NCBI RefSeq assembly: GCF_002159625.1
Contig: NZ_NFIZ01000014.1
Location: 1 to 62,463, forward strand
Length of the DNA: 62,463 nucleotides
Origin: Olsenella sp. An285
GTDB taxonomy: Bacteria; Actinomycetota; Coriobacteriia; Coriobacteriales; Atopobiaceae
Reading direction: 5' to 3'
Shown here: positions 1 to 62,463 of the stretch, one piece after another
Numbering within the stretch: position 1 is the stretch's first letter
How the letters are laid out: each line of letters begins with the position of its first letter
The notes under the pieces: model-generated
What the model was told of the DNA's origin: nothing
Database searches by the model: none
What the model saw: the letters and a program-made list of their open reading frames with translations, nothing else
Program-made: the position numbers and the translations under genes

Positions 1-2
1 GG

Positions 3-236
3 AGGGACGGGCAGCACGGGCGTCGGGCATGCTGGTCTCTGTCGATTTGCGACAACGGGACGCCGCTCAAAGCGGCCGAGGCGTGTGGGTCGGGCATCCC
101 GGGCATGCGTCTGGCGGTGGAGGAGGTGGGCGGGGTCCTGTACGTGGAGCCGACCCCCACGTTTACGGTACGCGCGGTCGTGCCCCGCCACGCTTTTGGT
201 GCCGTGGGCCAGGCCGTCGAGGAAGGAGAGCGATGA
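3..236 (+). CDS. Two-component sensor histidine kinase, C-terminal fragment (cut by window edge)
   Basis: The frame is open from the window edge and gives the last 77 residues of a protein. The visible part reads as the end of an HATPase_c domain: a DNG motif followed by a glycine-rich G-box (GSGIPGMRLAVEEVGG), the nucleotide-binding pattern of NarL-partner kinases. The TGA overlaps the ATG of the next gene (ATGA), so kinase and response regulator are translationally coupled. The sensor, membrane and dimerisation parts lie outside the window, so the signal cannot be named. Confidence 0.8.
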   Translation, partial: RDGQHGRRACWSLSICDNGTPLKAAEACGSGIPGMRLAVEEVGGVLYVEPTPTFTVRAVVPRHAFGAVGQAVEEGER

Positions 237-922
237 GGGTGATTCGCGTTGTGGTCGTGGAAGATCAGACCATGCTGAGGGACTCTTTGGTTGCCGCCAT
301 CAATCGCGAGCTCGACATGGAGGTCGTTGCCTCGCTCGCCGATGCGGCGGACGTGCTCGACCTCGATGCTGGCCGTGAGATTGACGTGGCGCTGCTCGAC
401 GTGTGCACGGAGAACAATTCGAGCGGCATCATTGCCGCGAGGAAGCTCAGGGAGGCTCGCCCGCAGGTGAAGACGGTCATCATGACGGGCATGTCGGACG
501 TGACCTTTGTCCGCCAGGCGCGTGAGGCGGGCGTTGACAGCTTTATCTATAAGAACGTCAGGACGGACGACCTGCTGTCGGTGATTCGATCCACCGTAGA
601 GGGGTACTCGACCTTTCCCTCATCTCGGAAGGGTGATGCCCCCGAAGTCGAGCTGCTGGACGAGCTCGAGCTCAAGATCTTGTATCTCACCTGTCAGGCG
701 AAGAGCCGCAGGGAGATAGCGGCGGCGCTGTACATGAGTGAAGGCACGGTAAAGCGGCGCATTTCCGAGATGCTCGCGAAGACGGGCTATGACAACCTGC
801 TCAAGCTGGCAGTTCGCGCGGTGTCAAGCGGAAGCATCGTGGTCAACGTCGAGCGCTGGCCTGTCTTCCCGAAGACCCTACATTCAACCGACAAGCCCCC
901 AACGGATTTGGGTTCGTCGTGA
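233..922 (+). CDS. LuxR/NarL-family response regulator
   Basis: A 229-residue protein with an N-terminal receiver domain (about 1-125: acidic pair E10/D11, phospho-acceptor D56, T85, K107) and a C-terminal LuxR-type helix-turn-helix (about 150-205, with SRREIAAALYMSEGTVKRRI). The start at 233 has an AGGAGAG ribosome site and overlaps the kinase stop. The open frame extends to 29, but that part is antisense-frame noise over the kinase. After the HTH there is a 25-30 residue tail unlike the family; its last residues are encoded by one arm of an inverted repeat (904-917), so the 3' end may have been altered by recombination. The target is probably an adjacent transport system, now degraded. Confidence 0.9.
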   Translation: MRVIRVVVVEDQTMLRDSLVAAINRELDMEVVASLADAADVLDLDAGREIDVALLDVCTENNSSGIIAARKLREARPQVKTVIMTGMSDVTFVRQAREAGVDSFIYKNVRTDDLLSVIRSTVEGYSTFPSSRKGDAPEVELLDELELKILYLTCQAKSRREIAAALYMSEGTVKRRISEMLAKTGYDNLLKLAVRAVSSGSIVVNVERWPVFPKTLHSTDKPPTDLGSS

Positions 923-1030
923 GGTCCTCTAGGAGCGAGCGATAAGAGCCCGCACGCGTACTGCCTGCGGAAACGCTGAAAGTGCTCTGCTGCGGAGACT
1001 CTTGAGGCCCCTGCAGCGAACCCAAATCCG
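904..1030. repeat. 14-bp perfect inverted repeat around the 3' end of the response regulator
   Basis: CGGATTTGGGTTCG at 904-917 recurs as CGAACCCAAATCCG at 1017-1030. The left arm codes the end of the response regulator; the right arm lies in the spacer before the permease remnant. The 142-base spacer 923-1064 otherwise shows no gene. Confidence 0.7.
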
Positions 1031-1064
1031 AACAGGGCCGCGCGCTGGCGCCCGCGGGGGGAAG

Positions 1065-2897
1065 CTACTCCGTGCGGAGGGCGTCGATGAGCGGTGCGGC
1101 CCGCAGGCGGCGCAGCGCGTGGGCGCAGCTGGCGAGAAGGGCGAGCGCCACCAGTGCCACGGCGCCTACGACGTGCGCCCACGGCACCTCTAGCCCCAGG
1201 CTCCGCATGGTGAGGCCGCCCTGCGTGCCGATCCAGGCGCCGAGCGCGAGCGCGGCGGCGAGTCCAAGCGCGAGGCCCCACGCTGCCGTGCGCGTGCACT
1301 CGAGCGCGGGCATCCTCCTCAGGTCGCGCTCGCCCATCCCGACGGAGCGCAGCACGGCGAAGTCGTGCGCGCGCAAAAGCACGCTCGCGGCCGAGGAGTT
1401 GAACGCGCTCGCCACGCCGACGGCGGCGGCAGCCACGCCAAAGGTCGACAGGAGCGCCCGTATGGCGCCGTAGAGCGCCTCAGACTGGTGCGCCTCGGCC
1501 CGCTCGTCGACGACGCCGTCCCAGGTGGCGAGCGCAGGGTTCTCCTCGAGAAGCCGATCCACGTCGGCCGCCGTCGCAGACGAGTCATCTGCCGTCGCGT
1601 AGAGCGTGGTCATGCCGTACCCGATGTCCTCCCGGTCGGCCCCCGCGACGGACGACGCCGGCGCGAGCACCGTGGGCAGCACGCTCTCCAGCGCGCCGCG
1701 AGAGAGCCAGAACCACCCCGGGACCTCGTCGAGAAGACCCACGACCTCCCACAAGACCTCCGTTCCGGAGAGGGACAGCCGCGTGCCGAGAAGCGCGTCC
1801 CCAAACGGCTGCTGCCCCTCGTGCCCGGAGTCGAGCACCTCGTTCACGACGACGCACCCCTGCGCGTCCTTCTCGGCCCCGGCCTCCCCGAGCAGGAGTT
1901 CCCACGTGACGTCGTCAACGTAGTAGACCGTGCCAAAGACGTCGTCCCCGGCGGCGTCAGGGAGATTGCCCTCCGGTCGCCAGAGTGACTCCTTCGCCCA
2001 AGTCGCCACGGAGGAGTCGTCGAGGTCGAGCAGGGTTTGGGTCTTGGAGACGAACCCGGCGCTCCGTATTCCCGGCAGCGCGCGCAGCCGCTCGAGAAGT
2101 GCCGGCAGGTGTGGCAGCTCGCCCTCCGCCCCAGGCATGTTGGCGGTCCCCTCGGCGCTCACGCCCGCGCTCACGTCCGCGGGCGTCCCCTCGAGGACGG
2201 AGGCCCGGCCGAAGTACGCTCCCAGGACGCCGCCTCCCACCAGCAGCGCGAAGGAGACGGCGAGCGCCGCGACCGTCGCCCGGTCGCGCCCGCGCCCCGC
2301 ACGGTGAAAGCGGCTGGCGAGAAGAGCGGTCACGTCGCGACCGCCTGCCGTGCGACGGGGGAGAGGCGCCCCGGTACCCGGGCGGCCTCCGCGTGCCCCC
2401 GTGCTTCCGTCCCCGCGCATCGCCTCAACGGCGGGCAGGCGGCTCGCGCGCAGCGCGGGCGCAAGCGCGCTAAGCAGGACCGTCGCCGCAGACACTGCCG
2501 CCGCGCCAAGCAGCGCCTCGGGACGGACGTCGAGCGCGACCGGCACGCCGCCCGTCACCCACGCCGTGTCGTCCGCCACGAGTGGCAGCGCCACGGCGTC
2601 CAGCGCGACGCCGAGCGCGAGCCCCGCCGGGATTCCCACCGCGCACAGGAGCGCCGCCTCCACGAGCACGGCGCGCACGAGCTGGCGACAGGACGCCCCC
2701 GCCGAGGAGAACAGCCCGAACTGACGCACGCGCTCGGCGAGCGAGACGCGGAAGGTCCCCGAGACGAGCGTGACGGTCACGAGGCACGCCACGGCGGCGA
2801 CGCCCGCGCACGCGAGCCCGAAGGCGGCGTCGAGGGCGTAGATATCGCTCAGGCCGAGGGCGCTGAGGAGGTGGTCGTGGAAGAAGTAGTACCCACC
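1065..2897 (-). pseudogene. FtsX/MacB-type ABC transporter permease, 5'-truncated
   Basis: About 610 residues of an ABC exporter permease remain: a first FtsX domain with membrane helices (AAFGLACAGVAAVACLVTV...), a cytoplasmic linker ending in an EAMR-like motif, a long extracytoplasmic region, then a second FtsX domain (helices near ATFGVAAAAVG, TAAWGLALGLA, VVGAVALVALALL). The usual N-terminal first helix and first extracytoplasmic domain are missing. The frame stays open to 3089, but the upstream 65 residues are charged, low-complexity antisense of an MFS-like gene end, so the real sequence stops near 2890-2897. No partner ATPase gene is present. I call it a remnant; a functional short form is unlikely. 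Confidence 0.75.
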
Positions 2898-3041
2898 CCG
2901 TTCGCAGATGCCCTCGGCGGCGCGCTCATCGCGGGAAGCGGCACGCACGCGGCGGTTCTCGGAACGCTCCCGCTGCTCGCGCTCGGCCTTATCGCCACGC
3001 TCGCCCGCCTGCGCCTCGATTCTGGCGCGGCTGACGCGTAG
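2895..3041 (+). pseudogene. 3' remnant of an MFS-type transporter
   Basis: On the plus strand the last 50 or so residues before TAG at 3039 read as a typical final MFS helix: a glycine-rich stretch (ADALGGALIAGSGTHAAVLG) followed by a leucine-rich membrane helix and a short charged tail. Upstream of about 2895 this frame runs through the permease gene in antisense and is meaningless. Both this gene and the permease have lost their 5' parts at the same point, which marks a rearrangement junction. The family is judged from the hydrophobic pattern only. Confidence 0.5.
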
Positions 3042-3186
3042 GTACCGGCAAATATACTTCGTTGCGGGAGAAATGACGCGAGGCTTCACCGGCTAAATGA
3101 GCTGCGTCTGGTTGAGGAAGAGCGTTTCTCGTACGGCGCCGATGTCTTCTTGCCCATCGCACTCAGACGGTGCGTAACTATGAATC

Positions 3187-4047
3187 TCATAGGTGCGGCA
3201 GCATGCGTTCGATGAGCTCCGGGCCCTGACCCCTCTCGTTCGTGCGGTACACGAGGTAGAACGTGGCGTGAGCGCTGGCGTCACTGAGTGGGACTGCGAC
3301 GCGGTCGCCAAGGTCGCCCGACACGTGCGCCGTGTACGGCTCAGACGCTTCCGTGCTGAACGCGAGCGCGTCGCTCGTGGAGAGGAGCATCTCGAACATC
3401 GAGCGGTCCTCTTGCCAGAGGAGCTCAGCGCGCGGCAGCTCGCGCACGACGACGCTGCGCCAGAAGCCGATGTTGGCGTAGACGAGGAACGTCTCTCCGT
3501 CGATGTCCCGGAACCGCAGCGTCCGCTCCGCCGCGAGTGGGTGCATGCTCGGTAGGAGCACCGAAAGGCTCTCGGTCATGATGGGCTGCGAGATGAAGCC
3601 GGGGAACGCAAGCGGTCGCAGCATGATGGCGGCGTCGAGCGTGCCCTCCATGAGGGCGCGCTCCAGATGCTGCGAATCAAGCGACTCAGAGGCGATGATG
3701 GTGCCAGGCGAGGTCTCCACCACGAGCTGCGTGACGCGCCAGAGCGGAGCGGGCGCGCAGGTGCCAACGCGCAGCATGCGGCGGCGCGTCTCGAGCGAGG
3801 ACAGCTCGTCTCGCATGCGCCGATAGGTGCGGAGCAGGTCGTCGGCGTAGTCTGCCGCGATGCGGCCCGCCTCGGTGAGCGCCGACCTGTTCGCGGTGCG
3901 GCGCAACAGGTCGCAGCCAAGCTCGTCCTCAAGCCGCCGGATGGAGCGGCTGAGCGCCGGCTGGGACATGTGGAGCTCGGCGGCGGCGCGGGATATGGAT
4001 CCCGTTCGTGCGACGCAGGCTATGTGCTCGAGCTGCTCGATGGTCAT
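3187..4047 (-). CDS. LysR-family transcriptional regulator
   Basis: A 286-residue protein with the LysR winged HTH at residues 1-60 (ISRAAAELHMSQPALSRSIR) and a periplasmic-binding-like effector domain from about 90 to the end. It starts at ATG 4047 and is divergent from the aldo/keto reductase at 4193, with 145 bases between them that hold a TATGCA-rich dyad. This layout is typical of a LysR protein controlling its divergent neighbour and itself. The effector is unknown. The C-terminus is slightly short for the family, but the effector domain looks complete. Confidence 0.93.
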   Translation of the reverse strand: MTIEQLEHIACVARTGSISRAAAELHMSQPALSRSIRRLEDELGCDLLRRTANRSALTEAGRIAADYADDLLRTYRRMRDELSSLETRRRMLRVGTCAPAPLWRVTQLVVETSPGTIIASESLDSQHLERALMEGTLDAAIMLRPLAFPGFISQPIMTESLSVLLPSMHPLAAERTLRFRDIDGETFLVYANIGFWRSVVVRELPRAELLWQEDRSMFEMLLSTSDALAFSTEASEPYTAHVSGDLGDRVAVPLSDASAHATFYLVYRTNERGQGPELIERMLPHL

Positions 4048-4080
4048 GGGTGTCTCCCGTGTTCTGGTGTGTCCTTCTCA

Positions 4081-4102
4081 GTATGCACGTTATGCATGCT
4101 AA
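4081..4102. promoter_or_regulatory. Candidate LysR operator between divergent genes
   Basis: GTATGCACGTTATGCATGC (4081-4099) carries two TATGCA copies and a TGCATGC core, an imperfect dyad of the T-N11-A kind, in the shared promoter region of the LysR gene and the aldo/keto reductase gene. Assignment is by position and symmetry only. Confidence 0.4.
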
Positions 4103-4192
4103 CTGCTCGAATGCGTAGGGCGCGGCATTCGCTTTTCGCAGCATGATGGTGGGGTCAAAGGACGGTGCGATTAGGCGAGAAGGGAATCTACC

Positions 4193-5062
4193 ATGGCAAA
4201 CGTTCAGACCGTGACGCTCAACAACGGTATCGAGATGCCGTGCGAGGGCTTCGGGGTGTTCCAGGTACCCAACCCTGCGGTATGCAAGCAGGCGGTGCTC
4301 CACGCCATCGACTGCGGCTATCGCCTCATCGACACGGCGGCGGCCTACATGAACGAGGAGGCGGTGGGCGCCGCCATTCGCGAGAGCGGCGTGCCTCGCG
4401 AGGAGCTCTTCGTCACCACCAAGCTCTGGGTGCGGGACGCGAGCTACGAGGGCGCCAAGGCGGCGCTTGAGACCTCGCTCGACAAGCTCGGTCTTGACTA
4501 CCTGGACCTCTATCTCATCCACCAGCCGGTCGGCGACTACGTGGGGGCCTGGCGCGCCATGGAGGAGGCGTATCGCGCCGGCACCATCCGCGCCATCGGC
4601 GTGTGCAACTTCTACCCGGCGCGCCTGGCGGACTTCTGCGAGACCGTCGAGGTGACGCCCGCCGTGAACCAGGTGGAGCTTCACCCGTTCTTCTCGCAGG
4701 AGGCGGCGCTCGCCACGATGCGCGAGTACGGCGTGGTACCCGAGGCGTGGGGTCCCTTCGCCGAGGGCAACCACGGCATCTTCACGCATCCCGTCCTCAT
4801 CGCGATTGGCGAGAAGTACGGCAGGACCGCGGCGCAGGTGGCCCTGCGGTGGAACATCCAGCGCGGCGTGGTGGTTATCCCCAAGTCCGTGCACCGCGAC
4901 CGCATGGAGCAGAACATCGACGTGTGGGACTTCGAGCTTACCGACGATGATATGGCGAAGATCGCCGGGCTCACCCTCGACCACAGCGAGATCGTGAACC
5001 ACGACGACCCGGCGTTTGTGAAGACGCTCCACGGCGTGAGCAGCGTGAGGACTCGTCTTTAG
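4193..5062 (+). CDS. Aldo/keto reductase (AKR family, 2,5-diketo-D-gluconate reductase-like)
   Basis: A 289-residue NADPH-dependent carbonyl reductase with the TIM-barrel pattern and the full catalytic tetrad: D47 and Y52 (LIDTAAAYMNEE), K77 (FVTTKLW) and H110 (LYLIHQP). The C-terminal cofactor motif IPKSVHRDRMEQNI near residue 227 is present. Length is normal. A CGAGAAG motif and GGGAA-type ribosome site precede the ATG at 4193. It is likely regulated by the divergent LysR gene. The substrate cannot be told from sequence; members reduce aldehydes, keto-sugars or methylglyoxal. Confidence 0.93.
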   Translation: MANVQTVTLNNGIEMPCEGFGVFQVPNPAVCKQAVLHAIDCGYRLIDTAAAYMNEEAVGAAIRESGVPREELFVTTKLWVRDASYEGAKAALETSLDKLGLDYLDLYLIHQPVGDYVGAWRAMEEAYRAGTIRAIGVCNFYPARLADFCETVEVTPAVNQVELHPFFSQEAALATMREYGVVPEAWGPFAEGNHGIFTHPVLIAIGEKYGRTAAQVALRWNIQRGVVVIPKSVHRDRMEQNIDVWDFELTDDDMAKIAGLTLDHSEIVNHDDPAFVKTLHGVSSVRTRL

Positions 5063-5077
5063 CGACGCAGGCGGACA

Positions 5078-5127
5078 GGGGACGCTTTGCTGGGAGCATC
5101 GATGCTGCCGGCAGAGCGCCCCTTTCC
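5078..5127 (+). terminator. Hairpin terminator after aldo/keto reductase
   Basis: GGGGACGCTTTGC (5079-5091) pairs imperfectly with GCAGAGCGCCCC (5111-5122) around an inner AGCATCGATGCT, followed by TTT. It sits between convergent genes. Confidence 0.5.
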
Positions 5128-5148
5128 GGAACGTGTGAATTGTTTGAG

Positions 5149-5670
5149 CTACGCGCGCAGCACGTAGCCGTCCTTGCGCGGGGCGGCGGCGGGCTCGGGG
5201 CCGTCGGCGTAGCCGAGCGCGATGGCGCCCACGCCGCGCAGCGCCTCGGGCAGGCCCCACTCCTTGAGGAGCGCCTTGCCCTCCACGCTGTCGAAGATCT
5301 CGCGCTCGCGATGGATCCAGCAGCTGGAGAGGCCCACGGCGTGCGCCGCGAGCATGAGGTTCTCGAGCACGCAGGAGCCGTCCTCCACGAAGGTGCCGCG
5401 TCCGCTGTCGGCGAGCACCACCACGATGGCCGGCGCGCCGTAGTACGGGTCGGTTTCCTTGCCCATGACGGCGGCGTTGAGCGCGCGCAGGCGCTCGCGG
5501 GTCTCGGGGCTCGTCACGGCCACGATCACCGGCGATTGGTGCCCGCCGCCCGTGGGCGCGTAGGTGCCCGCCTCAAGCACGGTGTCGAGCAGCTCTTGGG
5601 GGACGGGGTCCGCCCTGTAGCTGCGCACGCTCCTGCGCGTCTTGATGAGGTCGATGAGTTCGTTCGCCAT
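5149..5670 (-). CDS. Nitroreductase-family FMN oxidoreductase
   Basis: A 173-residue nitroreductase-like flavoprotein. The FMN-binding N-terminus (LIDLIKTRRSVRSY, residues 6-19) and the APTGGGHQSP segment near 38-47 are clear, as is the C-terminal GVGAIALGYADG. It belongs to the small class that reduces nitro groups, quinones or flavins with NAD(P)H. Ribosome site AAGGGA precedes ATG 5670. Its transcript appears to begin near 5786 and to run through a structured leader with a terminator hairpin (5703-5742) before the gene, so expression probably depends on read-through. The divergent neighbour is an EamA exporter with a similar leader, which suggests a shared inducer. Confidence 0.9.
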   Translation of the reverse strand: MANELIDLIKTRRSVRSYRADPVPQELLDTVLEAGTYAPTGGGHQSPVIVAVTSPETRERLRALNAAVMGKETDPYYGAPAIVVVLADSGRGTFVEDGSCVLENLMLAAHAVGLSSCWIHREREIFDSVEGKALLKEWGLPEALRGVGAIALGYADGPEPAAAPRKDGYVLRA

Positions 5671-5702
5671 GCCATGTCCCTTCTCTCGCCGGACCCGTCG
5701 AT

Positions 5703-5742
5703 ACAGAAAAGCCGCCCACCTGCCCTAAGGCGGGTGAGCGGC
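5703..5742 (-). terminator. Leader terminator upstream of the nitroreductase gene
   Basis: On the minus strand GCCGCTCACCCGCC pairs with GGCAGGTGGGCGGC across a TTAG loop (5711-5742), followed by TTTTCTGT. It lies between the promoter and the start codon, so it acts as an attenuator rather than an end-of-gene terminator. Confidence 0.75.
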
Positions 5743-5791
5743 GAAAAGATGATGGCGGCATCCGGAAAAATCCGCTGGGATTTTCGAGACC
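5743..5791 (-). promoter_or_regulatory. Structured leader element of the nitroreductase transcript (twin of 5881-5925)
   Basis: RNA starting near 5786 reads CUCGAAAAUCC-CAGC-GGAUUUU, a 7-bp hairpin (5784-5767), then a second hairpin GAUG-CCGC-CAUC (5762-5751), then AUCUUUUC and the terminator. The opposite-strand leader has the same order of elements and many identical bases. I could not match it to a riboswitch class from memory. Confidence 0.55.
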
Positions 5792-5792
5792 T

Positions 5793-5820
5793 ATTATGGG
5801 AGCTCTCTGTGCCGCGTCAA
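5793..5820 (-). promoter_or_regulatory. Promoter for the nitroreductase transcript
   Basis: Minus-strand TTGACG (5820-5815), a 16-base spacer, and CATAAT (5798-5793). Predicted start is about 5786, exactly where the conserved leader begins. Confidence 0.6.
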
Positions 5821-5847
5821 GCGTCGACAAGGACTTCTCGCCGTCGC

Positions 5848-5876
5848 TTGACTTCTGCAGGCAAGGCCCGTACAGT
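5848..5876 (+). promoter_or_regulatory. Promoter for the EamA transporter transcript
   Basis: TTGACT (5848-5853), a 17-base spacer, TACAGT (5871-5876). Predicted start is about 5883, at the first bases of the conserved leader. Confidence 0.6.
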
Positions 5877-5880
5877 CAGT

Positions 5881-5925
5881 TCGTCTAAAATCGTGTGGAC
5901 TTTTCTGGGCGCAAGCCACCTTTTT
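5881..5925 (+). promoter_or_regulatory. Structured leader element of the EamA transcript (twin of 5743-5791)
   Basis: RNA reads GUCUAAAAUC-GUGUG-GACUUUU, then UGGGC-GCAA-GCCA, then a U-rich run leading into the terminator. Order, spacing and many bases match the nitroreductase leader on the other strand. It accounts for much of the gene-free stretch 5671-6056. Confidence 0.55.
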
Positions 5926-5959
5926 GCCGCACAACGGAGCTCCGGTTGTGCGGCTTTTT
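5926..5959 (+). terminator. Leader terminator upstream of the EamA gene
   Basis: GCCGCACAAC (5926-5935) pairs with GTTGTGCGGC (5945-5954) across a GGAGCTCC-containing loop, followed by TTTTT. It sits about 100 bases before the EamA start codon. Confidence 0.8.
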
Positions 5960-6056
5960 GCGCCGTCAATCACGTGATGACGCGCCAGCCTCCCTCCGAG
6001 AGCCCGAGACGCACAGGGCCGAAGCCTCGCGTTGCGGGGCGAGAGGAGGAACGGCT

Positions 6057-7010
6057 ATGGAAAACGTGATCGATCGGCCGATGCCGTCTGCGGGGATGGC
6101 GCCCTCGGGACGCCGCCGGGCGGTGGCGGCACTCCAGGTGTTCGCGGGCGGCGCCTGCTATGGGGCGATGGCGACCACCTACAAGCTCGCCTACGCGGCG
6201 GGCTTCACCTCCGCGCAGGTGGTTGCAAGCCAGGCGTGGTTCGGCTTCCTGTTCTTCGGGCTCGCGGTGCTTCTCGGCCGTCTGCGCGGTGTGCGGTGGC
6301 AGCGTCTTTCCGGCAAGCAGGTGCTTAAACTCATGGGGCTCGGTGCCCTCACCTGCACGACCTCGATTCTGTACTGCTACGCCATGAGCGTGCTGCCCGC
6401 ACCGGTGGCGCTCACGCTGCTCTTCCAGTTCACGTGGATGGGGCTCGTCTGGCAGACCATCATGACGCGCCGAGCTCCGCGCTTCGTGGAGGTCGCCTCG
6501 GCGGCGGTCATCGTGTTCGGCACCGTGTTCGCGAGCGGCGTCTACAGGACGGGGCTTGCGGGCTACGACCCGGTGGCCCTCCTCTGCGCGCTCGGCGCCG
6601 CCGTGACCTGCTCGCTCTTCGTGACGCTCTCCGGTAAGGTGAAGGCCCTCTGCTCCAACGAGCAGCGCGGCCTCGTCGTGTGCCTGGGGGCGGGCGTCAT
6701 GTCGCTCACCGTGTGCCCGGACTACCTGGTGTCGGGCGTCGTCTTCCAGGGCATCCTGCCCTTTGCCGCGGTCGCGGGCTTCTTCGGCCTCATGTGCCCC
6801 GTGCTGCTCTTTGGCCTGGGGTCGCCACACCTGCCCGCCGGCCTCTCAACCGTCATGGCCGCTGCGGAGCTTCCCGCGGGATTGTTCATCGCCATGGTCG
6901 TGCTCGGCGAACCGCTCGGCGTCGTCGAGTGGCTGGGCGTGGTGGTGATTCTCGCGGGCGTGTGCCTTGCGCAGGCGCCGAGCCTTCTCTCACGGCATAC
7001 AATGCGGTGA
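6057..7010 (+). CDS. EamA/DMT-superfamily transporter
   Basis: A 317-residue inner-membrane protein with ten hydrophobic segments in two EamA repeats (first about 22-160, second about 175-308), typical of drug/metabolite exporters. The start at ATG 6057 follows GAGGAGGAACGGCT; the open frame extends further upstream but crosses the leader terminator. The substrate is unknown. The attenuated leader and the divergent nitroreductase suggest joint control by a small molecule that is exported or reduced. Confidence 0.9.
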   Translation: MENVIDRPMPSAGMAPSGRRRAVAALQVFAGGACYGAMATTYKLAYAAGFTSAQVVASQAWFGFLFFGLAVLLGRLRGVRWQRLSGKQVLKLMGLGALTCTTSILYCYAMSVLPAPVALTLLFQFTWMGLVWQTIMTRRAPRFVEVASAAVIVFGTVFASGVYRTGLAGYDPVALLCALGAAVTCSLFVTLSGKVKALCSNEQRGLVVCLGAGVMSLTVCPDYLVSGVVFQGILPFAAVAGFFGLMCPVLLFGLGSPHLPAGLSTVMAAAELPAGLFIAMVVLGEPLGVVEWLGVVVILAGVCLAQAPSLLSRHTMR

Positions 7011-7091
7011 GGCCATGCCGGAGGGCCCCGAGCGCGATGCCGTGGGGTTCCGTCGGTGGCCCGATCTGCCGGGAGAGCTGCGGGCGCCCGC

Positions 7092-7595
7092 TTACGCGCA
7101 GACCGGCTCCGCGAGCACCGTCCCCTCAGGGAACGCGCGGCGGAAGACCCAGCGCGAGAGCGGGCCCGCCACCAGCAGGTTCCACGGCAGCGCGGCGACG
7201 AAGTTCCACGGGATGTTCGCGATCCACGTGGGCAGGATCATGGCCGGGTCGCCCACGTGCGTGAACGCCTCGAGCGCGCCGTAGAGCGACATGAAGAGCA
7301 CCATTGGGAAGACCATCATCGTGCTGATGGCCAGCGTGATGGCAAGGCGGCTGCTCTTGCCCGGCGTCACCAGGAAGCGGAACGCAAACCACTTGGCAAA
7401 CCGGCTGGCGAGAAGAACGTCCAGCAGCATCGCCACCACGTAGGCCGGCGGGAAGCCGAGCCATGCGTCGGCCAGCGTTCCGGAGCCGAAGCTCCAGCCA
7501 TGCACGCGAGCGACGTTGTAGACGGACATCCAGAGCACCATGCAGAAGCACATGATGATCGTAAAGATGAGGCTCTCGCGTTTGTTGGTGGGCAT
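7092..7595 (-). CDS. DUF2798-family membrane protein
   Basis: A 167-residue protein with four membrane segments arranged as two similar halves. Each half has the DUF2798 style pattern (FTIIMCFCMVLWMSVYN near 11-27; AISTMMVFPMVLFMSLYGAL near 90-109). The function of the family is unknown. The gene stands alone on the minus strand, convergent with the EamA gene. Ribosome site GAAAGG precedes ATG 7595. The 150-base spacer to the next gene (7596-7745) holds nothing I can recognise. Confidence 0.8.
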   Translation of the reverse strand: MPTNKRESLIFTIIMCFCMVLWMSVYNVARVHGWSFGSGTLADAWLGFPPAYVVAMLLDVLLASRFAKWFAFRFLVTPGKSSRLAITLAISTMMVFPMVLFMSLYGALEAFTHVGDPAMILPTWIANIPWNFVAALPWNLLVAGPLSRWVFRRAFPEGTVLAEPVCA

Positions 7596-7745
7596 GGGGG
7601 CAGACCTTTCTCGACGGGACCCGCAGGGCGGGCGAATGCGAGGAGCTACCCTACCAACTTTCCACGTCGCGCGTAAGCGGTGATTTTGTGGCGGACGCCC
7701 CTTCGCGACAGATGCTCCGGAGGGTTCTGTCGCACGCGGCTTGCG

Positions 7746-8471
7746 TCACGCCCACCCCAGAAGGTCGCGAATCACGCGGCTGGCGAGCATCTGGCCCATG
7801 ATGGGGGGCAGGTAGCTCATCGTGCCCAGGAGCGACCCCTCGCGCAGCCACTGCTCGTCTGAGATGCGCTCCATGCGGACCGGCTCCTCGTCCGAGAAGA
7901 GCACGCGCAGGCCGCGGATGCCTCGGCGGCGGCACTCCTTTCGCATGACGCGCGCGAGCGGGCAGTTGACGGTGTCCTCGATGGCGGCGAAGCGCAGGCG
8001 GCAGGGGTCGAGCTTGTTGGCGCCGCCCATCGCGGAGAGCTCGGGGACGCCGCGCTCCTGGCACCACTGCGCGAGGCGCAGCTTCTGGGCCACGGTATCG
8101 ATGGCGTCCACCACATAGTCGAGCGGCCCGAGGGCGTCCATCTGCGCCGGCAGCGCGTCCTTGTCCAGAAACGCGGTGACGGCGGTGACGTCGGCTTCGG
8201 GGTTGATGTCGAGCGCCATCGCGCGCATGACCTCGGCCTTGGGCCGGCCTATGGTGCTCGTAAAGGCGAGCGCCTGGCGGTTGATGTTGCTCGGGGCGAC
8301 CACGTCGCGGTCCAGGAGCACCAGGTGGCCCACGCCGCCGCGGGCGAGCGCCTCCGCGCAGGACGACCCCACGCCGCCGAGGCCGATTACGGCCACGCGC
8401 GCCCTGGCGAGCCGCGCGAGCCCCTCGTCGCCGATGACGAGCCTCAGCCTGTCCGTCGCCGTCTCCGCCAT
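7746..8471 (-). CDS. tcdA: tRNA threonylcarbamoyladenosine dehydratase (TcdA/CsdL-like, ThiF fold)
   Basis: A 241-residue E1-like adenylating enzyme that cyclises t6A in tRNA to ct6A. It has the Rossmann motif VIGLGGVGSSCAEAL near residues 27-41, DRDVVAPSNINRQ (about 51-63) contacting ATP, and the later DAIDTVAQK segment. No catalytic cysteine is needed in this subfamily. The start at 8471 follows GGGAGG; the frame stays open upstream only because the palindromic repeat at 8490-8548 has no stop in it. The gene is divergent from iorA. Confidence 0.9.
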   Translation of the reverse strand: MAETATDRLRLVIGDEGLARLARARVAVIGLGGVGSSCAEALARGGVGHLVLLDRDVVAPSNINRQALAFTSTIGRPKAEVMRAMALDINPEADVTAVTAFLDKDALPAQMDALGPLDYVVDAIDTVAQKLRLAQWCQERGVPELSAMGGANKLDPCRLRFAAIEDTVNCPLARVMRKECRRRGIRGLRVLFSDEEPVRMERISDEQWLREGSLLGTMSYLPPIMGQMLASRVIRDLLGWA

Positions 8472-8489
8472 GTTGCCTCCCGCCGTCTG

Positions 8490-8548
8490 CAAGTTGGGGA
8501 CAGTCCCCAATTCACATATGCAAGTTGGGGACTGTCCCCAATTCACAG
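8490..8548. repeat. Paired palindromic repeat, family A (first locus)
   Basis: Two tandem units, each with the 17-bp palindrome TTGGGGACAGTCCCCAA (8494-8510) or TTGGGGACTGTCCCCAA (8525-8541), each followed by TTCACA. The same pair recurs at 11130-11197 in the same orientation. Confidence 0.85.
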
Positions 8549-8631
8549 ACCACACGTTACCGGTTAGCGACGGTTCCGCCAAGCTGCGCGGGCCCTCTGG
8601 TAGAGTGCGGCCTAACGTGAGAGGGGGCCGC

Positions 8632-10551
8632 ATGCACAGAGAGTTCCTGATGGGCAACGAGGCCATGGCGGTGGGCGCGCTCGCCGCGGGCGTGAACGTG
8701 GTGGCTGGCTACCCGGGCACGCCGTCGACCGAGGTGCTGGAGACCGCGGCGCGCCGCCGGGGCGAGGGCGTCTACGTGGAGTGGTCCGTCAACGAGAAGG
8801 CCGCGCTCGAAGTTGCCGCCGGGGCCGCCTACGCGGGAGCCCGCGCGCTCGTCACGATGAAGCAGGTGGGCCTCAACGTCGCCTCCGACCCGCTCATGAG
8901 CCTCTCCTACATCGGCGTCAAGGGTGGCATGGTCGTGCTCGTGGCGGACGACCCGGGTCCCATCTCGTCCCAGACCGAGCAGGACACGCGCACCTTCGCG
9001 GCCTACGCCAAGCTGCCGATCCTGGACCCGTCGAGCCCGTCCGAGGCCTACGCGATGATGGGGGAGGCCTTTGACCTCTCCGAGGAGCTCGGCTGCCCCG
9101 TGATCGTGCGCCCGACCACGCGCGTCGACCACGGCTACGAGGACGTGGAGGTGGCCGATGAGGGTGACTGGACTCGTCTCGATCCAGAGGGCTTCGTCCG
9201 CGACCCGTCCCGCTGGGTCATCTTCCCCGCGCTCTCCGTGCGCGCCCACGCCGCCATCGAGAGGCGCGACGCGGAGCTTGCCAAGCGCCTCTCCGGCTAC
9301 GCGAGAAACACCGTCCGCCAGACGGCCGGTCTGGGTGCCCGCCCGCGCCTCGGCATCGCAACCCACGGCATCAGCGCCACCTACGTCGCCGAAAACCTGA
9401 GCGAGAAGGACGACGTGCGGGTGCTCCGCGTGGCGACCCCATACCCCTTCCCGGAGCCCCTCGCGGCCGACTTCCTCGACGGCCTCGACGAGGTCCTCTG
9501 CGTCGAGGAGCTCGACCCCGTGATCGAGCGCGCCCTCATCGCCACCTGCGGCCGACGCGGCCTCACCGTCAAGATCCGCGGCAAACTCACCGCCGACATC
9601 CAACCCTCGGGAGAGAACACCGTCGAGTCGGTCGGTCGCGCGATTGACAACTTCCTCGGTAGGGAAGTGGCTGACGAGCTCGTGCCGGGAGATCCTTCTC
9701 CGCGCGCAGTTCCGCATGAGCCGGACGAGCCGGTGGCTCGTCCGTGCGAAGAGGACTGTTTGAGCACGGAGAAGGACCTCCCGGCGCCCCCGCAGCTCCC
9801 CATCCGTCCCCCCGTCCTCTGCGCCGGCTGTCCGCATCGTGCGAGCTTCTACGCCGTCAAGCGTGCGATGCGCGGACGCAAGACCCTGTTCTGCGGCGAC
9901 ATCGGCTGCTACACGCTCGGCAACGCCAAGCCGCTCGACATGGTGGACACGTGCCTCTGCATGGGGGCGGGCATCAACATCGCCCAGGGCGTCACGCACG
10001 TGGAGCCCGACACTAAGGCCTTCGCGTTCGTGGGCGACTCCACCTTCTTCGCCTCCGGCATTACCGGCGTGGTGAACGCGTTCTACAACCAGGCAGACAT
10101 GACGCTCGTGGTGCTCGACAACTCCACCACGGCAATGACGGGCCACCAGCCGCACCCGGGCACGGGCCGCACGATGATGGGCCAGGTCGTGGAGAGGGTC
10201 TCGATCGAGCGCGTCCTTCTCGCCATCGGGCTCACGGTGGTGGAGACCGTGGACCCGCTCGATCACGAGCGCGCGGTGGAGACCGTGCGCCGCGTGGCAG
10301 ACCAGCCCGGCGTCAAGGCCATCATCTTCCGGAGCCCGTGCGTGGTTCTCGCCAAACCGCAGGCTACGAGCGTCGTGGATGCCGAGAAGTGCGTCGGCTG
10401 CCAGCGCTGCGTGCGGGAGCTTGGGTGCCCCGCGCTCGTTCCGGACGCGGCAACCGGCAAGGTCCGCATAGACGCCACGCAGTGCACGGGCTGCACGCTC
10501 TGCGAGCAGATCTGTCCCACGCATGCCATCTCGGGAGGTGAGCGCCTGTGA
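8632..10551 (+). CDS. iorA: Indolepyruvate ferredoxin oxidoreductase, alpha subunit
   Basis: A 639-residue subunit that oxidatively decarboxylates aryl-pyruvates (from Trp, Tyr, Phe) to aryl-acetyl-CoA, reducing ferredoxin. Order of parts: pyruvate-oxidoreductase domain I (GYPGTPSTEV near 29), a TPP-binding domain around residues 400-560 (CAGCPHR, then GDIGCYTLG and GDSTFFASG), and a C-terminal two-[4Fe-4S] ferredoxin domain (CVGCQRC and CTGCTLCEQICP). The length is normal. ATG 8632 follows GAGAGGGGG. The stop overlaps the GTG of iorB. The cytoplasmic heterodimer feeds the paaK product further along. Confidence 0.96.
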   Translation: MHREFLMGNEAMAVGALAAGVNVVAGYPGTPSTEVLETAARRRGEGVYVEWSVNEKAALEVAAGAAYAGARALVTMKQVGLNVASDPLMSLSYIGVKGGMVVLVADDPGPISSQTEQDTRTFAAYAKLPILDPSSPSEAYAMMGEAFDLSEELGCPVIVRPTTRVDHGYEDVEVADEGDWTRLDPEGFVRDPSRWVIFPALSVRAHAAIERRDAELAKRLSGYARNTVRQTAGLGARPRLGIATHGISATYVAENLSEKDDVRVLRVATPYPFPEPLAADFLDGLDEVLCVEELDPVIERALIATCGRRGLTVKIRGKLTADIQPSGENTVESVGRAIDNFLGREVADELVPGDPSPRAVPHEPDEPVARPCEEDCLSTEKDLPAPPQLPIRPPVLCAGCPHRASFYAVKRAMRGRKTLFCGDIGCYTLGNAKPLDMVDTCLCMGAGINIAQGVTHVEPDTKAFAFVGDSTFFASGITGVVNAFYNQADMTLVVLDNSTTAMTGHQPHPGTGRTMMGQVVERVSIERVLLAIGLTVVETVDPLDHERAVETVRRVADQPGVKAIIFRSPCVVLAKPQATSVVDAEKCVGCQRCVRELGCPALVPDAATGKVRIDATQCTGCTLCEQICPTHAISGGERL

Positions 10552-11159
10552 GCGAGATCGCCAGGGGCACCAACGTCATCCTTGCCGGCGTGGGCGGTCA
10601 GGGGGCCGTCCTCGCGTCCAAGCTGCTCGCCCGGGCCGCCATGGGTCGGGGGCTTCCCGTAAAGACCGCCGAGACCATCGGCATGGCGCAGCGCGGCGGC
10701 TCGGTGTTCAGCCACGTGAGGCTGGGGGAGGGCGCCGCCTCTCCGCTCGTCGGCCGCGGGCGGGCGGACGCGATCGTCGCCTTCGAGCCCGCGGAGGCCG
10801 TGCGCCAGCTGCCGTTCCTGCGGCAGGGCGGCATGGTCGTCACGAGCGACGTGCCCGTGGTCCCGGTCTCCGCCGCCACGGGCGGCCCTGCCTACGACCT
10901 GCCCGCCATCATGTCCTACCTTCGCGATCGCGTGGGCGAGAAGAGCCTCGTGATCGTTGACGCCGCGGCCGCGGAGGCGGAGCTCGGCACCGCGCGCGTG
11001 CTCAACGTCGTCCTCCTGGGCGCCGCGGCTCGTGCCGGCGCCCTTGGCCCCGTCACCGTGGACGACCTCGAGGCCGCCGTCCGCGCCACCGTCTCGCCCC
11101 GCTTCCTCGACCTCGACCTTCGCGCCCTGTCAATTGGGGACAGTCCCCAATTCACATAA
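10548..11159 (+). CDS. iorB: Indolepyruvate ferredoxin oxidoreductase, beta subunit
   Basis: A 203-residue gamma-type subunit with the N-terminal VGGQGAVLASKLLA motif (about 16-29) that completes the IorAB enzyme. It starts at GTG 10548, overlapping the iorA stop by 4 bases, so the two are coupled. The last residues, SIGDSPQFT, and the TAA are encoded by a family A palindromic repeat (11130-11158), so the repeat has replaced or extended the native C-terminus. The rest is normal in length for IorB. Confidence 0.95.
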   Translation: MSEIARGTNVILAGVGGQGAVLASKLLARAAMGRGLPVKTAETIGMAQRGGSVFSHVRLGEGAASPLVGRGRADAIVAFEPAEAVRQLPFLRQGGMVVTSDVPVVPVSAATGGPAYDLPAIMSYLRDRVGEKSLVIVDAAAAEAELGTARVLNVVLLGAAARAGALGPVTVDDLEAAVRATVSPRFLDLDLRALSIGDSPQFT

Positions 11160-11197
11160 AACGTTTCTGCAAATTGGGGACTGTCCCCAATTCACAG
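11130..11197. repeat. Paired palindromic repeat, family A (second locus), overlapping the iorB end
   Basis: TTGGGGACAGTCCCCAA at 11134-11150 and TTGGGGACTGTCCCCAA at 11174-11190, each followed by TTCACA. Same order and orientation as 8490-8548. The first unit encodes the iorB C-terminus; the second ends 10 bases before the paaK start. Confidence 0.85.
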
Positions 11198-11207
11198 AGG
11201 AGCCAGC

Positions 11208-12443
11208 ATGAAGATCAGCGAGTCCCAGCTCAAGCTCGTGAACGAGCAGGTCCAGCGCCTCGTGGCGTCGGGCAACTACTTTGGCCGCCGCCTCCAGGAG
11301 GCCGGCGTCACCGAGGTCCGCGCGGAGGGGGACTTCCTCGCGCTGCCGTTCTCCGAGAAGGAGGACCTGCGCAACTGCTACCCGCTCGGGGTCTCCGCCG
11401 TGGACGAGCGCGAGATCGTGCGCATCCACTCGAGCTCGGGCACCACGGGCACGCCCGTGATCATCCCGTACACCGCGCGCGACGTGGACGATTGGGCCAC
11501 GCAGTTCGCGCGCTGCTACGAGCTCGCCGGCATCACCGCCGAGGACCGCATCCAGATTACGCCCGGCTACGGCCTCTGGACGGCGGGCATCGGCTTCCAG
11601 GCGGGCGCGGAGAAGCTCGGCGCGATGGTCGTGCCCATGGGTCCCGGCAACACGGAGAAGCAGCTGCGGTTCATGGTCGACCTGCAGACCACGGTCATCG
11701 GCGCCACGTCGAGCTACGCGCTGCTCCTGGCGGAGGAGGTCGAGGCCCGCGGCATGCGCGACCAGATTGCCCTTCGCAAGGGCGTCATCGGCTCGGAGCG
11801 CTGGGGCAGGAAGATGCGCGACCGCGTGAAGGCGGGCCTGGGCATCCAGATCTACGACATCTACGGCCTCACGGAGGTCTATGGCCCCGGCATCGGCATC
11901 TCCTGCGACGCCGAGGACGGCATGCACTACTGGGACGACTTCATCTACATCGAGATCGTCGACCCCGCCACCGGCGAGCCGCTGCCCGACGGCGAGTGGG
12001 GCGAGATCGTGATCACCACGCTCGTGAAGGAGGGCGCGCCGCTCATCCGCTTCCGCACGCACGACCTCAGCCGCATCATCCCGGGCGCGTGCCCCTGCGG
12101 CAGTCCCTACCCGCGCATCGACGCTCTGCAGGGCCGCTCGGACGACATGGTCAAGATCAAGGGCGTCAACGTCTTCCCGCGCCAGATCGAGGAGGTGCTC
12201 CAGGAGTACCCGCAGCTCTCGAGCGAGTACCAGATCCGCATCTCGCACCTCGAGGGCCGCGACACCATGCGCATCTACGTGGAGACCGACGGCACGCAGG
12301 ACTTCCTCGACCTCGCCGAGGACGTCGCGCACGAGGTCAAGCGCCGCATCGGCTTCACGCCGCTCGTGAAGGTCGTCGAGCTCGGCGTCCTGCCGCGCAG
12401 CGAGAAGAAGACGCGCCGCGTCTTCGACGAGCGCTACGAGTAG
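11208..12443 (+). CDS. paaK: Phenylacetate-CoA ligase-type AMP-forming enzyme
   Basis: A 411-residue member of the adenylate-forming family. It carries the P-loop SSSGTTGTP (residues 75-83), the YGLTEVYGPG acetyl-adenylate motif near 225, and the C-terminal KIKGVNVFP hinge near 320. PaaK joins aryl-acetates to CoA; next to iorAB it may instead release aryl-acetate from aryl-acetyl-CoA with energy recovery, or recycle it. Ribosome site GAGGAGCC overlaps the repeat end. iorAB-paaK is a recurrent cluster in gut anaerobes and archaea. The exact aryl substrate is not visible. Confidence 0.92.
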   Translation: MKISESQLKLVNEQVQRLVASGNYFGRRLQEAGVTEVRAEGDFLALPFSEKEDLRNCYPLGVSAVDEREIVRIHSSSGTTGTPVIIPYTARDVDDWATQFARCYELAGITAEDRIQITPGYGLWTAGIGFQAGAEKLGAMVVPMGPGNTEKQLRFMVDLQTTVIGATSSYALLLAEEVEARGMRDQIALRKGVIGSERWGRKMRDRVKAGLGIQIYDIYGLTEVYGPGIGISCDAEDGMHYWDDFIYIEIVDPATGEPLPDGEWGEIVITTLVKEGAPLIRFRTHDLSRIIPGACPCGSPYPRIDALQGRSDDMVKIKGVNVFPRQIEEVLQEYPQLSSEYQIRISHLEGRDTMRIYVETDGTQDFLDLAEDVAHEVKRRIGFTPLVKVVELGVLPRSEKKTRRVFDERYE

Positions 12444-12470
12444 GGGGCGCGGCAGCCCATCGGGCGCCCA

Positions 12471-12539
12471 TCGAATAAGAGCTTCCGCCACTCTTTGACC
12501 GGATCTGAAGGCAAATTGTGGCAGAAGCTCTTTTTCGCG
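12471..12539. repeat. Family C palindrome, also a terminator for paaK
   Basis: AATAAGAGCTTCCGCCAC (12475-12492) pairs imperfectly with GTGGCAGAAGCTCTTTTTCG (12519-12538). The related, more perfect copy is at 45762-45829. The right arm ends in TTTTT, so on the plus strand it can terminate iorAB-paaK. Confidence 0.7.
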
Positions 12540-12629
12540 GATGGGCGGAGATGCCGAGAAGAACGAGGGGCCGAGAAGGGCCGGCGACCGTGGGGGCGTC
12601 GGCGAGGCGCCCGTCCTTCTCGCCTGACC

Positions 12630-13706
12630 TTAATCGGTGACGGAGAAGCGCAGGACGATGGTGGACGTCCAGGGGCTCCCCGGCTCGCAGACGGACTGCT
12701 CCCACTCGGGGTGGTGGATGTTGTCCGGGTAGAACTCGGGCTCGAAGGCGAAGCCCGCGCGCGGCCCGTAGGCGGCGCCGTCCTTTGTCTCGGAATCGTC
12801 CAGCCAGTTGCCGGTGTAGAGGTGCGCCCCGGGCGCCGTTATGAGGACGTCCATGGCGCGGCCGCTCGCGGGGTCCTCCGTGCGCAGCGCGTGGCGCGGG
12901 GCGCCGCCGGCCTCGTATCCCCGCACGCACATGCAGTGGTCGTAGCCGCGCGCCCGACGGATCTGCTCGTCGTCGGCATCGGCACCCGCCCCGAGCGCCT
13001 TGGGCGAGCGGAAGTCGAACGGCGTGCCCGCCACGTCGCGCACCTCGCCCTCCGAGACGGAGTCCACGCGCACGGGGAGGAAGGCGTCCGCGTCAAGCGT
13101 CACGAGCTCCCCTAGGACCGAGCCCGAGGCGTGCCCTGCCAGGTTGTAGTAGCCGTGGTTCGTCATGTTTACGTAGGTGGTCGCGTCGGACTCGCACGCA
13201 TACGAGATGGTGAGCTCGGCCGCGCCGTCCTTCTCGGCGAGCGAGAAGGACGCGGAGAACGTGCGGTTGCCCGGCAGGCCGAGCTCGCCGTCTGCCATGC
13301 GGCACGTCATGCGCACGGCGTTTGCGGCGTCGTCCGCCTGGGCGGACCACACGCGTCGGTGAAGGCCGTGGTCGAGGTCCGTGTGGAGGTTGTTGGCGGC
13401 GTTGGGCCCGTCGTTTCCGGGCAGGTGGTAGACCGCGCCCGCAAGGGGCACCTCCGCGCGGTCCGTGCGGTTTGCCACGGGGCCGATGGTGCCGCCGTAG
13501 CAGGCGGGGTTGGGACCGAGGTAGCCCTCGAGCGAGCCGTAGCCCAGCAGGACGTCGCCCGCCCTGCCGTCGCGGTCCGGAACCTCGACGGAGAGCAGCG
13601 TCGCGCCGTAGTCCGTGACGGCCACGCGCGCGGAGCCGGCGACAAGGACGTAGCGGGTCGCGGCCGCTCCGTCGGGGGTGGTTCCAAAGGGCTGTCTCTC
13701 GATCAT
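12630..13706 (-). CDS. galM: Aldose 1-epimerase (galactose mutarotase)
   Basis: A 358-residue beta-sandwich mutarotase that interconverts alpha and beta anomers of galactose or glucose. Family landmarks: the substrate Arg in ANRTDR (about 82-87), NNLHTD, the catalytic His in [10 protein letters not shown] (about 183-192), and the catalytic Glu in FEPEFYPDN near 325. Start ATG 13706 is preceded by CGGAGGTGCGCC. It is a single gene, convergent with paaK, divergent from fhs. A second, less similar mutarotase-fold gene lies at 50660-51544. Confidence 0.92.
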
Positions 13707-13880
13707 GGCGCACCTCCGCGTTGGGGACTTTCCCACAGTGTAGGACATGCGTGTCAGAGACGTGTGGGCCGCGTGGCGGCCGGGCCGTTAGCCGCCGCGC
13801 GAATCACGGTCCGTACGGCTCGCGCTATAGTAGAGGTTCGATGCTCCATGACCGAGAACGCCGTCCGAGGGAGGCCCACC

Positions 13881-15554
13881 ATGGCCGATTACAAGTCCGA
13901 CATCGAGATCGCCCAGGAGGCGAAGATGCTGCCCATCTCCGAGGTCGCCGCGCGCGCCGGCCTCACGGAGGAGATGCTCGAGCCCTACGGGCGCACCAAG
14001 GCCAAGGTGGACATCCACTCGCTCGCCGACCGCCCGAGCAAGGGCAAGCTCGTCCTGGTGACCGCCATCAACCCCACGCCCGCGGGCGAGGGCAAGACCA
14101 CCACGTCCGTGGGCCTCGCCGACGCGATGAACCGTCTCGGCCACCAGACCATGCTCTGCCTGCGCGAGCCCTCGCTCGGCCCCGTGTTTGGCATCAAGGG
14201 CGGCGCCGCGGGAGGCGGCTACGCGCAGGTCGTCCCCATGGAGGACATCAACCTGCACTTCACCGGCGACTTCCACGCCATCGGCGCGGCCAACAACCTC
14301 TGCGCCGCCATGCTGGACAACCACATCAAGCAGGGCAACGCCCTGGGCATCGACCCCCGCCGCATCGTCTGGAAGCGCTGCGTGGACATGAACGACCGCC
14401 AGCTGCGCAACGTGGTGGACGGCCTGGGCGGCGTCGCGGACGGCATGCCGCGCCAGGACGGCTTTGACATCACCGTTGCGTCCGAGGTCATGGCGGTCTT
14501 CTGCCTGGCCACGGACCTCGCCGACCTCAAGGCCCGCCTCGCGCGCATGGTGATCGCCTACACCTACGATCGCCAGCCCGTCACCGTCGCGGACATCCAC
14601 GCCGAGGGCGCCATGACGGCGCTTCTCAAGGACGCCATCAAGCCCAACCTGGTCCAGACCCTCGAGGGCAACCCCGCCTTCGTCCACGGCGGCCCCTTCG
14701 CCAACATCGCCCACGGCTGCAACTCCGTCATGGCCACCACCACGGCCATGAAGCTTGCGGACTACGTGGTCACCGAGGCCGGCTTTGGCGCGGACCTCGG
14801 CGCGGAGAAGTTCCTCGACATCAAGTGCCGCGCCACGGGCCTCGTCCCCTCCGCGGTGGTGCTCGTGGCCACCGTCCGCGCCCTCAAGTACAACGGCGGC
14901 GTGCCCAAGGCCGAGCTCACCACCGAGAACCTCGAGGCCCTCGAGGCCGGTCTTCCCAACCTGCTGCGCCACGTCTCCAACGTGCAGAACGTCTGGGGCC
15001 TGCCCGTGGTCGTTGCCATCAACGCCTTCCCCACGGACACCCAGGCGGAGCTCGACCTCGTCGAGCGCCGCGTCCGCGAGCTGGGCGTCAACGTCGCGCT
15101 CTCCGAGGTCTGGGCCAAGGGCGGCGAGGGCGGCGTCGCGCTCGCCAACGAGGTCGTGCGCCTCTGCGAGGAGCCGGCAAACTTCACGTACGCCTACGAG
15201 CTCGATGGCACGCTCGCCCAGAAGATCGAGGCCATCGCCACGCGCGTCTACCACGCCGACGGCGTTGACTTCACCGCGCCGGCTCGCCGCCAGATGGCCC
15301 AGCTCGAGGAGCAGGGCTTCGGCGGCCTGCCCATCTGCATGGCCAAGACCCAGTACTCCTTCACCGACGACCAGAACAAGCTGGGCGCCCCTGAGGGCTT
15401 CCGCGTCACGGTGAGGAACCTGCGCGTCTCCGCCGGCGCCGGCTTCGTGGTGGCGCTCACGGGCGACATCATGACCATGCCGGGCCTGCCGAAGGTCCCC
15501 GCGGCGGAGAAGATCGACGTCACGCCCGACGGCAAGATCGTCGGCCTGTTCTAG
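13881..15554 (+). CDS. fhs: Formate-tetrahydrofolate ligase (10-formyl-THF synthetase)
   Basis: A 557-residue ATP-dependent enzyme that joins formate to THF, the entry step for formate into one-carbon metabolism. The P-loop TPAGEGKTT (about 65-73), [21 protein letters not shown] region (about 97-117) and C-terminal [11 protein letters not shown] motif are all intact, and the length matches the family. ATG 13881 follows GAGGGAGGCCCACC. It heads a tight block fhs-fchA-folD-FNT-folE, where the formate channel likely supplies its substrate. A TATAGT -10-like box lies near 13824. Confidence 0.97.
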
Positions 15555-15576
15555 CCCCGAGCGAAAGGGTCCCGTC

Positions 15577-16218
15577 ATGGGAGACAGGTTCACCGAGCTC
15601 AGCTGCGAGGAGTTCTCCGATAGGCTCGCCGCGCGCGAGAGCACGCCCGGCGGGGGCGGCGCCGCCGCGCTCGTGGGCGCTCTCGGCACGGCGCTCTGCT
15701 CGATGGCGGGCGCCTTCACGCAGGGCAACCCGCGCTGCGCCGAGCACGAGGCCGACGTCGCCGCCCTCATGGAGGAGGCCGAGGACGTCCGCTACCGCCT
15801 GCTCGAGCTCGTGGAGGAGGACGCCGACGGCTTTGGCCCCGTGCTCGCCGCGTGGCGCATGCCCAAGGACGATCCCGCGCGCGCCGAGGCCATCGAGAGC
15901 GCCGTCGAGGGCGCCTGCATGGCCCCGCTGGCGATGATGGGGGAGTGCTGCCGCGCCATCGTGCTCCTGGAGCAGATGGGTACCATGTGCTCCGGGCAGC
16001 TCATCTCGGACGTCGCGTGCGGGGCGCTCCTCGTGCGCGCGGCCCTCGAGTGCGCGAGCGTGAACGTCTACGTCAACACCTCCGCCCTTAAGGATCGCTA
16101 CGTGGCGGAGCGCATCGAGGGCTCCGTGAGCGAGCTTCTGGACGAGTACGTTCCGCGCGCGGAGCGGCTCGCGCTCTCCGTCACGGACCGCATCGGCGGG
16201 AGCGTGAGGCATGGCTGA
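15577..16218 (+). CDS. fchA: Methenyl-THF cyclohydrolase / formimino-THF cyclodeaminase family protein
   Basis: A 213-residue all-helical FTCD_C family protein, with the typical N-terminus TPGGGGAAALVGALGTALCSMAG (about 23-45) and length near 208 residues known for FchA. In an operon with fhs and folD it most likely interconverts 10-formyl-THF and methenyl-THF. This role is important here because the following FolD lacks its cyclohydrolase lysine. It lies 22 bases after fhs and overlaps folD by 8 bases. A formimino-THF cyclodeaminase role (histidine breakdown) is less likely, as no hut genes are near. Confidence 0.88.
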   Translation: MGDRFTELSCEEFSDRLAARESTPGGGGAAALVGALGTALCSMAGAFTQGNPRCAEHEADVAALMEEAEDVRYRLLELVEEDADGFGPVLAAWRMPKDDPARAEAIESAVEGACMAPLAMMGECCRAIVLLEQMGTMCSGQLISDVACGALLVRAALECASVNVYVNTSALKDRYVAERIEGSVSELLDEYVPRAERLALSVTDRIGGSVRHG

Positions 16219-17065
16219 GCTCCTGAGGGGAGCCCCCGTAGCCAAGGCCATAGTCGAGGACGTCGCCGCGCGTGCGGCGTGCCTCGCGGACGCTGGCGTG
16301 ACCCCCCGGCTCGCCCTCGTGCGCGTGGGCTCCCGCCCGGACGACCTCGCCTACGAGCGGGGTGCCGAGAAGCGCTGCCTCGCCGCGGGGATTGCCGTGG
16401 AGCGCCGCGAGCTGCCCGAGGGCTGCTCGCAGGACGAGCTCGAGGGGACCTTGCGCGGGCTCTGCTCGCGGGGGGACGTTCACGGCGTCCTGCTCTTCCG
16501 CCCGCTTCCCGCACATCTCGACGAGGCCGCGTCCTGCGCCGCCATAGCCGCCGAGAAGGACGTGGACGCCGCCACGCCGTCGTCGCTCCTGTCCACGCTC
16601 GCCGGGGCGGGCGCGGGCTTCGCCCCCTGCACGGCTGAGGCCGTGATCGCCCTTCTCGACCACTACGGCGTGGAGCTCGACGGCGCCGAGGTCACCGTCG
16701 TGGGCCGCTCCCTCGTGATCGGGCGCCCGGTCTCCGCGCTTCTCCTTGCGAGGAACGCCACCGTCACCACCTGTCACACCCACACGCGGGACCTCGCCGC
16801 GTGCTGCCGGCGCGCGGACGTCGTCGTGGCGGCGGCGGGCAGCGCCCGCATGCTCGGCGCGGAGTGCGTTCGCGAGGGCCAGGTCGTCGTTGACGTGGGC
16901 ATAAACTGGGACGAGGCCGAGGGCCGCCTCGTGGGCGACGTCGATCTCGACGCCGTGGCCCCCGTGGTCCTTGCCGCAACGCCGGTGCCCGGGGGCATCG
17001 GATCCATAACAACCGCTATCCTGGCCCGACACGTAGTGGAGGCCGCAGAGAGGACCTGCCGATGA
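16211..17065 (+). CDS. folD: Methylene-THF dehydrogenase (FolD family), cyclohydrolase site degenerate
   Basis: A 284-residue FolD with intact NADP-binding fold (VVGRSLVIGRPVSALLL near 164-180; PVPGGIGSITTA near the end). The residues known to drive cyclohydrolysis are altered: the YxxxK motif is Y48-ERG-A52, with alanine in place of lysine, and the glutamine of the QLPLP-type motif is F96 (FRPLP). The aspartate of KDVD (D119) is kept. The protein is thus predicted to be a dehydrogenase only, with FchA next door doing the hydrolase step. It overlaps fchA by 8 bases and the FNT gene by 4. Confidence 0.93.
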   Translation: MAELLRGAPVAKAIVEDVAARAACLADAGVTPRLALVRVGSRPDDLAYERGAEKRCLAAGIAVERRELPEGCSQDELEGTLRGLCSRGDVHGVLLFRPLPAHLDEAASCAAIAAEKDVDAATPSSLLSTLAGAGAGFAPCTAEAVIALLDHYGVELDGAEVTVVGRSLVIGRPVSALLLARNATVTTCHTHTRDLAACCRRADVVVAAAGSARMLGAECVREGQVVVDVGINWDEAEGRLVGDVDLDAVAPVVLAATPVPGGIGSITTAILARHVVEAAERTCR

Positions 17066-17892
17066 AGGTGACCGAGAAGCCATCGTCTTCCTACAGCGGG
17101 GCGATGACCCCCGCCTCGATGGAGCTCAAGAACGAGCGCGTCGCGGCGACCAAGGCCAACACGGACGTGGTGAGCGCCCTCGCGCTCTCCGTCATGGCGG
17201 GCGCCTTCATCGCGCTGGGCGCCACGTTCATGCTCGTGATCAAGTCCGACGCCTCGCTGCCCTTCGCGGCGACGCAGCTTCTGGGCGGCTTCTCGTTCAC
17301 GTTGGGGCTCTTCCTCATCCTCGCCGCCGGTGCCGAGCTCTTCACCGGAAACTGCCTCATGGTGATGGGCGCCCTCGCGGGGCGCTTCTCGTGGGGGAGA
17401 CTCCTCAAGAGCTGGGCGCTCGTGCTCGCGGGCAACCTCGTGGGCGCCGTCCTCGCCGCATGCCTCATGATCGCCGCGGGCGTGGCCACCGCCAACGGCG
17501 GCGCCCTCGGCGAGGCCGCGATAGCCGTCGCGGAGGGCAAGGTCGCCCTCGGCTGGGTCACGGCCTTCGCGCGCGCCGTCCTCTGCAACCTGCTCGTGTG
17601 CCTCGCCGTGTGGGTCGGCCACGCCGCCGTCTCCGTCACCGACAAGTTCTTTTCGGCGCTTCTCCCCGTCATGGCCTTCATGGCCTGCGGCTTCGAGCAC
17701 TGCGTGGCCAACATGTTCTTCCTTCCCTACGCGCTCATGCTCCAGGCGACGGGCGTGGCGGGCACGGTGGACGCCGGCGGGGTCCTGAGCAACCTCACCG
17801 CGGCCACGCTCGGCAACCTCGTGGGCGGCGTCGTGCTCGTGGGCGTATCCTACTGGTTCGTGTACGGCCGCTCGCGCAAGAGCGGCGAGTAG
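17062..17892 (+). CDS. Formate/nitrite transporter (FNT) family channel
   Basis: A 276-residue integral membrane protein with six helices and the FNT landmarks: GAELFTGNCLMVM (about 92-104) and a late FEHCVANMFFLP (about 212-223). It is most similar in pattern to formate channels of the FocA type. The start overlaps the folD stop (ATGA). Its place between folD and folE, in an operon headed by formate-THF ligase, argues for formate rather than nitrite transport; no nitrite reductase is present in the window. Direction of flux is unknown. Confidence 0.9.
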   Translation: MKVTEKPSSSYSGAMTPASMELKNERVAATKANTDVVSALALSVMAGAFIALGATFMLVIKSDASLPFAATQLLGGFSFTLGLFLILAAGAELFTGNCLMVMGALAGRFSWGRLLKSWALVLAGNLVGAVLAACLMIAAGVATANGGALGEAAIAVAEGKVALGWVTAFARAVLCNLLVCLAVWVGHAAVSVTDKFFSALLPVMAFMACGFEHCVANMFFLPYALMLQATGVAGTVDAGGVLSNLTAATLGNLVGGVVLVGVSYWFVYGRSRKSGE

Positions 17893-17910
17893 CGCGCCGC
17901 GGAGAGGGGC

Positions 17911-18504
17911 ATGGGTTTGGAGAAGAACGCACAGGGCTTTGGGCCCATAGACAGGCCGCGCGTGGAGGCGGCCGTCCGCGAGCTCCTGCTCGCGATAGGG
18001 GAGGACCCCGACCGCGAGGGGCTCCTGGGCACGCCCGACCGCGTGGCCCGCGCCTGCGAGGAGATCCTAGGAGGGACCCAGGAGGACCCTGGCGCGCACC
18101 TTCGCAAGCAGTTCCACGAGCCGGGCAACCAGGAGATGGTGATCGTGAAGGACATCCCCTTCTCCTCGCTCTGCGAGCACCACATCCTGCCCTTCACCGG
18201 CCGCGCCCACGTCTGCTACATCCCGCGCGACGGTCGCATCACCGGGCTCTCCAAGATCGCGCGCTGCGTCTCGGGCTACGCGCGGCGCCTCCAGGTTCAG
18301 GAGCGGCTCACCGGGCAGATCGCCGATGCGATGGTGCGCGAGCTCGACCCCCTGGGCGTGCTCGTGGTGCTGGAGGCCGAGCACACCTGCATGACCATGC
18401 GCGGCGTGCGCGCGGCCGGCGCCCTCACCACCACCTCCGCTGTCCGGGGGTGCCTGCGCGACCTCAAGACCCGCCAGGAGGCCCTGAGGCTTCTGGGGCT
18501 GTAG
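17911..18504 (+). CDS. folE: GTP cyclohydrolase I
   Basis: A 197-residue type IA enzyme, the first step of folate (dihydroneopterin triphosphate) synthesis. The zinc ligands are visible: C88 and H91 in LCEHHILPF and the cysteine in [10 protein letters not shown] near 160; the QERLT motif near 133 is present. It follows the FNT gene by 18 bases, so it belongs to the one-carbon operon. Other pterin-branch genes (folB, folK, folP) are not in the window. Confidence 0.96.
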
Positions 18505-18514
18505 GGCCCCTGGG

Positions 18515-18725
18515 GCGTCGGGCGGGAGGGGTCCGGCGCTCAGACAGCTTGCCGCAAAGGGCGCGGCAAGAACTCGCGGCGGACCCCTCCCGTCCGACGC
18601 CTCGCGAGTCGCACGTCCTCGACAACCTTGCGAGGGGACCTTGGGCATGTCCCGCCGCGAGTTCCGCAGCCGCGCCCTTTGCGGCGAGGACTGTCTGAGC
18701 GCCGGGGCATGCCCAAGGTCCCCTC
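18515..18725. repeat. Two inverted hairpin elements with a common core, family D
   Basis: Hairpin 1: 21-bp stem 18515-18535 with 18580-18600, one wobble. Hairpin 2: perfect 18-bp stem 18632-18649 with 18708-18725. The outer stems differ, but the inner ~45 bases of hairpin 2 are nearly the reverse complement of those of hairpin 1 (shared GCGCTCAGACAG, GCCGCAAAGGGCGCGGC and GAACTCGCGG blocks). They fill the folE-folC spacer. Confidence 0.85.
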
Positions 18726-18750
18726 GGCGAGGAGCTACGAGGGAGTGGGT

Positions 18751-20157
18751 ATGTATCAGCTGCCGTTCGAGGTGCCGGAGATTTCGTACGAGGAGGCGCT
18801 CGGTATCGTGCACGGGGCGCTGCGCTTTGGCATCTGCCCCCTGCTGGAGACCGTCGTCGACATGCTCGCGGAGCTTGGGGACCCGGACCTTGCCTTCGAG
18901 AGCCTCCAGGTGGTGGGGACCAACGGGAAGACGTCAACCTCGCGCTACGCCGCGGCGATCCTCTCCGGCGAGGGGCTCCGCACCGCCCTCTACACGTCGC
19001 CCGAGCTCGTGAGCTACACCGAGCGCATGGAGGTCGGCGGCTGCCCGGTGTCAGAGGAAGCCTTCGCGCATGGCGTCTCCGCCGCGCGCGTGGCAGGGGA
19101 GCGCGTGAACGCGCGCCGCGCCGCCGCGGGCGAGCGGCCCTACGACATCACCGAGTTCGACACGCTCACCGTGGCCGCCATGGTGGTTTTTGCCGAGGCC
19201 GGGGTCGACGTGGCCGTGCTCGAGTGCGGCATGGGCGGGCGCTGGGACGCCACCTCCGCCGTGAAGTCCATCCGCACCGTCGCCGTCACGGGCATAGGGC
19301 TCGACCACATGCATGTCCTGGGCAACACGCTCGAGGAGATCGCTGGCGAGAAGGCCGCCGTCATCCGGCATGGCCGGCGCTGCGTGCTGGGCGTGGGCAC
19401 CGCCACGCCGGACTCCGTGGAGGACGTCTTCCTCGACCGCGTCCGTGCGGAGGGCGTGACCCCGGTGCTCCTTCGTCCCGAGCGTCTCGAGGACGCGGCG
19501 GGGGAGATGCATCCCGACGTCCCGCGTGAGCACGTCGACCTCCCTCGTGCGAGCTACCTCGTGACCAAGCGCCCGCACCGCCTGGGTGCCCCGCTTGAGC
19601 TCACCGTGACCACCCCCCGCGCCACCTACGCTGAGCTCGCCGCCCTCAAGCCCGCCTACCAGGCCGCCAACGTCGCGTGCGCCGTGGCGCTTGTGGAGGA
19701 GCACCTCGGCCGAGTGCTCGACGCCGACGCGCTCTTCACCTCCGTCGTCCAGTGCCCCACGCCCGGTCGGTTCCAGCTGCTGCGCCCCGAGCCCCCCGTT
19801 CTTATAGACGCCTGCCACAACCCGCAGTCCGTGGCCACCTTCCTCACCGCCGTGGACGCAGTCGTGCCCAGCCGCGAGGAACGCCCGGTCCTTCTCGCCG
19901 CGGTGCTTGCGGACAAGGACGTGCGCGGCATCGTGGACCTTCTGGCGGGGGCGTTCCCGCGTGTGGCCGTCACGCAGACGTCGTCCCCGCGCGCGCTTCC
20001 TGCCGCGGAGCTCGCTCGAATCTTCCGTGAAGCGCGCGCTGAGGTGACGGAAACGTATCCAACGGTTGAGGCTGCAACGTCGGCATTATGTGGAGAATCG
20101 TACGTGGCCTGCGGATCCATCACCCTCGCTGGCGAGCTTGCGGCCCATTTCCTGTAG
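18751..20157 (+). CDS. folC: Folylpolyglutamate synthase / dihydrofolate synthase
   Basis: A 468-residue Mur-ligase-fold enzyme that adds glutamate to folates. It has the P-loop VVGTNGKTST (about 54-63), ECGMGGRWDATS (about 158-169), and a C-terminal glutamate-ligase domain with LIDACHNPQS. ATG 18751 follows GAGGGAG. It is separated from folE by 246 bases holding two hairpins, so it may have its own transcript control. The N-terminal segment before the P-loop is slightly extended but normal for actinobacteria. Confidence 0.95.
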   Translation: MYQLPFEVPEISYEEALGIVHGALRFGICPLLETVVDMLAELGDPDLAFESLQVVGTNGKTSTSRYAAAILSGEGLRTALYTSPELVSYTERMEVGGCPVSEEAFAHGVSAARVAGERVNARRAAAGERPYDITEFDTLTVAAMVVFAEAGVDVAVLECGMGGRWDATSAVKSIRTVAVTGIGLDHMHVLGNTLEEIAGEKAAVIRHGRRCVLGVGTATPDSVEDVFLDRVRAEGVTPVLLRPERLEDAAGEMHPDVPREHVDLPRASYLVTKRPHRLGAPLELTVTTPRATYAELAALKPAYQAANVACAVALVEEHLGRVLDADALFTSVVQCPTPGRFQLLRPEPPVLIDACHNPQSVATFLTAVDAVVPSREERPVLLAAVLADKDVRGIVDLLAGAFPRVAVTQTSSPRALPAAELARIFREARAEVTETYPTVEAATSALCGESYVACGSITLAGELAAHFL

Positions 20158-20226
20158 CTTTTGCTACAATTCTCGCTGTATGCGACGCCGTTACGTGGCA
20201 CCCACCAGATCAAAGGAGTCCCCGAG

Positions 20227-20658
20227 ATGCAGGAACTGTTCGACCAGCTCATTACCCCCGAGGTCCGCATGGTCCTCTACCTCATGGTCGTGTGCGTCGT
20301 CATGCTCTACATCCTCTCCATCGTCTACGTGATCCGCGACGCCCAGCGCCGTGGAGCGGAGCCGTGGTGGATGTGGGCCATCATCTCCGTCATCCCCATC
20401 GTTGGCCTGCTCGCCTACGTTATCCTGCGTCCGAGCTCCTACCTCATCGACCGCGAGGAGCAGGACCTCGACATCGCCCTGCGCGAGCACCAGCTCTCCC
20501 ACTACGGCATCTGCCCCAAGTGCGGCGCCCCCATCGACCGCGACTTCGTGGTCTGCCCCATCTGCAACACCCAGGTGCGCAACGTCTGCCCCACCTGCCA
20601 CCGCCCGCTCAACGCGGACTGGAAGGTCTGCCCCTACTGCCGCACCCGCATCCAGTAG
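20227..20658 (+). CDS. Membrane protein with C-terminal double zinc ribbon
   Basis: A 143-residue protein with two N-terminal membrane helices (about 15-37 and 48-67; PLDNF-like cardiolipase N-terminal pattern RRGAEPWWMWAIISVIPIVGLLAYV) and a C-terminal zinc-ribbon region with four CxxC pairs (CPKC, CPIC, CPTC, CPYC) between about 97 and 138. The ribbon is cytoplasmic or exposed; function is unknown. Start ATG 20227 follows AAAGGAG. It has its own terminator at 20693. A TACAAT box at 20165-20170 may be its -10. Confidence 0.82.
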   Translation: MQELFDQLITPEVRMVLYLMVVCVVMLYILSIVYVIRDAQRRGAEPWWMWAIISVIPIVGLLAYVILRPSSYLIDREEQDLDIALREHQLSHYGICPKCGAPIDRDFVVCPICNTQVRNVCPTCHRPLNADWKVCPYCRTRIQ

Positions 20659-20692
20659 CGCCCGCGAACTTCAGGTTCTTCTCGGCACGCAG

Positions 20693-20717
20693 GGCCCCGC
20701 TTCGGCGGGGCCATTTT
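20693..20717 (+). terminator. Rho-independent terminator after the zinc-ribbon gene
   Basis: GGCCCCGC-TTCG-GCGGGGCC (20693-20712) followed by ATTTTAG. Confidence 0.85.
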
Positions 20718-21114
20718 AGTGATGGTTCGAGTCTGGTTGCGCCGCGGTGCGAGAGCGTCTTGGGTGCGCACGGACGAATCTCGCCGCTAAATCGTCCAGC
20801 AGGACCCAAGACCCAAACCCCAAACTCCGCGTCCCGTCTGGTCGTGCCCTTCCGCGCAGATGCTGCGAATCTGTTTCCCCGTGCATGGCGCGCGCGCTTT
20901 TGTGGTAAACCTTTGTCGTGCAACCAAGACGAAAGGCAGAGATGCGGCGCATCTTCGCACATATCGCTCGAACGCAGACTATCTAGGCGTCTGTCCCTTC
21001 CCCGGGCCGGCAGGCCCCGGACAGGCGCCGCATATCGCTCGACGCTGCCCACGGGCGGCGTGCGGGCGTTTTTCATGTTTCGGCGAGCACGACACCCGAC
21101 AGAGAGGTATTCCC
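20718..21114 (+). promoter_or_regulatory. Long gene-free leader region of thrS
   Basis: About 400 bases without a credible gene. It holds AGATGC-GGC-GCATCT, a longer hairpin GGCGTCTGTCC/GGACAGGCGCC (about 20985-21030), a direct repeat CATATCGCTCGA at both sides of that hairpin (20960 and 21031), and a terminator-like ACGCTGCC/GGCGGCGT hairpin (about 21042-21061) followed after a few bases by a T run near 21070. No T-box AGGGUGG sequence is present. An attenuator is possible. Confidence 0.45.
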
Positions 21115-22878
21115 ATGAAGGTCCTGTACAACGACGGCCACATCGACGAGTGCCCGGCGGACGAGGTCACCCACGTTGTCCGTCACAGCGCCGCGCACAT
21201 CATGGCCCAGGCCATCAAGCGCCTCTACCCCGAGGCCGACTTCGCGTACGGTCCCGCCACCGAGAACGGCTTCTACTACGACATCGACCTCCCCGAGGGC
21301 CAGAAGATCTCCGAGGAGGACTTCCCGGCCATCGAGGCCGAGATGAAGAAGATCGTGAAGGAGAACCTCAAGTTCACGACCTTCGAGCTTCCCCGCGAGG
21401 AGGCCATCGCCCTCATGCAGGAGCGCGGCGAGAAGTACAAGGTCGAGCACATCGGCGACCTTGCCGAGGACGCCCGCATCACCTTCTATCAGCAGGGCGA
21501 GTACATCGACATGTGCGTGGGCCCGCACCTCACCTACACCAAGGCCCTCAAGGCCTTCAAGCTCACGGGCGTCTCCGGCGCCTACTGGAAGGGCGACAAG
21601 GACAACAAGATGCTCGTCCGCGTGAACGGCACCGCCTTCGCCACCAAGGACGAGCTCGACGAGCACCTGCGCCTGCTCGAGGAGGCCAAGAAGCGCGACC
21701 ACCGCAGGATCGGCCGCGAGATGGACATCTTCATGATGCGCGACGAGGCCCCCGGCTTCCCGTTCTTCCTGCCCAACGGCATGATCCTCAAGAACGAGCT
21801 GCTGAGCTACTGGCGCGAGATCCACCGCGCCGCGGGCTACGTGGAGATTTCCACGCCCATGATCATGAACAAGGAGCTCTGGAAGACCTCCGGTCACTGG
21901 GACCACTACAAGGACAACATGTACTCCACTATCATCGACGACGAGGAGTACTGCATCAAGCCGATGAACTGCCCTGGTGGCGTGCTCGTCTATGCCGCCA
22001 AGCCGCACAGCTACCGCGAGCTGCCCATCCGCGCCGGCGAGATCGGCCTCGTACACCGTCACGAGATGCGCGGCGCCCTGCACGGCCTCTTCCGCGTGCG
22101 CTGCTTCAACCAGGACGACGCCCACCTCTTCGTGCGTCCTGACCAGCTCACCGACGAGATCGTGGGCGTGGTGAACCTCATCGACTCCGTGTACGAGAAG
22201 TTCGGCTTCACCTACCACCTCGAGCTCTCCACCCGCCCCGAGGACTCCATGGGCTCGGACGAGGACTGGGAGCGCGCCGAGTCCGCGCTGCGCGTGGCAC
22301 TTGAGAAGCTGGGCAAGGACTACGTGGTCAACGAGGGCGACGGCGCCTTCTACGGCCCCAAGATCGACTTCCACCTGGAGGACTCGCTCGGCCGCACCTG
22401 GCAGTGCGGCACGGTGCAGCTCGACTTCCAGATGCCCATCAACTTCGACCTGGAGTACACGGACGCCGACGGCTCCAAGAAGCGCCCGATCATGCTGCAC
22501 CGCGTGTGCTTCGGCTCCATCGAGCGCTTCATCGGCATCCTGATCGAGCACTTTGCCGGCAAGTTCCCCACGTGGCTCGCGCCCTGCCAGGTGAAGGTCC
22601 TGCCCGTCTCCGAGAAGAGCCGCGACTACGCGCGCGGCGTCACGGAGAAGCTCGAGGCCGCCGGCATCCGCGCCGTTCTCGACGAGCGCGACGAGAAGAT
22701 CGGCTACAAGATCCGCGAGGCCCGCTCCGTCGACCGCCCGCCCTACATGCTCATCCTGGGCGAGCAGGAGGTCGAGGCCGGCAACGTCTCCGTGCGCGAC
22801 CGCTCCAACGAGACGCACGCTCGCGACCTCGACGAGTTCATCGCCGACGTTCGCGCGGAGATCGCCGAGCGTCGCTAG
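21115..22878 (+). CDS. thrS: Threonyl-tRNA synthetase
   Basis: A 587-residue class II synthetase that charges tRNA-Thr. Domains: editing/second-additional domain (about 1-200, with the HSAAHIMAQA zinc/editing motif HxxxH), catalytic core with class II motifs (the zinc cysteine in NCPGG, RVRCFNQDDAHLF, and the late motif 3 HRVCFGSIERFIG), and anticodon domain (about 490-587). The N-terminal TGS domain of the usual ~640-residue form is absent: the editing domain begins within 20 residues of the start. ATG 21115 follows AGAGAGG. Long leader upstream. Confidence 0.96.
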   Translation: MKVLYNDGHIDECPADEVTHVVRHSAAHIMAQAIKRLYPEADFAYGPATENGFYYDIDLPEGQKISEEDFPAIEAEMKKIVKENLKFTTFELPREEAIALMQERGEKYKVEHIGDLAEDARITFYQQGEYIDMCVGPHLTYTKALKAFKLTGVSGAYWKGDKDNKMLVRVNGTAFATKDELDEHLRLLEEAKKRDHRRIGREMDIFMMRDEAPGFPFFLPNGMILKNELLSYWREIHRAAGYVEISTPMIMNKELWKTSGHWDHYKDNMYSTIIDDEEYCIKPMNCPGGVLVYAAKPHSYRELPIRAGEIGLVHRHEMRGALHGLFRVRCFNQDDAHLFVRPDQLTDEIVGVVNLIDSVYEKFGFTYHLELSTRPEDSMGSDEDWERAESALRVALEKLGKDYVVNEGDGAFYGPKIDFHLEDSLGRTWQCGTVQLDFQMPINFDLEYTDADGSKKRPIMLHRVCFGSIERFIGILIEHFAGKFPTWLAPCQVKVLPVSEKSRDYARGVTEKLEAAGIRAVLDERDEKIGYKIREARSVDRPPYMLILGEQEVEAGNVSVRDRSNETHARDLDEFIADVRAEIAERR

Positions 22879-22893
22879 GCGAGAAGCGCCGCG

Positions 22894-23202
22894 GTGGGCG
22901 AGAAGAACCTCGACATAGACGCTCTCTCGGCGCTCTCGTCCCAGATGGGACGGGAGCGCTGGCGCGTTGTGTCAGATGCGGCGCAGGTGGTGGCCAACTA
23001 CCTCGTGTGCCACCCGCGCGCGGAGGCCGTGCGCTATCCGGGCCTCAAGTCCGATCCCGACTTCCCGCGGGCAGCGAACGAGCTCGTCGGAGGTTTTGGT
23101 CCGCGCGTGGCCTATCGCGCGGCGGGGGAGTGGCGCCTCTGGGAGGCAGACGATCGTGACGCCCGCGACCAGGTCATGGATCTCGAGGCCCTTCTCGCCT
23201 GA
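22894..23202 (+). CDS. Small hypothetical protein
   Basis: A 102-residue soluble protein starting at GTG 22894, 15 bases after thrS, so probably co-transcribed. It is slightly acidic, with no membrane helix or recognised motif; codon use matches its neighbours (strong third-position GC), which supports it being real. Its last codons and stop (CTT CTC GCC TGA) contain the CTTCTCG motif. Function unknown. Confidence 0.6.
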   Translation: MGEKNLDIDALSALSSQMGRERWRVVSDAAQVVANYLVCHPRAEAVRYPGLKSDPDFPRAANELVGGFGPRVAYRAAGEWRLWEADDRDARDQVMDLEALLA

Positions 23203-23208
23203 CGGAGT

Positions 23209-23312
23209 GCACAAATGGGGACGTGCCTGAAACGTGCAAAATGTTGCACAAATGGGGACGTGCCTGAAACGTGCAAAATGTTGCACGTTTCAGGCACGTC
23301 CCCATTTGTGCA
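23209..23312. repeat. Family B repeat: tandem unit plus inverted copy
   Basis: A 37-base unit beginning GCACAAATGGGGACGTGCC occurs twice in tandem and is followed by an inverted copy (TTGCACGTTTCAGGCACG...). The second and third copies can form a hairpin of more than 30 bp. A related copy is at 50062-50142. It lies between convergent genes. Confidence 0.9.
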
Positions 23313-23351
23313 ATTCAGGTCCTTCTTGCCTGACGGAGCGGGCGGGGCGCG

Positions 23352-25271
23352 TCAGCGGGCGGTGCGCTCGGGGAGCTCGCCGGAGCGGTAGGCGTCGAGC
23401 AGGGCGCGCAGGTCGGCGATCTGCTCTCTGATGTCCGCGCCGGTATCCGTGTCGTCTATCGTGAGCGGGCGCGGCTCCAGCTCGAAGCGGTCGTCGTCGC
23501 TCATGATGTCCGCGTTGAGGTCGAGCACGTCCGCGATCGAGCCGAAGGGCCGATGTGCCTTGATGCGCATGCCGCGCGGGTCGGAGATGAGCGTGTAGCC
23601 GGCGATGCCGGTGGTCTTGTGGTAGGCCTGGCAGAACCCGCCGTCTATGACCACGAGCCGTCCTCCGGCGCGCACGGGGCTCTCTCCCTCGGAGGCGTGG
23701 ACCGGCGTGTGGCCGTTGATGATGTGCCCGTGTCGCGGGTCCGCCCCAAACTCCTCCAGGATGCGGCGGCAGACTTCCGGGTTGTCCGTGAGGGCGTAGT
23801 AGGGGTCGCGCGGCTCGGCCCAGGTGGAGCGGTCGGTGAAGTACGTGCGCTCGAAGGTCTTGATCACGCGTCCGGAGAGCGGGGAGTAGCGCCCGCACCA
23901 GAGGTACCACATCCAGTCGAGCGAGACCTCGTCGCTCTCGTGCCAGGCCCGGCGGGCAAGGCGGTCCGCGTAGTCGTAGTACTCCTTGCCGGCGAGGAGC
24001 TGCCCCTGGTGATTCACCGGGTGGAAGGTTCCGTCCTCGTTCATGGGCACGCACGCGTGGAAGAGCACGTCGTCGTTGTGCACGAGGTAGGCGCTGCCGT
24101 GCTCGTAGAGGAAGCCGACGTGCGCCTCCAGCTTGTAGGAGCCGCGCACCGCGGCAAGGAGGTTGTCCATCACGCGCAGCTCGTCGTCCGTGAGCGCGTA
24201 GGGGTCGGCCGGGTCCAGGGTGGGGAAGTCGGCGGTGACGAGCTGGTAGTCCTTCTCTCCCACGCGCGCGACGCCGCGGGAGGGGTCCACGGTCCCCAGC
24301 AGCAGGCGGTCCTCCATGTGCCAGTTGGGGTGCCGTGCTATGGTCTGCCCCTCCAGCTTGAAGAGGATGACCGATATCGCCTTCTCGAGCGGCGTCATCG
24401 CGTCGTCCTCGCGGTAGGTTGCCTCGGCAAAGAGCGCGAGCTCCCGAAGCGAGATGCCGTAGGCGCCCTCGAGGATCTTGAGCGAGTCGTAGCGGATGTT
24501 GTTGCGGATCACGGCTGCCAGGCACGTGGCCGAGCCCGCCGCGGCGCCCATCCACACGATGTCGTGGTTGCCCCACTGCAGGTCGACGGAGTGGTACTCC
24601 ATCAGGCGGTCGAGGATCTTGTCCGCGTGCGAGCCGCGGTCGAAGACGTCGCCCACGAGGTGCAGGTGGTCCACCGCGAGGCGCTTGATGAGCGAGGCGA
24701 GGGAGACGATGAAGTCGTCGGCAGAGCCCGTGTCCACGATGGTGTCTATGATGCGCTGGTGGTAGCGCCGGCGCTGCTCGCCCTCCCCGGGGGAGGCGTG
24801 CAGGAGCTCGTCGATGATGTAGGCGTACTCCTGCGGCATGGCCTTGCGCACCTTGGAGCGGGTGTAGGAGTCCGAGAGGTAGCGCGCCAGGCGCACGAGG
24901 CGCATGAGGGTGATGGCGTACCACTCCTCCGTGACCGTTCCGGATGACTTGAGGCGACGGAGCTTCCTGTGCGGGTAGTAGATGAGGGTGCAGAGGTCCG
25001 CCTGCTCGTCGTGGGTGAGCTCAAAGCGGAAGGTGGCCGCCACGCGCTCGCGGATGACGCCCGAGCAGTTGTTGAGGATGTGCTTGAAGGCATCGTACTC
25101 GCCGTGGACGTCGGAGACGAAGTGCTCCGTCCCCTTGGGCAGGTTGAGGATGGCCTCCAGGTTGATGACCTCCGAGAACGCCGAGCGCGCGGTGGGGAAC
25201 TTCTCCGAGAGGAGCTCCAGGTACTTGCGGTCGGGCGTGGGATACTGGGAGGACCCGGGCTTCTCGGGCAT
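23352..25271 (-). CDS. fbp: Fructose-1,6-bisphosphatase class III
   Basis: A 639-residue class III FBPase, a metallophosphoesterase-fold gluconeogenic enzyme unrelated to classes I and II. The metal-binding set is present: DVHGEYDAF (about 54), GDVFDRG (about 206), GNHD (about 231), and a late NGHTPV. Length is typical. Start ATG 25271. It converts fructose-1,6-bisphosphate to fructose-6-phosphate. Beside the 1-phosphofructokinase/PTS locus it could route FBP from fructose-1-phosphate back to fructose-6-phosphate. Confidence 0.95.
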   Translation of the reverse strand: MPEKPGSSQYPTPDRKYLELLSEKFPTARSAFSEVINLEAILNLPKGTEHFVSDVHGEYDAFKHILNNCSGVIRERVAATFRFELTHDEQADLCTLIYYPHRKLRRLKSSGTVTEEWYAITLMRLVRLARYLSDSYTRSKVRKAMPQEYAYIIDELLHASPGEGEQRRRYHQRIIDTIVDTGSADDFIVSLASLIKRLAVDHLHLVGDVFDRGSHADKILDRLMEYHSVDLQWGNHDIVWMGAAAGSATCLAAVIRNNIRYDSLKILEGAYGISLRELALFAEATYREDDAMTPLEKAISVILFKLEGQTIARHPNWHMEDRLLLGTVDPSRGVARVGEKDYQLVTADFPTLDPADPYALTDDELRVMDNLLAAVRGSYKLEAHVGFLYEHGSAYLVHNDDVLFHACVPMNEDGTFHPVNHQGQLLAGKEYYDYADRLARRAWHESDEVSLDWMWYLWCGRYSPLSGRVIKTFERTYFTDRSTWAEPRDPYYALTDNPEVCRRILEEFGADPRHGHIINGHTPVHASEGESPVRAGGRLVVIDGGFCQAYHKTTGIAGYTLISDPRGMRIKAHRPFGSIADVLDLNADIMSDDDRFELEPRPLTIDDTDTGADIREQIADLRALLDAYRSGELPERTAR

Positions 25272-25407
25272 GGCGCTGTCCCTTCTCTGCGGTCGTCTGC
25301 CCCCCGTGTGAGGCAATGGAATCGATATCGCGCACGTGGGCACGGCGAGAAGAACACGTTTGTAACGCGGGTCCTGCCAGAGCCGCGCGTGGCTGCGCCG
25401 GCGGGCC

Positions 25408-26172
25408 CTAGAGCACCTCGACCTCGGCCTCCTCGCAGTACTTCTTGAAGTGCTCGGTGAGGTTGCCGTCCGAGACCACGTAGTCCACGTCGGCCAGGTC
25501 GCAGATCTTGAAGGTGCTGCGGCGGCCCAGCTTGGTGGAGTCCATGAGGACGGCAGTGCGCTCGGCGTGGGCGATGAGCGCGCGCTTGAGCGCCGCCTCG
25601 TCGTCCGAGCCGCAGGCGAAGCCCGTGGAGCTCTGGAAGGCGGTCACGCCCAGGAACAGCAGGTCCACGTTGAGCGCGCTCACGTCCTCCACGGTCTTGG
25701 AGCCGTTGAGGCTCATGCTGTAGCGGTTGAGGTTGCCGCCCACCATGATGCAGCGCGCCCTCTCGAGCCGCGCGAGCTCGGCCGCGCAGGTGAGGCTGTT
25801 GGTGAAGACGATGAGGCGGTCGTCCGGCAGCGCGTGGGCGAGCGCGGTGGTGGTGGAGCCGGAGTCCAGGAAGATCGTGCTGTCCGGGCGCACGAGCCCC
25901 AGGGCCTTCTGCGCGATGGCGGCCTTGGCCTCGACGTTCCTGGTGGTGCGGTTGAGCAGGAGGTCGTCCGTCCCCACCACGAACTCCACCGAGCGGGCGC
26001 CGCCGTGCGTCCGCACGATGCGCCGGGACTCGTCGAGCGACTTGAGGTCGGTCCTCAGCGTCATCTCGGAGACGTCGGGGAACTCCTTCTTGAGCTGGGC
26101 GAAGGTGACCGACCCCTGTGCGTTGACGAACTGTACCAGGCGCTCGCGGCGCTCCCGCATGCTGCTGCCCAT
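25408..26172 (-). CDS. DeoR-family transcriptional regulator
   Basis: A 254-residue sugar-phosphate-responsive repressor: DeoR HTH at residues 6-58 (VTFAQLKKEFPDVSEMTLRTDLKSLD) and a DeoRC sensor domain (about 75-235, with FLDSGSTTTALAHALP). Translation starts at ATG 26172 or the in-frame ATG four codons later. It closes the leftward cluster with the sorbose-phosphate-reductase-like and 1-phosphofructokinase genes, and the repeated GAAACAAAAGTC sites at the divergent PTS promoter are its likely targets. The inducer is probably a ketose or hexitol phosphate. Confidence 0.93.
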   Translation of the reverse strand: MGSSMRERRERLVQFVNAQGSVTFAQLKKEFPDVSEMTLRTDLKSLDESRRIVRTHGGARSVEFVVGTDDLLLNRTTRNVEAKAAIAQKALGLVRPDSTIFLDSGSTTTALAHALPDDRLIVFTNSLTCAAELARLERARCIMVGGNLNRYSMSLNGSKTVEDVSALNVDLLFLGVTAFQSSTGFACGSDDEAALKRALIAHAERTAVLMDSTKLGRRSTFKICDLADVDYVVSDGNLTEHFKKYCEEAEVEVL

Positions 26173-26247
26173 CTGGCTCCTCCCTACGGCCTCCTCACAT
26201 CATACTCAATCCCGCGGGCGCCACGCCGCGCCGAGACCCGCGGGAGC

Positions 26248-26280
26248 GCCGCTCCCCGCCCGGATGACGCGGGGAGCGGC
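26248..26280 (-). terminator. Hairpin between the dehydrogenase and deoR genes
   Basis: GCCGCTCCCCGC (26248-26259) pairs with GCGGGGAGCGGC (26269-26280), a perfect 12-bp stem, but there is no T run. It could attenuate read-through from the sugar genes into the regulator. Confidence 0.5.
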
Positions 26281-26302
26281 GCAGGAGGAAGCGGGGAGGG
26301 GC

Positions 26303-27568
26303 CTACTCCTCGACCCAGTTCTCGAGCAGGTAGCGCTCGGCCTCGGGGCACCAGAGGCCCTTGTTGGCCTCGACGATGTCAGCAAGGCCGGCGTAGCGCT
26401 CGTCCTCGGCAGCGCGGGAGCGCAGGTCCTCGAGAGCGGTGAGCGGCATGCTCACGTGCGTGTAGATGAGCTTCTTGCCGCCCGGGATCTTGGGCAGGGC
26501 GAGCGTGGTCTCTGCCGCGGCGTCCAGGCCGCCCACGTGCGTCACCATGACGGCGGGGTCGATGCGCCCGGCGGCGGTGAGCTCGAGGGACTCGATCTCG
26601 TCGTCCGTGTTGCCGCCCGTGGTGCCCATCACGTGGTGGGAGCCGTAGTGGACCTCGTAGAAGTTCATCTCGGCCTTGAAGTTCTTGTCGGTGGGTCCGG
26701 CGAAGAAGTTGAGGCAGCCGTCGCGTCCGAGGATGGCGTCGGAGAGCGTCACCACGGGGGCCACGGGGGCATAGCAGAGCACGTCGTCAAAGCCGGTGCC
26801 GCCGGAGACCTCGCGCAGGGCGGCCACGGGGTCGTCGAAGTCACCGTTGTTGACGAACACGAGGTCGATGCCCGTCTCGGCCTTGACCTCCTCGGGCGGG
26901 AAGAGCTCGGCCGCGCGGTCCAGGCGGTCCTGGTTGATGTCCGCCACCATGACGAGGCTCGGGCGACGGTCGCAGTGCAGGGCGTAGGTGAGCGCCCCCA
27001 GGCCCATGGGGCCGGCGCCGGCAACGATGGCGAGCTTGCCGCCCTCGCGGATGCCCATCTCGTGGGTGTAGACGCCCATCTGCGTGTGGTACGCGGCGTG
27101 GAAGGCGCCGATCGAGCAGCTCATGGGCTCGGCGAGCGAGGCCTGGTAGTACGCCTCGCCCGTGTACTCGAGCAGGCAGTCGCACTCCATGACCTCGGCG
27201 GGCAGGATGCAGTAGGTGGCGTCGCCGCCGCAGAACTCGTAGGAGTAGCCCGGGCTCCACATGGTTCCCTTGTAGTTGAGGGCGGGCTGAATCGTGAACT
27301 TCATGCCGGGCTTGAAGCGGTCCGCCCACTTGGCGCCCACCTCCACGATGTCGCCGGCGAACTCGTGCCCCATGATCGCCGGGTGCTCGGCCACGTCCTC
27401 GTGCACGCGCTTGTGCTCGACGCCCAGGGTGGCGCACTTGTAGGTGGACATGCAGATGCTGTCGGAGACCACCTTGACCAGGACCTCGTCGTCCTTGATC
27501 TGCGGGAGCTCGAACTCGTCCAGACGCAGGTCGTTTGCCGCGTGGAGACGCACTGCCTTAGCCTTCAT
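26303..27568 (-). CDS. Zinc-type medium-chain dehydrogenase, L-sorbose-1-phosphate reductase (SorE)-like
   Basis: A 421-residue MDR-superfamily enzyme with the GroES-like domain at the N-terminus (CMSTYKCATLG, GHEFAGDIVEVG about 67-78) and the Rossmann motif AGAGPMGLGALTYA (about 183-196). The overall pattern fits the SorE group, which reduces L-sorbose 1-phosphate to D-glucitol 6-phosphate. In this locus, with a mannitol-type PTS and 1-phosphofructokinase, the reverse reaction on a hexitol phosphate yielding a ketose 1-phosphate is plausible. It lies 81 bases after the kinase gene. Exact substrate is inference. Confidence 0.8.
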   Translation of the reverse strand: MKAKAVRLHAANDLRLDEFELPQIKDDEVLVKVVSDSICMSTYKCATLGVEHKRVHEDVAEHPAIMGHEFAGDIVEVGAKWADRFKPGMKFTIQPALNYKGTMWSPGYSYEFCGGDATYCILPAEVMECDCLLEYTGEAYYQASLAEPMSCSIGAFHAAYHTQMGVYTHEMGIREGGKLAIVAGAGPMGLGALTYALHCDRRPSLVMVADINQDRLDRAAELFPPEEVKAETGIDLVFVNNGDFDDPVAALREVSGGTGFDDVLCYAPVAPVVTLSDAILGRDGCLNFFAGPTDKNFKAEMNFYEVHYGSHHVMGTTGGNTDDEIESLELTAAGRIDPAVMVTHVGGLDAAAETTLALPKIPGGKKLIYTHVSMPLTALEDLRSRAAEDERYAGLADIVEANKGLWCPEAERYLLENWVEE

Positions 27569-27586
27569 GTTCTTTCCTTTCCTCGG

Positions 27587-27615
27587 TTGACAGTTTGCTC
27601 AGGTCAAACTGTCAA
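27587..27615 (-). promoter_or_regulatory. Intercistronic inverted repeat between pfkB-type and dehydrogenase genes
   Basis: TTGACAGTTTG (27587-27597) and CAAACTGTCAA (27605-27615) form a perfect 11-bp dyad with a 7-base loop. There is no T run, so it may stabilise or process the mRNA, or bind a regulator. Confidence 0.6.
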
Positions 27616-27649
27616 GTTGACGGGTTGCTCGGATTGCGGGTCGGTGCCG

Positions 27650-28579
27650 CTAGAGGGCCTCGATGGTCACCTTGTCCATCAGGGAGTCCACGAGCGAGCG
27701 CTCGGCCGCCTGCGTGCCGGACTGCATGACGTTGGCCGCGCCCGTGGCCATGGCCAGGCGCGTGGCGTCCCCGAGGGACATGCCCCGCTCCTCGGCAAAC
27801 GCGAGCGCCGCCACCACGGAGTCGCCGGCGCCCACGGTGGAGCCCACCTCCACCTTGGGGGAGCGGGCGCGGAGCGCCTGGTCCCCGTCCACCACGACGG
27901 CGCCCGCACCGCCCATGGAGACGACCACGCGCCCCACCCCCCGCGAGACGAGGGCGCGTGCCTCGGCCACGACGTCCGCCTCGCCCGCGAGCCCCCTGCC
28001 GCAGAGGCGCGAGAGCTCCGCGTCGTTGGGCTTCACCAGGTACGGGCTCGCGTCAAGGCCGCGGGTGAGGGCGTCGCCGTCCGCGTCGAGGAAGACCTTC
28101 GCGCCCGCGGCGGAGCAGGACCTCGCCCATGCCGCGTAGGTGGCCACGGGAGCGCCCTTGGGGAGGCTCCCGGAGAGGACGACGATGTCACCCTCGACGA
28201 GCTTCTCGGCCAGCTCTTCGCGCATGGCGTCGAGCTGAGCGATCGACGCCAGCGGCCCGGGCTCGTTGATGTCCGTGTGCGTGTCGAGCTCCGGGTCGAC
28301 GACCTTGAGGTTGGTGCGCGTCTCGCCGGCCGCCTCGAACGCCCAGACGTCGATGCCCTGGGCCTCGAGCATGCCCGCGATCTTCTCGCCCACCGAGCCG
28401 CCCAGAAGGGCGACGGCGCGACTCTTCCCGCCGAGCTTGGAGATCACCTTGGAGACGTTGATGCCCTTGCCGCCCGGGTCCTCGCGGACGTCAGAGATGC
28501 GGTTCACCTCGTCAAGCGTGAAGCGGTCGACGCGCGCCGTCTTGTCGAGCGCGGGGTTGAGCGTGACGGTGTAGATCAT
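27650..28579 (-). CDS. fruK: 1-phosphofructokinase (PfkB family)
   Basis: A 309-residue ribokinase-fold sugar kinase. Visible: the 1-PFK/LacC-type N-terminus MIYTVTLNPALDKT, the GGKGINVSKVISKLG motif (about 36-50), and the catalytic GSTVGAGDSVVAALAF near 248-263. It phosphorylates fructose 1-phosphate (or tagatose 6-phosphate in LacC relatives) to a bisphosphate. Start ATG 28579. It is first in the leftward transcript, whose TTGACA/TATGAT promoter overlaps a DeoR-type site. The choice between FruK and LacC is not certain from sequence. Confidence 0.88.
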   Translation of the reverse strand: MIYTVTLNPALDKTARVDRFTLDEVNRISDVREDPGGKGINVSKVISKLGGKSRAVALLGGSVGEKIAGMLEAQGIDVWAFEAAGETRTNLKVVDPELDTHTDINEPGPLASIAQLDAMREELAEKLVEGDIVVLSGSLPKGAPVATYAAWARSCSAAGAKVFLDADGDALTRGLDASPYLVKPNDAELSRLCGRGLAGEADVVAEARALVSRGVGRVVVSMGGAGAVVVDGDQALRARSPKVEVGSTVGAGDSVVAALAFAEERGMSLGDATRLAMATGAANVMQSGTQAAERSLVDSLMDKVTIEAL

Positions 28580-28624
28580 GGCCCTCTCCTTTCCCTCTGT
28601 TGTTGGTTTGCAAGTGAAGGTGTC

Positions 28625-28636
28625 GAAACAAAAGTC
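28625..28636. promoter_or_regulatory. Operator copy 1, GAAACAAAAGTC
   Basis: Exact copy of a 12-base site found three times in the divergent promoter region. It begins just downstream of the leftward -10 box (28644), so a bound repressor would block the kinase transcript. A partial site, CCAAAAGTCA, is at 28673. Confidence 0.7.
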
Positions 28637-28643
28637 AATTGTC

Positions 28644-28671
28644 ATCATAACGACAGTCATCTACCTGTCAA
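28644..28671 (-). promoter_or_regulatory. Promoter of the leftward kinase-dehydrogenase operon
   Basis: Minus-strand TTGACA (28671-28666), a 16-base spacer, TATGAT (28649-28644), close to consensus. Confidence 0.75.
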
Positions 28672-28723
28672 TCCAAAAGTCAAAATTGCGGGAAGAACAC
28701 CGTTTAGCGACTAAAATCGACCG

Positions 28724-28753
28724 TTTACCACGAAATTTGGTCTTCTGTATGGA
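28724..28753 (+). promoter_or_regulatory. Probable promoter of the PTS gene
   Basis: TTTACC (28724-28729), an 18-base spacer, TATGGA (28748-28753), in an AT-rich stretch. Two operators follow directly, mirroring the leftward promoter. Confidence 0.45.
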
Positions 28754-28758
28754 CTATC

Positions 28759-28798
28759 GAAACAAAAGTCTAGAATCAATGTCGTTGAAACAAAAGTC
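28759..28798. promoter_or_regulatory. Operator copies 2 and 3, GAAACAAAAGTC
   Basis: Exact copies at 28759-28770 and 28787-28798, with starts 28 bases apart, in the PTS leader. Same orientation as copy 1. Direct-repeat spacing near multiples of the helix turn suits an oligomeric DeoR-type repressor. Confidence 0.7.
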
Positions 28799-28863
28799 AT
28801 GGGGAAACCCGCTCTGTTCAACGCGTCGGCCCGTTGCGACGGGCCTCAAGAAAGGAGGGACCG

Positions 28864-30747
28864 ATGTCGGTACGCGAGGGTCTCTCTAGGTTCGGCAAGT
28901 TTCTCAGCGGCATGGTCATGCCAAACATCGGAGCGTTCATCGCCTGGGGCTTCCTCACCGCGCTCTTCATAGAGACGGGGTGGCTCCCCAACGAGCAGTT
29001 CGCGAGCATCGCGACCCCTATGCTCAGCTACCTCATCCCGGTGCTCATCGCCGCGCAGGGCGGCTACCTCACCGGAGGGGACCGCGGCCGCATCGTGGGC
29101 GCCATCGCGGTCATCGGCTGCATCGCCGGCGCGCCCGACACCACGATGCTCATGGGCGCCATGGTGATGGGCCCCTTCGCCGGTTGGGTCATCAAGACGT
29201 TCGACCGCCTCATGGAGGGGAGGACGCCGGCCGGCTTCGAGATGCTGATCGACAACTTCTCCGTTGGCATCATCGGCATGCTGCTCTCGATGCTCGGCTA
29301 CATCGCCGTCGGCCCCATCATGACCACGATCCTGGCCGTGCTCATGGGCGGCGTTCAGATTCTCATGCAGTACGGGCTCATGCCGCTTCTGGCCATCTTC
29401 ATCGAGCCCGCCAAGGTGCTCTTCCTCAACAACGCCATCAACCACGGCATCTTCACGCCCATCGGCATCGCGCAGGCCGAGGCCACGGGCCGCTCCATCA
29501 TGTACATGCTCGAGGCCAACCCCGGCCCCGGTCTTGGCGTGCTCCTGGCGTACTGCTTCTTCTGCAGGGACAAGAAGACCCGCCAGTCCGCGCCCGGCGC
29601 CGTGATCATCCACTTCCTGGGCGGCATCCACGAGATCTACTTCCCCTACGTGCTCATGAACCCCAAGGTCATCATCGCTCCCATCGTGGGCAACATGTGT
29701 GCCATCGCGTGGTTCAGCTTCACGGGCGCGGGCCTCACCTCCGCCGCGTCCCCGGGCTCGATCATCGCCTTCCTCTCCATGACGCCCTCCGACCTCATGG
29801 TCACCAACATCATCGGCGTGGCCATCGCCGCCGGCGTCTCCTTCGCCATTGCGGTGCCGCTCGTGCGCACCATGGCCGTGGCCGACATCGACCAGGCGAG
29901 CCAGCAGATGCGCGAGATGAAGGGCACGGCGGAGGCGGCCGTCATCTCCGACACCCAGGGCGGCAAGATCGTCTTTGCCTGCGACGCCGGCATGGGCTCC
30001 TCCGCGATGGGCGCCACCCGCTTCCGCAACCGCGTCAAGGCCGAGCGCCCGGACCTCACCGTGGAGCACTCCAGCGTGGACACCGTCCCGGCGGACGCGA
30101 GCATCGTCGTGTGCCAGCGCGTGCTCTCCGAGCGCGCCCGCAAGAGCGCCCCGCAGGCCCAGATCGTGACCATCGACAACTTCCTGGACGACCCCGGCCT
30201 CGACGCGCTCTACAAGGCCCTCACGCAGATCTCGCACGCCTCCGAGCTCATGGAGACCGTGCCCGCCCCGGCGCCCGCGCAGGAGGCCGAGAAGGACGAC
30301 CGCCCGAGCCTCGCCATCACCGCGGCAGACGTCCAGCTGGGGCTCTCCCCGGTCGACCGCGAGCGCTGCATCCGCGACTCCGGCGCCCTTCTCGTCGCTC
30401 GCGGCTGCGTGGCCGAGCCCTACGTGGACGCCATGGTCGAGCGCGACCGCCTCACGAGCGTCTACATAGGCATGGGGATCGCCATCCCGCACGGCACCAA
30501 CGAGGCCAAGGACGCCGTCCAGAAGACCGGCGTGGTGCTGCAGCAGTACCCCGAGGGCGTCTCCTGGGGAGACGAGCGCGCGCAGCTGGTCTTTGGCATC
30601 GCCGGCAAGGGGGAGGAGCACCTCGAGGTGCTCGCCAACATCTGCAGGATCCTCGAGGACGAGGCCGTCCTCGAGAAGATGAAGACGACCGACGACGTCG
30701 ACTGGGTCGTGAGCGTCCTCTCCGGCCGGTCGAGCGGGGCCCAGTAG
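28864..30747 (+). CDS. PTS mannitol-type (hexitol) transporter, EIICBA fusion
   Basis: A 627-residue phosphotransferase permease that imports and phosphorylates a hexitol. Order: EIIC membrane domain (about 1-345; MPNIGAFIAWGF, GGIHEIYFPYVLMNP), EIIB with phospho-cysteine C373 (VFACDAGMGSSAMGA), an Ala/Pro linker (about 470-490), and EIIA with phospho-histidine H543 (GIAIPHGT). This is the MtlA layout. ATG 28864 follows AAAGGAGGGACCG. It is divergent from the kinase-dehydrogenase operon under shared operators. EI and HPr are elsewhere. No MtlD is present, so the substrate may be mannitol or another hexitol. Confidence 0.93.
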   Translation: MSVREGLSRFGKFLSGMVMPNIGAFIAWGFLTALFIETGWLPNEQFASIATPMLSYLIPVLIAAQGGYLTGGDRGRIVGAIAVIGCIAGAPDTTMLMGAMVMGPFAGWVIKTFDRLMEGRTPAGFEMLIDNFSVGIIGMLLSMLGYIAVGPIMTTILAVLMGGVQILMQYGLMPLLAIFIEPAKVLFLNNAINHGIFTPIGIAQAEATGRSIMYMLEANPGPGLGVLLAYCFFCRDKKTRQSAPGAVIIHFLGGIHEIYFPYVLMNPKVIIAPIVGNMCAIAWFSFTGAGLTSAASPGSIIAFLSMTPSDLMVTNIIGVAIAAGVSFAIAVPLVRTMAVADIDQASQQMREMKGTAEAAVISDTQGGKIVFACDAGMGSSAMGATRFRNRVKAERPDLTVEHSSVDTVPADASIVVCQRVLSERARKSAPQAQIVTIDNFLDDPGLDALYKALTQISHASELMETVPAPAPAQEAEKDDRPSLAITAADVQLGLSPVDRERCIRDSGALLVARGCVAEPYVDAMVERDRLTSVYIGMGIAIPHGTNEAKDAVQKTGVVLQQYPEGVSWGDERAQLVFGIAGKGEEHLEVLANICRILEDEAVLEKMKTTDDVDWVVSVLSGRSSGAQ

Positions 30748-30758
30748 GGGATGGCCCT

Positions 30759-30819
30759 CTGTTTGGCAATGTTCCGCCAAACAGGTGCTATACTCCAATA
30801 GATATCTCTGCGGATATCT
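30759..30819 (+). promoter_or_regulatory. adhE control region: two dyads around a -10 box
   Basis: CTGTTTGGC (30759-30767) and GCCAAACAG (30776-30784) form a perfect 9-bp dyad. It is followed by TATACT (30789-30794), a good -10, and then AGATATC (30800-30806) with GATATCT (30813-30819). One dyad covers the -35 zone, the other the start site, fitting a redox- or metabolite-responsive repressor. They do not match the usual Rex site. Confidence 0.5.
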
Positions 30820-30912
30820 CCGTGTGGCCGAACCAAAGAGTGCTTCACCTTGTCCTTTGTACGACCCTGCCGGCGCGCCCCGTCGGCAGGGTCCGAGAAA
30901 TAGGAGGAACGC

Positions 30913-33534
30913 ATGGCAGACAACGTTACGACCACTATTGACAGCGTCGAGGCGCTGCAAGCACGCATCAAGGAGATGCGCGCCGCGCAGGCCGAGTTCG
31001 CTAAGTTCACCCAGGAGCAGGTGGACAAGATCTTCTACGAGGCGGCCATGGCCGCCAACAAGGCCCGCATCCCGCTGGCCAAGATGGCCGTCGAGGAGAC
31101 CGGCTACGGCATCGTGGAGGACAAGGTCATCAAGAACCACTATGCCTCCGAGTACATCTACAACAAGTACAAGGACATGAAGACCTGCGACGTCATCTCC
31201 GACGACAAGGCCTTCGGCTACAAGCAGATCGCCGAGCCCATCGGCCTGGTTGCCGCCGTCATCCCGACGACCAACCCCACCTCCACCGCCATCTTCAAGA
31301 CCCTCATCTGCCTCAAGACGCGCAACGCCATCCTCATCTCCCCGCACCCGCGCGCCAAGGAGTGCACCGCCGAGGCCGCCCGCATCGTGCGCGACGCCGC
31401 CATCAAGGCCGGCGCCCCCGAGGGCATCATCGACTGGATCGACGTCCCGTCCCTCGACATGACTGCCGAGCTCATGCGCTCCGCGGACATCATCCTGGCC
31501 ACCGGCGGCCCGGGCATGGTCAGCGCCGCCTACTCCTCCGGCAAGCCGGCCCTGGGCGTCGGCCCGGGCAACAACCCGGCCATCATCGACGACACCGCCG
31601 ACGTCGAGCTCTCCGTGAACTCCATCATCCACTCCAAGACCTTCGACAACGGCATGATCTGCGCCACCGAGCAGAACGTGATCGTCCTTGACGGCATCTA
31701 CGACAAGGTCAAGGCCGAGTTCCAGAAGCGCGGCTGCTACTTCCTCCAGGGCGACGAGATCGCCAAGGTGGGCAACACCGTCATTGTCAACGGCGGCGTC
31801 AACGCCAAGATGGTCGGCCAGCCGGCCCCCAAGATCGCCGCGACCGCCGGCGTCACCGTGCCGGAGAGCACCAAGGTCCTCATCGGCGAGGTCGAGTCCG
31901 TCGAGCCCTCCGAGCCCTGGGCCCACGAGAAGCTGACCACCATCCTCGGCATGTACCGCGCCTCCGACTGGGAGGACGCCCTCTCCAAGGCCGAGCGCCT
32001 CATCGCTGACGGCGGCTACGGTCACACGAGCTCGCTCTTCATCGACACGCGCGAGACCGAGAAGATGGCCGAGCACGCCAAGCGCATGAAGACCTGCCGT
32101 ATCCTCATCAACACCCCGGCTGCCCAGGGCGGCATCGGCGACATCTACAACTTCAAGATGGCCCCGTCCCTCACCCTCGGCTGCGGCTCCTGGGGCGGCA
32201 ACTCCGTCTCCGGCAACGTCGGCCCCCAGCACCTGCTCAACATCAAGTCCGTCGCAGAGAGGCGTGAGAACATGCTGTGGTTCCGAGTTCCCGAGAAGGT
32301 CTTCTTCAAGAAGGGCTGCATGCCCGTCGCGCTCCGCGAGCTCTCCGAGGTCTACGGCAAGAAGCGCGCCTTCATCGTCACCGACTCCTTCCTCTACAAG
32401 AGCGGCTTCACCAAGAAGATCGAGGCCTCCCTTGACGAGCAGGGCATCGTCTACTCCAGCTTCTGGTCCATCTCGCCCGACCCCAAGCTCCAGGACTGCG
32501 AGCGCGGCCTCGAGCAGGTCAAGGCCTTCGAGCCCGACTGCATCATCGCCATCGGCGGCGGCTCTGCCATGGACGCCGGCAAGATCATGTGGATGATGTA
32601 CGAGCACCCCGAGGCCAAGTTCGAGGACATGGCCATGGACTTCATGGACATCCGCAAGCGCATCTACACCTTCCCCGAGATGGGTCAGAAGGCCTTCTTC
32701 GTGGCCATCCCCACCTCCTCCGGCACCGGCTCCGAGGTCACGCCGTTCTCCATCATCACCGATGCCAACACCGGCACCAAGTGGCCCATCGCCGACTACC
32801 AGCTCCTGCCCAACATGGCCATCGTCGACACCGACAACATGATGACCCAGCCCAAGGGCCTGACCGCCGCCTCCGGCGTCGACGTGCTCACGCACGCCCT
32901 CGAGGCCTACGTCTCCATCATGGCGTCCGACTACACCGACGGCCTCGCCCTCCGCGCGATGAAGCTCGTCCTCAACTACCTCGAGCGTGCGTACGACGAC
33001 GGCACCGACGTCGAGGCCCGCGACCACATGGCCAACGCGTCCTGCCTTGCCGGCATGGCCTTCGCCAACGCCTTCCTCGGCGTCAACCACTCCATGGCCC
33101 ACAAGCTCGGTGCCTACCACCACATCGCGCACGGCCTGGCCAACGCCGTCATCCTCACCCGCGTCATGCGCTACAACGCGGCCGAGCGTCCCGTCAAGAT
33201 GGGCACCTTCCCGCAGTACGACCACCCCAAGACCCTCGCCCGCTACGCCGAGGCCGGCCGCTTCTGCGGCATCCAGGGCAAGGACGACCGCGAGGTCTTC
33301 GAGAACTTCGTGAAGCGCATCGAGGAGCTCAAGGCTCACGTGGGCGTGCCCGAGACCATCGCCGGCTTCGGCGTCACCGAGGAGGACTTCTTCGCCACGC
33401 TCGACGAGATGTCCGAGAACGCGTTTAACGACCAGTGCACCGGCGCCAACCCGCGCTACCCGCTCATCTCCGAGATCAAGGAGCTCTACCTCGACGCCTT
33501 CTACGGCCGCGAGCCCAGCTCCTACGAGGACTAG
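30913..33534 (+). CDS. adhE: Bifunctional acetaldehyde-CoA / alcohol dehydrogenase
   Basis: An 873-residue AdhE that reduces acetyl-CoA to ethanol in two NADH steps, regenerating NAD+. The N-terminal CoA-acylating aldehyde dehydrogenase half (about 1-440) has its catalytic cysteine in [13 protein letters not shown] near 246; the C-terminal iron-dependent alcohol dehydrogenase half has [13 protein letters not shown] (about 546-558) and the His-rich metal site [13 protein letters not shown] near 727-739. Length is full. ATG 30913 follows AGGAGGAACGC. AdhE forms spirosomes in other bacteria. Strong expression is likely from its codon use. Confidence 0.97.
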
Positions 33535-33573
33535 TCCCAGCCGGTTCTTCTCGTTGCCCAGAAGGAGGCAGCA

Positions 33574-34347
33574 ATGGAACTTTCTGACAGCAAGCAGGTC
33601 ATCGTCGAGCGCCACAACAAGGCCGTCTACGTCGATGGCGACCGCATCGTCAAGGTGTTCAAGGCCCAGAAGCCGGCCTCTGACATCTTCAACGAGGCCC
33701 TGAACATCGCCCGCGTCATCGAGGCCGGCGTCCGCGTCCCCAAGGTCCTCGAGGTCTCCCAGGTCGCCGACGGCTCCTGGGCCCTTGCCACCGAGTACGT
33801 CCCGGGCGTCACCATGCGCTCCCTCATGGACGCCGCCGAGGGCACGGACGAGTACGACAAGCTCCTCGGGCAGTTCGTGGACTTCCAGCTGGAGATCCAG
33901 AACACCCCGGCCTCTGACCTCATGAAGGACCAGAAGACCAAGATCGCCGGCATGGTGGGCAAGGTCAAGGAGCTCGACCCCTCCGTCCGCTACGACCTCC
34001 AGATGCGCGCCGATCGCATGGCCCCCGGCCGTGCCATCTGCCACTGCGACTTCAACCCCTCCAACGTCATCGTTGGCGAGGACGGCACGCTCTACGCCTG
34101 CGACTGGACCCACGTCACCCGCGGCCTCCCCGAGGCCGACGCCGCGATGACCTACATCCTCTTCAAGATGTATCACCCCGGCCACGCCGAGAAGTACCTC
34201 GACGTCTTCTCCAAGAAGGCCGACATCGCCAAGCAGAAGGTGCACTACTGGGTGCCCGTCATGGCCGCCGCCGAGCTCTCCCGCGGCCGCAAGGACGCCG
34301 AGGAGTTCCTCCGCAGCCAGGTCGACGCCGCGCTCGACATCGACTAG
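33574..34347 (+). CDS. Aminoglycoside-phosphotransferase/choline-kinase-fold protein
   Basis: A 257-residue kinase-like protein of the APH superfamily. Visible: a nucleotide-binding strand with lysine (DGDRIVKVFK), the catalytic loop ICHCDFNPSNVI (about 153-164, with D156 and N161) and the metal aspartate in YACDWTHV (about 175). Such small kinases phosphorylate sugars, choline-like or other small alcohols; true antibiotic resistance is not implied. It starts 40 bases after adhE with ribosome site AAGGAGG, so it is likely co-transcribed, and it ends in a strong terminator. The substrate is unknown. Confidence 0.82.
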   Translation: MELSDSKQVIVERHNKAVYVDGDRIVKVFKAQKPASDIFNEALNIARVIEAGVRVPKVLEVSQVADGSWALATEYVPGVTMRSLMDAAEGTDEYDKLLGQFVDFQLEIQNTPASDLMKDQKTKIAGMVGKVKELDPSVRYDLQMRADRMAPGRAICHCDFNPSNVIVGEDGTLYACDWTHVTRGLPEADAAMTYILFKMYHPGHAEKYLDVFSKKADIAKQKVHYWVPVMAAAELSRGRKDAEEFLRSQVDAALDID

Positions 34348-34371
34348 CGCCCCTCGCCCCTGAGCGACCCC

Positions 34372-34412
34372 AAGGGCCCGTCAGCTCCAGCTGGCGGGCC
34401 CTTCTCGTGTGC
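34372..34412 (+). terminator. Terminator after the adhE-kinase operon
   Basis: AAGGGCCCGTCAGCT (34371-34385) pairs with AGCTGGCGGGCCCTT (34389-34403), one mismatch, followed by CTCGTG; a CTTCTCG motif overlaps its 3' end. Confidence 0.75.
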
Positions 34413-34474
34413 GTGCTTCTTCGCCCGGCATGAGATAAGCTGGTGGGGAGAAGAACGAGGAGAAGTGGAGTCTC

Positions 34475-35128
34475 ATGCGCAACAGGCGTCTCGTGCTCGT
34501 TGGAATTGCCGCTGCCGCCGTGGTGGCTGTCGCCCTTGGCGTGGCCTTCGCCCTCGGCGCGTTTCGCTCCGACGCCGAGCGGGCGCGCGACGCCGTCACG
34601 GCGCTCATGGAGTCCTACGTGGTGCCCGTGCCCGACGAGGAGGGCAACGAGCCCGACGACGCCGCCTGGCCCGCGGAGGACTATGGCGACGCGGCCACGA
34701 TGGAGAAGCTCGGTACCTACGGCGTTGACGCGGACGAGTGGCACCGCCACTGCCTCAAGAACCTCTCCTACGAGGTGGGGGAGGCCACGGTGGAGGGCGA
34801 TGCGGCAACCGTGAGCGTCAGCGTGACCAACGCGAGCCTCTCCGCGGCCGCCGAGGCCGCCGGCGCCGAGTTCTCGACCTTCTCCTCAACCCAGGAGGCG
34901 GAGGACGTCTACGCTCAGGGCGGCAAGGCCGCGCTCTTCGACAACCTCGTCCAGCGCGTCTACGCGCATCTGGATGCCAACGAGAGCCCGGTCACCATGA
35001 CCGTCGACGTGGCGTGCGCAAAGGGCGAGGACGGCGCCTGGACCCCGCAGGTGAGCGGCAACGAGGCGTTCTTCTCGGCCCTGTACGGCGGTTCAAACGT
35101 GGTCGCGGGCCTCGCGCCGGCCGCCTAG
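34475..35128 (+). CDS. Hypothetical membrane-anchored extracellular protein
   Basis: A 217-residue protein with one N-terminal membrane anchor (residues 6-28, LVLVGIAAAAVVAVALGVAFALG) without a lipobox, followed by an acidic, Ala-rich exported domain of about 185 residues. No family is recognised. It resembles small DUF4878-like or NTF2-like secreted proteins in having a helical start (ARDAVTALMESYV) followed by beta-rich sequence (TVEGDAATVSVSVTN), but this is only a pattern. It lies 30 bases before dfrA and may be in its operon. Confidence 0.7.
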   Translation: MRNRRLVLVGIAAAAVVAVALGVAFALGAFRSDAERARDAVTALMESYVVPVPDEEGNEPDDAAWPAEDYGDAATMEKLGTYGVDADEWHRHCLKNLSYEVGEATVEGDAATVSVSVTNASLSAAAEAAGAEFSTFSSTQEAEDVYAQGGKAALFDNLVQRVYAHLDANESPVTMTVDVACAKGEDGAWTPQVSGNEAFFSALYGGSNVVAGLAPAA

Positions 35129-35158
35129 GGCTCGGCGTACGATCCCATGGGAGGAGTC

Positions 35159-35677
35159 ATGAGCTGCGAGCTTTCTGCCATCGTCGCCGTCTGCGACGAC
35201 TGGGGGATAGGGCTGGACGGCGGGATGGTCGTCCGCAACCGCGAGGACATGAGGCACTTTGTCTCGTGCACGACGGGACATCCCGTCATCATGGGGCGTC
35301 GCACGCTCGAGAGCTTCCCCGGCGGCCGTCCCCTCAAGAACCGTCGCAACATCGTGCTCACGCGCGATTCCGGGTTCTCCCGCGAGGGAGTGGAGGTCGC
35401 GCACACGGTCGAGGAGGCGCTCCGTGCCGTGGAGGGGGAGGACGAGGCCTGGGTCATCGGCGGGGGAGAGGTCTACCGGCAGCTCCTGCCCCTGTGCTCG
35501 AGGGCGGTCGTCACCAGGAACCGCTGCGTTCGCAGGGCGGACGCCTACTTCCTCGACCTCGACGCGAGCCCGGACTGGAGGGTCTCGGGCATTCGCGAGG
35601 GGGGCGTGACCGAGGAGGGCGTCCCCTTTGACTTCGTGACGTACGAGAACGCGGGTCTGCTGGCGGGTGGCGTCTAG
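35159..35677 (+). CDS. folA: Dihydrofolate reductase
   Basis: A 172-residue NADPH-dependent enzyme that regenerates THF. Landmarks: AIVAVCDDWGIG (about 7-18), the catalytic acidic residue in NREDMRHF (about 28-35), the NADPH motif MGRRTLESFPGGRPLKNRRNIVLTR (about 46-70) and the WVIGGGEVYRQLLP motif (about 96-109). The start at 35159 is chosen over 35147 because GGGAGG lies just before it. It is convergent with thyA, whose reaction makes the dihydrofolate it reduces; only 5 bases separate the stops. Confidence 0.95.
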   Translation: MSCELSAIVAVCDDWGIGLDGGMVVRNREDMRHFVSCTTGHPVIMGRRTLESFPGGRPLKNRRNIVLTRDSGFSREGVEVAHTVEEALRAVEGEDEAWVIGGGEVYRQLLPLCSRAVVTRNRCVRRADAYFLDLDASPDWRVSGIREGGVTEEGVPFDFVTYENAGLLAGGV

Positions 35678-35682
35678 CGGCG

Positions 35683-36531
35683 CTAGATGGCGATGGGGAT
35701 GTCCCTCACCTGGGGCCCGTGCTCGTAGCCCTCCACGATGAGGTCGCTCGTGGTGAAGGCGTAGAAGTCGGTCACGTCGGGGTTGAGGCTCACGCGCGGG
35801 GCCGGGTAGGTGGGGCGCGAGATGAGCTCGCGCACCACGTCGACGTGGCGGTCGTAGATGTGGGCGTCGGCGATCATGTGGACGAGCTCGCCCGCAATCA
35901 TGCCGGATACCTGGGCCACCATCATGAGCAGGATGGCGTACTGGCAGACGTTCCAGTTGTTTGCCGCGAGCACGTCCTGGCTGCGCTGGACGAGCACCAT
36001 GTTGAGGGTGGGGCGGTCGTCACCGGGCTCCTGCGTCACGTTGTAGATGGCGTTGTAGGCGCAGGGGTAGAGGTTCATCTCGGAGAGGTCCGCGAAGGTG
36101 TAGAGGTTGGTCATGATGCGGCGCGAGTAGGGGTTCTCGCGCAGGTCCTTGAGCACGCGGTCCATCTGGTCGAAGTCGCCGTCGGGGTAGTGGGTCTTGA
36201 CGCCCACCTGGTAGCCGTACGCCTTGCCGATCGAGCCCGTCTCGTCAGCCCACTCGTCCCAGATGTGGGAGTTGAGGTCGTGGATGTTGTTCGACTTCCT
36301 CTGGTAGATCCAGAGGACCTCGTCCATGGCGGACTTGAGCGCGGTGCGGCGCAGCGTGAGGGCGGGGAACTCCTCGCGCAGGTCGTAGCGGTTGCACACG
36401 CCAAACCGCTTGATCGTGTACGCGGGCGTGCCGTCCTCCCAGTGGGGGCGCACGCGCTGGCCCTCGGTGGTGGTCCCGTGCTCGATGATGTCCGAGCACA
36501 TGGAGATGAAGATGTCGTCTGCTCTGCTCAA
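35683..36531 (-). CDS. thyA: Thymidylate synthase
   Basis: A 282-residue enzyme that methylates dUMP with methylene-THF. It has the dUMP loop YSRRIMTNLYTF, catalytic cysteine in NLYPCAYNAIYNV, QRSQDVLAANNWNVCQYAILLMMVAQV, and the HIYDRHVDVV segment. The residue after the cysteine is alanine where most ThyA proteins have histidine (PCH), which may mark a subfamily. The best start is TTG 36531 after AGGGGGC; no ATG fits the conserved N-terminus. It follows a small membrane-protein gene by 10 bases. Confidence 0.93.
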   Translation of the reverse strand: MSRADDIFISMCSDIIEHGTTTEGQRVRPHWEDGTPAYTIKRFGVCNRYDLREEFPALTLRRTALKSAMDEVLWIYQRKSNNIHDLNSHIWDEWADETGSIGKAYGYQVGVKTHYPDGDFDQMDRVLKDLRENPYSRRIMTNLYTFADLSEMNLYPCAYNAIYNVTQEPGDDRPTLNMVLVQRSQDVLAANNWNVCQYAILLMMVAQVSGMIAGELVHMIADAHIYDRHVDVVRELISRPTYPAPRVSLNPDVTDFYAFTTSDLIVEGYEHGPQVRDIPIAI

Positions 36532-36541
36532 CGTCTGCCCC

Positions 36542-36904
36542 CTAGCTGTCGTAGACGACCGAGAACCTGCTGTCCGGCTGGTCGAGCAGGTCGTAGACAT
36601 CGTCGAGGAAGTCCTCGAGGTCGTCCGCGTAGTCGTCCTCGTACTCGTGGTACTGCGGGTGGCCCGTGCCGTAGGCGCCCGTGCCCCCCTCCAGCGCGAG
36701 CCTGCCCACGGAGGCGGCGCACCCGGTGAAGCCTGAGACCAAAAGCACGAGCAGCAGCACCGCGAGCGCGCTCACCACATAGGCGAAGGGACCCGACTGG
36801 GCGTTCGCGGGGTCGGTGGTGGCGCTCGCGCTCTCTATGACGGGCGGCCTCTCGTCGAGGCCCGTCTCCTCGTGCGGGGTCCCGTTGGGGTCGTCCTGGC
36901 TCAT
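36542..36904 (-). CDS. Small acidic single-pass membrane protein
   Basis: A 120-residue protein with a hydrophilic N-terminus (1-38), one membrane helix (about 40-62, YVVSALAVLLLVLLVSGFTGC) and a very acidic, tyrosine-rich tail (YHEYEDDYADDLEDFLDDVYDLL). The cysteine at the helix end is too far from the start for a normal lipobox. No family recognised. It sits between the NUDIX gene and thyA, tightly spaced, on the same strand. Confidence 0.65.
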   Translation of the reverse strand: MSQDDPNGTPHEETGLDERPPVIESASATTDPANAQSGPFAYVVSALAVLLLVLLVSGFTGCAASVGRLALEGGTGAYGTGHPQYHEYEDDYADDLEDFLDDVYDLLDQPDSRFSVVYDS

Positions 36905-36953
36905 GCTGGTCCCTTCGTCGTGCGTTCCTCTGTCCGCCCCGGTGCCGCGCGCC

Positions 36954-37373
36954 CTAGAGCATCTGGTCCTCGAGCACCTGGTTCCAGTAGTAGGCGAGGC
37001 CCTCTACGAGGGCGCGGTCCGCGGGGAGCCACTCCACGTCGAGAAGCTCCTCGCGAGAGAGCCACCTCAGCTCCGAGTGGACGCCCTCGGCCGGCGCGGG
37101 GTCGGCGCCCTCCGCCAGGTTGCAGACGAGGCACTCCATCGAGAGGTGGAACTCGGGGTAGTCGTACTCGACGGTGTCATAGGGCCAGGCGACGCCGAGC
37201 TCGCAGCCCAGCTCCTCGCGCAGCTCGCGCTGGAGCGCCTCAAGCGGCGACTCCCCGTCCTCGATCTTGCCGCCGGGGAGCTCCCAGAGCCCCTCCTGCG
37301 GGCCCGCGGCCCTTCTCGCCGCGAGGATCCTGCCCTCCCTGCGGATGATTCCTGCCGAGACGCGTACGGTCAT
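36954..37373 (-). CDS. NUDIX hydrolase, MutT-like
   Basis: A 139-residue nucleoside-triphosphate pyrophosphatase of the MutT/NUDT1 type. The full Nudix box is present (GGKIEDGESPLEALQRELREELG, residues about 34-56). Such enzymes remove 8-oxo-dGTP or related nucleotides. Start ATG 37373. It follows the thioesterase gene by 8 bases and so is in its operon. Length is typical. Confidence 0.9.
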   Translation of the reverse strand: MTVRVSAGIIRREGRILAARRAAGPQEGLWELPGGKIEDGESPLEALQRELREELGCELGVAWPYDTVEYDYPEFHLSMECLVCNLAEGADPAPAEGVHSELRWLSREELLDVEWLPADRALVEGLAYYWNQVLEDQML

Positions 37374-37381
37374 GGTTGCTC

Positions 37382-38101
37382 CTAACGCTTTCGAATTCTC
37401 ACGAGGGCAAGGGTATCGCCGGACTCGCCGGCAAGGTCGACGTCCCAGCCTCCCTCGGACGTGTATACGACGGGACGTATGGCATCGCCGAGAAACGCCA
37501 TGCTCCGGTACTGCACCTGGAGCGTCATGGGCGGCACCGGTGCGGGCGCCCCCACGGCCTCCAGCGAGTCCAGGGCGAGGGCCACGTAGCGGGCGTTGTT
37601 GACGTGGCGGTTGGTGTCGAGCTGGCGCCTGGTGACGCGGACGGTCGGCGCTGGGGCGGGGTCTCCCTCCGGGCGCATCCTGCGGTCGAGCGGCGCCATC
37701 TCGAGCGGCGGCTCGGTCGAGAGGTAGGCGCGCTGTTCCTCCGGAACGCGCGTGGCGTGGCCGCTCCCGGTGTCGTAGACGAACCACTGGGAGTCGGCGC
37801 GCACGAGGTCCTCGCCGCGGGCGGAGATCCTGAAGTTCCTGAGCGCGTGGGCGCGCGACATCTCGTAGCACCAGGTCGACACGGTCACGTCCTCGCCAAA
37901 GGCCGGGAGCCGGTCCACCTCGATCCTCCAGTTGGCCAGGACCCATGCGAGTCCCCGCGACGCGAGGCCGTCGATGCCCATGCCGAGCTCTCCCGACTGG
38001 AAGGTCGAGCAGTCCTGGAGGTAGTTGATCGCGGCAAAGAGCGAGAGGCGTCCCGTATGGTCGCACTCGCTGTAGCGCACGCGTGAGTCGAATGAGTACA
38101 T
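37382..38101 (-). CDS. Acyl-ACP thioesterase
   Basis: A 239-residue double-hotdog thioesterase of the bacterial FatA/FatB-like family. It begins with the hotdog strand YSFDSRVRYSECDHTGRLSLFAAINYLQD; the second hotdog begins near TVRVTRRQLDTNRHVNNARYV (about 150-170), where D, N and H form the catalytic set. It releases fatty acids from acyl-ACP. It is first in a leftward operon with the NUDIX gene and divergent from a Gfo/Idh gene. Start ATG 38101 after GAAAGG. Confidence 0.9.
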   Translation of the reverse strand: MYSFDSRVRYSECDHTGRLSLFAAINYLQDCSTFQSGELGMGIDGLASRGLAWVLANWRIEVDRLPAFGEDVTVSTWCYEMSRAHALRNFRISARGEDLVRADSQWFVYDTGSGHATRVPEEQRAYLSTEPPLEMAPLDRRMRPEGDPAPAPTVRVTRRQLDTNRHVNNARYVALALDSLEAVGAPAPVPPMTLQVQYRSMAFLGDAIRPVVYTSEGGWDVDLAGESGDTLALVRIRKR

Positions 38102-38203
38102 CGTCACCCTTTCCTTCCTACAGAACCTTACCAGCTTCCCGGCCGGCGGGGTACCAGATCGGGGTGGTAGAATCGGGGTCGACGACAAGACGGGAGGCTC
38201 ATC

Positions 38204-39265
38204 ATGGGTGCTGTGAGAATCGCGACGATTGGCACGAGCGGCATATGCGAGCAGTTCTGTCGGGCCGTGGCGGACGTCGAGGGCGCGCAGGTCGTCGCCT
38301 CCTACTCGCGAGACCTGGGCCGCGCCCGCGAGTTCGGCGCGCGCTTCGGCGCCACGACCTTCTTCGACGGCCTCTCCGAGCTCGCACGCTCGCCGGAGAT
38401 CGACGCCGTCTACATTGCCAGTCCCAACGGCGCGCACGCCGCGCAGGCCACGCAGATGATCGCCGGCGGCAAGCACGTGCTCGTGGAGAAGGCGCTCGCA
38501 TCCAACGAGCGCGAGGCCCGCTCCGTCTTTGACGCCGCTCGCGCGGCTGACGTGGTTGCCATGGAGGCCCTGCGCACGCTCCACGTGCCGAGCTTCCGCA
38601 GGATCGAGGAGATGGTCTCCGCGGATCTCGGCCAGGTGAGGCTCGCCACGCTGCGCTTTGCCAAGGTCACGTCGCGCATCGCGCGCCTGAGGGCGGGGGA
38701 GCGCATCAACATCTTCGATCCCGCGCTCGCCGGGGGCGCCCTCATGGACATCGGCATCTACTGCGTGGAGCCCGCCGTCGCGCTCTTTGGCAGGCCCGCG
38801 GAGGTGCGTGCCCTCGGGGTGACCGCTCCCGTGCCGGGATGCGAGCCCGGGGACCCGTGCTCCACCATCGACCTCGCGGGCGAGGCGCTCCTGGGATACG
38901 GGGACAAGGTGGTCCAGGTCTCCTACGGCAAGGTGTGCGACGACGTCCTCTCCTCCCAGGTGGAGGGCGAGGGCGGCACGCTCGTCTGGGACGCCACCTC
39001 CTGCCCCGTCAACCTGCGGCTTCACCGCCCCGAGGGCGGCGGCCAGGTCTTCCGCATGGGGGAGGCGAGCCTCGAGCCCGTCCCCGTGGACGTTCCGGAG
39101 CGGGACATGGCCTGCGAGATCTCCGACTTCGTCTCCGCGGTTCGCGGGGAGGCGCAGGGCCTCGCCCTGCGCGAGCGCTGCGAGCGCGTCACGCTGGACT
39201 CGCTCGCCGTCATGGACGAGATCAGGCGCCAGGTTGGGGTCGTCTTTCCGGCGGACCTGGCGTAG
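38204..39265 (+). CDS. Gfo/Idh/MocA-family oxidoreductase
   Basis: A 353-residue NAD(P)-dependent dehydrogenase with the N-terminal Rossmann motif (ATIGTSGICEQF) and the EKALASN motif near residue 95, whose lysine is catalytic in the family. A C-terminal alpha/beta substrate domain follows (GGALMDIGIYCVEPAVALFG). Members oxidise sugars, inositols or dihydrodiols; the substrate here is unknown. Start ATG 38204 follows CGGGAGG. A TAGAAT box lies at 38170. Confidence 0.92.
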   Translation: MGAVRIATIGTSGICEQFCRAVADVEGAQVVASYSRDLGRAREFGARFGATTFFDGLSELARSPEIDAVYIASPNGAHAAQATQMIAGGKHVLVEKALASNEREARSVFDAARAADVVAMEALRTLHVPSFRRIEEMVSADLGQVRLATLRFAKVTSRIARLRAGERINIFDPALAGGALMDIGIYCVEPAVALFGRPAEVRALGVTAPVPGCEPGDPCSTIDLAGEALLGYGDKVVQVSYGKVCDDVLSSQVEGEGGTLVWDATSCPVNLRLHRPEGGGQVFRMGEASLEPVPVDVPERDMACEISDFVSAVRGEAQGLALRERCERVTLDSLAVMDEIRRQVGVVFPADLA

Positions 39266-39332
39266 CGGCCGTCTCGGGACCCCCTCCTGGCCCCTTGTTC
39301 TTCTCGGCCCCTCCCGAGCTCGGGCGCGGGGC

Positions 39333-40304
39333 CTACTTGGGGTAGGCGATGACGTCGGAGCCGCCAAAGCGGCTCGGGCCCTCGTCCGAGCCGGCATAGG
39401 GGCTCATGGAGTCCACGACCATCCGCGCGGCACCGGGCAGGGCGCGCGCCTCGTAGGACCTCACGAGGCCGGGCATGACCTCGCCGTCCACCTCAAGGGC
39501 GACGGGCTCGGACACCTCGACGCGCACCTCGCGCCCCTTGAGGGACTCGATGTGGGGCCTGCCGATGGACTTTCCCGTGCGGTCCACGAGGCCGAAGGCG
39601 ATGGGCGCCAGGAGCTGGGTGGCGTCAGAGGTCTCCACGATGATGACGTCCAGAAGGCCGTCGTCCATCCTGCAGTCGGGGACGATCTGTATGTCCCCCT
39701 GGATCATGGCGTTGTTGGCCACCATGCAGGTGATGCCCTCGCGCTCCACCGTCCTGCCGTCGACGGTCACGGTGAAGCGCACGACCGAGGGGCGGGGGTT
39801 GGCGAGCGCCGCGGCGAAGTAGGCGGCCTGTCCCATCATGGCCTTGTTGGGGAGGGCCGCCTGCATGAGCTGGGCGTCGAAGCCGGTGCCGGACATGAGG
39901 CCAAAGCCGCGCGTCCTTCTCTGCCAAAGCTCGTCGGTCCAGGATATCTCGCCGAGGTCGAGCCTCGCGGTCATGCCGCGGCGGCACGCGCGGGCGAGCG
40001 AGGAGGGCTCCGGCGCGTTGCCAATGTTCGCCGCGAGGAGGTTGGCGGTGCCTGACGGGAAGACGCAGGTGGGCACGTCGCGCCCCGCGAGGGCGTGGAG
40101 GATCGTCGATACCGTGCCGTCGCCCCCGGAGAGCACCACCACGTCAAAGTCCTCGGCGTCGGCGCACGCCTCGGAGGCGACGAAGTCCTCCTCCAGGACC
40201 CTGAGGAGGCACTCGTCCCCGGCCTGAGCGACCGCGCGCTCGAACTGGAAGACGGCGTCCGACCCAAAGCCGGAGCGGGGGTTGTGGATGATGAGGGTGC
40301 GCAT
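39333..40304 (-). CDS. Diacylglycerol/lipid kinase family protein (YegS/DgkB-like)
   Basis: A 323-residue DAGK-catalytic-domain protein. It shows the N-terminal IIHNPRSGFG, the nucleotide-binding VVLSGGDGTVSTILHAL (about 74-90), PSGTANLLAANIG (about 100-112), and the C-terminal substrate segment with DGEVMPG. It phosphorylates a lipid alcohol in membrane metabolism. It starts at ATG 40304; the open frame upstream is not coding. It is convergent with the Gfo/Idh gene and divergent from rnd. Confidence 0.92.
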   Translation of the reverse strand: MRTLIIHNPRSGFGSDAVFQFERAVAQAGDECLLRVLEEDFVASEACADAEDFDVVVLSGGDGTVSTILHALAGRDVPTCVFPSGTANLLAANIGNAPEPSSLARACRRGMTARLDLGEISWTDELWQRRTRGFGLMSGTGFDAQLMQAALPNKAMMGQAAYFAAALANPRPSVVRFTVTVDGRTVEREGITCMVANNAMIQGDIQIVPDCRMDDGLLDVIIVETSDATQLLAPIAFGLVDRTGKSIGRPHIESLKGREVRVEVSEPVALEVDGEVMPGLVRSYEARALPGAARMVVDSMSPYAGSDEGPSRFGGSDVIAYPK

Positions 40305-40384
40305 GGAGTGCCTCCCTGGGGTCTCATGCGGGGGATTATGTATCATGTACTCTCGGCGCGCCAAGGGCGCACCGTCAGGACACT

Positions 40385-41551
40385 ATGTTACCCAATCGCC
40401 GCACGACAGAATCGAGCACCGTGTACCTATCGACCCAATCCGAGCTCGCCGCCTTCTGCGAGCGCGCCGCCTCGCACAAGGTCCTGGCCGTGGACACCGA
40501 GTTCCTGCGCGAGAAGACCTACTACCCCAAGCTCTGCCTCGTGCAGGTTGCCACCTCGGAGGAGATAGCCGCCGTCGACCCCATCCTCATAGAGGACCTC
40601 TCTCCGCTTGCCGCCCTCTTTGAGGACGACTCCATAACCAAGGTCTTCCACGCCTGCACGCAGGACATAGAGGTGCTGCTGGACGGGATGGGGTGCGTCT
40701 GCGCCCCCGTCTTCGACACGCAGCTCGCTGCGGCCTTCCTGGGCATGCGCCAGCAGGTGAGCTACGGCTCTCTCGTGGAGGCGTACTGCGGGGTGCACCT
40801 CGCCAAGGCCGAGAGCCTCACGGACTGGTCACGCCGCCCGCTCGACCCCGAGCAGCTCAGGTACGCCGAGGACGACGTGCGCTACCTGCCGGGCATCTAC
40901 GACCGCATGATGTCTCAGCTGGTCGAGAGGGACCGCCTCTCCTGGCTCGCCCCCGAGATGGAGACGCTCTGCGACCCCGCCCGCGTGCGCCGGGAGCCGC
41001 GCGAGGCGTACCTCAGGCTCAAGCGCTCCGGCTCGCTCACGAGAAGGCAGCTCGCCGTCGCTCGCGAGGTCTGCGCGTGGCGCGAGGAGTGCGCCGCCCG
41101 GCGTGACATACCCCGGAAGTGGGTCGCCTCCGACGAGGTGGTCGTCGAGATCTGCAAGCGCACGCCGTCCTCCGTCGAGCGCCTGAGGCGCGTCCGCGGG
41201 ACCGACCAGATTCCCGAGGGCGACGCCCGCGAGCTCGTCCGCGCGGTCGCGCGCGGCGTCGCGTGCCCCGCCGCCGAGTGCCCGCGCGTCGTGCGTCACG
41301 CCCGACCCTCCGCCGAGACCGAGGGCGTCATCGACCTCATGTACGCCGTGCTCCGCCTCGTCTCCGAGAAGAGCGGCGTGGCGACGCAGCTCATCGCCAC
41401 CAGGGATGACCTCATGGACTTCCTTACGGACCGAGAGAGCGCGCGCCTGGCCACGTCCTGGCGCTGGGAGCTTGCCGGCCACACGCTCGACCGCCTGCTC
41501 TCCGGCGAGGTGGGCCTCACCGTCAAGGAGGGCAGGATCGAGCTGCTCTAG
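40385..41551 (+). CDS. rnd: Ribonuclease D
   Basis: A 388-residue 3'-5' exonuclease of the DEDDy type with one or two HRDC domains. The catalytic residues are visible: DTEFLRE (about 36), HACTQDIEVL (about 87), and YAEDDVRYLPG (about 160). HRDC-like helical repeats run from about 220 to 380. It trims tRNA and other stable RNA. The start is ATG 40385 after AGGACACT, though GTG 40421 is an alternative as both ribosome sites are weak. Confidence 0.93.
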   Translation: MLPNRRTTESSTVYLSTQSELAAFCERAASHKVLAVDTEFLREKTYYPKLCLVQVATSEEIAAVDPILIEDLSPLAALFEDDSITKVFHACTQDIEVLLDGMGCVCAPVFDTQLAAAFLGMRQQVSYGSLVEAYCGVHLAKAESLTDWSRRPLDPEQLRYAEDDVRYLPGIYDRMMSQLVERDRLSWLAPEMETLCDPARVRREPREAYLRLKRSGSLTRRQLAVAREVCAWREECAARRDIPRKWVASDEVVVEICKRTPSSVERLRRVRGTDQIPEGDARELVRAVARGVACPAAECPRVVRHARPSAETEGVIDLMYAVLRLVSEKSGVATQLIATRDDLMDFLTDRESARLATSWRWELAGHTLDRLLSGEVGLTVKEGRIELL

Positions 41552-41637
41552 GGCTCGGGTCTGCTCCCGCGCCCCGCGCGAATTGTTGTCCGGTCCTCCG
41601 GGTAGAATGAATCCCAACCTCTTGGATTGGAGTTGGG

Positions 41638-42342
41638 ATGCCTCTCTACTACGGCTTCGGCTACGGAATGGACATGGGCTACCTCCTGGTGGCGCTCGTC
41701 GCCCTGGTGATCGGCGCCGCCGCCCAGGCCTACATCAACAGCACGTACCGAAAGTGGTCTCGCGTGCCCGCGAACGTGCCCGGCACGGGGGCGGACGTCG
41801 CCCGGCGCATGCTCGCCGAGGGCGGCGCCACGGGCGTGGGCATCACGCGCGTGGCGGGCAGCCTCACGGACCACTACGACCCGCGCGACAACCGCCTTCA
41901 CCTCTCGGACGACAACTACCGTGGCGCCTCGGTGGCCTCGGTCGCCGTGGCCTGTCACGAGGCCGGCCACGCCATCCAGGCGGCGCGCGGGTTCTCGATG
42001 TATCGCCTGCGCACCGCGCTCGTCCCTGCGGTGAACTTCGCCCAGCAGGGGTGGGCGCTCGTGCTCCTGGCGGGCATCCTCCTCAACGTTGCGGGCCTCG
42101 TGCAGCTGGCCATCGCCCTCTTTGCCGTCGCGGTGGTGTTCCAGCTGGTGACGCTGCCGGTGGAGATCGACGCCTCGCGCCGCGCCGTGGCGTACCTCTC
42201 CCAGAACGGCTCCGGCATGGACGAGAGGGGCGCGCGCTCGGTCCTCACCGCCGCCGCGCTCACCTACGTTGCGGCCGCCCTCACCTCCATCATCCAGCTC
42301 CTGTACCTGCTCAGCCGCTACGGCGGGCGAGGTGACGAGTGA
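41638..42342 (+). CDS. Membrane zinc metallopeptidase, YugP/Zn_peptidase_2 family
   Basis: A 234-residue integral membrane peptidase. A first helix (about 13-31) is followed by the active-site motif ACHEAGHAIQAA (HExxH type, about 105-116) and three more helices (about 137-180, 205-228). Family members are of unknown physiological role. Its stop overlaps the xseA start, so the two are coupled. Start ATG 41638 follows TGGAG. Confidence 0.9.
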   Translation: MPLYYGFGYGMDMGYLLVALVALVIGAAAQAYINSTYRKWSRVPANVPGTGADVARRMLAEGGATGVGITRVAGSLTDHYDPRDNRLHLSDDNYRGASVASVAVACHEAGHAIQAARGFSMYRLRTALVPAVNFAQQGWALVLLAGILLNVAGLVQLAIALFAVAVVFQLVTLPVEIDASRRAVAYLSQNGSGMDERGARSVLTAAALTYVAAALTSIIQLLYLLSRYGGRGDE

Positions 42343-43688
42343 TGGGGGAGAGCAGGGACGGCGCTCCGGCGCCCATCTCCGTGACCGACGCAGTCGCCCT
42401 TGCCAAGGGCGCGGTCTCGCAGTGGCCCACGCTCGTTGTGGGCGGCGAGGTCTCTGGCTTCCGCGGGCCCAACGCCCGATCTGGGCACTGCTACTTCGAG
42501 GTCAAGGACGACGGCGCCTCCATGAGCGTCATCGTGTGGCGGGGCACCGCCCAGAAGATGGGCTTCCAGCTTCGCGACGGCCTCGCCGTGCAGCTCACGG
42601 GCAAGTTCGACGTCTACAAGGCCTCCGGCAAGCTCTCCTTCGTGGCGAGCAAGGTGGAGGCCGCGGGGGAGGGGCTCCTGCGCCAGCAGGTCGCAGAGCT
42701 CGCCAGAAGGCTCGAGCGCGAGGGCCTCATGGACCCAGCGCGCAAGCGCCACGTCCCCGCGTTCTGCTCCCGCGTCTGCGTGGTGACGTCTCTCTCTGGC
42801 AGCGTCATCGAGGACGTCAAGCGCACGCTCGCGCGCCGCAATCGGCTCGTCGAGATTGACGTCGTGGGGTGCTCCGTCCAGGGGGCGGACGCTCCCGCCA
42901 CCATCGTGCGCGCGCTTGCCACTGCGGCCGCAGCCCGGCCGGACGCCATCCTGCTCGTGCGCGGCGGCGGCTCCTTCGAGGACCTCATGTGCTTCAACGA
43001 CGAGTCCGTCGCGCGCGCCATCGCCGCGTGCCCCGTCCCGGTGGTCACCGGCATAGGCCACGAGCCCGACACCACCATCGCCGACATGGTGGCGGACCGG
43101 CGCGCCTCCACGCCAACCGCGGCCGCGGAGTCCGTGGCCCCCGCCTTCGACGAGGTCGAGCGCCAGATGCTTCAGCGCCAGGTGCGCCTCGGCCGCGCGA
43201 TGTCCGCCGCGCTCTCGTTCCGGGGGCAGCACGTGACCTCGCTCGCTCGCCTCATGGCCGGCTCGGTTGACGCCGAGCTCTCCAGGCGCCGCGTTGCGCT
43301 CGACGCCCTCGGCGCGCGGCGGTGCCTCACGGACCCGCTCGCCACCGTCACGGCGCGCCGCGACGACCTCATGCAGACCGAGCAGCGCCTGCACGACGCG
43401 GTCCCGCGCTCGCTCGCGCGGCAGCGGGAGGGCTGCGAGCACGCCTCAACGCGGCTCGCCGCGGTTGCGGGCAAGCTCCTCGCGCCCGGCGAGGCCACGC
43501 TCGCGCGGCTCGCTGCGTCGCTCGACGCTCTCTCGCCGCTCTCCGTCCTCGCCCGCGGCTACGCCATCGCCCGCGGCGGCGACGGCCACGTCGTCAAGGA
43601 CGCGCGCGAGCTTGCCGTTGGCGACGAGCTCACCGTTCTTCTCGGCACTGGCTCCGTGGGCGCCAGCGTCACCTCCATCAGCGAATAG
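42342..43688 (+). CDS. xseA: Exodeoxyribonuclease VII large subunit
   Basis: A 448-residue nuclease subunit. An N-terminal OB fold (about 14-110, VVGGEVSGFRGPNARSGHCYFEVKD) binds DNA; the catalytic core includes VVTSLSGSVIEDV and DAILLVRGGGSFEDL, then GIGHEPDTTIADMVADRRASTPTAAAE (about 232-258); a long helical region and the C-terminal GYAIA beta tail close it. ATG 42342 lies inside the previous stop; GTG 42339 is an alternative. With XseB it degrades single-stranded DNA. Confidence 0.96.
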   Translation: MGESRDGAPAPISVTDAVALAKGAVSQWPTLVVGGEVSGFRGPNARSGHCYFEVKDDGASMSVIVWRGTAQKMGFQLRDGLAVQLTGKFDVYKASGKLSFVASKVEAAGEGLLRQQVAELARRLEREGLMDPARKRHVPAFCSRVCVVTSLSGSVIEDVKRTLARRNRLVEIDVVGCSVQGADAPATIVRALATAAAARPDAILLVRGGGSFEDLMCFNDESVARAIAACPVPVVTGIGHEPDTTIADMVADRRASTPTAAAESVAPAFDEVERQMLQRQVRLGRAMSAALSFRGQHVTSLARLMAGSVDAELSRRRVALDALGARRCLTDPLATVTARRDDLMQTEQRLHDAVPRSLARQREGCEHASTRLAAVAGKLLAPGEATLARLAASLDALSPLSVLARGYAIARGGDGHVVKDARELAVGDELTVLLGTGSVGASVTSISE

Positions 43689-43717
43689 CCCGGCTTCTAC
43701 CGAAGGGAGACCATCGC

Positions 43718-43990
43718 ATGTCAGAGCAGACCTACCGCCCCATCGACGCGATGACGTTCAAGGAGGCCTCGATCGAGCTCGAGCAGATCGTGCGCTCGCT
43801 CGAGTCCGGGGACCTCGAGCTCGAGGACTCGCTCGAGCGCTACGGCCGTGGTGTGGAGCTCCTCAAGAGCCTCCGCGCGCGCCTGGCGGACGCCGAGCAG
43901 AAGGTGCGCGTGCTCCTGGACGCCACGGACGAGTCGGCCGTCACCACGGACACCGCCTCGGCGCCCAGCGTGGCCTACATCAACGAGTAG
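43718..43990 (+). CDS. xseB: Exodeoxyribonuclease VII small subunit
   Basis: A 90-residue helical partner of XseA with the family core FKEASIELEQIVRSLESGDLELEDSLERYGRGVELLKSL (about 11-48). The C-terminus has an extra Thr/Ser/Ala tail of about 18 residues. It starts 29 bases after xseA with ribosome site AAGGGAG. Small size and location make the call firm. Confidence 0.95.
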   Translation: MSEQTYRPIDAMTFKEASIELEQIVRSLESGDLELEDSLERYGRGVELLKSLRARLADAEQKVRVLLDATDESAVTTDTASAPSVAYINE

Positions 43991-44043
43991 CGCCCGCGGA
44001 CTACAATAGGGCCAGCAGGCCACAGCGCGAGATTGGAGCCCCC

Positions 44044-44388
44044 ATGTCCGACTGCATCTTCTGCAAGATCGCCAACGGTGAGATTCCGAGCGACTTCCTC
44101 TACGAGGACGACAACGTCGTCGCCTTCCGTGACCTCAACCCCCAGGCGCCCGTTCACGTGCTCGTGGTTCCCAAGGCGCACCACGACAACTTCGTGGACG
44201 GCGTTCCCGCGGAGACTCTCCTCTCCATGGAGAGGGCGGTCAAGGCCGTGGCCGAGAAGTGCGGCGTCGCGGAGTCCGGCTTCCGCTGCATCATGAACAC
44301 CGGCGCGGCGGCAGGCCAGACGGTGATGCACCTCCACATGCACGTGCTGGGCGGGAAGGACCTCGGCGAGGGGCTCATTCCCGCATAA
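44044..44388 (+). CDS. HIT-family nucleotide hydrolase (HinT-like)
   Basis: A 114-residue histidine-triad protein: DCIFCKIANGEIPS at the N-terminus and the triad HLHMHVLGG near residues 97-105. Such enzymes hydrolyse AMP-lysine and other nucleoside phosphoramidates. Start ATG 44044 follows TTGGAGCCCC. It stands 54 bases after xseB and 116 before ackA. Confidence 0.95.
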   Translation: MSDCIFCKIANGEIPSDFLYEDDNVVAFRDLNPQAPVHVLVVPKAHHDNFVDGVPAETLLSMERAVKAVAEKCGVAESGFRCIMNTGAAAGQTVMHLHMHVLGGKDLGEGLIPA

Positions 44389-44503
44389 CGTGGTCCAGCG
44401 AGCCTTAAAAAATGTTCCAAGGCACAGTTTTTCGCCCCTTCCGCGGGCGTATCATGGAGACACATCAGGCTAGCAGGTGGGGTATCCCCGCGAGAGGAGA
44501 GTC

Positions 44504-45673
44504 ATGAACGTACTTGTCATCAACGCCGGCAGCTCGTCGCTCAAGTATCAGCTCCTTGACGTCGACACGCGCGAGGTCTATGCGAAGGGCAACTGCGAGC
44601 GCATCGGCATCGACGGCTCGTTCGTCGGCCACGAGGAGATGGGCGGCGAGAAGCAGAAGCTCGAGGTCGCGCTCCCTGACCACAAGACCGCCATCAAGTA
44701 CGTCTTTGACATCCTCAAGGAGATCGACAAGCCCATCGGCGGCATCGGCCACCGCGTGGTCCAGGGCGGCTGGTACTTCCCCGAGTCCGCCGTCGTGACC
44801 GACGAGACCCTCGCCTGGGTCCGCGAGGTCGCCCCGCTCGCCCCGCTGCACAACTACGCCGAGGCCGACGTCATCGAGATCTGCCGCGAGATGTTCCCGG
44901 AGATCGGCAACGTCATCGTCCCCGACACCGCCTTCCACTACAACATGCCCGAGCGCGCCTGGCGCTACGCCCTCCCGCGCGACGTCGTCGACAAGTACCA
45001 CGTGCGCAAGTACGGCGCCCACGGCACCAGCCACCGCTTCATCTGGCGCTCCACCAAGGAGATCCTCGGCGACAAGTGCCACAAGCTCGTGAGCTGCCAC
45101 CTGGGCTCCGGCGCCTCCCTCTGCGCCATCGAGGACGGCAAGTGCATGGACACCACGATGGGCCTCACCCCGCTCGACGGCCTCATCATGGGCACCCGCT
45201 GCGGCACGCTCGACCCGGCCACGGTCTTCTACCTCAACCGCGTGGGCGGCTACTCCATCGACGACATCGACACGATGATGAACAAGAAGTCCGGCCTCCT
45301 GGCCGTCTCCGGCGTCTCCTCCGACTCCCGTGACATCGAGGACGGCGCCGAGAAGGGCGATCAGAACTGCCAGATGGCCCTCGACATGTTCTACTACCGC
45401 ACCTCCCAGCTCATCGCCGAGATGGCCGCCTCGATGGAGGGCTTCGACACGATGGTCTTCACCGCCGGCATCGGCGAGAACTCCGACGTCATGCGCGCCG
45501 GCGTTGCCGAGCGCCTCGGCTGGATGGGCGTCAAGATCGACGCCGAGAAGAACGCCGGCCGCGTGAGCGAGCCGCGCGTCATCTCCGCCGACGACTCCGC
45601 GGTGACCGTCCTCGTGGTTCCCACCAACGAGGAGTACATGATCGCCCTCGACGTCGAGGAGCTGCTGGGCTAG
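44504..45673 (+). CDS. ackA: Acetate kinase
   Basis: A 389-residue ASKHA-fold kinase that makes ATP from acetyl phosphate. Motifs: NVLVINAGSSSLKYQL (1-17), GGIGHRVVQGG (about 80-90), KYGAHGTSHRF (about 168-178), GTRCGTLDPA (about 229-238) and VFTAGIGENS near 320. Start ATG 44504 follows GAGAGGAGAG. A strong terminator follows. The partner pta is 10 kb away on the other strand instead of in the usual operon. A TATCAT -10-like box lies at 44450. Confidence 0.97.
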   Translation: MNVLVINAGSSSLKYQLLDVDTREVYAKGNCERIGIDGSFVGHEEMGGEKQKLEVALPDHKTAIKYVFDILKEIDKPIGGIGHRVVQGGWYFPESAVVTDETLAWVREVAPLAPLHNYAEADVIEICREMFPEIGNVIVPDTAFHYNMPERAWRYALPRDVVDKYHVRKYGAHGTSHRFIWRSTKEILGDKCHKLVSCHLGSGASLCAIEDGKCMDTTMGLTPLDGLIMGTRCGTLDPATVFYLNRVGGYSIDDIDTMMNKKSGLLAVSGVSSDSRDIEDGAEKGDQNCQMALDMFYYRTSQLIAEMAASMEGFDTMVFTAGIGENSDVMRAGVAERLGWMGVKIDAEKNAGRVSEPRVISADDSAVTVLVVPTNEEYMIALDVEELLG

Positions 45674-45693
45674 CCTCCCTCCGAGCTTGTCCT

Positions 45694-45729
45694 GCGGGCC
45701 CGGGCCTCGGTTTTGAGGCTCGGGCCCGC
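45694..45729 (+). terminator. Terminator after ackA
   Basis: GCGGGCCCGGGCCTC (45694-45708) pairs with GAGGCTCGGGCCCGC (45715-45729), one mismatch, followed by TTGCGTT. Confidence 0.75.
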
Positions 45730-45761
45730 TTGCGTTGGTCGGGTCTCTCGTTGGCGTCTCG

Positions 45762-45829
45762 TCGAATAAGAGCTTTTGCCACAGTTTGCCCGCAATTTAC
45801 GCCAATTCGTGGCAAAAGCTCTTATTCGA
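45762..45829. repeat. Family C palindrome, near-perfect copy
   Basis: TCGAATAAGAGCTTTTGCCA (45762-45781) is matched by TGGCAAAAGCTCTTATTCGA (45810-45829), a perfect 20-bp inverted repeat. It shares its arms with 12471-12539. The rest of the gene-free stretch 45674-45981 holds the ackA terminator and the next promoter. Confidence 0.85.
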
Positions 45830-45898
45830 GCCCTCCGCGCACACGGCGCTCCTCCGCCTGCGCCCCGTGACAGGCAGCCCTGTCTCTTTTGTCACGTG

Positions 45899-45944
45899 CC
45901 GTAACAATCTGTTACGGATAAATTCCTAGTGCGATGGGTACAAT
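45899..45944 (+). promoter_or_regulatory. Promoter/operator of the amino-acid ABC operon
   Basis: Perfect dyad CCGTAACAATCTGTTACGG (45899-45917) ends 21 bases before the -10 TACAAT (45939-45944). The -35 is poor, so a regulator at the dyad may activate or repress. Confidence 0.55.
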
Positions 45945-45981
45945 TTGGGAACGTGAGTCGACTCTGACGAAAGGACCCCAC

Positions 45982-46947
45982 ATGTCCCTCACCGACCTCA
46001 TGCTCAGCCGCCGCCAGGCCATCGGCTTCGCCGGCGCCACCCTCGCAGCCCTCGGCCTCGCAGCGTGCGACGACGCGGCCCCCGCCGCAGACGACCCCAC
46101 CGCCCAGCCCGCTGAGGAGGCGCAGCTCGACGCCGAGGCGTACGACGCCCTCATCGCCGAGGGCGCGGTCGCTTCCGACGACGTGGTCGCCGCCTCGGAG
46201 TGGGCGAGCAAGGTCCGCGACGCCGGCACCCTGCGCGTCGGCGGCGTCCAGACCTCCATGCTCTTCTCGCTCCTTAACGAGAAGGACGGCGTCACCCGCG
46301 GGTTCGACGCCGGTCTCTCGCAGCTGCTCACGCGCTACGTCCTCGGCGACGAGGCCGCGCAGGAGATCACGCAGGTGACCTCCAACACGCGCGAGTCCGT
46401 CCTGCAGAACGACCAGGTTGACGTCGTCTTTGCCACCTACTCGATCACGGACGCGCGCAAGGAGCTCATCTCCTTCGCCGGCCCGTACTACAGCACCCAG
46501 CAGTCCATCCTCGTGATGGCGGAGAACGAGGACATCGACGGCCTCGATGACCTCGCCGGAAGAAACGTGGCCGCGCAGTCCGGCTCCACCGGCCCCTCCA
46601 TCCTCGAGGAGTACGCGCCTGACGCCAGCGTCCAGGAGTTCGCTACGGACGAGGAGGCAAGGAGCGCCCTCGAGCAGGGCCGCGTCGACGCCTACGTCAT
46701 CGACACCGCGATGCAGATGGGCTCCATGGCGCGCAACCCCGGTCGCTACCGCCTGGCCGGGGACCCCTTTGGCCCCGAGGACCCGTACGGCATCGGCCTG
46801 CCGCTCGACTCCGACGGCGTCGCCTTCGTGAACGCCTGGCTGGAGGAGATCGAGGCCGACGGCACCTGGGACGCCCTCTGGAAGCTCTGCATCGGCGACC
46901 GTGCCGGCATCGACGAGGTCCCCGAGCCTCCCGCGATCGGCGCGTAA
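45982..46947 (+). CDS. Glutamate-type ABC transporter substrate-binding lipoprotein
   Basis: A 321-residue exported lipoprotein: signal peptide with lipobox LGLAAC (cysteine near residue 33; the RRQAIGFAGATLAALG start also has a twin-arginine look), an acidic Ala/Pro linker, then a SBP_bac_3 domain (GTLRVGGVQTSM..., ATYSITDARKELISFAGPYY, which is the glutamate/glutamine-binding pattern). It captures polar amino acids. It leads an operon with two permeases, an ATPase and a gamma-glutamyl hydrolase-like gene. Start ATG 45982 follows AAAGGAC. Confidence 0.93.
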   Translation: MSLTDLMLSRRQAIGFAGATLAALGLAACDDAAPAADDPTAQPAEEAQLDAEAYDALIAEGAVASDDVVAASEWASKVRDAGTLRVGGVQTSMLFSLLNEKDGVTRGFDAGLSQLLTRYVLGDEAAQEITQVTSNTRESVLQNDQVDVVFATYSITDARKELISFAGPYYSTQQSILVMAENEDIDGLDDLAGRNVAAQSGSTGPSILEEYAPDASVQEFATDEEARSALEQGRVDAYVIDTAMQMGSMARNPGRYRLAGDPFGPEDPYGIGLPLDSDGVAFVNAWLEEIEADGTWDALWKLCIGDRAGIDEVPEPPAIGA

Positions 46948-46949
46948 CA

Positions 46950-46974
46950 TGACAAAGGGACTGTCCCCCTGTCA
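46950..46974. repeat. Small palindrome related to family A
   Basis: TGACA (46950-46954) and TGTCA (46970-46974) flank GGGACTGTCCC, giving a 25-base imperfect palindrome between the binding-protein and permease genes. The GGGACNGTCCC core is shared with the repeats at 8.5 and 11.1 kb. Confidence 0.65.
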
Positions 46975-46988
46975 AGTGGGGAGGGGCC

Positions 46989-47648
46989 ATGGGGCTTAGC
47001 GAGCTTCTGTCCACGTACGGCGAGAAGTACCTCCAGGGGCTTCTCGCCACGTGGTCGATGACCGCGGTGAGCTTCGTCTTCGTGATGGCGCTCGCGGTGC
47101 TGGTGACGGTGGCGCGCGTCTCCCCGCTGCGGCCGCTGCGCGTGGCGGGCGACCTCTACGTGCAGGTCTTTCGCAACATCCCCGGCGTGGCGCTGCTCAT
47201 CATCATCGCCTACGCCCTGCCGGACCTGCGCATCGTCCTTGACTGGCGCACCTGCGTCATCGTCACCACGGTCCTTCTGGGATCGGCCTTCGGGTCGGAG
47301 AACTTCATGAGCGGCATCAACACCATCGGCGTGGGCCAGATCGAGGCCGCGCGCTCGCTGGGGCTCTCGTTCACGCAGATCATCCGCAGGATCGTAATTC
47401 CGCAGGCGCTGCGCACCACGGTGCTGCCCATGACCAACCTGCTCATCGCCGTGATGCTCACCACCGCCCTGGGCTCCCAGGTGCCCCTTAACCCGCAGGA
47501 GCTCACGGGTGTGGTCTCCTACGTCAACACGCGCGCGACGGGCGGCATCCTCGCGTTTCTGATCTCCGCGCTCTGCTACGCGGGGACCGCCTTCGTCATA
47601 TCCCTCGTTGGCAACCGCATCGACAGGAGGGTGAGGATACTACGATGA
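46989..47648 (+). CDS. Amino-acid ABC transporter permease (HisM/GluC type)
   Basis: A 219-residue membrane protein with about five helices and the permease EAA loop ...IEAARSLGLSFTQIIRRIVIPQALR (about 117-141) that contacts the ATPase. The family motif VFRNIPGVALLIII is near 60. It overlaps the next permease by 4 bases. Ribosome site GGGGAGG is just after the small palindrome. Confidence 0.93.
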   Translation: MGLSELLSTYGEKYLQGLLATWSMTAVSFVFVMALAVLVTVARVSPLRPLRVAGDLYVQVFRNIPGVALLIIIAYALPDLRIVLDWRTCVIVTTVLLGSAFGSENFMSGINTIGVGQIEAARSLGLSFTQIIRRIVIPQALRTTVLPMTNLLIAVMLTTALGSQVPLNPQELTGVVSYVNTRATGGILAFLISALCYAGTAFVISLVGNRIDRRVRILR

Positions 47649-48475
47649 GCACATCGAGAACCGCTCCCTCCATGCGCGACGCCCTCTACGAGGCACCCGG
47701 CCCCCGCATGCGCCGCAAGATCCGCATCGGCACCGCCGTCGCGGGCGCGCTCGTCCTTCTCGCCGTGGCGGCCATCGTGCGGCAGTTCTGGGTGACGGGC
47801 CAGCTGGCACCGCGCTACTGGTCCCTCTTCCTTCAGTGGACCACGTGGCGCTTCCTTGGCCAGGGGCTTCTGGGCACCGTCGCCGTCGCCCTCACCGCCG
47901 GTGCCATCGCGCTCGTGCTGGGGCTCGCCCTTATGCTGGGGCGCACGAGCGGCGTGAGGCCGCTGGCCGCCGTCTGCCGCGTGATCACTGACTTCTTCCG
48001 CGGGGTCCCGAGCCTGCTCCTCATCTACTTCTTCTTCTTTGTCCCCGCGCAGCTGGGCATGAAGCTCCCGAGCTTCTGGATGCTCACGCTGCCGGTGGCG
48101 CTCGCCGCCTCGGGCGTGCTGGCGGAGGTCTTCCGCGCGGGCGTGAACGCCGTGCCGCGCGGGCAGGTGGAGGCCGGCCTCTCCATAGGGCTCTCGTCCG
48201 CGAAGGTTATGCGGAGGATCGTGCTTCCCCAGGCGGTGCGCTACGTCATTCCCTCGCTCATCGCGCAGCTCGTTGTGGTGGTCAAGGACACCACCGTGGC
48301 CTACGTGGTGAGTTACCCGGACCTCATGCAGAACGCCCGCGTGCTCATCACGAGCTACGACGCCCTCGTCTCGATGTACCTCGTGATTGCGGTCATCTAC
48401 ATCCTCATCAACTACGCCATCAACAGGGCGTCCGTCTACGTGGCAAACCGCACGGGCGTCAAGATCATTCGCTAG
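47645..48475 (+). CDS. Amino-acid ABC transporter permease (GluD type)
   Basis: A 276-residue second permease with the EAA loop [25 protein letters not shown] (about 176-200), the [18 protein letters not shown] motif near 117-134, and an N-terminal cytoplasmic extension of about 28 residues. With the 219-residue permease it forms the heteromeric channel typical of GluBCDA systems. ATG 47645 overlaps the preceding TGA. Confidence 0.93.
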
Positions 48476-48488
48476 GGAACGGAGAGCC

Positions 48489-49262
48489 ATGACAGAGCAG
48501 CCTGCTGGCGAGAAGAGCGTGCGGGACGTACCCGTCATCGAGCTTCGCCACGTCGACAAGCACTACGGCGACCTCCACGTCCTGCGCGACGTGAGCCTCT
48601 CCGTGCGACGCGGCGAGGTCGTGGTGGTCATCGGCCCCTCGGGTTCGGGCAAGTCAACCATGTGCCGCACCATCAACCGTCTGGAGACCATAGACTCAGG
48701 TGAGATCCTCATCGAGGGCGAGCCCCTGCCCCAGGAGGGCCGCGACCTCACGCGCATGCGCGCCGAGCTTGGCATGGTCTTTCAGCAGTTCAACCTCTTC
48801 GCGCACATGACGGTCCTGGACAACGTGACCCTGGGGCCGCGCGAGGTGCTGGGCCTCTCCAAGGAGGAGGCGGAGTCGCGCGCGATGGAGCTCCTCACTC
48901 GCGTGGGCGTGGCCGAGCAGGCGGGCAAGGTCCCCGCGCAGCTCTCCGGCGGGCAGCAGCAGCGCGCCGCCATCGCACGCTCCCTTGCCATGAGGCCAAA
49001 GGCCATGCTCTTTGACGAGCCCACGAGCGCCCTCGACCCCGAGATGATCAACGAGGTCCTCGACGTGATGGTGGAGCTCGCACGCGGCGGCATGACCATG
49101 ATCGTGGTCACGCACGAGATGGGCTTCGCGCGCCGCGTAGCAGACCGCGTTGTCTTCATGGCGGACGGGCAGATCGTGGAGGAGGGATCGCCCGACGAGT
49201 TCTTCGAGCACCCAAGGAGCCAGCGGGCGCGCGACTTCCTCGACTCCATAAGGGGGCACTAG
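48489..49262 (+). CDS. Amino-acid ABC transporter ATP-binding protein (GluA type)
   Basis: A 257-residue ABC ATPase with Walker [10 protein letters not shown] (about 49-57), Q-loop MVFQQFNLF, signature [15 protein letters not shown] (about 153-167), Walker [15 protein letters not shown] and the H-switch VVTHEM. It powers the glutamate-type importer. It starts 13 bases after the permease gene; the stop lies 2 bases before the next gene. Confidence 0.96.
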
Positions 49263-49264
49263 CC

Positions 49265-50044
49265 ATGGCCGAGAAGATCTCGGGGGCTGCAGCACTCGGC
49301 CGCGACGGCGCGCGTCCCGTCATCCTGGTGGCGCCCCGCTGGGTGCCGGAGACCATGCGCGGGACGGAGCGCATAGCGCCCCTCGAGGCCATCGCGGACT
49401 GCTTCGTGGACGCCATCCTCGTGGCGGGTGGCCTGCCGCTCCAGATGGCCCTCACGACGGACGAGGACGTGATCGACGCCTACATCGAGCTCGCAGACGG
49501 CTTGGCGATCCCCGGCGGGCCGGACGTGGACCCGCGCCGGTGGGGGAGCGACGTGCCCTACGACCCGGAGCTCCTCTGCCAGGTGCGCGATGACTTCGAG
49601 TTCCCGCTCGTGAGGCGCGCCCTGGAGGCCGACCTCCCCATCTTCACCACGTGCCGCGGGACCCAGCTCCTGAACGTCGCACTGGGCGGCACCCTCTGCA
49701 TGGACGTGCCGAGCCTGGGGGCGACGGAGGGGATGGTCCAGTGGCGCCACGTGGGCATCCTCAACGGCCCGGCGCACCCCGTGGAGATCGAGGCCGGATC
49801 GCTCCTCAGCCGCGCGATGGGCGGCGTGACCACGGCCCAGGTGAACTCCGCGCACCACTGCTGCGTGGGCGTCCTCGGCGAGGGCGCGCGGCTCTCCGCG
49901 CGCGCGACGGACGGCGTGCCCGAGGCCATCGAGGTACCCGACAGGCGGTTCTGCCTCGGTGTGCAGTGGCACCCCGAGTACACCTGGCGCACCATAGAGT
50001 CGGACTTCAGCCTCTGGCGCTCCTTCGTCGACGCCTGCCGCTGA
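49265..50044 (+). CDS. Class-I glutamine-amidotransferase-like hydrolase (peptidase C26, PuuD-like)
   Basis: A 259-residue gamma-glutamyl hydrolase-type protein with the catalytic triad C130 (FTTCRGTQLLN), H236 and E238 (QWHPEY). Members cleave gamma-glutamyl bonds, e.g. gamma-glutamyl-GABA. It follows the ABC ATPase by 2 bases, so it is in the glutamate-importer operon; the importer may therefore take up gamma-glutamyl compounds as well as free glutamate. That link is inference from context. Confidence 0.9.
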   Translation: MAEKISGAAALGRDGARPVILVAPRWVPETMRGTERIAPLEAIADCFVDAILVAGGLPLQMALTTDEDVIDAYIELADGLAIPGGPDVDPRRWGSDVPYDPELLCQVRDDFEFPLVRRALEADLPIFTTCRGTQLLNVALGGTLCMDVPSLGATEGMVQWRHVGILNGPAHPVEIEAGSLLSRAMGGVTTAQVNSAHHCCVGVLGEGARLSARATDGVPEAIEVPDRRFCLGVQWHPEYTWRTIESDFSLWRSFVDACR

Positions 50045-50061
50045 CCTGACGGAAACGCGCG

Positions 50062-50142
50062 TTTGCACATTTGGCACATTTGGGGACGTGCCTGAAACGT
50101 GCAAAACTTTGCACGTTTCAGGCACGTCCCCAAATGTGCAAA
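50062..50142. repeat. Family B repeat, second locus
   Basis: Nested palindrome between convergent genes. The outer arms CGTTTGCACATTT/AAATGTGCAAACG flank the inner ATTTGGGGACGTGCC ... GGCACGTCCCCAAAT and a GAAACGTGCAAA/TTTGCACGTTTC stem. It shares the GGGGACGTGCCTGAAACGTG core with 23209-23312. Confidence 0.9.
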
Positions 50143-50150
50143 CGCGCAGC

Positions 50151-50660
50151 CTAGCGGACGAAGTGGTAGGCGATGCGCGGGGTGCCGTCGTCGCAGGTGA
50201 TGGTCCCGCGGCGCACGAACCCCGCGCGCTCCAGGGCGCGCTGCATCGGGACGTTGTCCGCGTGCGTGTCCGCCCGCACGTTGTCGTGGCGACCGCAGAG
50301 CCACGCGAGCATGCGCGCGCCGCGCCCGTGACCGGGCTCGGCCACGGCGAGCCGATGCATCACCCAGTAGGGCTCGTCGTTCAGCCAGGGCTCGCCCTCG
50401 ATTCGCGCATAGGTGGGGTCGGGGCCGGGCAGGACGCTCATGACGGCGACGGGCCCCGCGCCCTCGTCGAGCACCCAGAGGGCGTCTGCCTCGAGGTCTT
50501 TCTCGGCGTCTCTCAGGTCGGGGTAGTCGCCGGGCCACTGCGTGGGGTTGCCGTGGGCGTGCATGAACGCGCGCGCCGCGTCGTAGATGGCCGCCACGGC
50601 GTCGAGGTCCTTCTCGGTCGCTCGCCTGATGTCGCGCGGGGCAACGTCCTCCTTGGGCAT
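50151..50660 (-). CDS. GNAT-family N-acetyltransferase
   Basis: A 169-residue acetyltransferase. The N-terminal DIRRATEKDLDAVAAIYDAARAFM and acetyl-CoA region (VMHRLAVAEPGHGRGARMLAWL, about 98-119) fit the fold; the C-terminal DNVPMQRALERAGFVRRG is the usual substrate-side motif. Substrate unknown. Its ATG (50660) overlaps the TAA of the epimerase gene, so it is second in a two-gene leftward operon. Confidence 0.9.
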   Translation of the reverse strand: MPKEDVAPRDIRRATEKDLDAVAAIYDAARAFMHAHGNPTQWPGDYPDLRDAEKDLEADALWVLDEGAGPVAVMSVLPGPDPTYARIEGEPWLNDEPYWVMHRLAVAEPGHGRGARMLAWLCGRHDNVRADTHADNVPMQRALERAGFVRRGTITCDDGTPRIAYHFVR

Positions 50661-51544
50661 TAGAGTGGCCTCATGGAGAAGGACGCCTCGTAGGTCTCGC
50701 CCGGCTCCAGGAAGACCATCCCGCGCTTCTCCTCGAAGACGTCGGACTCGTCGTAGGCCGTGGCGCAGCCCACCCAGGGCTCGACGGCCACGAAGGGCGC
50801 GTCGGCGCTGGCCGTCCAGACGCCGAGGTAGTCGAAGCCGTCGAACGCGACCTCGACGCCGTGGCCGGAGGGCCCCACGAGTCGCACGCGGCGGCCGGGG
50901 ACGTCCGGGAAGACGAGCGTGAGCATCTTCTCGAAGACGTCGTGCGAGAGCTGGTAGCGGTCGGAGTCCGAGAAGAGCTCGGTCATGTTGGAGAAGTCGT
51001 GGAGGCCGGCCTCGTCGATGCGAGGGACGCGGGCCGTCCAGGGCTCGTCGAACTCGAGCGCGTAGTCGCCGAAGGACTCGCCCTCGCAGCCGGGCGCGGG
51101 GACGTTGAAGGCGGGGTGGCCGCCCACGGTGAAGGGGAGCGTGACGTCACCGGTGTTGGTCACGCGGAAGGTCTGCGTGAGCGCCCCGCCTGCGACGGCG
51201 TAGGACATGTTGAGGCGGAAGTCGTACGGATAGGCGGAGCGCGTCTCCTCCGTGGAGGAGAGCTCGTAGGTCACGCTCGACTCCGTGCGACAAACGATCG
51301 CGTGGTCATAGAGCCTGGCGATGCCGTGGCGCTGGAGCGTCACCTCTCCCTGGGCGCTCGTGGCGCGGTTGTCGCGCAGCACGCCCACGATGGGGAAGAG
51401 CACGGGTGCGCGGCGCGGCCAGATGCTCTCCTCGCCCTGCCAGAGGTACTCGCCGCCGTCCCTCGAGAGGCTCATGAGCTGGGCGCCCATGGAGTCGATG
51501 GTTGCCTTGACGCTGCCGCACGAGATGGTGGTGAGCTCTGACAT
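50660..51544 (-). CDS. Aldose 1-epimerase family protein (YeaD/LacX-like)
   Basis: A 294-residue mutarotase-fold protein of the LacX group: TISCGSVKATIDSMGAQLMSL, the RAPVLFPIVG segment near 43-52, GGHPAFNVP near 140 with the catalytic His, and EPWVGCATAYDES toward the end. It likely acts on glucose-6-phosphate-like or lactose-derived sugars. ATG 51544 is chosen because the frame upstream runs into the promoter. The palindrome AGAATGATATTCT (51599-51611) lies between this gene and pckA. Confidence 0.88.
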   Translation of the reverse strand: MSELTTISCGSVKATIDSMGAQLMSLSRDGGEYLWQGEESIWPRRAPVLFPIVGVLRDNRATSAQGEVTLQRHGIARLYDHAIVCRTESSVTYELSSTEETRSAYPYDFRLNMSYAVAGGALTQTFRVTNTGDVTLPFTVGGHPAFNVPAPGCEGESFGDYALEFDEPWTARVPRIDEAGLHDFSNMTELFSDSDRYQLSHDVFEKMLTLVFPDVPGRRVRLVGPSGHGVEVAFDGFDYLGVWTASADAPFVAVEPWVGCATAYDESDVFEEKRGMVFLEPGETYEASFSMRPL

Positions 51545-51598
51545 GGTGTCTCCAATCAAGCCAGTCGGAACGGTCCCTAAAAAAGGCCCATACATTTC

Positions 51599-51611
51599 AG
51601 AATGATATTCT
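51599..51611. promoter_or_regulatory. Small dyad between the epimerase and pckA genes
   Basis: AGAAT-GAT-ATTCT is a perfect 5-3-5 inverted repeat in an AT-rich patch of the divergent spacer. A TAGAAT box at 51650-51655 could be the pckA -10. The leader also has GCGGTCC-T-GGACCGC just before the pckA ribosome site (51784-51798). Regulator unknown. Confidence 0.4.
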
Positions 51612-51815
51612 CGCGTTGGTTCTCCGTATGCGTCGCGGTGGCGAACGGCTAGAATGTGTCAACGGACGGCCCCGTGTTTCCAGCCGGTTTCGCCTCTGAT
51701 TCCGTTGCCGCACACGCCGCCGCAAACGGGAAGAATCGAGCTGCGGTCTTTCCGCTCGCTCTCACATAGCTTGCAGCATTCGTGCGGTCCTGGACCGCCA
51801 GAAGGAGGTAGTTGC

Positions 51816-53417
51816 ATGATCATCGAGGAGCTCCTGCGCTACGGCATCGCGCACACCGAGGAGAAGACCGTCATCGACGCGTCCCCCGCCGTCCTCATCG
51901 AGACCGCCGTCGAGCGCGGGGAGGGCGAGCTCACCAGCACCGGCTCCCTCTCCGTCATCACCGGCCAGTACACCGGCCGCTCGCCCAAGGACCGCTTCAT
52001 CGTGGACACGCCCGACGTTCACGACAAGATCGCCTGGGGCAGCGTCAATGTGCCCTTCTCCGAGGAGAACTACCAGAAGGTCAAGGCCGAGGTCATCGGT
52101 CACCTCTCCGAGCGGCGCCTCTTCGTCGTGCACGGCCTCGCCGGCGCCGAGCGCCGCTACTCCCGCAAGATCTGCGCCATCTGCGAGCTCGCCAGCCAGG
52201 CGCTCTTCGTGCACCAGATGCTCGTGCGCCCCACCTCCCAGGAGCTCCGCAACTTCGGCGAGGCTGACTTCGTGGTCATGGCCGCCCCCACGCTCAAGCT
52301 CGACCCCGAGGTCTACGGCACCCACTCCGAGGCGGCCGTCCTCATCAACTTCCAGGAGCGCATGATCCTCGTGGTGGGCACCCAGTACTCGGGCGAGATC
52401 AAGAAGTCGATCTTCTCGGTCATGAACTACCTGCTCCCCGTTGAGGACAACGTGCTCACCATGCACTGCTCCTGCAACATGAACCCGCGCTCCCACGGCA
52501 CCACGGTCTTCTTTGGCCTCTCCGGCACCGGCAAGACCACGCTCTCGGCCGCCGAGGACCGCCTGCTCATCGGCGACGACGAGCACGGCTGGGCCGAGGA
52601 CCGCGTCTTCAACATCGAGGGCGGCTGCTACGCCAAGACCATCGACATCACCCCGGAGACCGAGCCCCAGATCTGGAACGCCATCCACTTTGGCTCCATG
52701 TGCGAGAACGTGGTCATCGACCCTGAGACCCGCGTGGCGGACTACTTCGACACCTCGCTCACCGAGAACGGTCGCGTGGCCTACCCGGTCGAGTTCGTCC
52801 CGGGCGCCGTCAGCAAGGGCCGCGCCAAGCGTACCCCCGACGTCGTGATCTTCCTCACGGCCGACGCCTTCGGCGTGCTCCCCCCAATCTCCAAGCTGGA
52901 CAAGAACGCCGCCATGTACCACTTCATGACCGGCTTCACCTCCAAGGTCGCCGGCACCGAGCGCGGCATCAAGGAGCCGCAGCCCACGTTCTCCTCGCTC
53001 TTTGGCGAGCCCTTCATGCCGCTCGACCCCAACGTCTACGCCAAGATGCTCGGCGAGAAGATCGAGCACGGCGGCGTGCGCGTCTACCTCATCAACACCG
53101 GCTGGACCGGCGGCTCCTACGGCACCGGCACCCGCATCAAGCTCGCCTACACCCGCAAGATGGTCGAGGCCGCCCAGTCCGGCATCATCGACGACTGCGA
53201 GTTCGTCCACGACGAGCGCTTCAACCTCGACGTCCCCACGTCCTGCCCGGGCGTACCCGCCGAGCTCCTCAACGCCCGCAACACCTGGGAGGACCGCGCC
53301 GCCTACGACGAGACGGCCGAGAAGCTCGCCCAGATGTTCGTCGACAACGCCGAGAAGCGCCTCACCACGATGGCGCCCGAGATCCGCGCCGCCGGCCCCA
53401 GGCCCATCGGCCGCTAG
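51816..53417 (+). CDS. pckA: Phosphoenolpyruvate carboxykinase (ATP)
   Basis: A 533-residue ATP-dependent PEP carboxykinase. Motifs: GRSPKDRFIV (about 57-66), the kinase-1a P-loop GLSGTGKTTLS (about 233-243), the metal-binding HGTTVFF before it, NIEGGCYAK, and the C-terminal NTGWTGGSYGTG. Length is normal. In fermenters it can run toward oxaloacetate, fixing CO2 and saving the phosphate of PEP as ATP, or toward PEP. ATG 51816 follows AGAAGGAGG. Confidence 0.97.
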   Translation: MIIEELLRYGIAHTEEKTVIDASPAVLIETAVERGEGELTSTGSLSVITGQYTGRSPKDRFIVDTPDVHDKIAWGSVNVPFSEENYQKVKAEVIGHLSERRLFVVHGLAGAERRYSRKICAICELASQALFVHQMLVRPTSQELRNFGEADFVVMAAPTLKLDPEVYGTHSEAAVLINFQERMILVVGTQYSGEIKKSIFSVMNYLLPVEDNVLTMHCSCNMNPRSHGTTVFFGLSGTGKTTLSAAEDRLLIGDDEHGWAEDRVFNIEGGCYAKTIDITPETEPQIWNAIHFGSMCENVVIDPETRVADYFDTSLTENGRVAYPVEFVPGAVSKGRAKRTPDVVIFLTADAFGVLPPISKLDKNAAMYHFMTGFTSKVAGTERGIKEPQPTFSSLFGEPFMPLDPNVYAKMLGEKIEHGGVRVYLINTGWTGGSYGTGTRIKLAYTRKMVEAAQSGIIDDCEFVHDERFNLDVPTSCPGVPAELLNARNTWEDRAAYDETAEKLAQMFVDNAEKRLTTMAPEIRAAGPRPIGR

Positions 53418-53445
53418 TCCTTCTCGGCAGATCTTCCGCTCTTAC

Positions 53446-53481
53446 GGGCGGGCCCGGATCGCTGTCAGTCCGGGCCCGCCC
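53446..53481 (+). terminator. Terminator after pckA
   Basis: GGGCGGGCCCGGA (53446-53458) pairs perfectly with TCCGGGCCCGCCC (53469-53481), followed by GCTTCTTC. Confidence 0.8.
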
Positions 53482-53534
53482 GCTTCTTCATTGCTCTTCG
53501 AGTCGAAGGGCGGCTGGGCTTCCAACATAAGATG

Positions 53535-53548
53535 TATAATGCATGCAG
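53535..53548 (+). promoter_or_regulatory. Toxin-antitoxin promoter and possible autoregulatory site
   Basis: TATAAT (53535-53540) is a perfect -10, about 37 bases before the antitoxin start; the -35 is poor. TGCATGCA overlaps it and could be the operator bound by the antitoxin, as is usual for such pairs. Confidence 0.55.
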
Positions 53549-53576
53549 ATTGCAACCCGTGAGGTGAGGAGCGATT

Positions 53577-53909
53577 ATGCCGGCGCTGCAGATCAGGGAC
53601 CTGTCGCAGGGGACCTACGACGCTCTCAAGTGGCGGGCGGAGCGCGAGCACCGCAGCATGGCGCAGGAGGCGACGGTGGCCATCGAGCGTCACCTGCAGC
53701 TTGTTTCCGGGGAGCCGCAGATGATGGGCCACGACCGCCGCGCCCTCACCGGGGAAGAGGAGCGCCAGGCGCGCATCGCCAGACGAGAGAGGATCTTTGC
53801 GGAGATTCATGACGTCTTGGGCAGGGTGGAGAACCCTGACGGCTTCCCCGACCCCGTTGAGATCATCCACGTGGGGAGGCGAGAGCGCGATGCTCGTCTT
53901 GGACTCTAG
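53577..53909 (+). CDS. VapB/FitA-type antitoxin
   Basis: A 110-residue protein with an N-terminal ribbon-helix-helix DNA-binding pattern (MPALQIRDLSQGTYDALKWRAEREHRSMAQEATVAIERHL, FitA/Arc-like) and a charged C-terminal half that would wrap the toxin. It overlaps the PIN-domain gene by 20 bases, the classic antitoxin-first order. Codons are less biased than in neighbours, hinting at recent gain. Confidence 0.85.
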   Translation: MPALQIRDLSQGTYDALKWRAEREHRSMAQEATVAIERHLQLVSGEPQMMGHDRRALTGEEERQARIARRERIFAEIHDVLGRVENPDGFPDPVEIIHVGRRERDARLGL

Positions 53910-54396
53910 GGCTGCGGTCGCAATGATCTTCGAGCGCCCTTTTGGGGAGAAGATCCGCGGCTTAATGTTCCGGGACGAGAAGGTCATTGCCCCCGAGTTC
54001 TATCTCGCCGAGGTGACGCACGTTATCGAGAAGTATGTTCGCGGGCGGTACATCGATGCTGCCAGCGGCGTCATCCTCCTGGAAAAGGCGCTTCATCTGG
54101 TAGATGACGTCATTCCCATGTCTGAGCTCGTTCAGGAGGCGTTCACCGAGTCCCTGCGGCTCGGGCACTCGTCCTACGACTTGTTCTACCTCGTGCTCGC
54201 GAGGCGCAACGCCGCCACGCTCTGCACGCTCGACCGCCGACTGCAGGGGCTCTGCCTCAAGAACGGCGTCAGCTGCGTCTGCGGGCTCGATGTCGAGGGC
54301 GAGCCTTGGACAGTCCGCGCAGAGTCCGAGTCGAGCTCGGCGGGGAGGGGCAGCGTGTCACGAAGTGAGCTTGAGGGTGCCGTCGCTACCGAGTGA
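53890..54396 (+). CDS. VapC-type PIN-domain toxin
   Basis: A 168-residue putative ribonuclease with the four acidic PIN residues D5 (MLVLDSRAAV), E41 (or E36), D97 (SSYDLFYLVLARR) and D115 (CTLDRRLQG). The PIN domain ends near 132; a Ser/Glu-rich tail of about 35 residues follows. Overlap with the antitoxin frame supports co-translation. The first motif reads LDSR rather than the common VDAS. It lies among housekeeping genes, so it may be a small gained module. Confidence 0.88.
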   Translation: MLVLDSRAAVAMIFERPFGEKIRGLMFRDEKVIAPEFYLAEVTHVIEKYVRGRYIDAASGVILLEKALHLVDDVIPMSELVQEAFTESLRLGHSSYDLFYLVLARRNAATLCTLDRRLQGLCLKNGVSCVCGLDVEGEPWTVRAESESSSAGRGSVSRSELEGAVATE

Positions 54397-54454
54397 GATG
54401 GGGAATAAAGGTCGATAGAAACGAGTTTCTTGAGAGGCAAAGGCGGTGGTCTAG

Positions 54455-54862
54455 ATGAGGCTGTCTCTCGCCCAGAAGCTGAGGTTCGCGGGAGTGGCGG
54501 TGTTCACGTGCGCCTTCTGGTGCTGTGTGCTGCTCGACCGTGAGGGGGTCGCGTATCCCGTACTGCTCGCGCTCAACGTCGCCCTCCTGGTGGCTCTCAT
54601 CTACGATCTCGTTCGATCGTGGCGCGCCATGCCTTCGGACCCCGACGGGCTGCGCCTCACGGGAGCCGCGCGAGCTGCCTACGACATTCTCTTCATCGCC
54701 TGGAGCGTCCTCACGCTGGTCGCCATTGTCACCGATGCGCGCGTGGGCGCATATGACCTATCGAGCTGGATGCTGACGGTCGAGATCTGCCTGCCCAGCG
54801 ATCTTGTGCGTCCGCGCCGCGACGCCCCCAGCTACGACCCGCCTCTCCCACCGCAGCGCTGA
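54455..54862 (+). CDS. Hypothetical three-helix membrane protein
   Basis: A 135-residue protein with membrane segments at about 12-28, 33-51 and 72-92, and a proline-rich cytosolic tail. No family recognised. It follows the PIN gene by 58 bases and shows the same weaker codon bias in its first half. A related role with the toxin pair cannot be claimed. Confidence 0.6.
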   Translation: MRLSLAQKLRFAGVAVFTCAFWCCVLLDREGVAYPVLLALNVALLVALIYDLVRSWRAMPSDPDGLRLTGAARAAYDILFIAWSVLTLVAIVTDARVGAYDLSSWMLTVEICLPSDLVRPRRDAPSYDPPLPPQR

Positions 54863-55027
54863 CATCTTCGAGGGTGTGCGCACCCCTCTTGAGGGTATGT
54901 ACAGGTCCCGTCTTGCCCGTTCTTCTCGTTAGGGCTCTGACCTGTGAAGATGTCGTCCGCAACTAATGGTGGTGTGTACATACCCTCAGACGGGGTGCGC
55001 ATACCTTCAGGGGCTGAAGACGACATC
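54861..55027. repeat. Modular inverted repeat, family E
   Basis: A 31-bp module, roughly GAGGGTRTGCGCACCCC plus TGAGGGTATGT, is present at 54870-54900 and again inverted at about 54975-55008. The first copy interrupts one arm of an older palindrome: GACATCTTC (54861-54869) and ACAGGTC (54901-54907) match contiguous GACCTGTGAAGATGTC at 54939-54954. The 251-base spacer before pta contains no gene. Confidence 0.75.
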
Positions 55028-55049
55028 CCGGGGCGCAGGGGTCGCACGC

Positions 55050-55085
55050 AAAGGGCCCCGGCACCGCACTGCGGCACCGGGGCCC
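55050..55085 (-). terminator. Terminator after pta
   Basis: Minus-strand GGGCCCCGG (55085-55077) and CCGGGGCCC (55061-55053) close a hairpin with further internal pairing (TGCCGCAGTGCGGTGC), followed by TTTGCG. Confidence 0.7.
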
Positions 55086-55113
55086 GGTCACGACGCGAGG
55101 TCGGCGCCGAGTG

Positions 55114-56106
55114 CTAGTGCATCTCGGCCATCTGCGCCTGGACCGCCGTGATGGCGACGACGCCAACGATGTCATCGGCGGAGCAGCCGCGGGAGAGGTC
55201 GTTGACGGGCTTGGCGATGCCCTGAAGGATGGGGCCGTAGGCCTCGGCGCGGCCAAAGCGCTGGACGAGCTTGTAGCCGATGTTGCCGGTCTCGAGGTTG
55301 GGGAACACGAGGACGTTGGCGTGGCCGGCCACCTTGCTCTCGGGGGCCTTGAGCTGGGCGACCTCGGGCACGATGGCGGCGTCGAGCTGAAGGTCGCCGT
55401 CAACGGCGAGCTCGGGCGCCTTCTCCTTGGCAAACGCGGTGGCCTCCTGGACCTTCTTGGCGGTGTCGCCGCCGGCGGAGCCCATCGTGGAGTAGGAGAG
55501 CATGGCCACCTTGGGCTCGACGTCGTCCATGAAGGTCCTGAAGGAGTTGGCCGAGGCGATGGCGATCTCGGAGAGCTCGTCGGAGGTGGGGTCGATGTTG
55601 AGGCCGCAGTCGGCGAAGACCAGCGTGCCGTTGGCGCCGAACTCGGGGGTCTGCGTGCACATGACCATGAAGGCGCTGACGAGCTTGGTGCCCGGGGCGG
55701 TCTTGAGGATCTGCAGCGCCGGGCGCAGCGTGTTGGCGGTGGAGTGGCAGGCGCCGGAGACCAGGCCGTCGGCGTCGCCCATCTTGACCATCATGGTGCC
55801 GTAGTAGGTGGCGTCCATCATCTGGGCGCGGGCCTGCTCGATGGTCACGCCCTTCTTGGCGCGCAGCTCGGCGAACTTCTGGGCGTAGGCCTCGTGCTTG
55901 GGGGCGGTGGGGCTGGTGGGGTCGATGACGGTCACGCCCTCGACGTCGATCGTGGCGGGGTCGCCCAGGATGACGAGGTTGGCCAGGTCCTCCTCCACGA
56001 TGACCTTGGCTGCCGCGATGGTGCGCGGGTCCTCGCCCTCGGGAAGGACGATCGTCTTCTTGTAGGCCTTTGCCGCGGCCTTCATGCGGTCGAGAAACTC
56101 ACTCAT
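55114..56106 (-). CDS. pta: Phosphate acetyltransferase
   Basis: A 330-residue short-form Pta that converts acetyl-CoA to acetyl phosphate. It has the N-terminal KTIVLPEGEDPRTIAAA, GDADGLVSGACHSTANTLRPALQI (about 111-134) and YSTMGSAGG (about 206-214). The start ATG 56106 has ribosome site AAAGGGA. A possible -10 TATAAT is at 56204-56199 on the minus strand. It is not next to ackA. Confidence 0.96.
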   Translation of the reverse strand: MSEFLDRMKAAAKAYKKTIVLPEGEDPRTIAAAKVIVEEDLANLVILGDPATIDVEGVTVIDPTSPTAPKHEAYAQKFAELRAKKGVTIEQARAQMMDATYYGTMMVKMGDADGLVSGACHSTANTLRPALQILKTAPGTKLVSAFMVMCTQTPEFGANGTLVFADCGLNIDPTSDELSEIAIASANSFRTFMDDVEPKVAMLSYSTMGSAGGDTAKKVQEATAFAKEKAPELAVDGDLQLDAAIVPEVAQLKAPESKVAGHANVLVFPNLETGNIGYKLVQRFGRAEAYGPILQGIAKPVNDLSRGCSADDIVGVVAITAVQAQMAEMH

Positions 56107-56304
56107 GGCATCCCTTTCGCTTCTCTATGACGTGCTTTTGGCTCTTGGCTCGTCCCACGATTGTGTTCTAATCGGCGGGGAGGGGCGGGCACGGGACCAT
56201 TATACGGGCGAGGTGATAGAATCATGCGCATGATTGGGCGAGCGTCTTCAATTCTCGCCCCGCCGCCCCGGCGGCGCGCATGTCGGTTTTCTGAGAGGAC
56301 AGGT

Positions 56305-57507
56305 ATGGGTATCGTGAACGGTCTGCCCGCGGGCTTCAGCCCGGACGCCTATGACGCCATCGTCGTCGGGGCCGGATACGCCGGCGCTGTGTGCGCCAGG
56401 CGCCTTGCCGAGTCGTGCGGGTTCAAGGTCGCCATCCTTGAGCGCCGCGATCACATCGCCGGCAACGCCTACGACTACGTCGACGACGCGGGCGTCCTCG
56501 TCCACAAGTACGGTCCGCACATCTACCACACCACCAACGAGCGCGTGAACCAGTTCCTCTCGCGCTTCACCGAGTGGACGGGCTACCAGCACAAGGTGCT
56601 CGCCAACATCCACGGCACCCTCATGCCCGTGCCCTTCAACCACCGCTCCCTCAAGCTCGCCTTTGGCGAGGAGAAGGGCGAGCGCCTCTATCAGAAGCTC
56701 GTCCAGACCTTCGGCGAGAACAAGAAGGTCCCCATCATGGAGCTTCGCGAGAAGAACGACCCGGAGCTCGTCGAGGTGGCCGACTACGTCTTCGAGAACG
56801 TCTTCCTCCACTACACGATGAAGCAGTGGGGCCAGACGCCGGACCAGATCGACCCCTCCATCACCGGCCGCGTGCCCGTCTTCGTGGGCGACGACGACCG
56901 CTACTTCCCCGGCGCCCCCTTCCAGGGCATGCCGGCCGAGGGCTACACCGCGCTCTTCGAGCACATGCTCGACCATGACTGCATCGACGTCTTCCTTGGC
57001 GTTGACGCCCGCGACGTCCTGAGCGTCTCCGAGACGAGCGTGACCGTGTGCGGCCGCCCCTACGGCGGCGAGATCGTCTACACCGGCCCGCTTGACGAGC
57101 TCTTTGGCCTCGACCTGGGCGCCCTGCCGTACCGCACGCTCGACATGGAGTTCGAGACGCTCGACATGGACCAGTTCCAGCCCGTGGGCACGGTCAACTA
57201 CACCACGAGCGAGGACTTCACCCGCATCACCGAGTTCAAGAACATGACCGGCCAGATGGTCCCCGGCAAGACCACCATCATGCGCGAGTACTCCAAGGCC
57301 TACACCCCTGGCAGCGGGGAGACCCCGTACTACGCCATCCTGGAGGACGAGAACCTCGACCTCTACCGCCGCTACCGCCAGCGCGTCTCCGGCCTCGTGA
57401 ACTTCCACTGCGTGGGTCGCCTCGCCGAGTACCGCTACTACGATATGGACGGCGTGGTGGCCTCGGCGCTCGAGCTCTCCGACGAGATCATCTCCCAGCA
57501 CAACTAA
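56305..57507 (+). CDS. glf: UDP-galactopyranose mutase
   Basis: A 400-residue flavoenzyme that makes UDP-galactofuranose for cell-envelope glycans. FAD motif VVGAGYAGAVCARRL (about 20-34), ERRDHIAGNAYDY, the HKYGPHIYHT segment (about 70-79), the active-site QWGQTPDQIDPSITGRVPV (about 173-191) and late NYTTSEDFTRITEFK are intact. ATG 56305 follows GAGAGGACAGGT. The glycosyltransferase gene follows after 62 bases, suggesting a small galactofuranose/polysaccharide operon. Confidence 0.96.
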   Translation: MGIVNGLPAGFSPDAYDAIVVGAGYAGAVCARRLAESCGFKVAILERRDHIAGNAYDYVDDAGVLVHKYGPHIYHTTNERVNQFLSRFTEWTGYQHKVLANIHGTLMPVPFNHRSLKLAFGEEKGERLYQKLVQTFGENKKVPIMELREKNDPELVEVADYVFENVFLHYTMKQWGQTPDQIDPSITGRVPVFVGDDDRYFPGAPFQGMPAEGYTALFEHMLDHDCIDVFLGVDARDVLSVSETSVTVCGRPYGGEIVYTGPLDELFGLDLGALPYRTLDMEFETLDMDQFQPVGTVNYTTSEDFTRITEFKNMTGQMVPGKTTIMREYSKAYTPGSGETPYYAILEDENLDLYRRYRQRVSGLVNFHCVGRLAEYRYYDMDGVVASALELSDEIISQHN

Positions 57508-57569
57508 CGCGAATCAGGACGTACCCGCGGGCCCCTCGGGGCCCGCTCCCATGAGCAGAAGGGCCCTTG

Positions 57570-58604
57570 ATGAACAAGACCATCACCTTTGGCATCCCGT
57601 GCTACAACTCGGCGGAGTACATGGACCACTGCATCAGCTCCATCCTCGAGGGCACGGACTACGCCGAGGACGTCCAGATCGTCATCGTGGACGACGGCTC
57701 CACCAAGGACGAGACCCCCGCCAAGGCCGACGAGTGGGCCCAGCGCCACCCGAGCATCATCAAGGCCGTTCACCAGGAGAACGGCGGCCATGGCGTGGCC
57801 GTCATGAAGGCCGTGGCAAACGCCGACGGCGTGTACTTCAAGAACATCGACTCCGACGACTGGGTGGACGCCGACGCCGTGCGCGCCCTTCTCGACACCC
57901 TGCGCCGGTTCGTCGAGCTTGGCGAGCGCGTGGACCTGGTGATCACCAACTACGTCTACGAGCACGTCGAGGACGCCACGCAGAACGTGGTGGACTACCG
58001 TCGCGTGCTCCCGGTGGGCAAGATCTTCAACTGGGGGCAGATCGGCCACTTTGCCATGTCCCAGTACCTGCTCATGCACGCGCTCACGTACCGCGTGGAC
58101 ACGCTGCGCGAGGCGGCGCTCCAGATGCCGCCGCACACCTTCTACGTGGACAACATCTACGCCTACGTGCCGTTCCCCAAGTGCCGCAGCCTGTTCTACC
58201 TGGACGCCGACGTCTACCGCTACTTCATCGGCCGCGACGACCAGTCCGTGAACGAGAAGGTCCTCACGAGCCGCGTGGACCACTACTGGCGCGTCGCCCG
58301 CATCATGATGCGGGCCTATCACGTCTACGACGACATCCAGATCCCGCGCCTGCGCAGCTACATGATGAACTACTTCACCATCATCATGGCAATCTGCTCG
58401 GTCTTCTCCAAGATGAGCGACCGACCGGACGCGATGGACGAGCTCAAGAAGCTCTGGGACGAGCTCAAGGTCTATGATCCTCGCATGTACCGCCGCGCGC
58501 GGCACGGCGTGGTGGGACTTGCCACCAACCTGCCGGGCACGGTGGGGAAGTGGATCACCATCGGCGGGTACCGCGTTGCGCGCAGGGTGGTGAAATTCAA
58601 CTAG
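57570..58604 (+). CDS. Family 2 glycosyltransferase
   Basis: A 344-residue GT-A fold enzyme: FGIPCYNSAEYMDHCISSIL at the N-terminus, VIVDDGSTKDE (about 40-50), and the metal-binding NIDSDDWVD near 93-101. The C-terminal half is helical with a basic amphipathic tail, so membrane association is likely. Donor and acceptor are unknown; with glf upstream, transfer of galactofuranose or growth of a wall glycan is plausible. ATG 57570 is preferred over TTG 57567. It ends in a long hairpin. Confidence 0.9.
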   Translation: MNKTITFGIPCYNSAEYMDHCISSILEGTDYAEDVQIVIVDDGSTKDETPAKADEWAQRHPSIIKAVHQENGGHGVAVMKAVANADGVYFKNIDSDDWVDADAVRALLDTLRRFVELGERVDLVITNYVYEHVEDATQNVVDYRRVLPVGKIFNWGQIGHFAMSQYLLMHALTYRVDTLREAALQMPPHTFYVDNIYAYVPFPKCRSLFYLDADVYRYFIGRDDQSVNEKVLTSRVDHYWRVARIMMRAYHVYDDIQIPRLRSYMMNYFTIIMAICSVFSKMSDRPDAMDELKKLWDELKVYDPRMYRRARHGVVGLATNLPGTVGKWITIGGYRVARRVVKFN

Positions 58605-58630
58605 CTCGCCATTTGCCTCACCTGTGAGGA

Positions 58631-58697
58631 GCGCCCCGCCCTTCTCGCCTGCTCACTGCGCGTTGCGCAGAAGTCGCTGGCGAGAAGGGCGGGGCGC
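58631..58697. terminator. Long hairpin between convergent genes
   Basis: A perfect 19-bp stem: GCGCCCCGCCCTTCTCGCC (58631-58649) with its complement at 58679-58697, enclosing an inner CTGCGC-GTT-GCGCAG hairpin (58656-58670). The stem is built on two inverted CTTCTCG motifs. TTTT follows at 58704. It likely ends the glycosyltransferase transcript. Confidence 0.75.
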
Positions 58698-58716
58698 TTG
58701 CAGTTTTGGCGAAGTC

Positions 58717-59718
58717 TCACACCGCCTTGGGAGAGGTGGGCTGGAGGTCGCGGGCGGAGGGGTAGCCGTAGGCGGCGGTCGCCTGACGGGCGCCGTCGGC
58801 GATGGCGCGGCCGAGGGCCCTGGTGGCGAGCGAGCCCACCACGTCCACGGGGGCGGCCACGTCTCCCGTTGCCATCACGAAGACCGTGTCGCCGTCGTTG
58901 GTGGTGTGGGTGGGGGAGATGGCGTGGGCGTACGCGTCGGCCGCCATCTGCGCCACCTTGGTGGCCTGGGCCTTGGTGAGCCGGGCGTTGGTGACCACGC
59001 AGGAGATCGTGGTGTTGGTTCGCTCGAGCGGCATCTGCGCGTATCCGCCCAGGAGGACCTCGAGGGTGTCGGCGAGCGCGCGTCCGTCCTCCGTGCGCAC
59101 CCCGGAGATCTTCTCGCCCGTGTCCGGGTCCCTCACGTCGCCGCAGGCGTTCACGGCCGCGACGGCGGCGCAGACGAGCTCGCCGGCGCGCTCGACGTCC
59201 TCGCCGAGCCCGGACTTCATCGCGCGGCCCGGCCCCGCGAGCTTGCCGACGGTGCAGCCCGTGCCCGCGCCGACGTTGCCGCGGGGGAGCGGGTCGCCGC
59301 TGCCGGCGAGCGCCGCGGCGCAGGCGGCGCGCCCGTCCTCGACCCCCGGCCTCACGTGGGCGTCGCCGCAGGCAAGGTCGAAGAGGCACGCCCCGGAGAC
59401 GATGGGCACCTTTGCCACGCCCACGTCGAGCCCGACGTCGTGGCGCTCGAGCTCCTCGGCCACGCCGCAGGCCGCGGAGAGGCCGTACGCGCTGCCGCCG
59501 GAGAGCACCACGGCGTGAAGGACGTCCACGGTCTCCTCGGGCCTCAGAAGGTCCGTCTCGCGCGTGGCGGGCGCGCCACCGCGCACGTCCACGCCCCCCG
59601 TAGCGCCGGCGGGGCAGAGAATGACGGTGCAGCCGGTTCCCGCGACCTCGTTGGTGGCATGCGCGGCGAGAATGCCGGGGACCTGGGTCACGCTCTCGAT
59701 GGTCATCTGGCTAGGCAA
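58717..59718 (-). CDS. P1 (DmpA/ornithine acetyltransferase-fold) peptidase family protein
   Basis: A 333-residue S58-type protein. Visible: VPGILAAHATNEVAGTGCTVILCP, VLSGGSAYGLSAACGV (about 75-90), GNVGAGTGCTVGKL (about 146-159), and the autoprocessing-type TNTTISCVVTNARLTKAQA (about 237-255), where the N-terminal nucleophile threonine or serine would be freed. Role: aminopeptidase/amidase or unknown. Start TTG 59718 is preferred since GGAGG lies 5 bases upstream; ATG 59706 is the alternative. It overlaps the maf stop. Confidence 0.85.
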   Translation of the reverse strand: MPSQMTIESVTQVPGILAAHATNEVAGTGCTVILCPAGATGGVDVRGGAPATRETDLLRPEETVDVLHAVVLSGGSAYGLSAACGVAEELERHDVGLDVGVAKVPIVSGACLFDLACGDAHVRPGVEDGRAACAAALAGSGDPLPRGNVGAGTGCTVGKLAGPGRAMKSGLGEDVERAGELVCAAVAAVNACGDVRDPDTGEKISGVRTEDGRALADTLEVLLGGYAQMPLERTNTTISCVVTNARLTKAQATKVAQMAADAYAHAISPTHTTNDGDTVFVMATGDVAAPVDVVGSLATRALGRAIADGARQATAAYGYPSARDLQPTSPKAV

Positions 59719-60343
59719 GGGGTCCTCCAATCCGTATGGCATCGGCCACGTAGTCCCTGTCGGAGCCGGAGAGGCTCCCGAGCTCCCTGAGGAGCCTTGA
59801 GACGGGGAGCCCCACCACGTTTGCGTAGTCGCCGCTGATGCCCCGCACGAGCACCCTGCCGGCCCCCTGGATGCCGTAGGCGCCGGCCTTGTCCATGGGC
59901 TCGCCGGTGGCCACATAGGCGAGGATCTCGGCCTCCGTGAGGTCCCAGAAGGTGACGTCGGTGGTCTCCACGAAGGTCGCGGTCGCGAGGGCCGAGGCGT
60001 CCCCTGACAGCCTCATGGCGCAGACGCCGGTGGAGACGTGATGCGTGCGCCCGGAGAGCTCGCGCAGCATGCGGGCGGCGTCCGTCTTGTCCGCGGGCTT
60101 GCCAAGAGCCTCGGAGCCCATCCACACGATGGTGTCGGCGGCAACGAGGAGTCCGTCCGCGGGCGCGTGATCGAGGGCGGTGCGAGCGGCCTCTGCCTTC
60201 TCGGAGGCGAGGCGCTCGACGAGCTCGACGGGGGACTCGCCGCCCCTTCGCGTCTCGTCGATGTCCGCGGGAAGTACCTCGAGCTCAAAGCCGGCCTCCG
60301 AGAGGAGCTCCCGGCGGCGTGGCGACTGCGAGGCAAGGATCAT
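59711..60343 (-). CDS. maf: Maf-family nucleotide pyrophosphatase
   Basis: A 210-residue house-cleaning pyrophosphatase acting on non-canonical nucleotides (dTTP/UTP-type). It has MILASQSPRRRELL (1-14), VAADTIVWMG (about 78-87) with catalytic Asp, LGKPADKTDAARMLRELSG (about 90-108), and the KAGAYGIQGAG motif (about 158-168). Start ATG 60343. Co-transcribed with the P1 peptidase gene by overlap. Confidence 0.94.
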   Translation of the reverse strand: MILASQSPRRRELLSEAGFELEVLPADIDETRRGGESPVELVERLASEKAEAARTALDHAPADGLLVAADTIVWMGSEALGKPADKTDAARMLRELSGRTHHVSTGVCAMRLSGDASALATATFVETTDVTFWDLTEAEILAYVATGEPMDKAGAYGIQGAGRVLVRGISGDYANVVGLPVSRLLRELGSLSGSDRDYVADAIRIGGPLA

Positions 60344-60424
60344 GGCGTGCCTTTCGAAGATCTGTGCGTCCCGTACCCCACATTGTAGGGCGTCGGCTGA
60401 CGCGAGGCTCTTCTCGTCCGGCGA

Positions 60425-60461
60425 GAAAAAAGGGCGGGAGCCGGCAATGCGGCTCCCGCCC
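60425..60461 (-). terminator. Strong terminator after the ferredoxin gene
   Basis: Minus-strand GGGCGGGAGCCG and CGGCTCCCGCCC (within 60461-60432) form a 12-bp stem followed by TTTTTT (60431-60426). Confidence 0.9.
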
Positions 60462-60489
60462 AACGTCTGACGACGCGGTGTCGAGGGTG

Positions 60490-60675
60490 CTACTCGACGA
60501 CGATGGCGGAGACGGGGCAGTTGTCGGCAGCCTCCTGAGCGGCGTCCTCGGCCTCCTCCGGCACGTCCTCCTCGATGGCGACGGCGACGCCGTCGTCAGA
60601 GATGGAGAAGACGTCGGGGCAGGTGCCCTCGCAGAGCCCGCAGCCGATGCAATCCTCGTTGACCGTAGCCTTCAT
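60490..60675 (-). CDS. Ferredoxin, single-cluster type
   Basis: A 61-residue acidic electron carrier. The cluster cysteines are in CIGCGLC (residues 11-17), with another in GTCPD and the last in NCPVSAI near 53. This is the monocluster [4Fe-4S] (or [3Fe-4S]) type. It can serve IorAB and other ferredoxin enzymes. Start ATG 60675 is set by the conserved MKATVNEDCIGC and ribosome site AGAGAGGA. Monocistronic, with its own promoter and terminator. Confidence 0.93.
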   Translation of the reverse strand: MKATVNEDCIGCGLCEGTCPDVFSISDDGVAVAIEEDVPEEAEDAAQEAADNCPVSAIVVE

Positions 60676-60691
60676 GTTGATTCCTCTCTCT

Positions 60692-60750
60692 TGCTTGGGC
60701 CCCTCGCCCAAGTTGACTTTCTTTGTACACGTTTCGCGCCCGGCGCGCAA
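60692..60750 (-). promoter_or_regulatory. Ferredoxin promoter and leader hairpin
   Basis: Minus-strand TTGCGC (60750-60745), 17-base spacer, TACAAA (60727-60722). The leader contains CTTGGGC/GCCCAAG (about 60710-60692), placed just before the ribosome site. Confidence 0.6.
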
Positions 60751-60861
60751 CCTAAATTCTCACACGTCCCGCATAGACGGTCGACGGTTTTGAGCTGGGC
60801 GTTTATTCCTACCTCAACGGTGGAGTTTAGGGGAGGGACTCCCTCGATCGGCCCCCGGTCC

Positions 60862-60923
60862 CAGGTCTTGGGCACGGCTGGACGTTTGGCGCGGCCAAGG
60901 CGTCCGTGCGCGCCCAGGACCTG
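60862..60923. other. Large imperfect hairpin in the rlmD-ferredoxin spacer
   Basis: CAGGTCTTGGGC (60862-60873) pairs with GCCCAGGACCTG (60912-60923), one wobble. Inside, GGACG pairs with CGTCC and TGGC with GCCA around a GCG loop. There is no T run. It could be a structured RNA, a processing site or a transcription end for rlmD. The rest of 60751-60962 shows nothing more. Confidence 0.5.
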
Positions 60924-60962
60924 TGAGCCACGGCGGGGCGGGCGAGAAAAACGACGGGCCGC

Positions 60963-62309
60963 CTATAGGCCGCGAGCCTCCGTGCGTTCGAGCAGGGTCA
61001 CGGTCTCCACGTGGTAGGTCTGCGGGAACAGGTCCACGGGGGTCACGTGGGCGGGCGAGAACGTGCCGGCCTCCTCGAAGCGAGCGAGGTCGCGCGCGAG
61101 CGTCGCGGGGTCGCAGCTCACGTATGCGATGGCGCGGGCGGGCTGCTCGGAGAGGCGGCGCACCACGTCCTCGGCGAGACCCGCTCGCGGCGGGTCCACC
61201 ACGATGACGTCGGCGTCGGTGTCGGGGAACTCGCGACCCGCGTCGCCGCCGATGGGGTCCACGTTGTCGAGGCCCGCGGTCTCGAGGTTGCGCCTCAGGT
61301 CTCGCACGGCGGGCCCGTAGGACTCCACGGCAGAGACGAAGCCCGCGCGCCGCGCGAGCGGCAGCGTGAAGGTCCCCGCGCCGCAGTAGAGGTCCATGGC
61401 CTCCTCGTCCCCCTGCGGGTCGAGGGAGTCCAGCACGAGCTCCACGAGCTTCTCGGCACCTCTGGTGTTCACCTGGAAGAAGGAGGGGGCTGAGACGCGC
61501 ATGCGCTCGTCGCCCACTATCTCGCCCCAGGACCCGGCTCCGGAGAGGCACTCGACGCCCGCGATGCGGCGGGCCTTGGCGGGCCCCTTCTGCATCACGC
61601 GGACCACCGAGGTCGGCTTGAGGGCGTCCGAGAGCACCTTGGCGGCCTGTGCGCGCGGGAAGGCGCCCGGTCGGTCCCAGAGGGCGACCTCGACGTCCTT
61701 GGTGCGTCGCGAGACGCGAATGCCGACGCGCTCGAGGTCGAGGTGGTGGCTGTTGGAGAGGTAGGTGAGCGCACCGGAGACGGCCCTGACGGCGCCGGCG
61801 TGCGCCTTGTCGAGCAGCATGCAGCTCTTGACGCGGACGACGTCGGCCTCGCCTCGGCCGTGCATGCCCAGGACGGCGCGCCCGCGGTCGCGCATGACCG
61901 CGAGCTCGACCTTGTTGCGGTAGCCCCAGGGGTCGCTCGGCGAGACGAGCGGCCTCACGAGGACCTCTGCGCGCTCGGTCCCCATGCGCCCGATGCGCGC
62001 GAGCGCGTCGACCACGCCGGAGCGCTTGGCTGCGGCCTGTGCGGGGTAGGAGAGCGAGGCCCAGGGGCACCCGCCGCACGCTCCCGCGAAGGGGCAGGCG
62101 GGAGTCACGCGGTCGGGCGAGGCGTCGAGCACCTCGACAGCCCGCGCGTGTGCCCAGCGGTCCTCGTCCCGGTCCACGACCGCGCGCACGCGGTCCCCGG
62201 CGACGGCGCCCTCGACGAAGACGGTCTTGCCGGATTCGTCGCGGGCCACCGCATCGGGGCCGTAGCTCATGCGCTCGCAGGTCAGCTCAATCTCTCGCGT
62301 CTGGCTCAC
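60963..62309 (-). CDS. rlmD: 23S rRNA (uracil-5-)-methyltransferase, RlmD/TrmA family
   Basis: A 448-residue SAM-dependent RNA m5U methyltransferase. Parts: N-terminal TRAM domain (1-60), iron-sulfur cysteines C72, C78 and C81 (CPFAGACGGCPW) plus one in VKSCMLLD near 162, SAM-binding DLYCGAGTFTLPLA, VDPPRAGL, and the catalytic cysteine in IAYVSCDPATLARDL. Starts at GTG 62309, overlapping the stop of the gene upstream. Actinobacterial members often have one such paralogue, so the exact rRNA or tRNA target is not certain. Confidence 0.93.
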   Translation of the reverse strand: MSQTREIELTCERMSYGPDAVARDESGKTVFVEGAVAGDRVRAVVDRDEDRWAHARAVEVLDASPDRVTPACPFAGACGGCPWASLSYPAQAAAKRSGVVDALARIGRMGTERAEVLVRPLVSPSDPWGYRNKVELAVMRDRGRAVLGMHGRGEADVVRVKSCMLLDKAHAGAVRAVSGALTYLSNSHHLDLERVGIRVSRRTKDVEVALWDRPGAFPRAQAAKVLSDALKPTSVVRVMQKGPAKARRIAGVECLSGAGSWGEIVGDERMRVSAPSFFQVNTRGAEKLVELVLDSLDPQGDEEAMDLYCGAGTFTLPLARRAGFVSAVESYGPAVRDLRRNLETAGLDNVDPIGGDAGREFPDTDADVIVVDPPRAGLAEDVVRRLSEQPARAIAYVSCDPATLARDLARFEEAGTFSPAHVTPVDLFPQTYHVETVTLLERTEARGL

Positions 62310-62463
62310 TCGTCACCCCCGCCAAAGAGGGTGCCGAAGGCCTGCCCAAAGAGGCCGAGCGCACGCGACACGCGCCCGCGCTTCTTGCGCGGGGCTGCCG
62401 GCCTGGGAGCAGGCGCGGAAGAGGGCCCCGGCGCCGGCGCCGGGGCAGCGGCCGGGGCGGGCT
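62306..62463 (-). CDS. C-terminal fragment of a Pro/Ala-rich protein (cut by window edge)
   Basis: The frame that ends in TGA at 62308-62306 gives 51 residues: a Pro-Ala repeat region (about 25 residues), then a basic patch RKKRGR and a short hydrophobic tail ending GTLFGGGDE. The stop overlaps the rlmD GTG start by two bases, which supports an operon. The main domain lies outside the window; I cannot name it. Confidence 0.6.
   Translation of the reverse strand, partial: PAPAAAPAPAPGPSSAPAPRPAAPRKKRGRVSRALGLFGQAFGTLFGGGDE

Follow-up and report, generated by a model that had tools for sequence, protein, structure and literature searches.

A FolD protein lacking the YxxxK lysine, encoded beside FchA in Olsenella sp. 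An285, points to a division of the dehydrogenase and cyclohydrolase steps

Why does a locus that encodes FolD, the protein family known for bifunctional methylene-tetrahydrofolate (THF) dehydrogenase and methenyl-THF cyclohydrolase enzymes, also encode a separate protein of a cyclohydrolase family, and which of the two carries the cyclohydrolase step? The question is raised by a 62,463-nucleotide stretch of DNA from Olsenella sp. An285 (contig NZ_NFIZ01000014.1; the window hereafter), in which the genes fhs, fchA, folD, a FocA-like gene, folE and a Mur-ligase-family gene follow one another in this order, all on the + strand. The features are as follows.

13845..15554, + strand: fhs, formate--tetrahydrofolate ligase (PF01268, 2.2e-272; PRK13505, 934.6 bits, cut-off 652); start codon uncertain, with the reading frame open from 13131
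15577..16218, + strand: fchA, FTCD_C family, predicted methenyl-THF cyclohydrolase, 213 aa (PF04961, 1.3e-51)
16211..17065, + strand: folD, without the lysine and the glutamine, predicted dehydrogenase only, 284 aa (PF00763, 1.8e-27; PF02882, 3.4e-53; alignments to solved FolDs)
16352..16366, + strand: codons of Y48-E-R-G-A52, the YxxxK motif without its lysine (translation, alignment)
16496..16498, + strand: codon of F96, glutamine in bifunctional FolDs (translation, alignment)
16565..16567, + strand: codon of D119, the pterin-binding aspartate, kept (translation, alignment)
17062..17892, + strand: formate/nitrite transporter, FocA-like (PF01226, 3.5e-67; below the cut-offs of the specific NCBIfam models)
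17911..18504, + strand: folE, GTP cyclohydrolase I (PF01227, 2.2e-68; NF006826, 251.4 bits, cut-off 162)
18748..20157, + strand: Mur-ligase-family protein, start uncertain (PF02875, 2.5e-9; PF08245, 1.7e-7)

The fchA and folD genes overlap by 8 bases, and folD and the FocA-like gene by 4 bases. The Mur-ligase-family gene is probably FolC (folylpolyglutamate synthase), a name taken from the folate neighbourhood. In the genome (2.41 Mb, 95% complete), folD is the sole match to PF00763 and fchA the sole match to PF04961, and a second canonical FolD that would cover the lysine loss was rejected because the genome has one FolD only.

The translation of the window FolD reads Y48-E49-R50-G51-A52 at the YxxxK motif and F96-R97-P98-L99-P100 at the PLP stretch. 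In each of the five alignments shown with solved FolDs, A52 is aligned to the lysine of YxxxK and F96 to the glutamine before the PLP/PVP stretch, and Y48 and the last aspartate of KDVD/KDAD (D119) are kept. The first-pass annotation had described the same Y48-E-R-G-A52 motif, F96 before PLP and a kept D119, with which the translation and all five alignments agree. Thus, among the residues characteristic of the bifunctional type, the tyrosine and the aspartate are present, and the lysine and the pre-PLP glutamine are absent. Both FolD domains score above their cut-offs, PF00763 with 96.3 bits (cut-off 32.8) and PF02882 with 179.7 bits (cut-off 27). Among the NCBIfam FolD models, the best match is 241.1 bits compared with a cut-off of 421, and none of the 25 matches listed out of 30 is over its cut-off. 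An AlphaFold2 model of the window FolD, computed from 23 alignment rows, has a pLDDT of 92.4 and superimposes on most FolD/MTHFD structures with Z scores of 35–40 over at least 270 residues, the best being human MTHFD2 (Z 40.2); with 5nhs, a bifunctional FolD, the score is 24.4. As judged from this predicted model, the full FolD fold is intact in the window protein.

The neighbouring gene had been described as an overlapping fchA of the methenyl-THF cyclohydrolase family, and the PF04961 match and the 8-base overlap bear this out. The best solved relative of the window FchA is 7vg4, a methenyltetrahydrofolate cyclohydrolase (6.4e-28). When aligned with 122 FTCD_C proteins from fetched loci, the majority of which are encoded beside folD, the window FchA keeps 24 of the 27 positions conserved at >=85%, including PGGG 24–27, D82, P117, S144-D145, N167, D173 and all positions that round to 100%, and differs from the commonest residue at positions 44, 110 and 162. 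Against the NCBIfam FchA model NF045657, the window FchA scores 143.5 bits, below the cut-off of 275. This cut-off, reached by none of the seven proteins tried (window FchA included), seems narrow, and two hut-linked (histidine-pathway) proteins score higher than the window FchA, at 167.6 and 202.2 bits. FchA and hut-linked cyclodeaminases are not told apart by NCBIfam. A small FTCD_C tree parts FchA from the hut-linked rows, but with no support (SH-aLRT 5); its hut side holds three rows of the six intended, the remaining three loci having yielded no FTCD_C that could be read from the stretch fetched, and one of the rows used (L209) was called hut without annotation. None of the 246 Coriobacteriia genomes has FTCD_N (glutamate formiminotransferase) over its cut-off, and the lone sub-cut-off match lies in an FchA-negative genome (G139). 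This renders a role of FchA on histidine-derived formimino-THF improbable, and an assignment of the coriobacterial FTCD_C proteins to histidine breakdown was rejected on this ground. For the same reason, the window FchA is unlikely to act on formimino-THF alone.

If the two proteins share the work in this way, loss of the lysine should go along with fchA in other genomes, as the first-pass annotation had suggested to check. Class samples comprised 246 Coriobacteriia genomes (FolD in 240, FTCD_C in 146) and 146 Clostridia genomes (FolD in 139, FTCD_C over cut-off in 53); for the latter, 95% completeness was asked, and the sample includes its centre C. difficile (G254), known beforehand to have a FolD without the lysine (K-less, as compared with lysine-bearing, or K+). 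Residues were read from fetched loci in 321 FolDs of 199 Coriobacteriia and 121 Clostridia genomes. Coverage is complete for FTCD_C-positive FolD-bearing genomes (146/146 and 52/52), and FolDs were read in 53 of the 94 FTCD_C-negative FolD-bearing Coriobacteriia and 69 of the 87 such Clostridia. The counts exclude second PF00763 matches in five FchA-negative Coriobacteriia (G053, G071, G083, G131, G149) and two further copies of the window FolD (L001, L032). One Clostridia genome with a K+ FolD (G392) has an FTCD_C match under the Pfam cut-off and was scored absent, and another (G411) has FTCD_C and no FolD match.

The expected agreement is found in 321/321 FolDs read: the lysine is absent from all 199 FolDs of FTCD_C-positive genomes and present in all 122 of negative ones, with no exception. 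Fisher p values for these counts take no account of kinship and are not to be relied on uncorrected. In Coriobacteriia, 147/147 FolDs of 146 FchA-positive genomes lack both the lysine and the glutamine, and 53/53 of FchA-negative genomes have both. In Clostridia, the lysine is missing from 52/52 FolDs of FTCD_C-positive genomes, 46 of which also lack the glutamine and 6 of which keep it, and both residues are present in 69/69 FolDs read from FTCD_C-negative genomes. A motif change that is strain-local or due to chance or sequencing error was rejected, the same change being found in 147/147 FolDs of FchA-positive Coriobacteriia. In these 147 proteins, the lysine position is occupied by A (122), I (11), L (10), V (3) or C (1) and the glutamine position by F (106), L (33) or M (8), and Y48 and D119 are invariant. 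Over all 321 FolDs, the tyrosine is present in 321 and the aspartate in 320, with one E, which is what retention of folate binding and of the dehydrogenase step would predict.

Many K-less FolDs also have in common new residues that flank the lost ones, namely PDDL before the tyrosine, E after it and R after the lost glutamine, and this signature might serve an altered active site. Very divergent K-less FolDs with Pfam scores of 32–78 bits are seen at four Clostridia loci (L320, L321, L322 and L440, in G312, G418, G362 and G381, respectively); these genomes are 1.3–2.2 Mb in size, and their FTCD_C proteins are also low-scoring, at 76–126 bits.

Of the 52 Clostridia genomes with both genes, 26 have FTCD_C and FolD no more than 1.5 kb apart and the other 26 have them non-adjacent. 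Seven of the non-adjacent pairs share a contig, with a smallest distance of 2.2 kb, and 19 are split between contigs, so that linkage may be concealed by breaks in the assembly. An operon thus seems not to be required for the co-occurrence, and operon linkage alone was rejected as its cause.

Named genomes were searched separately with a K-less FolD from Clostridia as the query, which yielded 80 loci, comprising 67 K-less FolDs, 12 K+ FolDs and one (L276) too short for the motif to be read. FTCD_C is encoded within the fetched flank of 60/67 K-less loci, as compared with 0/12 K+ loci. For 42 of the 80 loci whole genomes were searched, and 29 of the 30 K-less-type genomes (L276 being counted here by type) have FTCD_C, versus 4 of 12 K+ genomes. 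The single K-less genome without FTCD_C is a MAG of 1.6 Mb (G262). Of the four FTCD_C-bearing K+ genomes, three belong to Paenibacillus and lack FTCD_N, and the fourth, a clostridial MAG, does have FTCD_N; a K-less FolD thus goes with FTCD_C, yet FTCD_C does not force loss of the lysine. FTCD_N is present in 18/30 genomes of the K-less type versus 1/12 K+ genomes, and most of the 18 have more than one FTCD_C; some FTCD_C proteins there may therefore serve histidine breakdown. In two K-less genomes (G259 and G260), the sole FTCD_C lies ~2–3 kb from FTCD_N. K-less FolDs were read in this set in C. ljungdahlii, C. drakei, C. magnum and Tepidanaerobacter species.

Further observations were made on this set. 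The three Paenibacillus loci (L282, L283, L287) combine a K+ FolD with an FTCD_C protein and no FTCD_N. Two FolDs each are found in one Dethiosulfatibacter and two Tepidanaerobacter genomes; both copies are K-less in two pairs (L228/L230 and L246/L266), and in the third (L262/L276) one copy is too short to read. Apart from this set, folD is also present in three PLSDB 'plasmid' records (L203, L207 and L208) that seem to be whole or partial chromosomes, namely NZ_CP154629 (2.6 Mb), NZ_LT559118 (11.9 Mb) and NZ_OY725717 (0.9 Mb).

In a sample of Actinomycetota, FTCD_C matches occur in 78 of 248 genomes, and the best-scoring 30 FTCD_C loci were read. FolD lies within the ±1.5 kb flank of 26/30 loci and is K-less in 26/26. 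Eleven of these FolDs belong to Coriobacteriia already counted, and 15 come from outside Coriobacteriia, with motifs such as Y-R-G-Q/A-V with L-R-P, and Y-E-G-G-A with F-A-P.

How many independent events underlie these counts was examined in FolD trees built with the lysine and glutamine columns removed; the trees are unrooted, and the direction of change is not readable from them. A well-supported branch sets the K-less FolDs of the window type apart on one side, with support of 95/94 for 18 rows and, in another tree, 100/100 for 20 rows. The window FolD is a member of this K-less clade, which is old, and has had no recent lysine loss of its own. A second K-less group occurs in Clostridia (L348, L364, L366, L370 and L371), in which the lysine is replaced by glutamine and the pre-PLP glutamine is kept; FTCD_C is present in 5/5 of these genomes, and in 5/5 the two genes are separated by >40 kb or do not share a contig. 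Three to five rows per tree represent this group, which the best trees place with canonical FolDs, implying two changes of the lysine. In AU tests on 47 and 43 hand-chosen rows, a single origin of the K-less state was not rejected (p 0.269 and 0.422), and an independent-pairs test found one supported pair (two on all branches), too few for a p value. The hundreds of agreeing genomes hence correspond to few independent events on the gene tree. Within one coriobacterial family (f3), 17 genomes (13 of genus g27, 3 of g38 and 1 of g46; e.g. G021, G024 and G042) have a canonical FolD and no FchA, and relatives within f3 and g27 carry the K-less FolD together with FchA, indicating that FolD type and fchA changed together there at least once.

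Taken as a whole, these observations make it very probable that the window FolD is a methylene-THF dehydrogenase only and that FchA is the cyclohydrolase. FolD would bind folate via Y48 and D119 and oxidise or reduce the one-carbon unit with NAD(P); without the proton-transfer lysine and the positioning glutamine, it would neither open nor close the methenyl ring. FchA would perform the second step, the interconversion of 5,10-methenyl-THF and 10-formyl-THF, and would thereby link FolD to Fhs, where formate enters, possibly supplied through the formate channel. The residues, the gene row and the 321/321 co-occurrence all support the earlier suggestion that a bifunctional enzyme appears split in two beside Fhs and a formate channel. 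The activities of FolD and FchA, their co-transcription and the direction of change are what we infer from these data.

The K-less FolD could still be bifunctional through other residues, such as E49 and R97 of the YERxA/FRPLP signature, with FchA as an extra and perhaps faster enzyme, which we consider unlikely. In the accessible portion of PMC3338484, Lys54 is the general acid/base, Gln98 positions Lys54 and Asp121 binds the pterin, and this role of the lysine argues against a FolD that is bifunctional without it. By comparison, the silkworm MTHFD mutants K53A and Q97A retain cyclohydrolase activity (kcat/Km 0.097 and 0.22, respectively, versus 0.13; PMC6443876, excerpt), in favour of a bifunctional K-less FolD, as are the new residues beside the lost ones. 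A strict need of the cyclohydrolase activity for the lysine, as stated in the first-pass annotation, is therefore contested. A dispensable FchA also predicts K-less genomes without it, and these number 0/198 in the class samples, although the MAG G262 of the named set is one. The lysine (Lys56) and the glutamine are assigned to the dehydrogenase step too, according to an excerpt of PMC3368264, so that loss of the lysine might cost dehydrogenase activity as well.

Shared ancestry alone, with two old FolD types of which one happens to occur with fchA and no functional dependence, is a very unlikely account of the co-occurrence. The window-type K-less FolDs do form one supported side of the trees, and a single origin was not rejected, as such an account would have it; yet the 26 Clostridia genomes with non-adjacent genes are still paired, both states occur within f3 and g27 and are always paired there, and the five-row lysine-to-glutamine group, placed with canonical FolDs by the best trees, likewise has FTCD_C. 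It is even harder to believe that FchA is a formimino-THF cyclodeaminase, or has another activity, in a cell that has no cyclohydrolase and makes 10-formyl-THF by Fhs alone. PF04961 covers cyclodeaminases too, and the hut-linked proteins outscore the window FchA on the NCBIfam FchA model; however, the placement of the gene between fhs and folD, the lack of any FTCD_N over cut-off in the Coriobacteriia sample and the cyclohydrolase 7vg4 as best solved relative all speak against such an activity. The preferred assignment therefore remains FolD as the dehydrogenase and FchA as the cyclohydrolase.

More generally, anaerobic bacteria probably have two kinds of FolD, a K+ bifunctional kind and a K-less, dehydrogenase-only kind that is tied to FchA whether or not the genes are linked. 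One residue would then predict the need for FchA, and the K-less FolDs of Collinsella, C. difficile, C. ljungdahlii, Peptostreptococcus and Nitrospirota would not be bifunctional. The FolD/FchA split is already known in principle, reportedly from C. perfringens, and the new part is how regular the pairing is. If this is true, the cyclohydrolase step is misassigned in many gut anaerobes and acetogens, in which fchA and not folD carries this central one-carbon step, and metabolic models and gene-essentiality predictions change. Furthermore, presence or absence of the lysine would be a sequence rule open to direct assay, and the genomes would offer natural pairs in which to study why two reactions that a single enzyme carries in most organisms are uncoupled in anaerobes. 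In Collinsella aerofaciens, the annotated K-less FolD carries the name "bifunctional", and in the passages available, the FolD of fchA-bearing acetogens is called bifunctional for C. carboxidivorans (PMC2946384), Sporomusa (PMC12003927) and acetogens at large (PMC10103890). Excerpts of other papers mention a monofunctional enzyme of Peptostreptococcus productus (PMC6443876) and a separate FchA in some microbes, the latter with reference to the C. perfringens study of Aluri et al. (2016, Microbiology 162:145; cited in PMC7219735). Among the matches listed in a search of open-access literature, no printed statement of a lysine-to-FchA rule was found, which is a weak negative.

Our comparison with known systems reveals that the window FolD and the canonical bifunctional FolDs (E. 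coli 1b0a, T. thermophilus 6v6y and human MTHFD1) have both Pfam domains, the fold, the tyrosine and the aspartate in common. The differences occur at the lysine and glutamine of the canonical enzymes, where the window FolD has A and F. Yeast Mtd1, an NAD-dependent monofunctional methylene-THF dehydrogenase, is without the lysine and glutamine of the bifunctional enzymes. Its structure (1edz) has the same fold as the model of the window FolD, with a Z score of 30.5, weaker than that of most bifunctional FolDs (35–40). In Clostridium perfringens, FolD is said to be a dehydrogenase only and FchA the cyclohydrolase, with Fhs present, a division of labour that, as reported, is like the one proposed here. 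The FolD of C. perfringens reportedly has glutamine at the lysine position and in this respect resembles the second clostridial group (L348, L364, L366, L370 and L371), which lies apart from the window clade on the best trees. The same three neighbours, fhs-fchA-folD, are found in the Wood-Ljungdahl clusters of the acetogens Acetobacterium woodii (PMC6925170) and Tepidanaerobacter acetatoxydans (PMC3584212), as described in the accessible parts of these papers.
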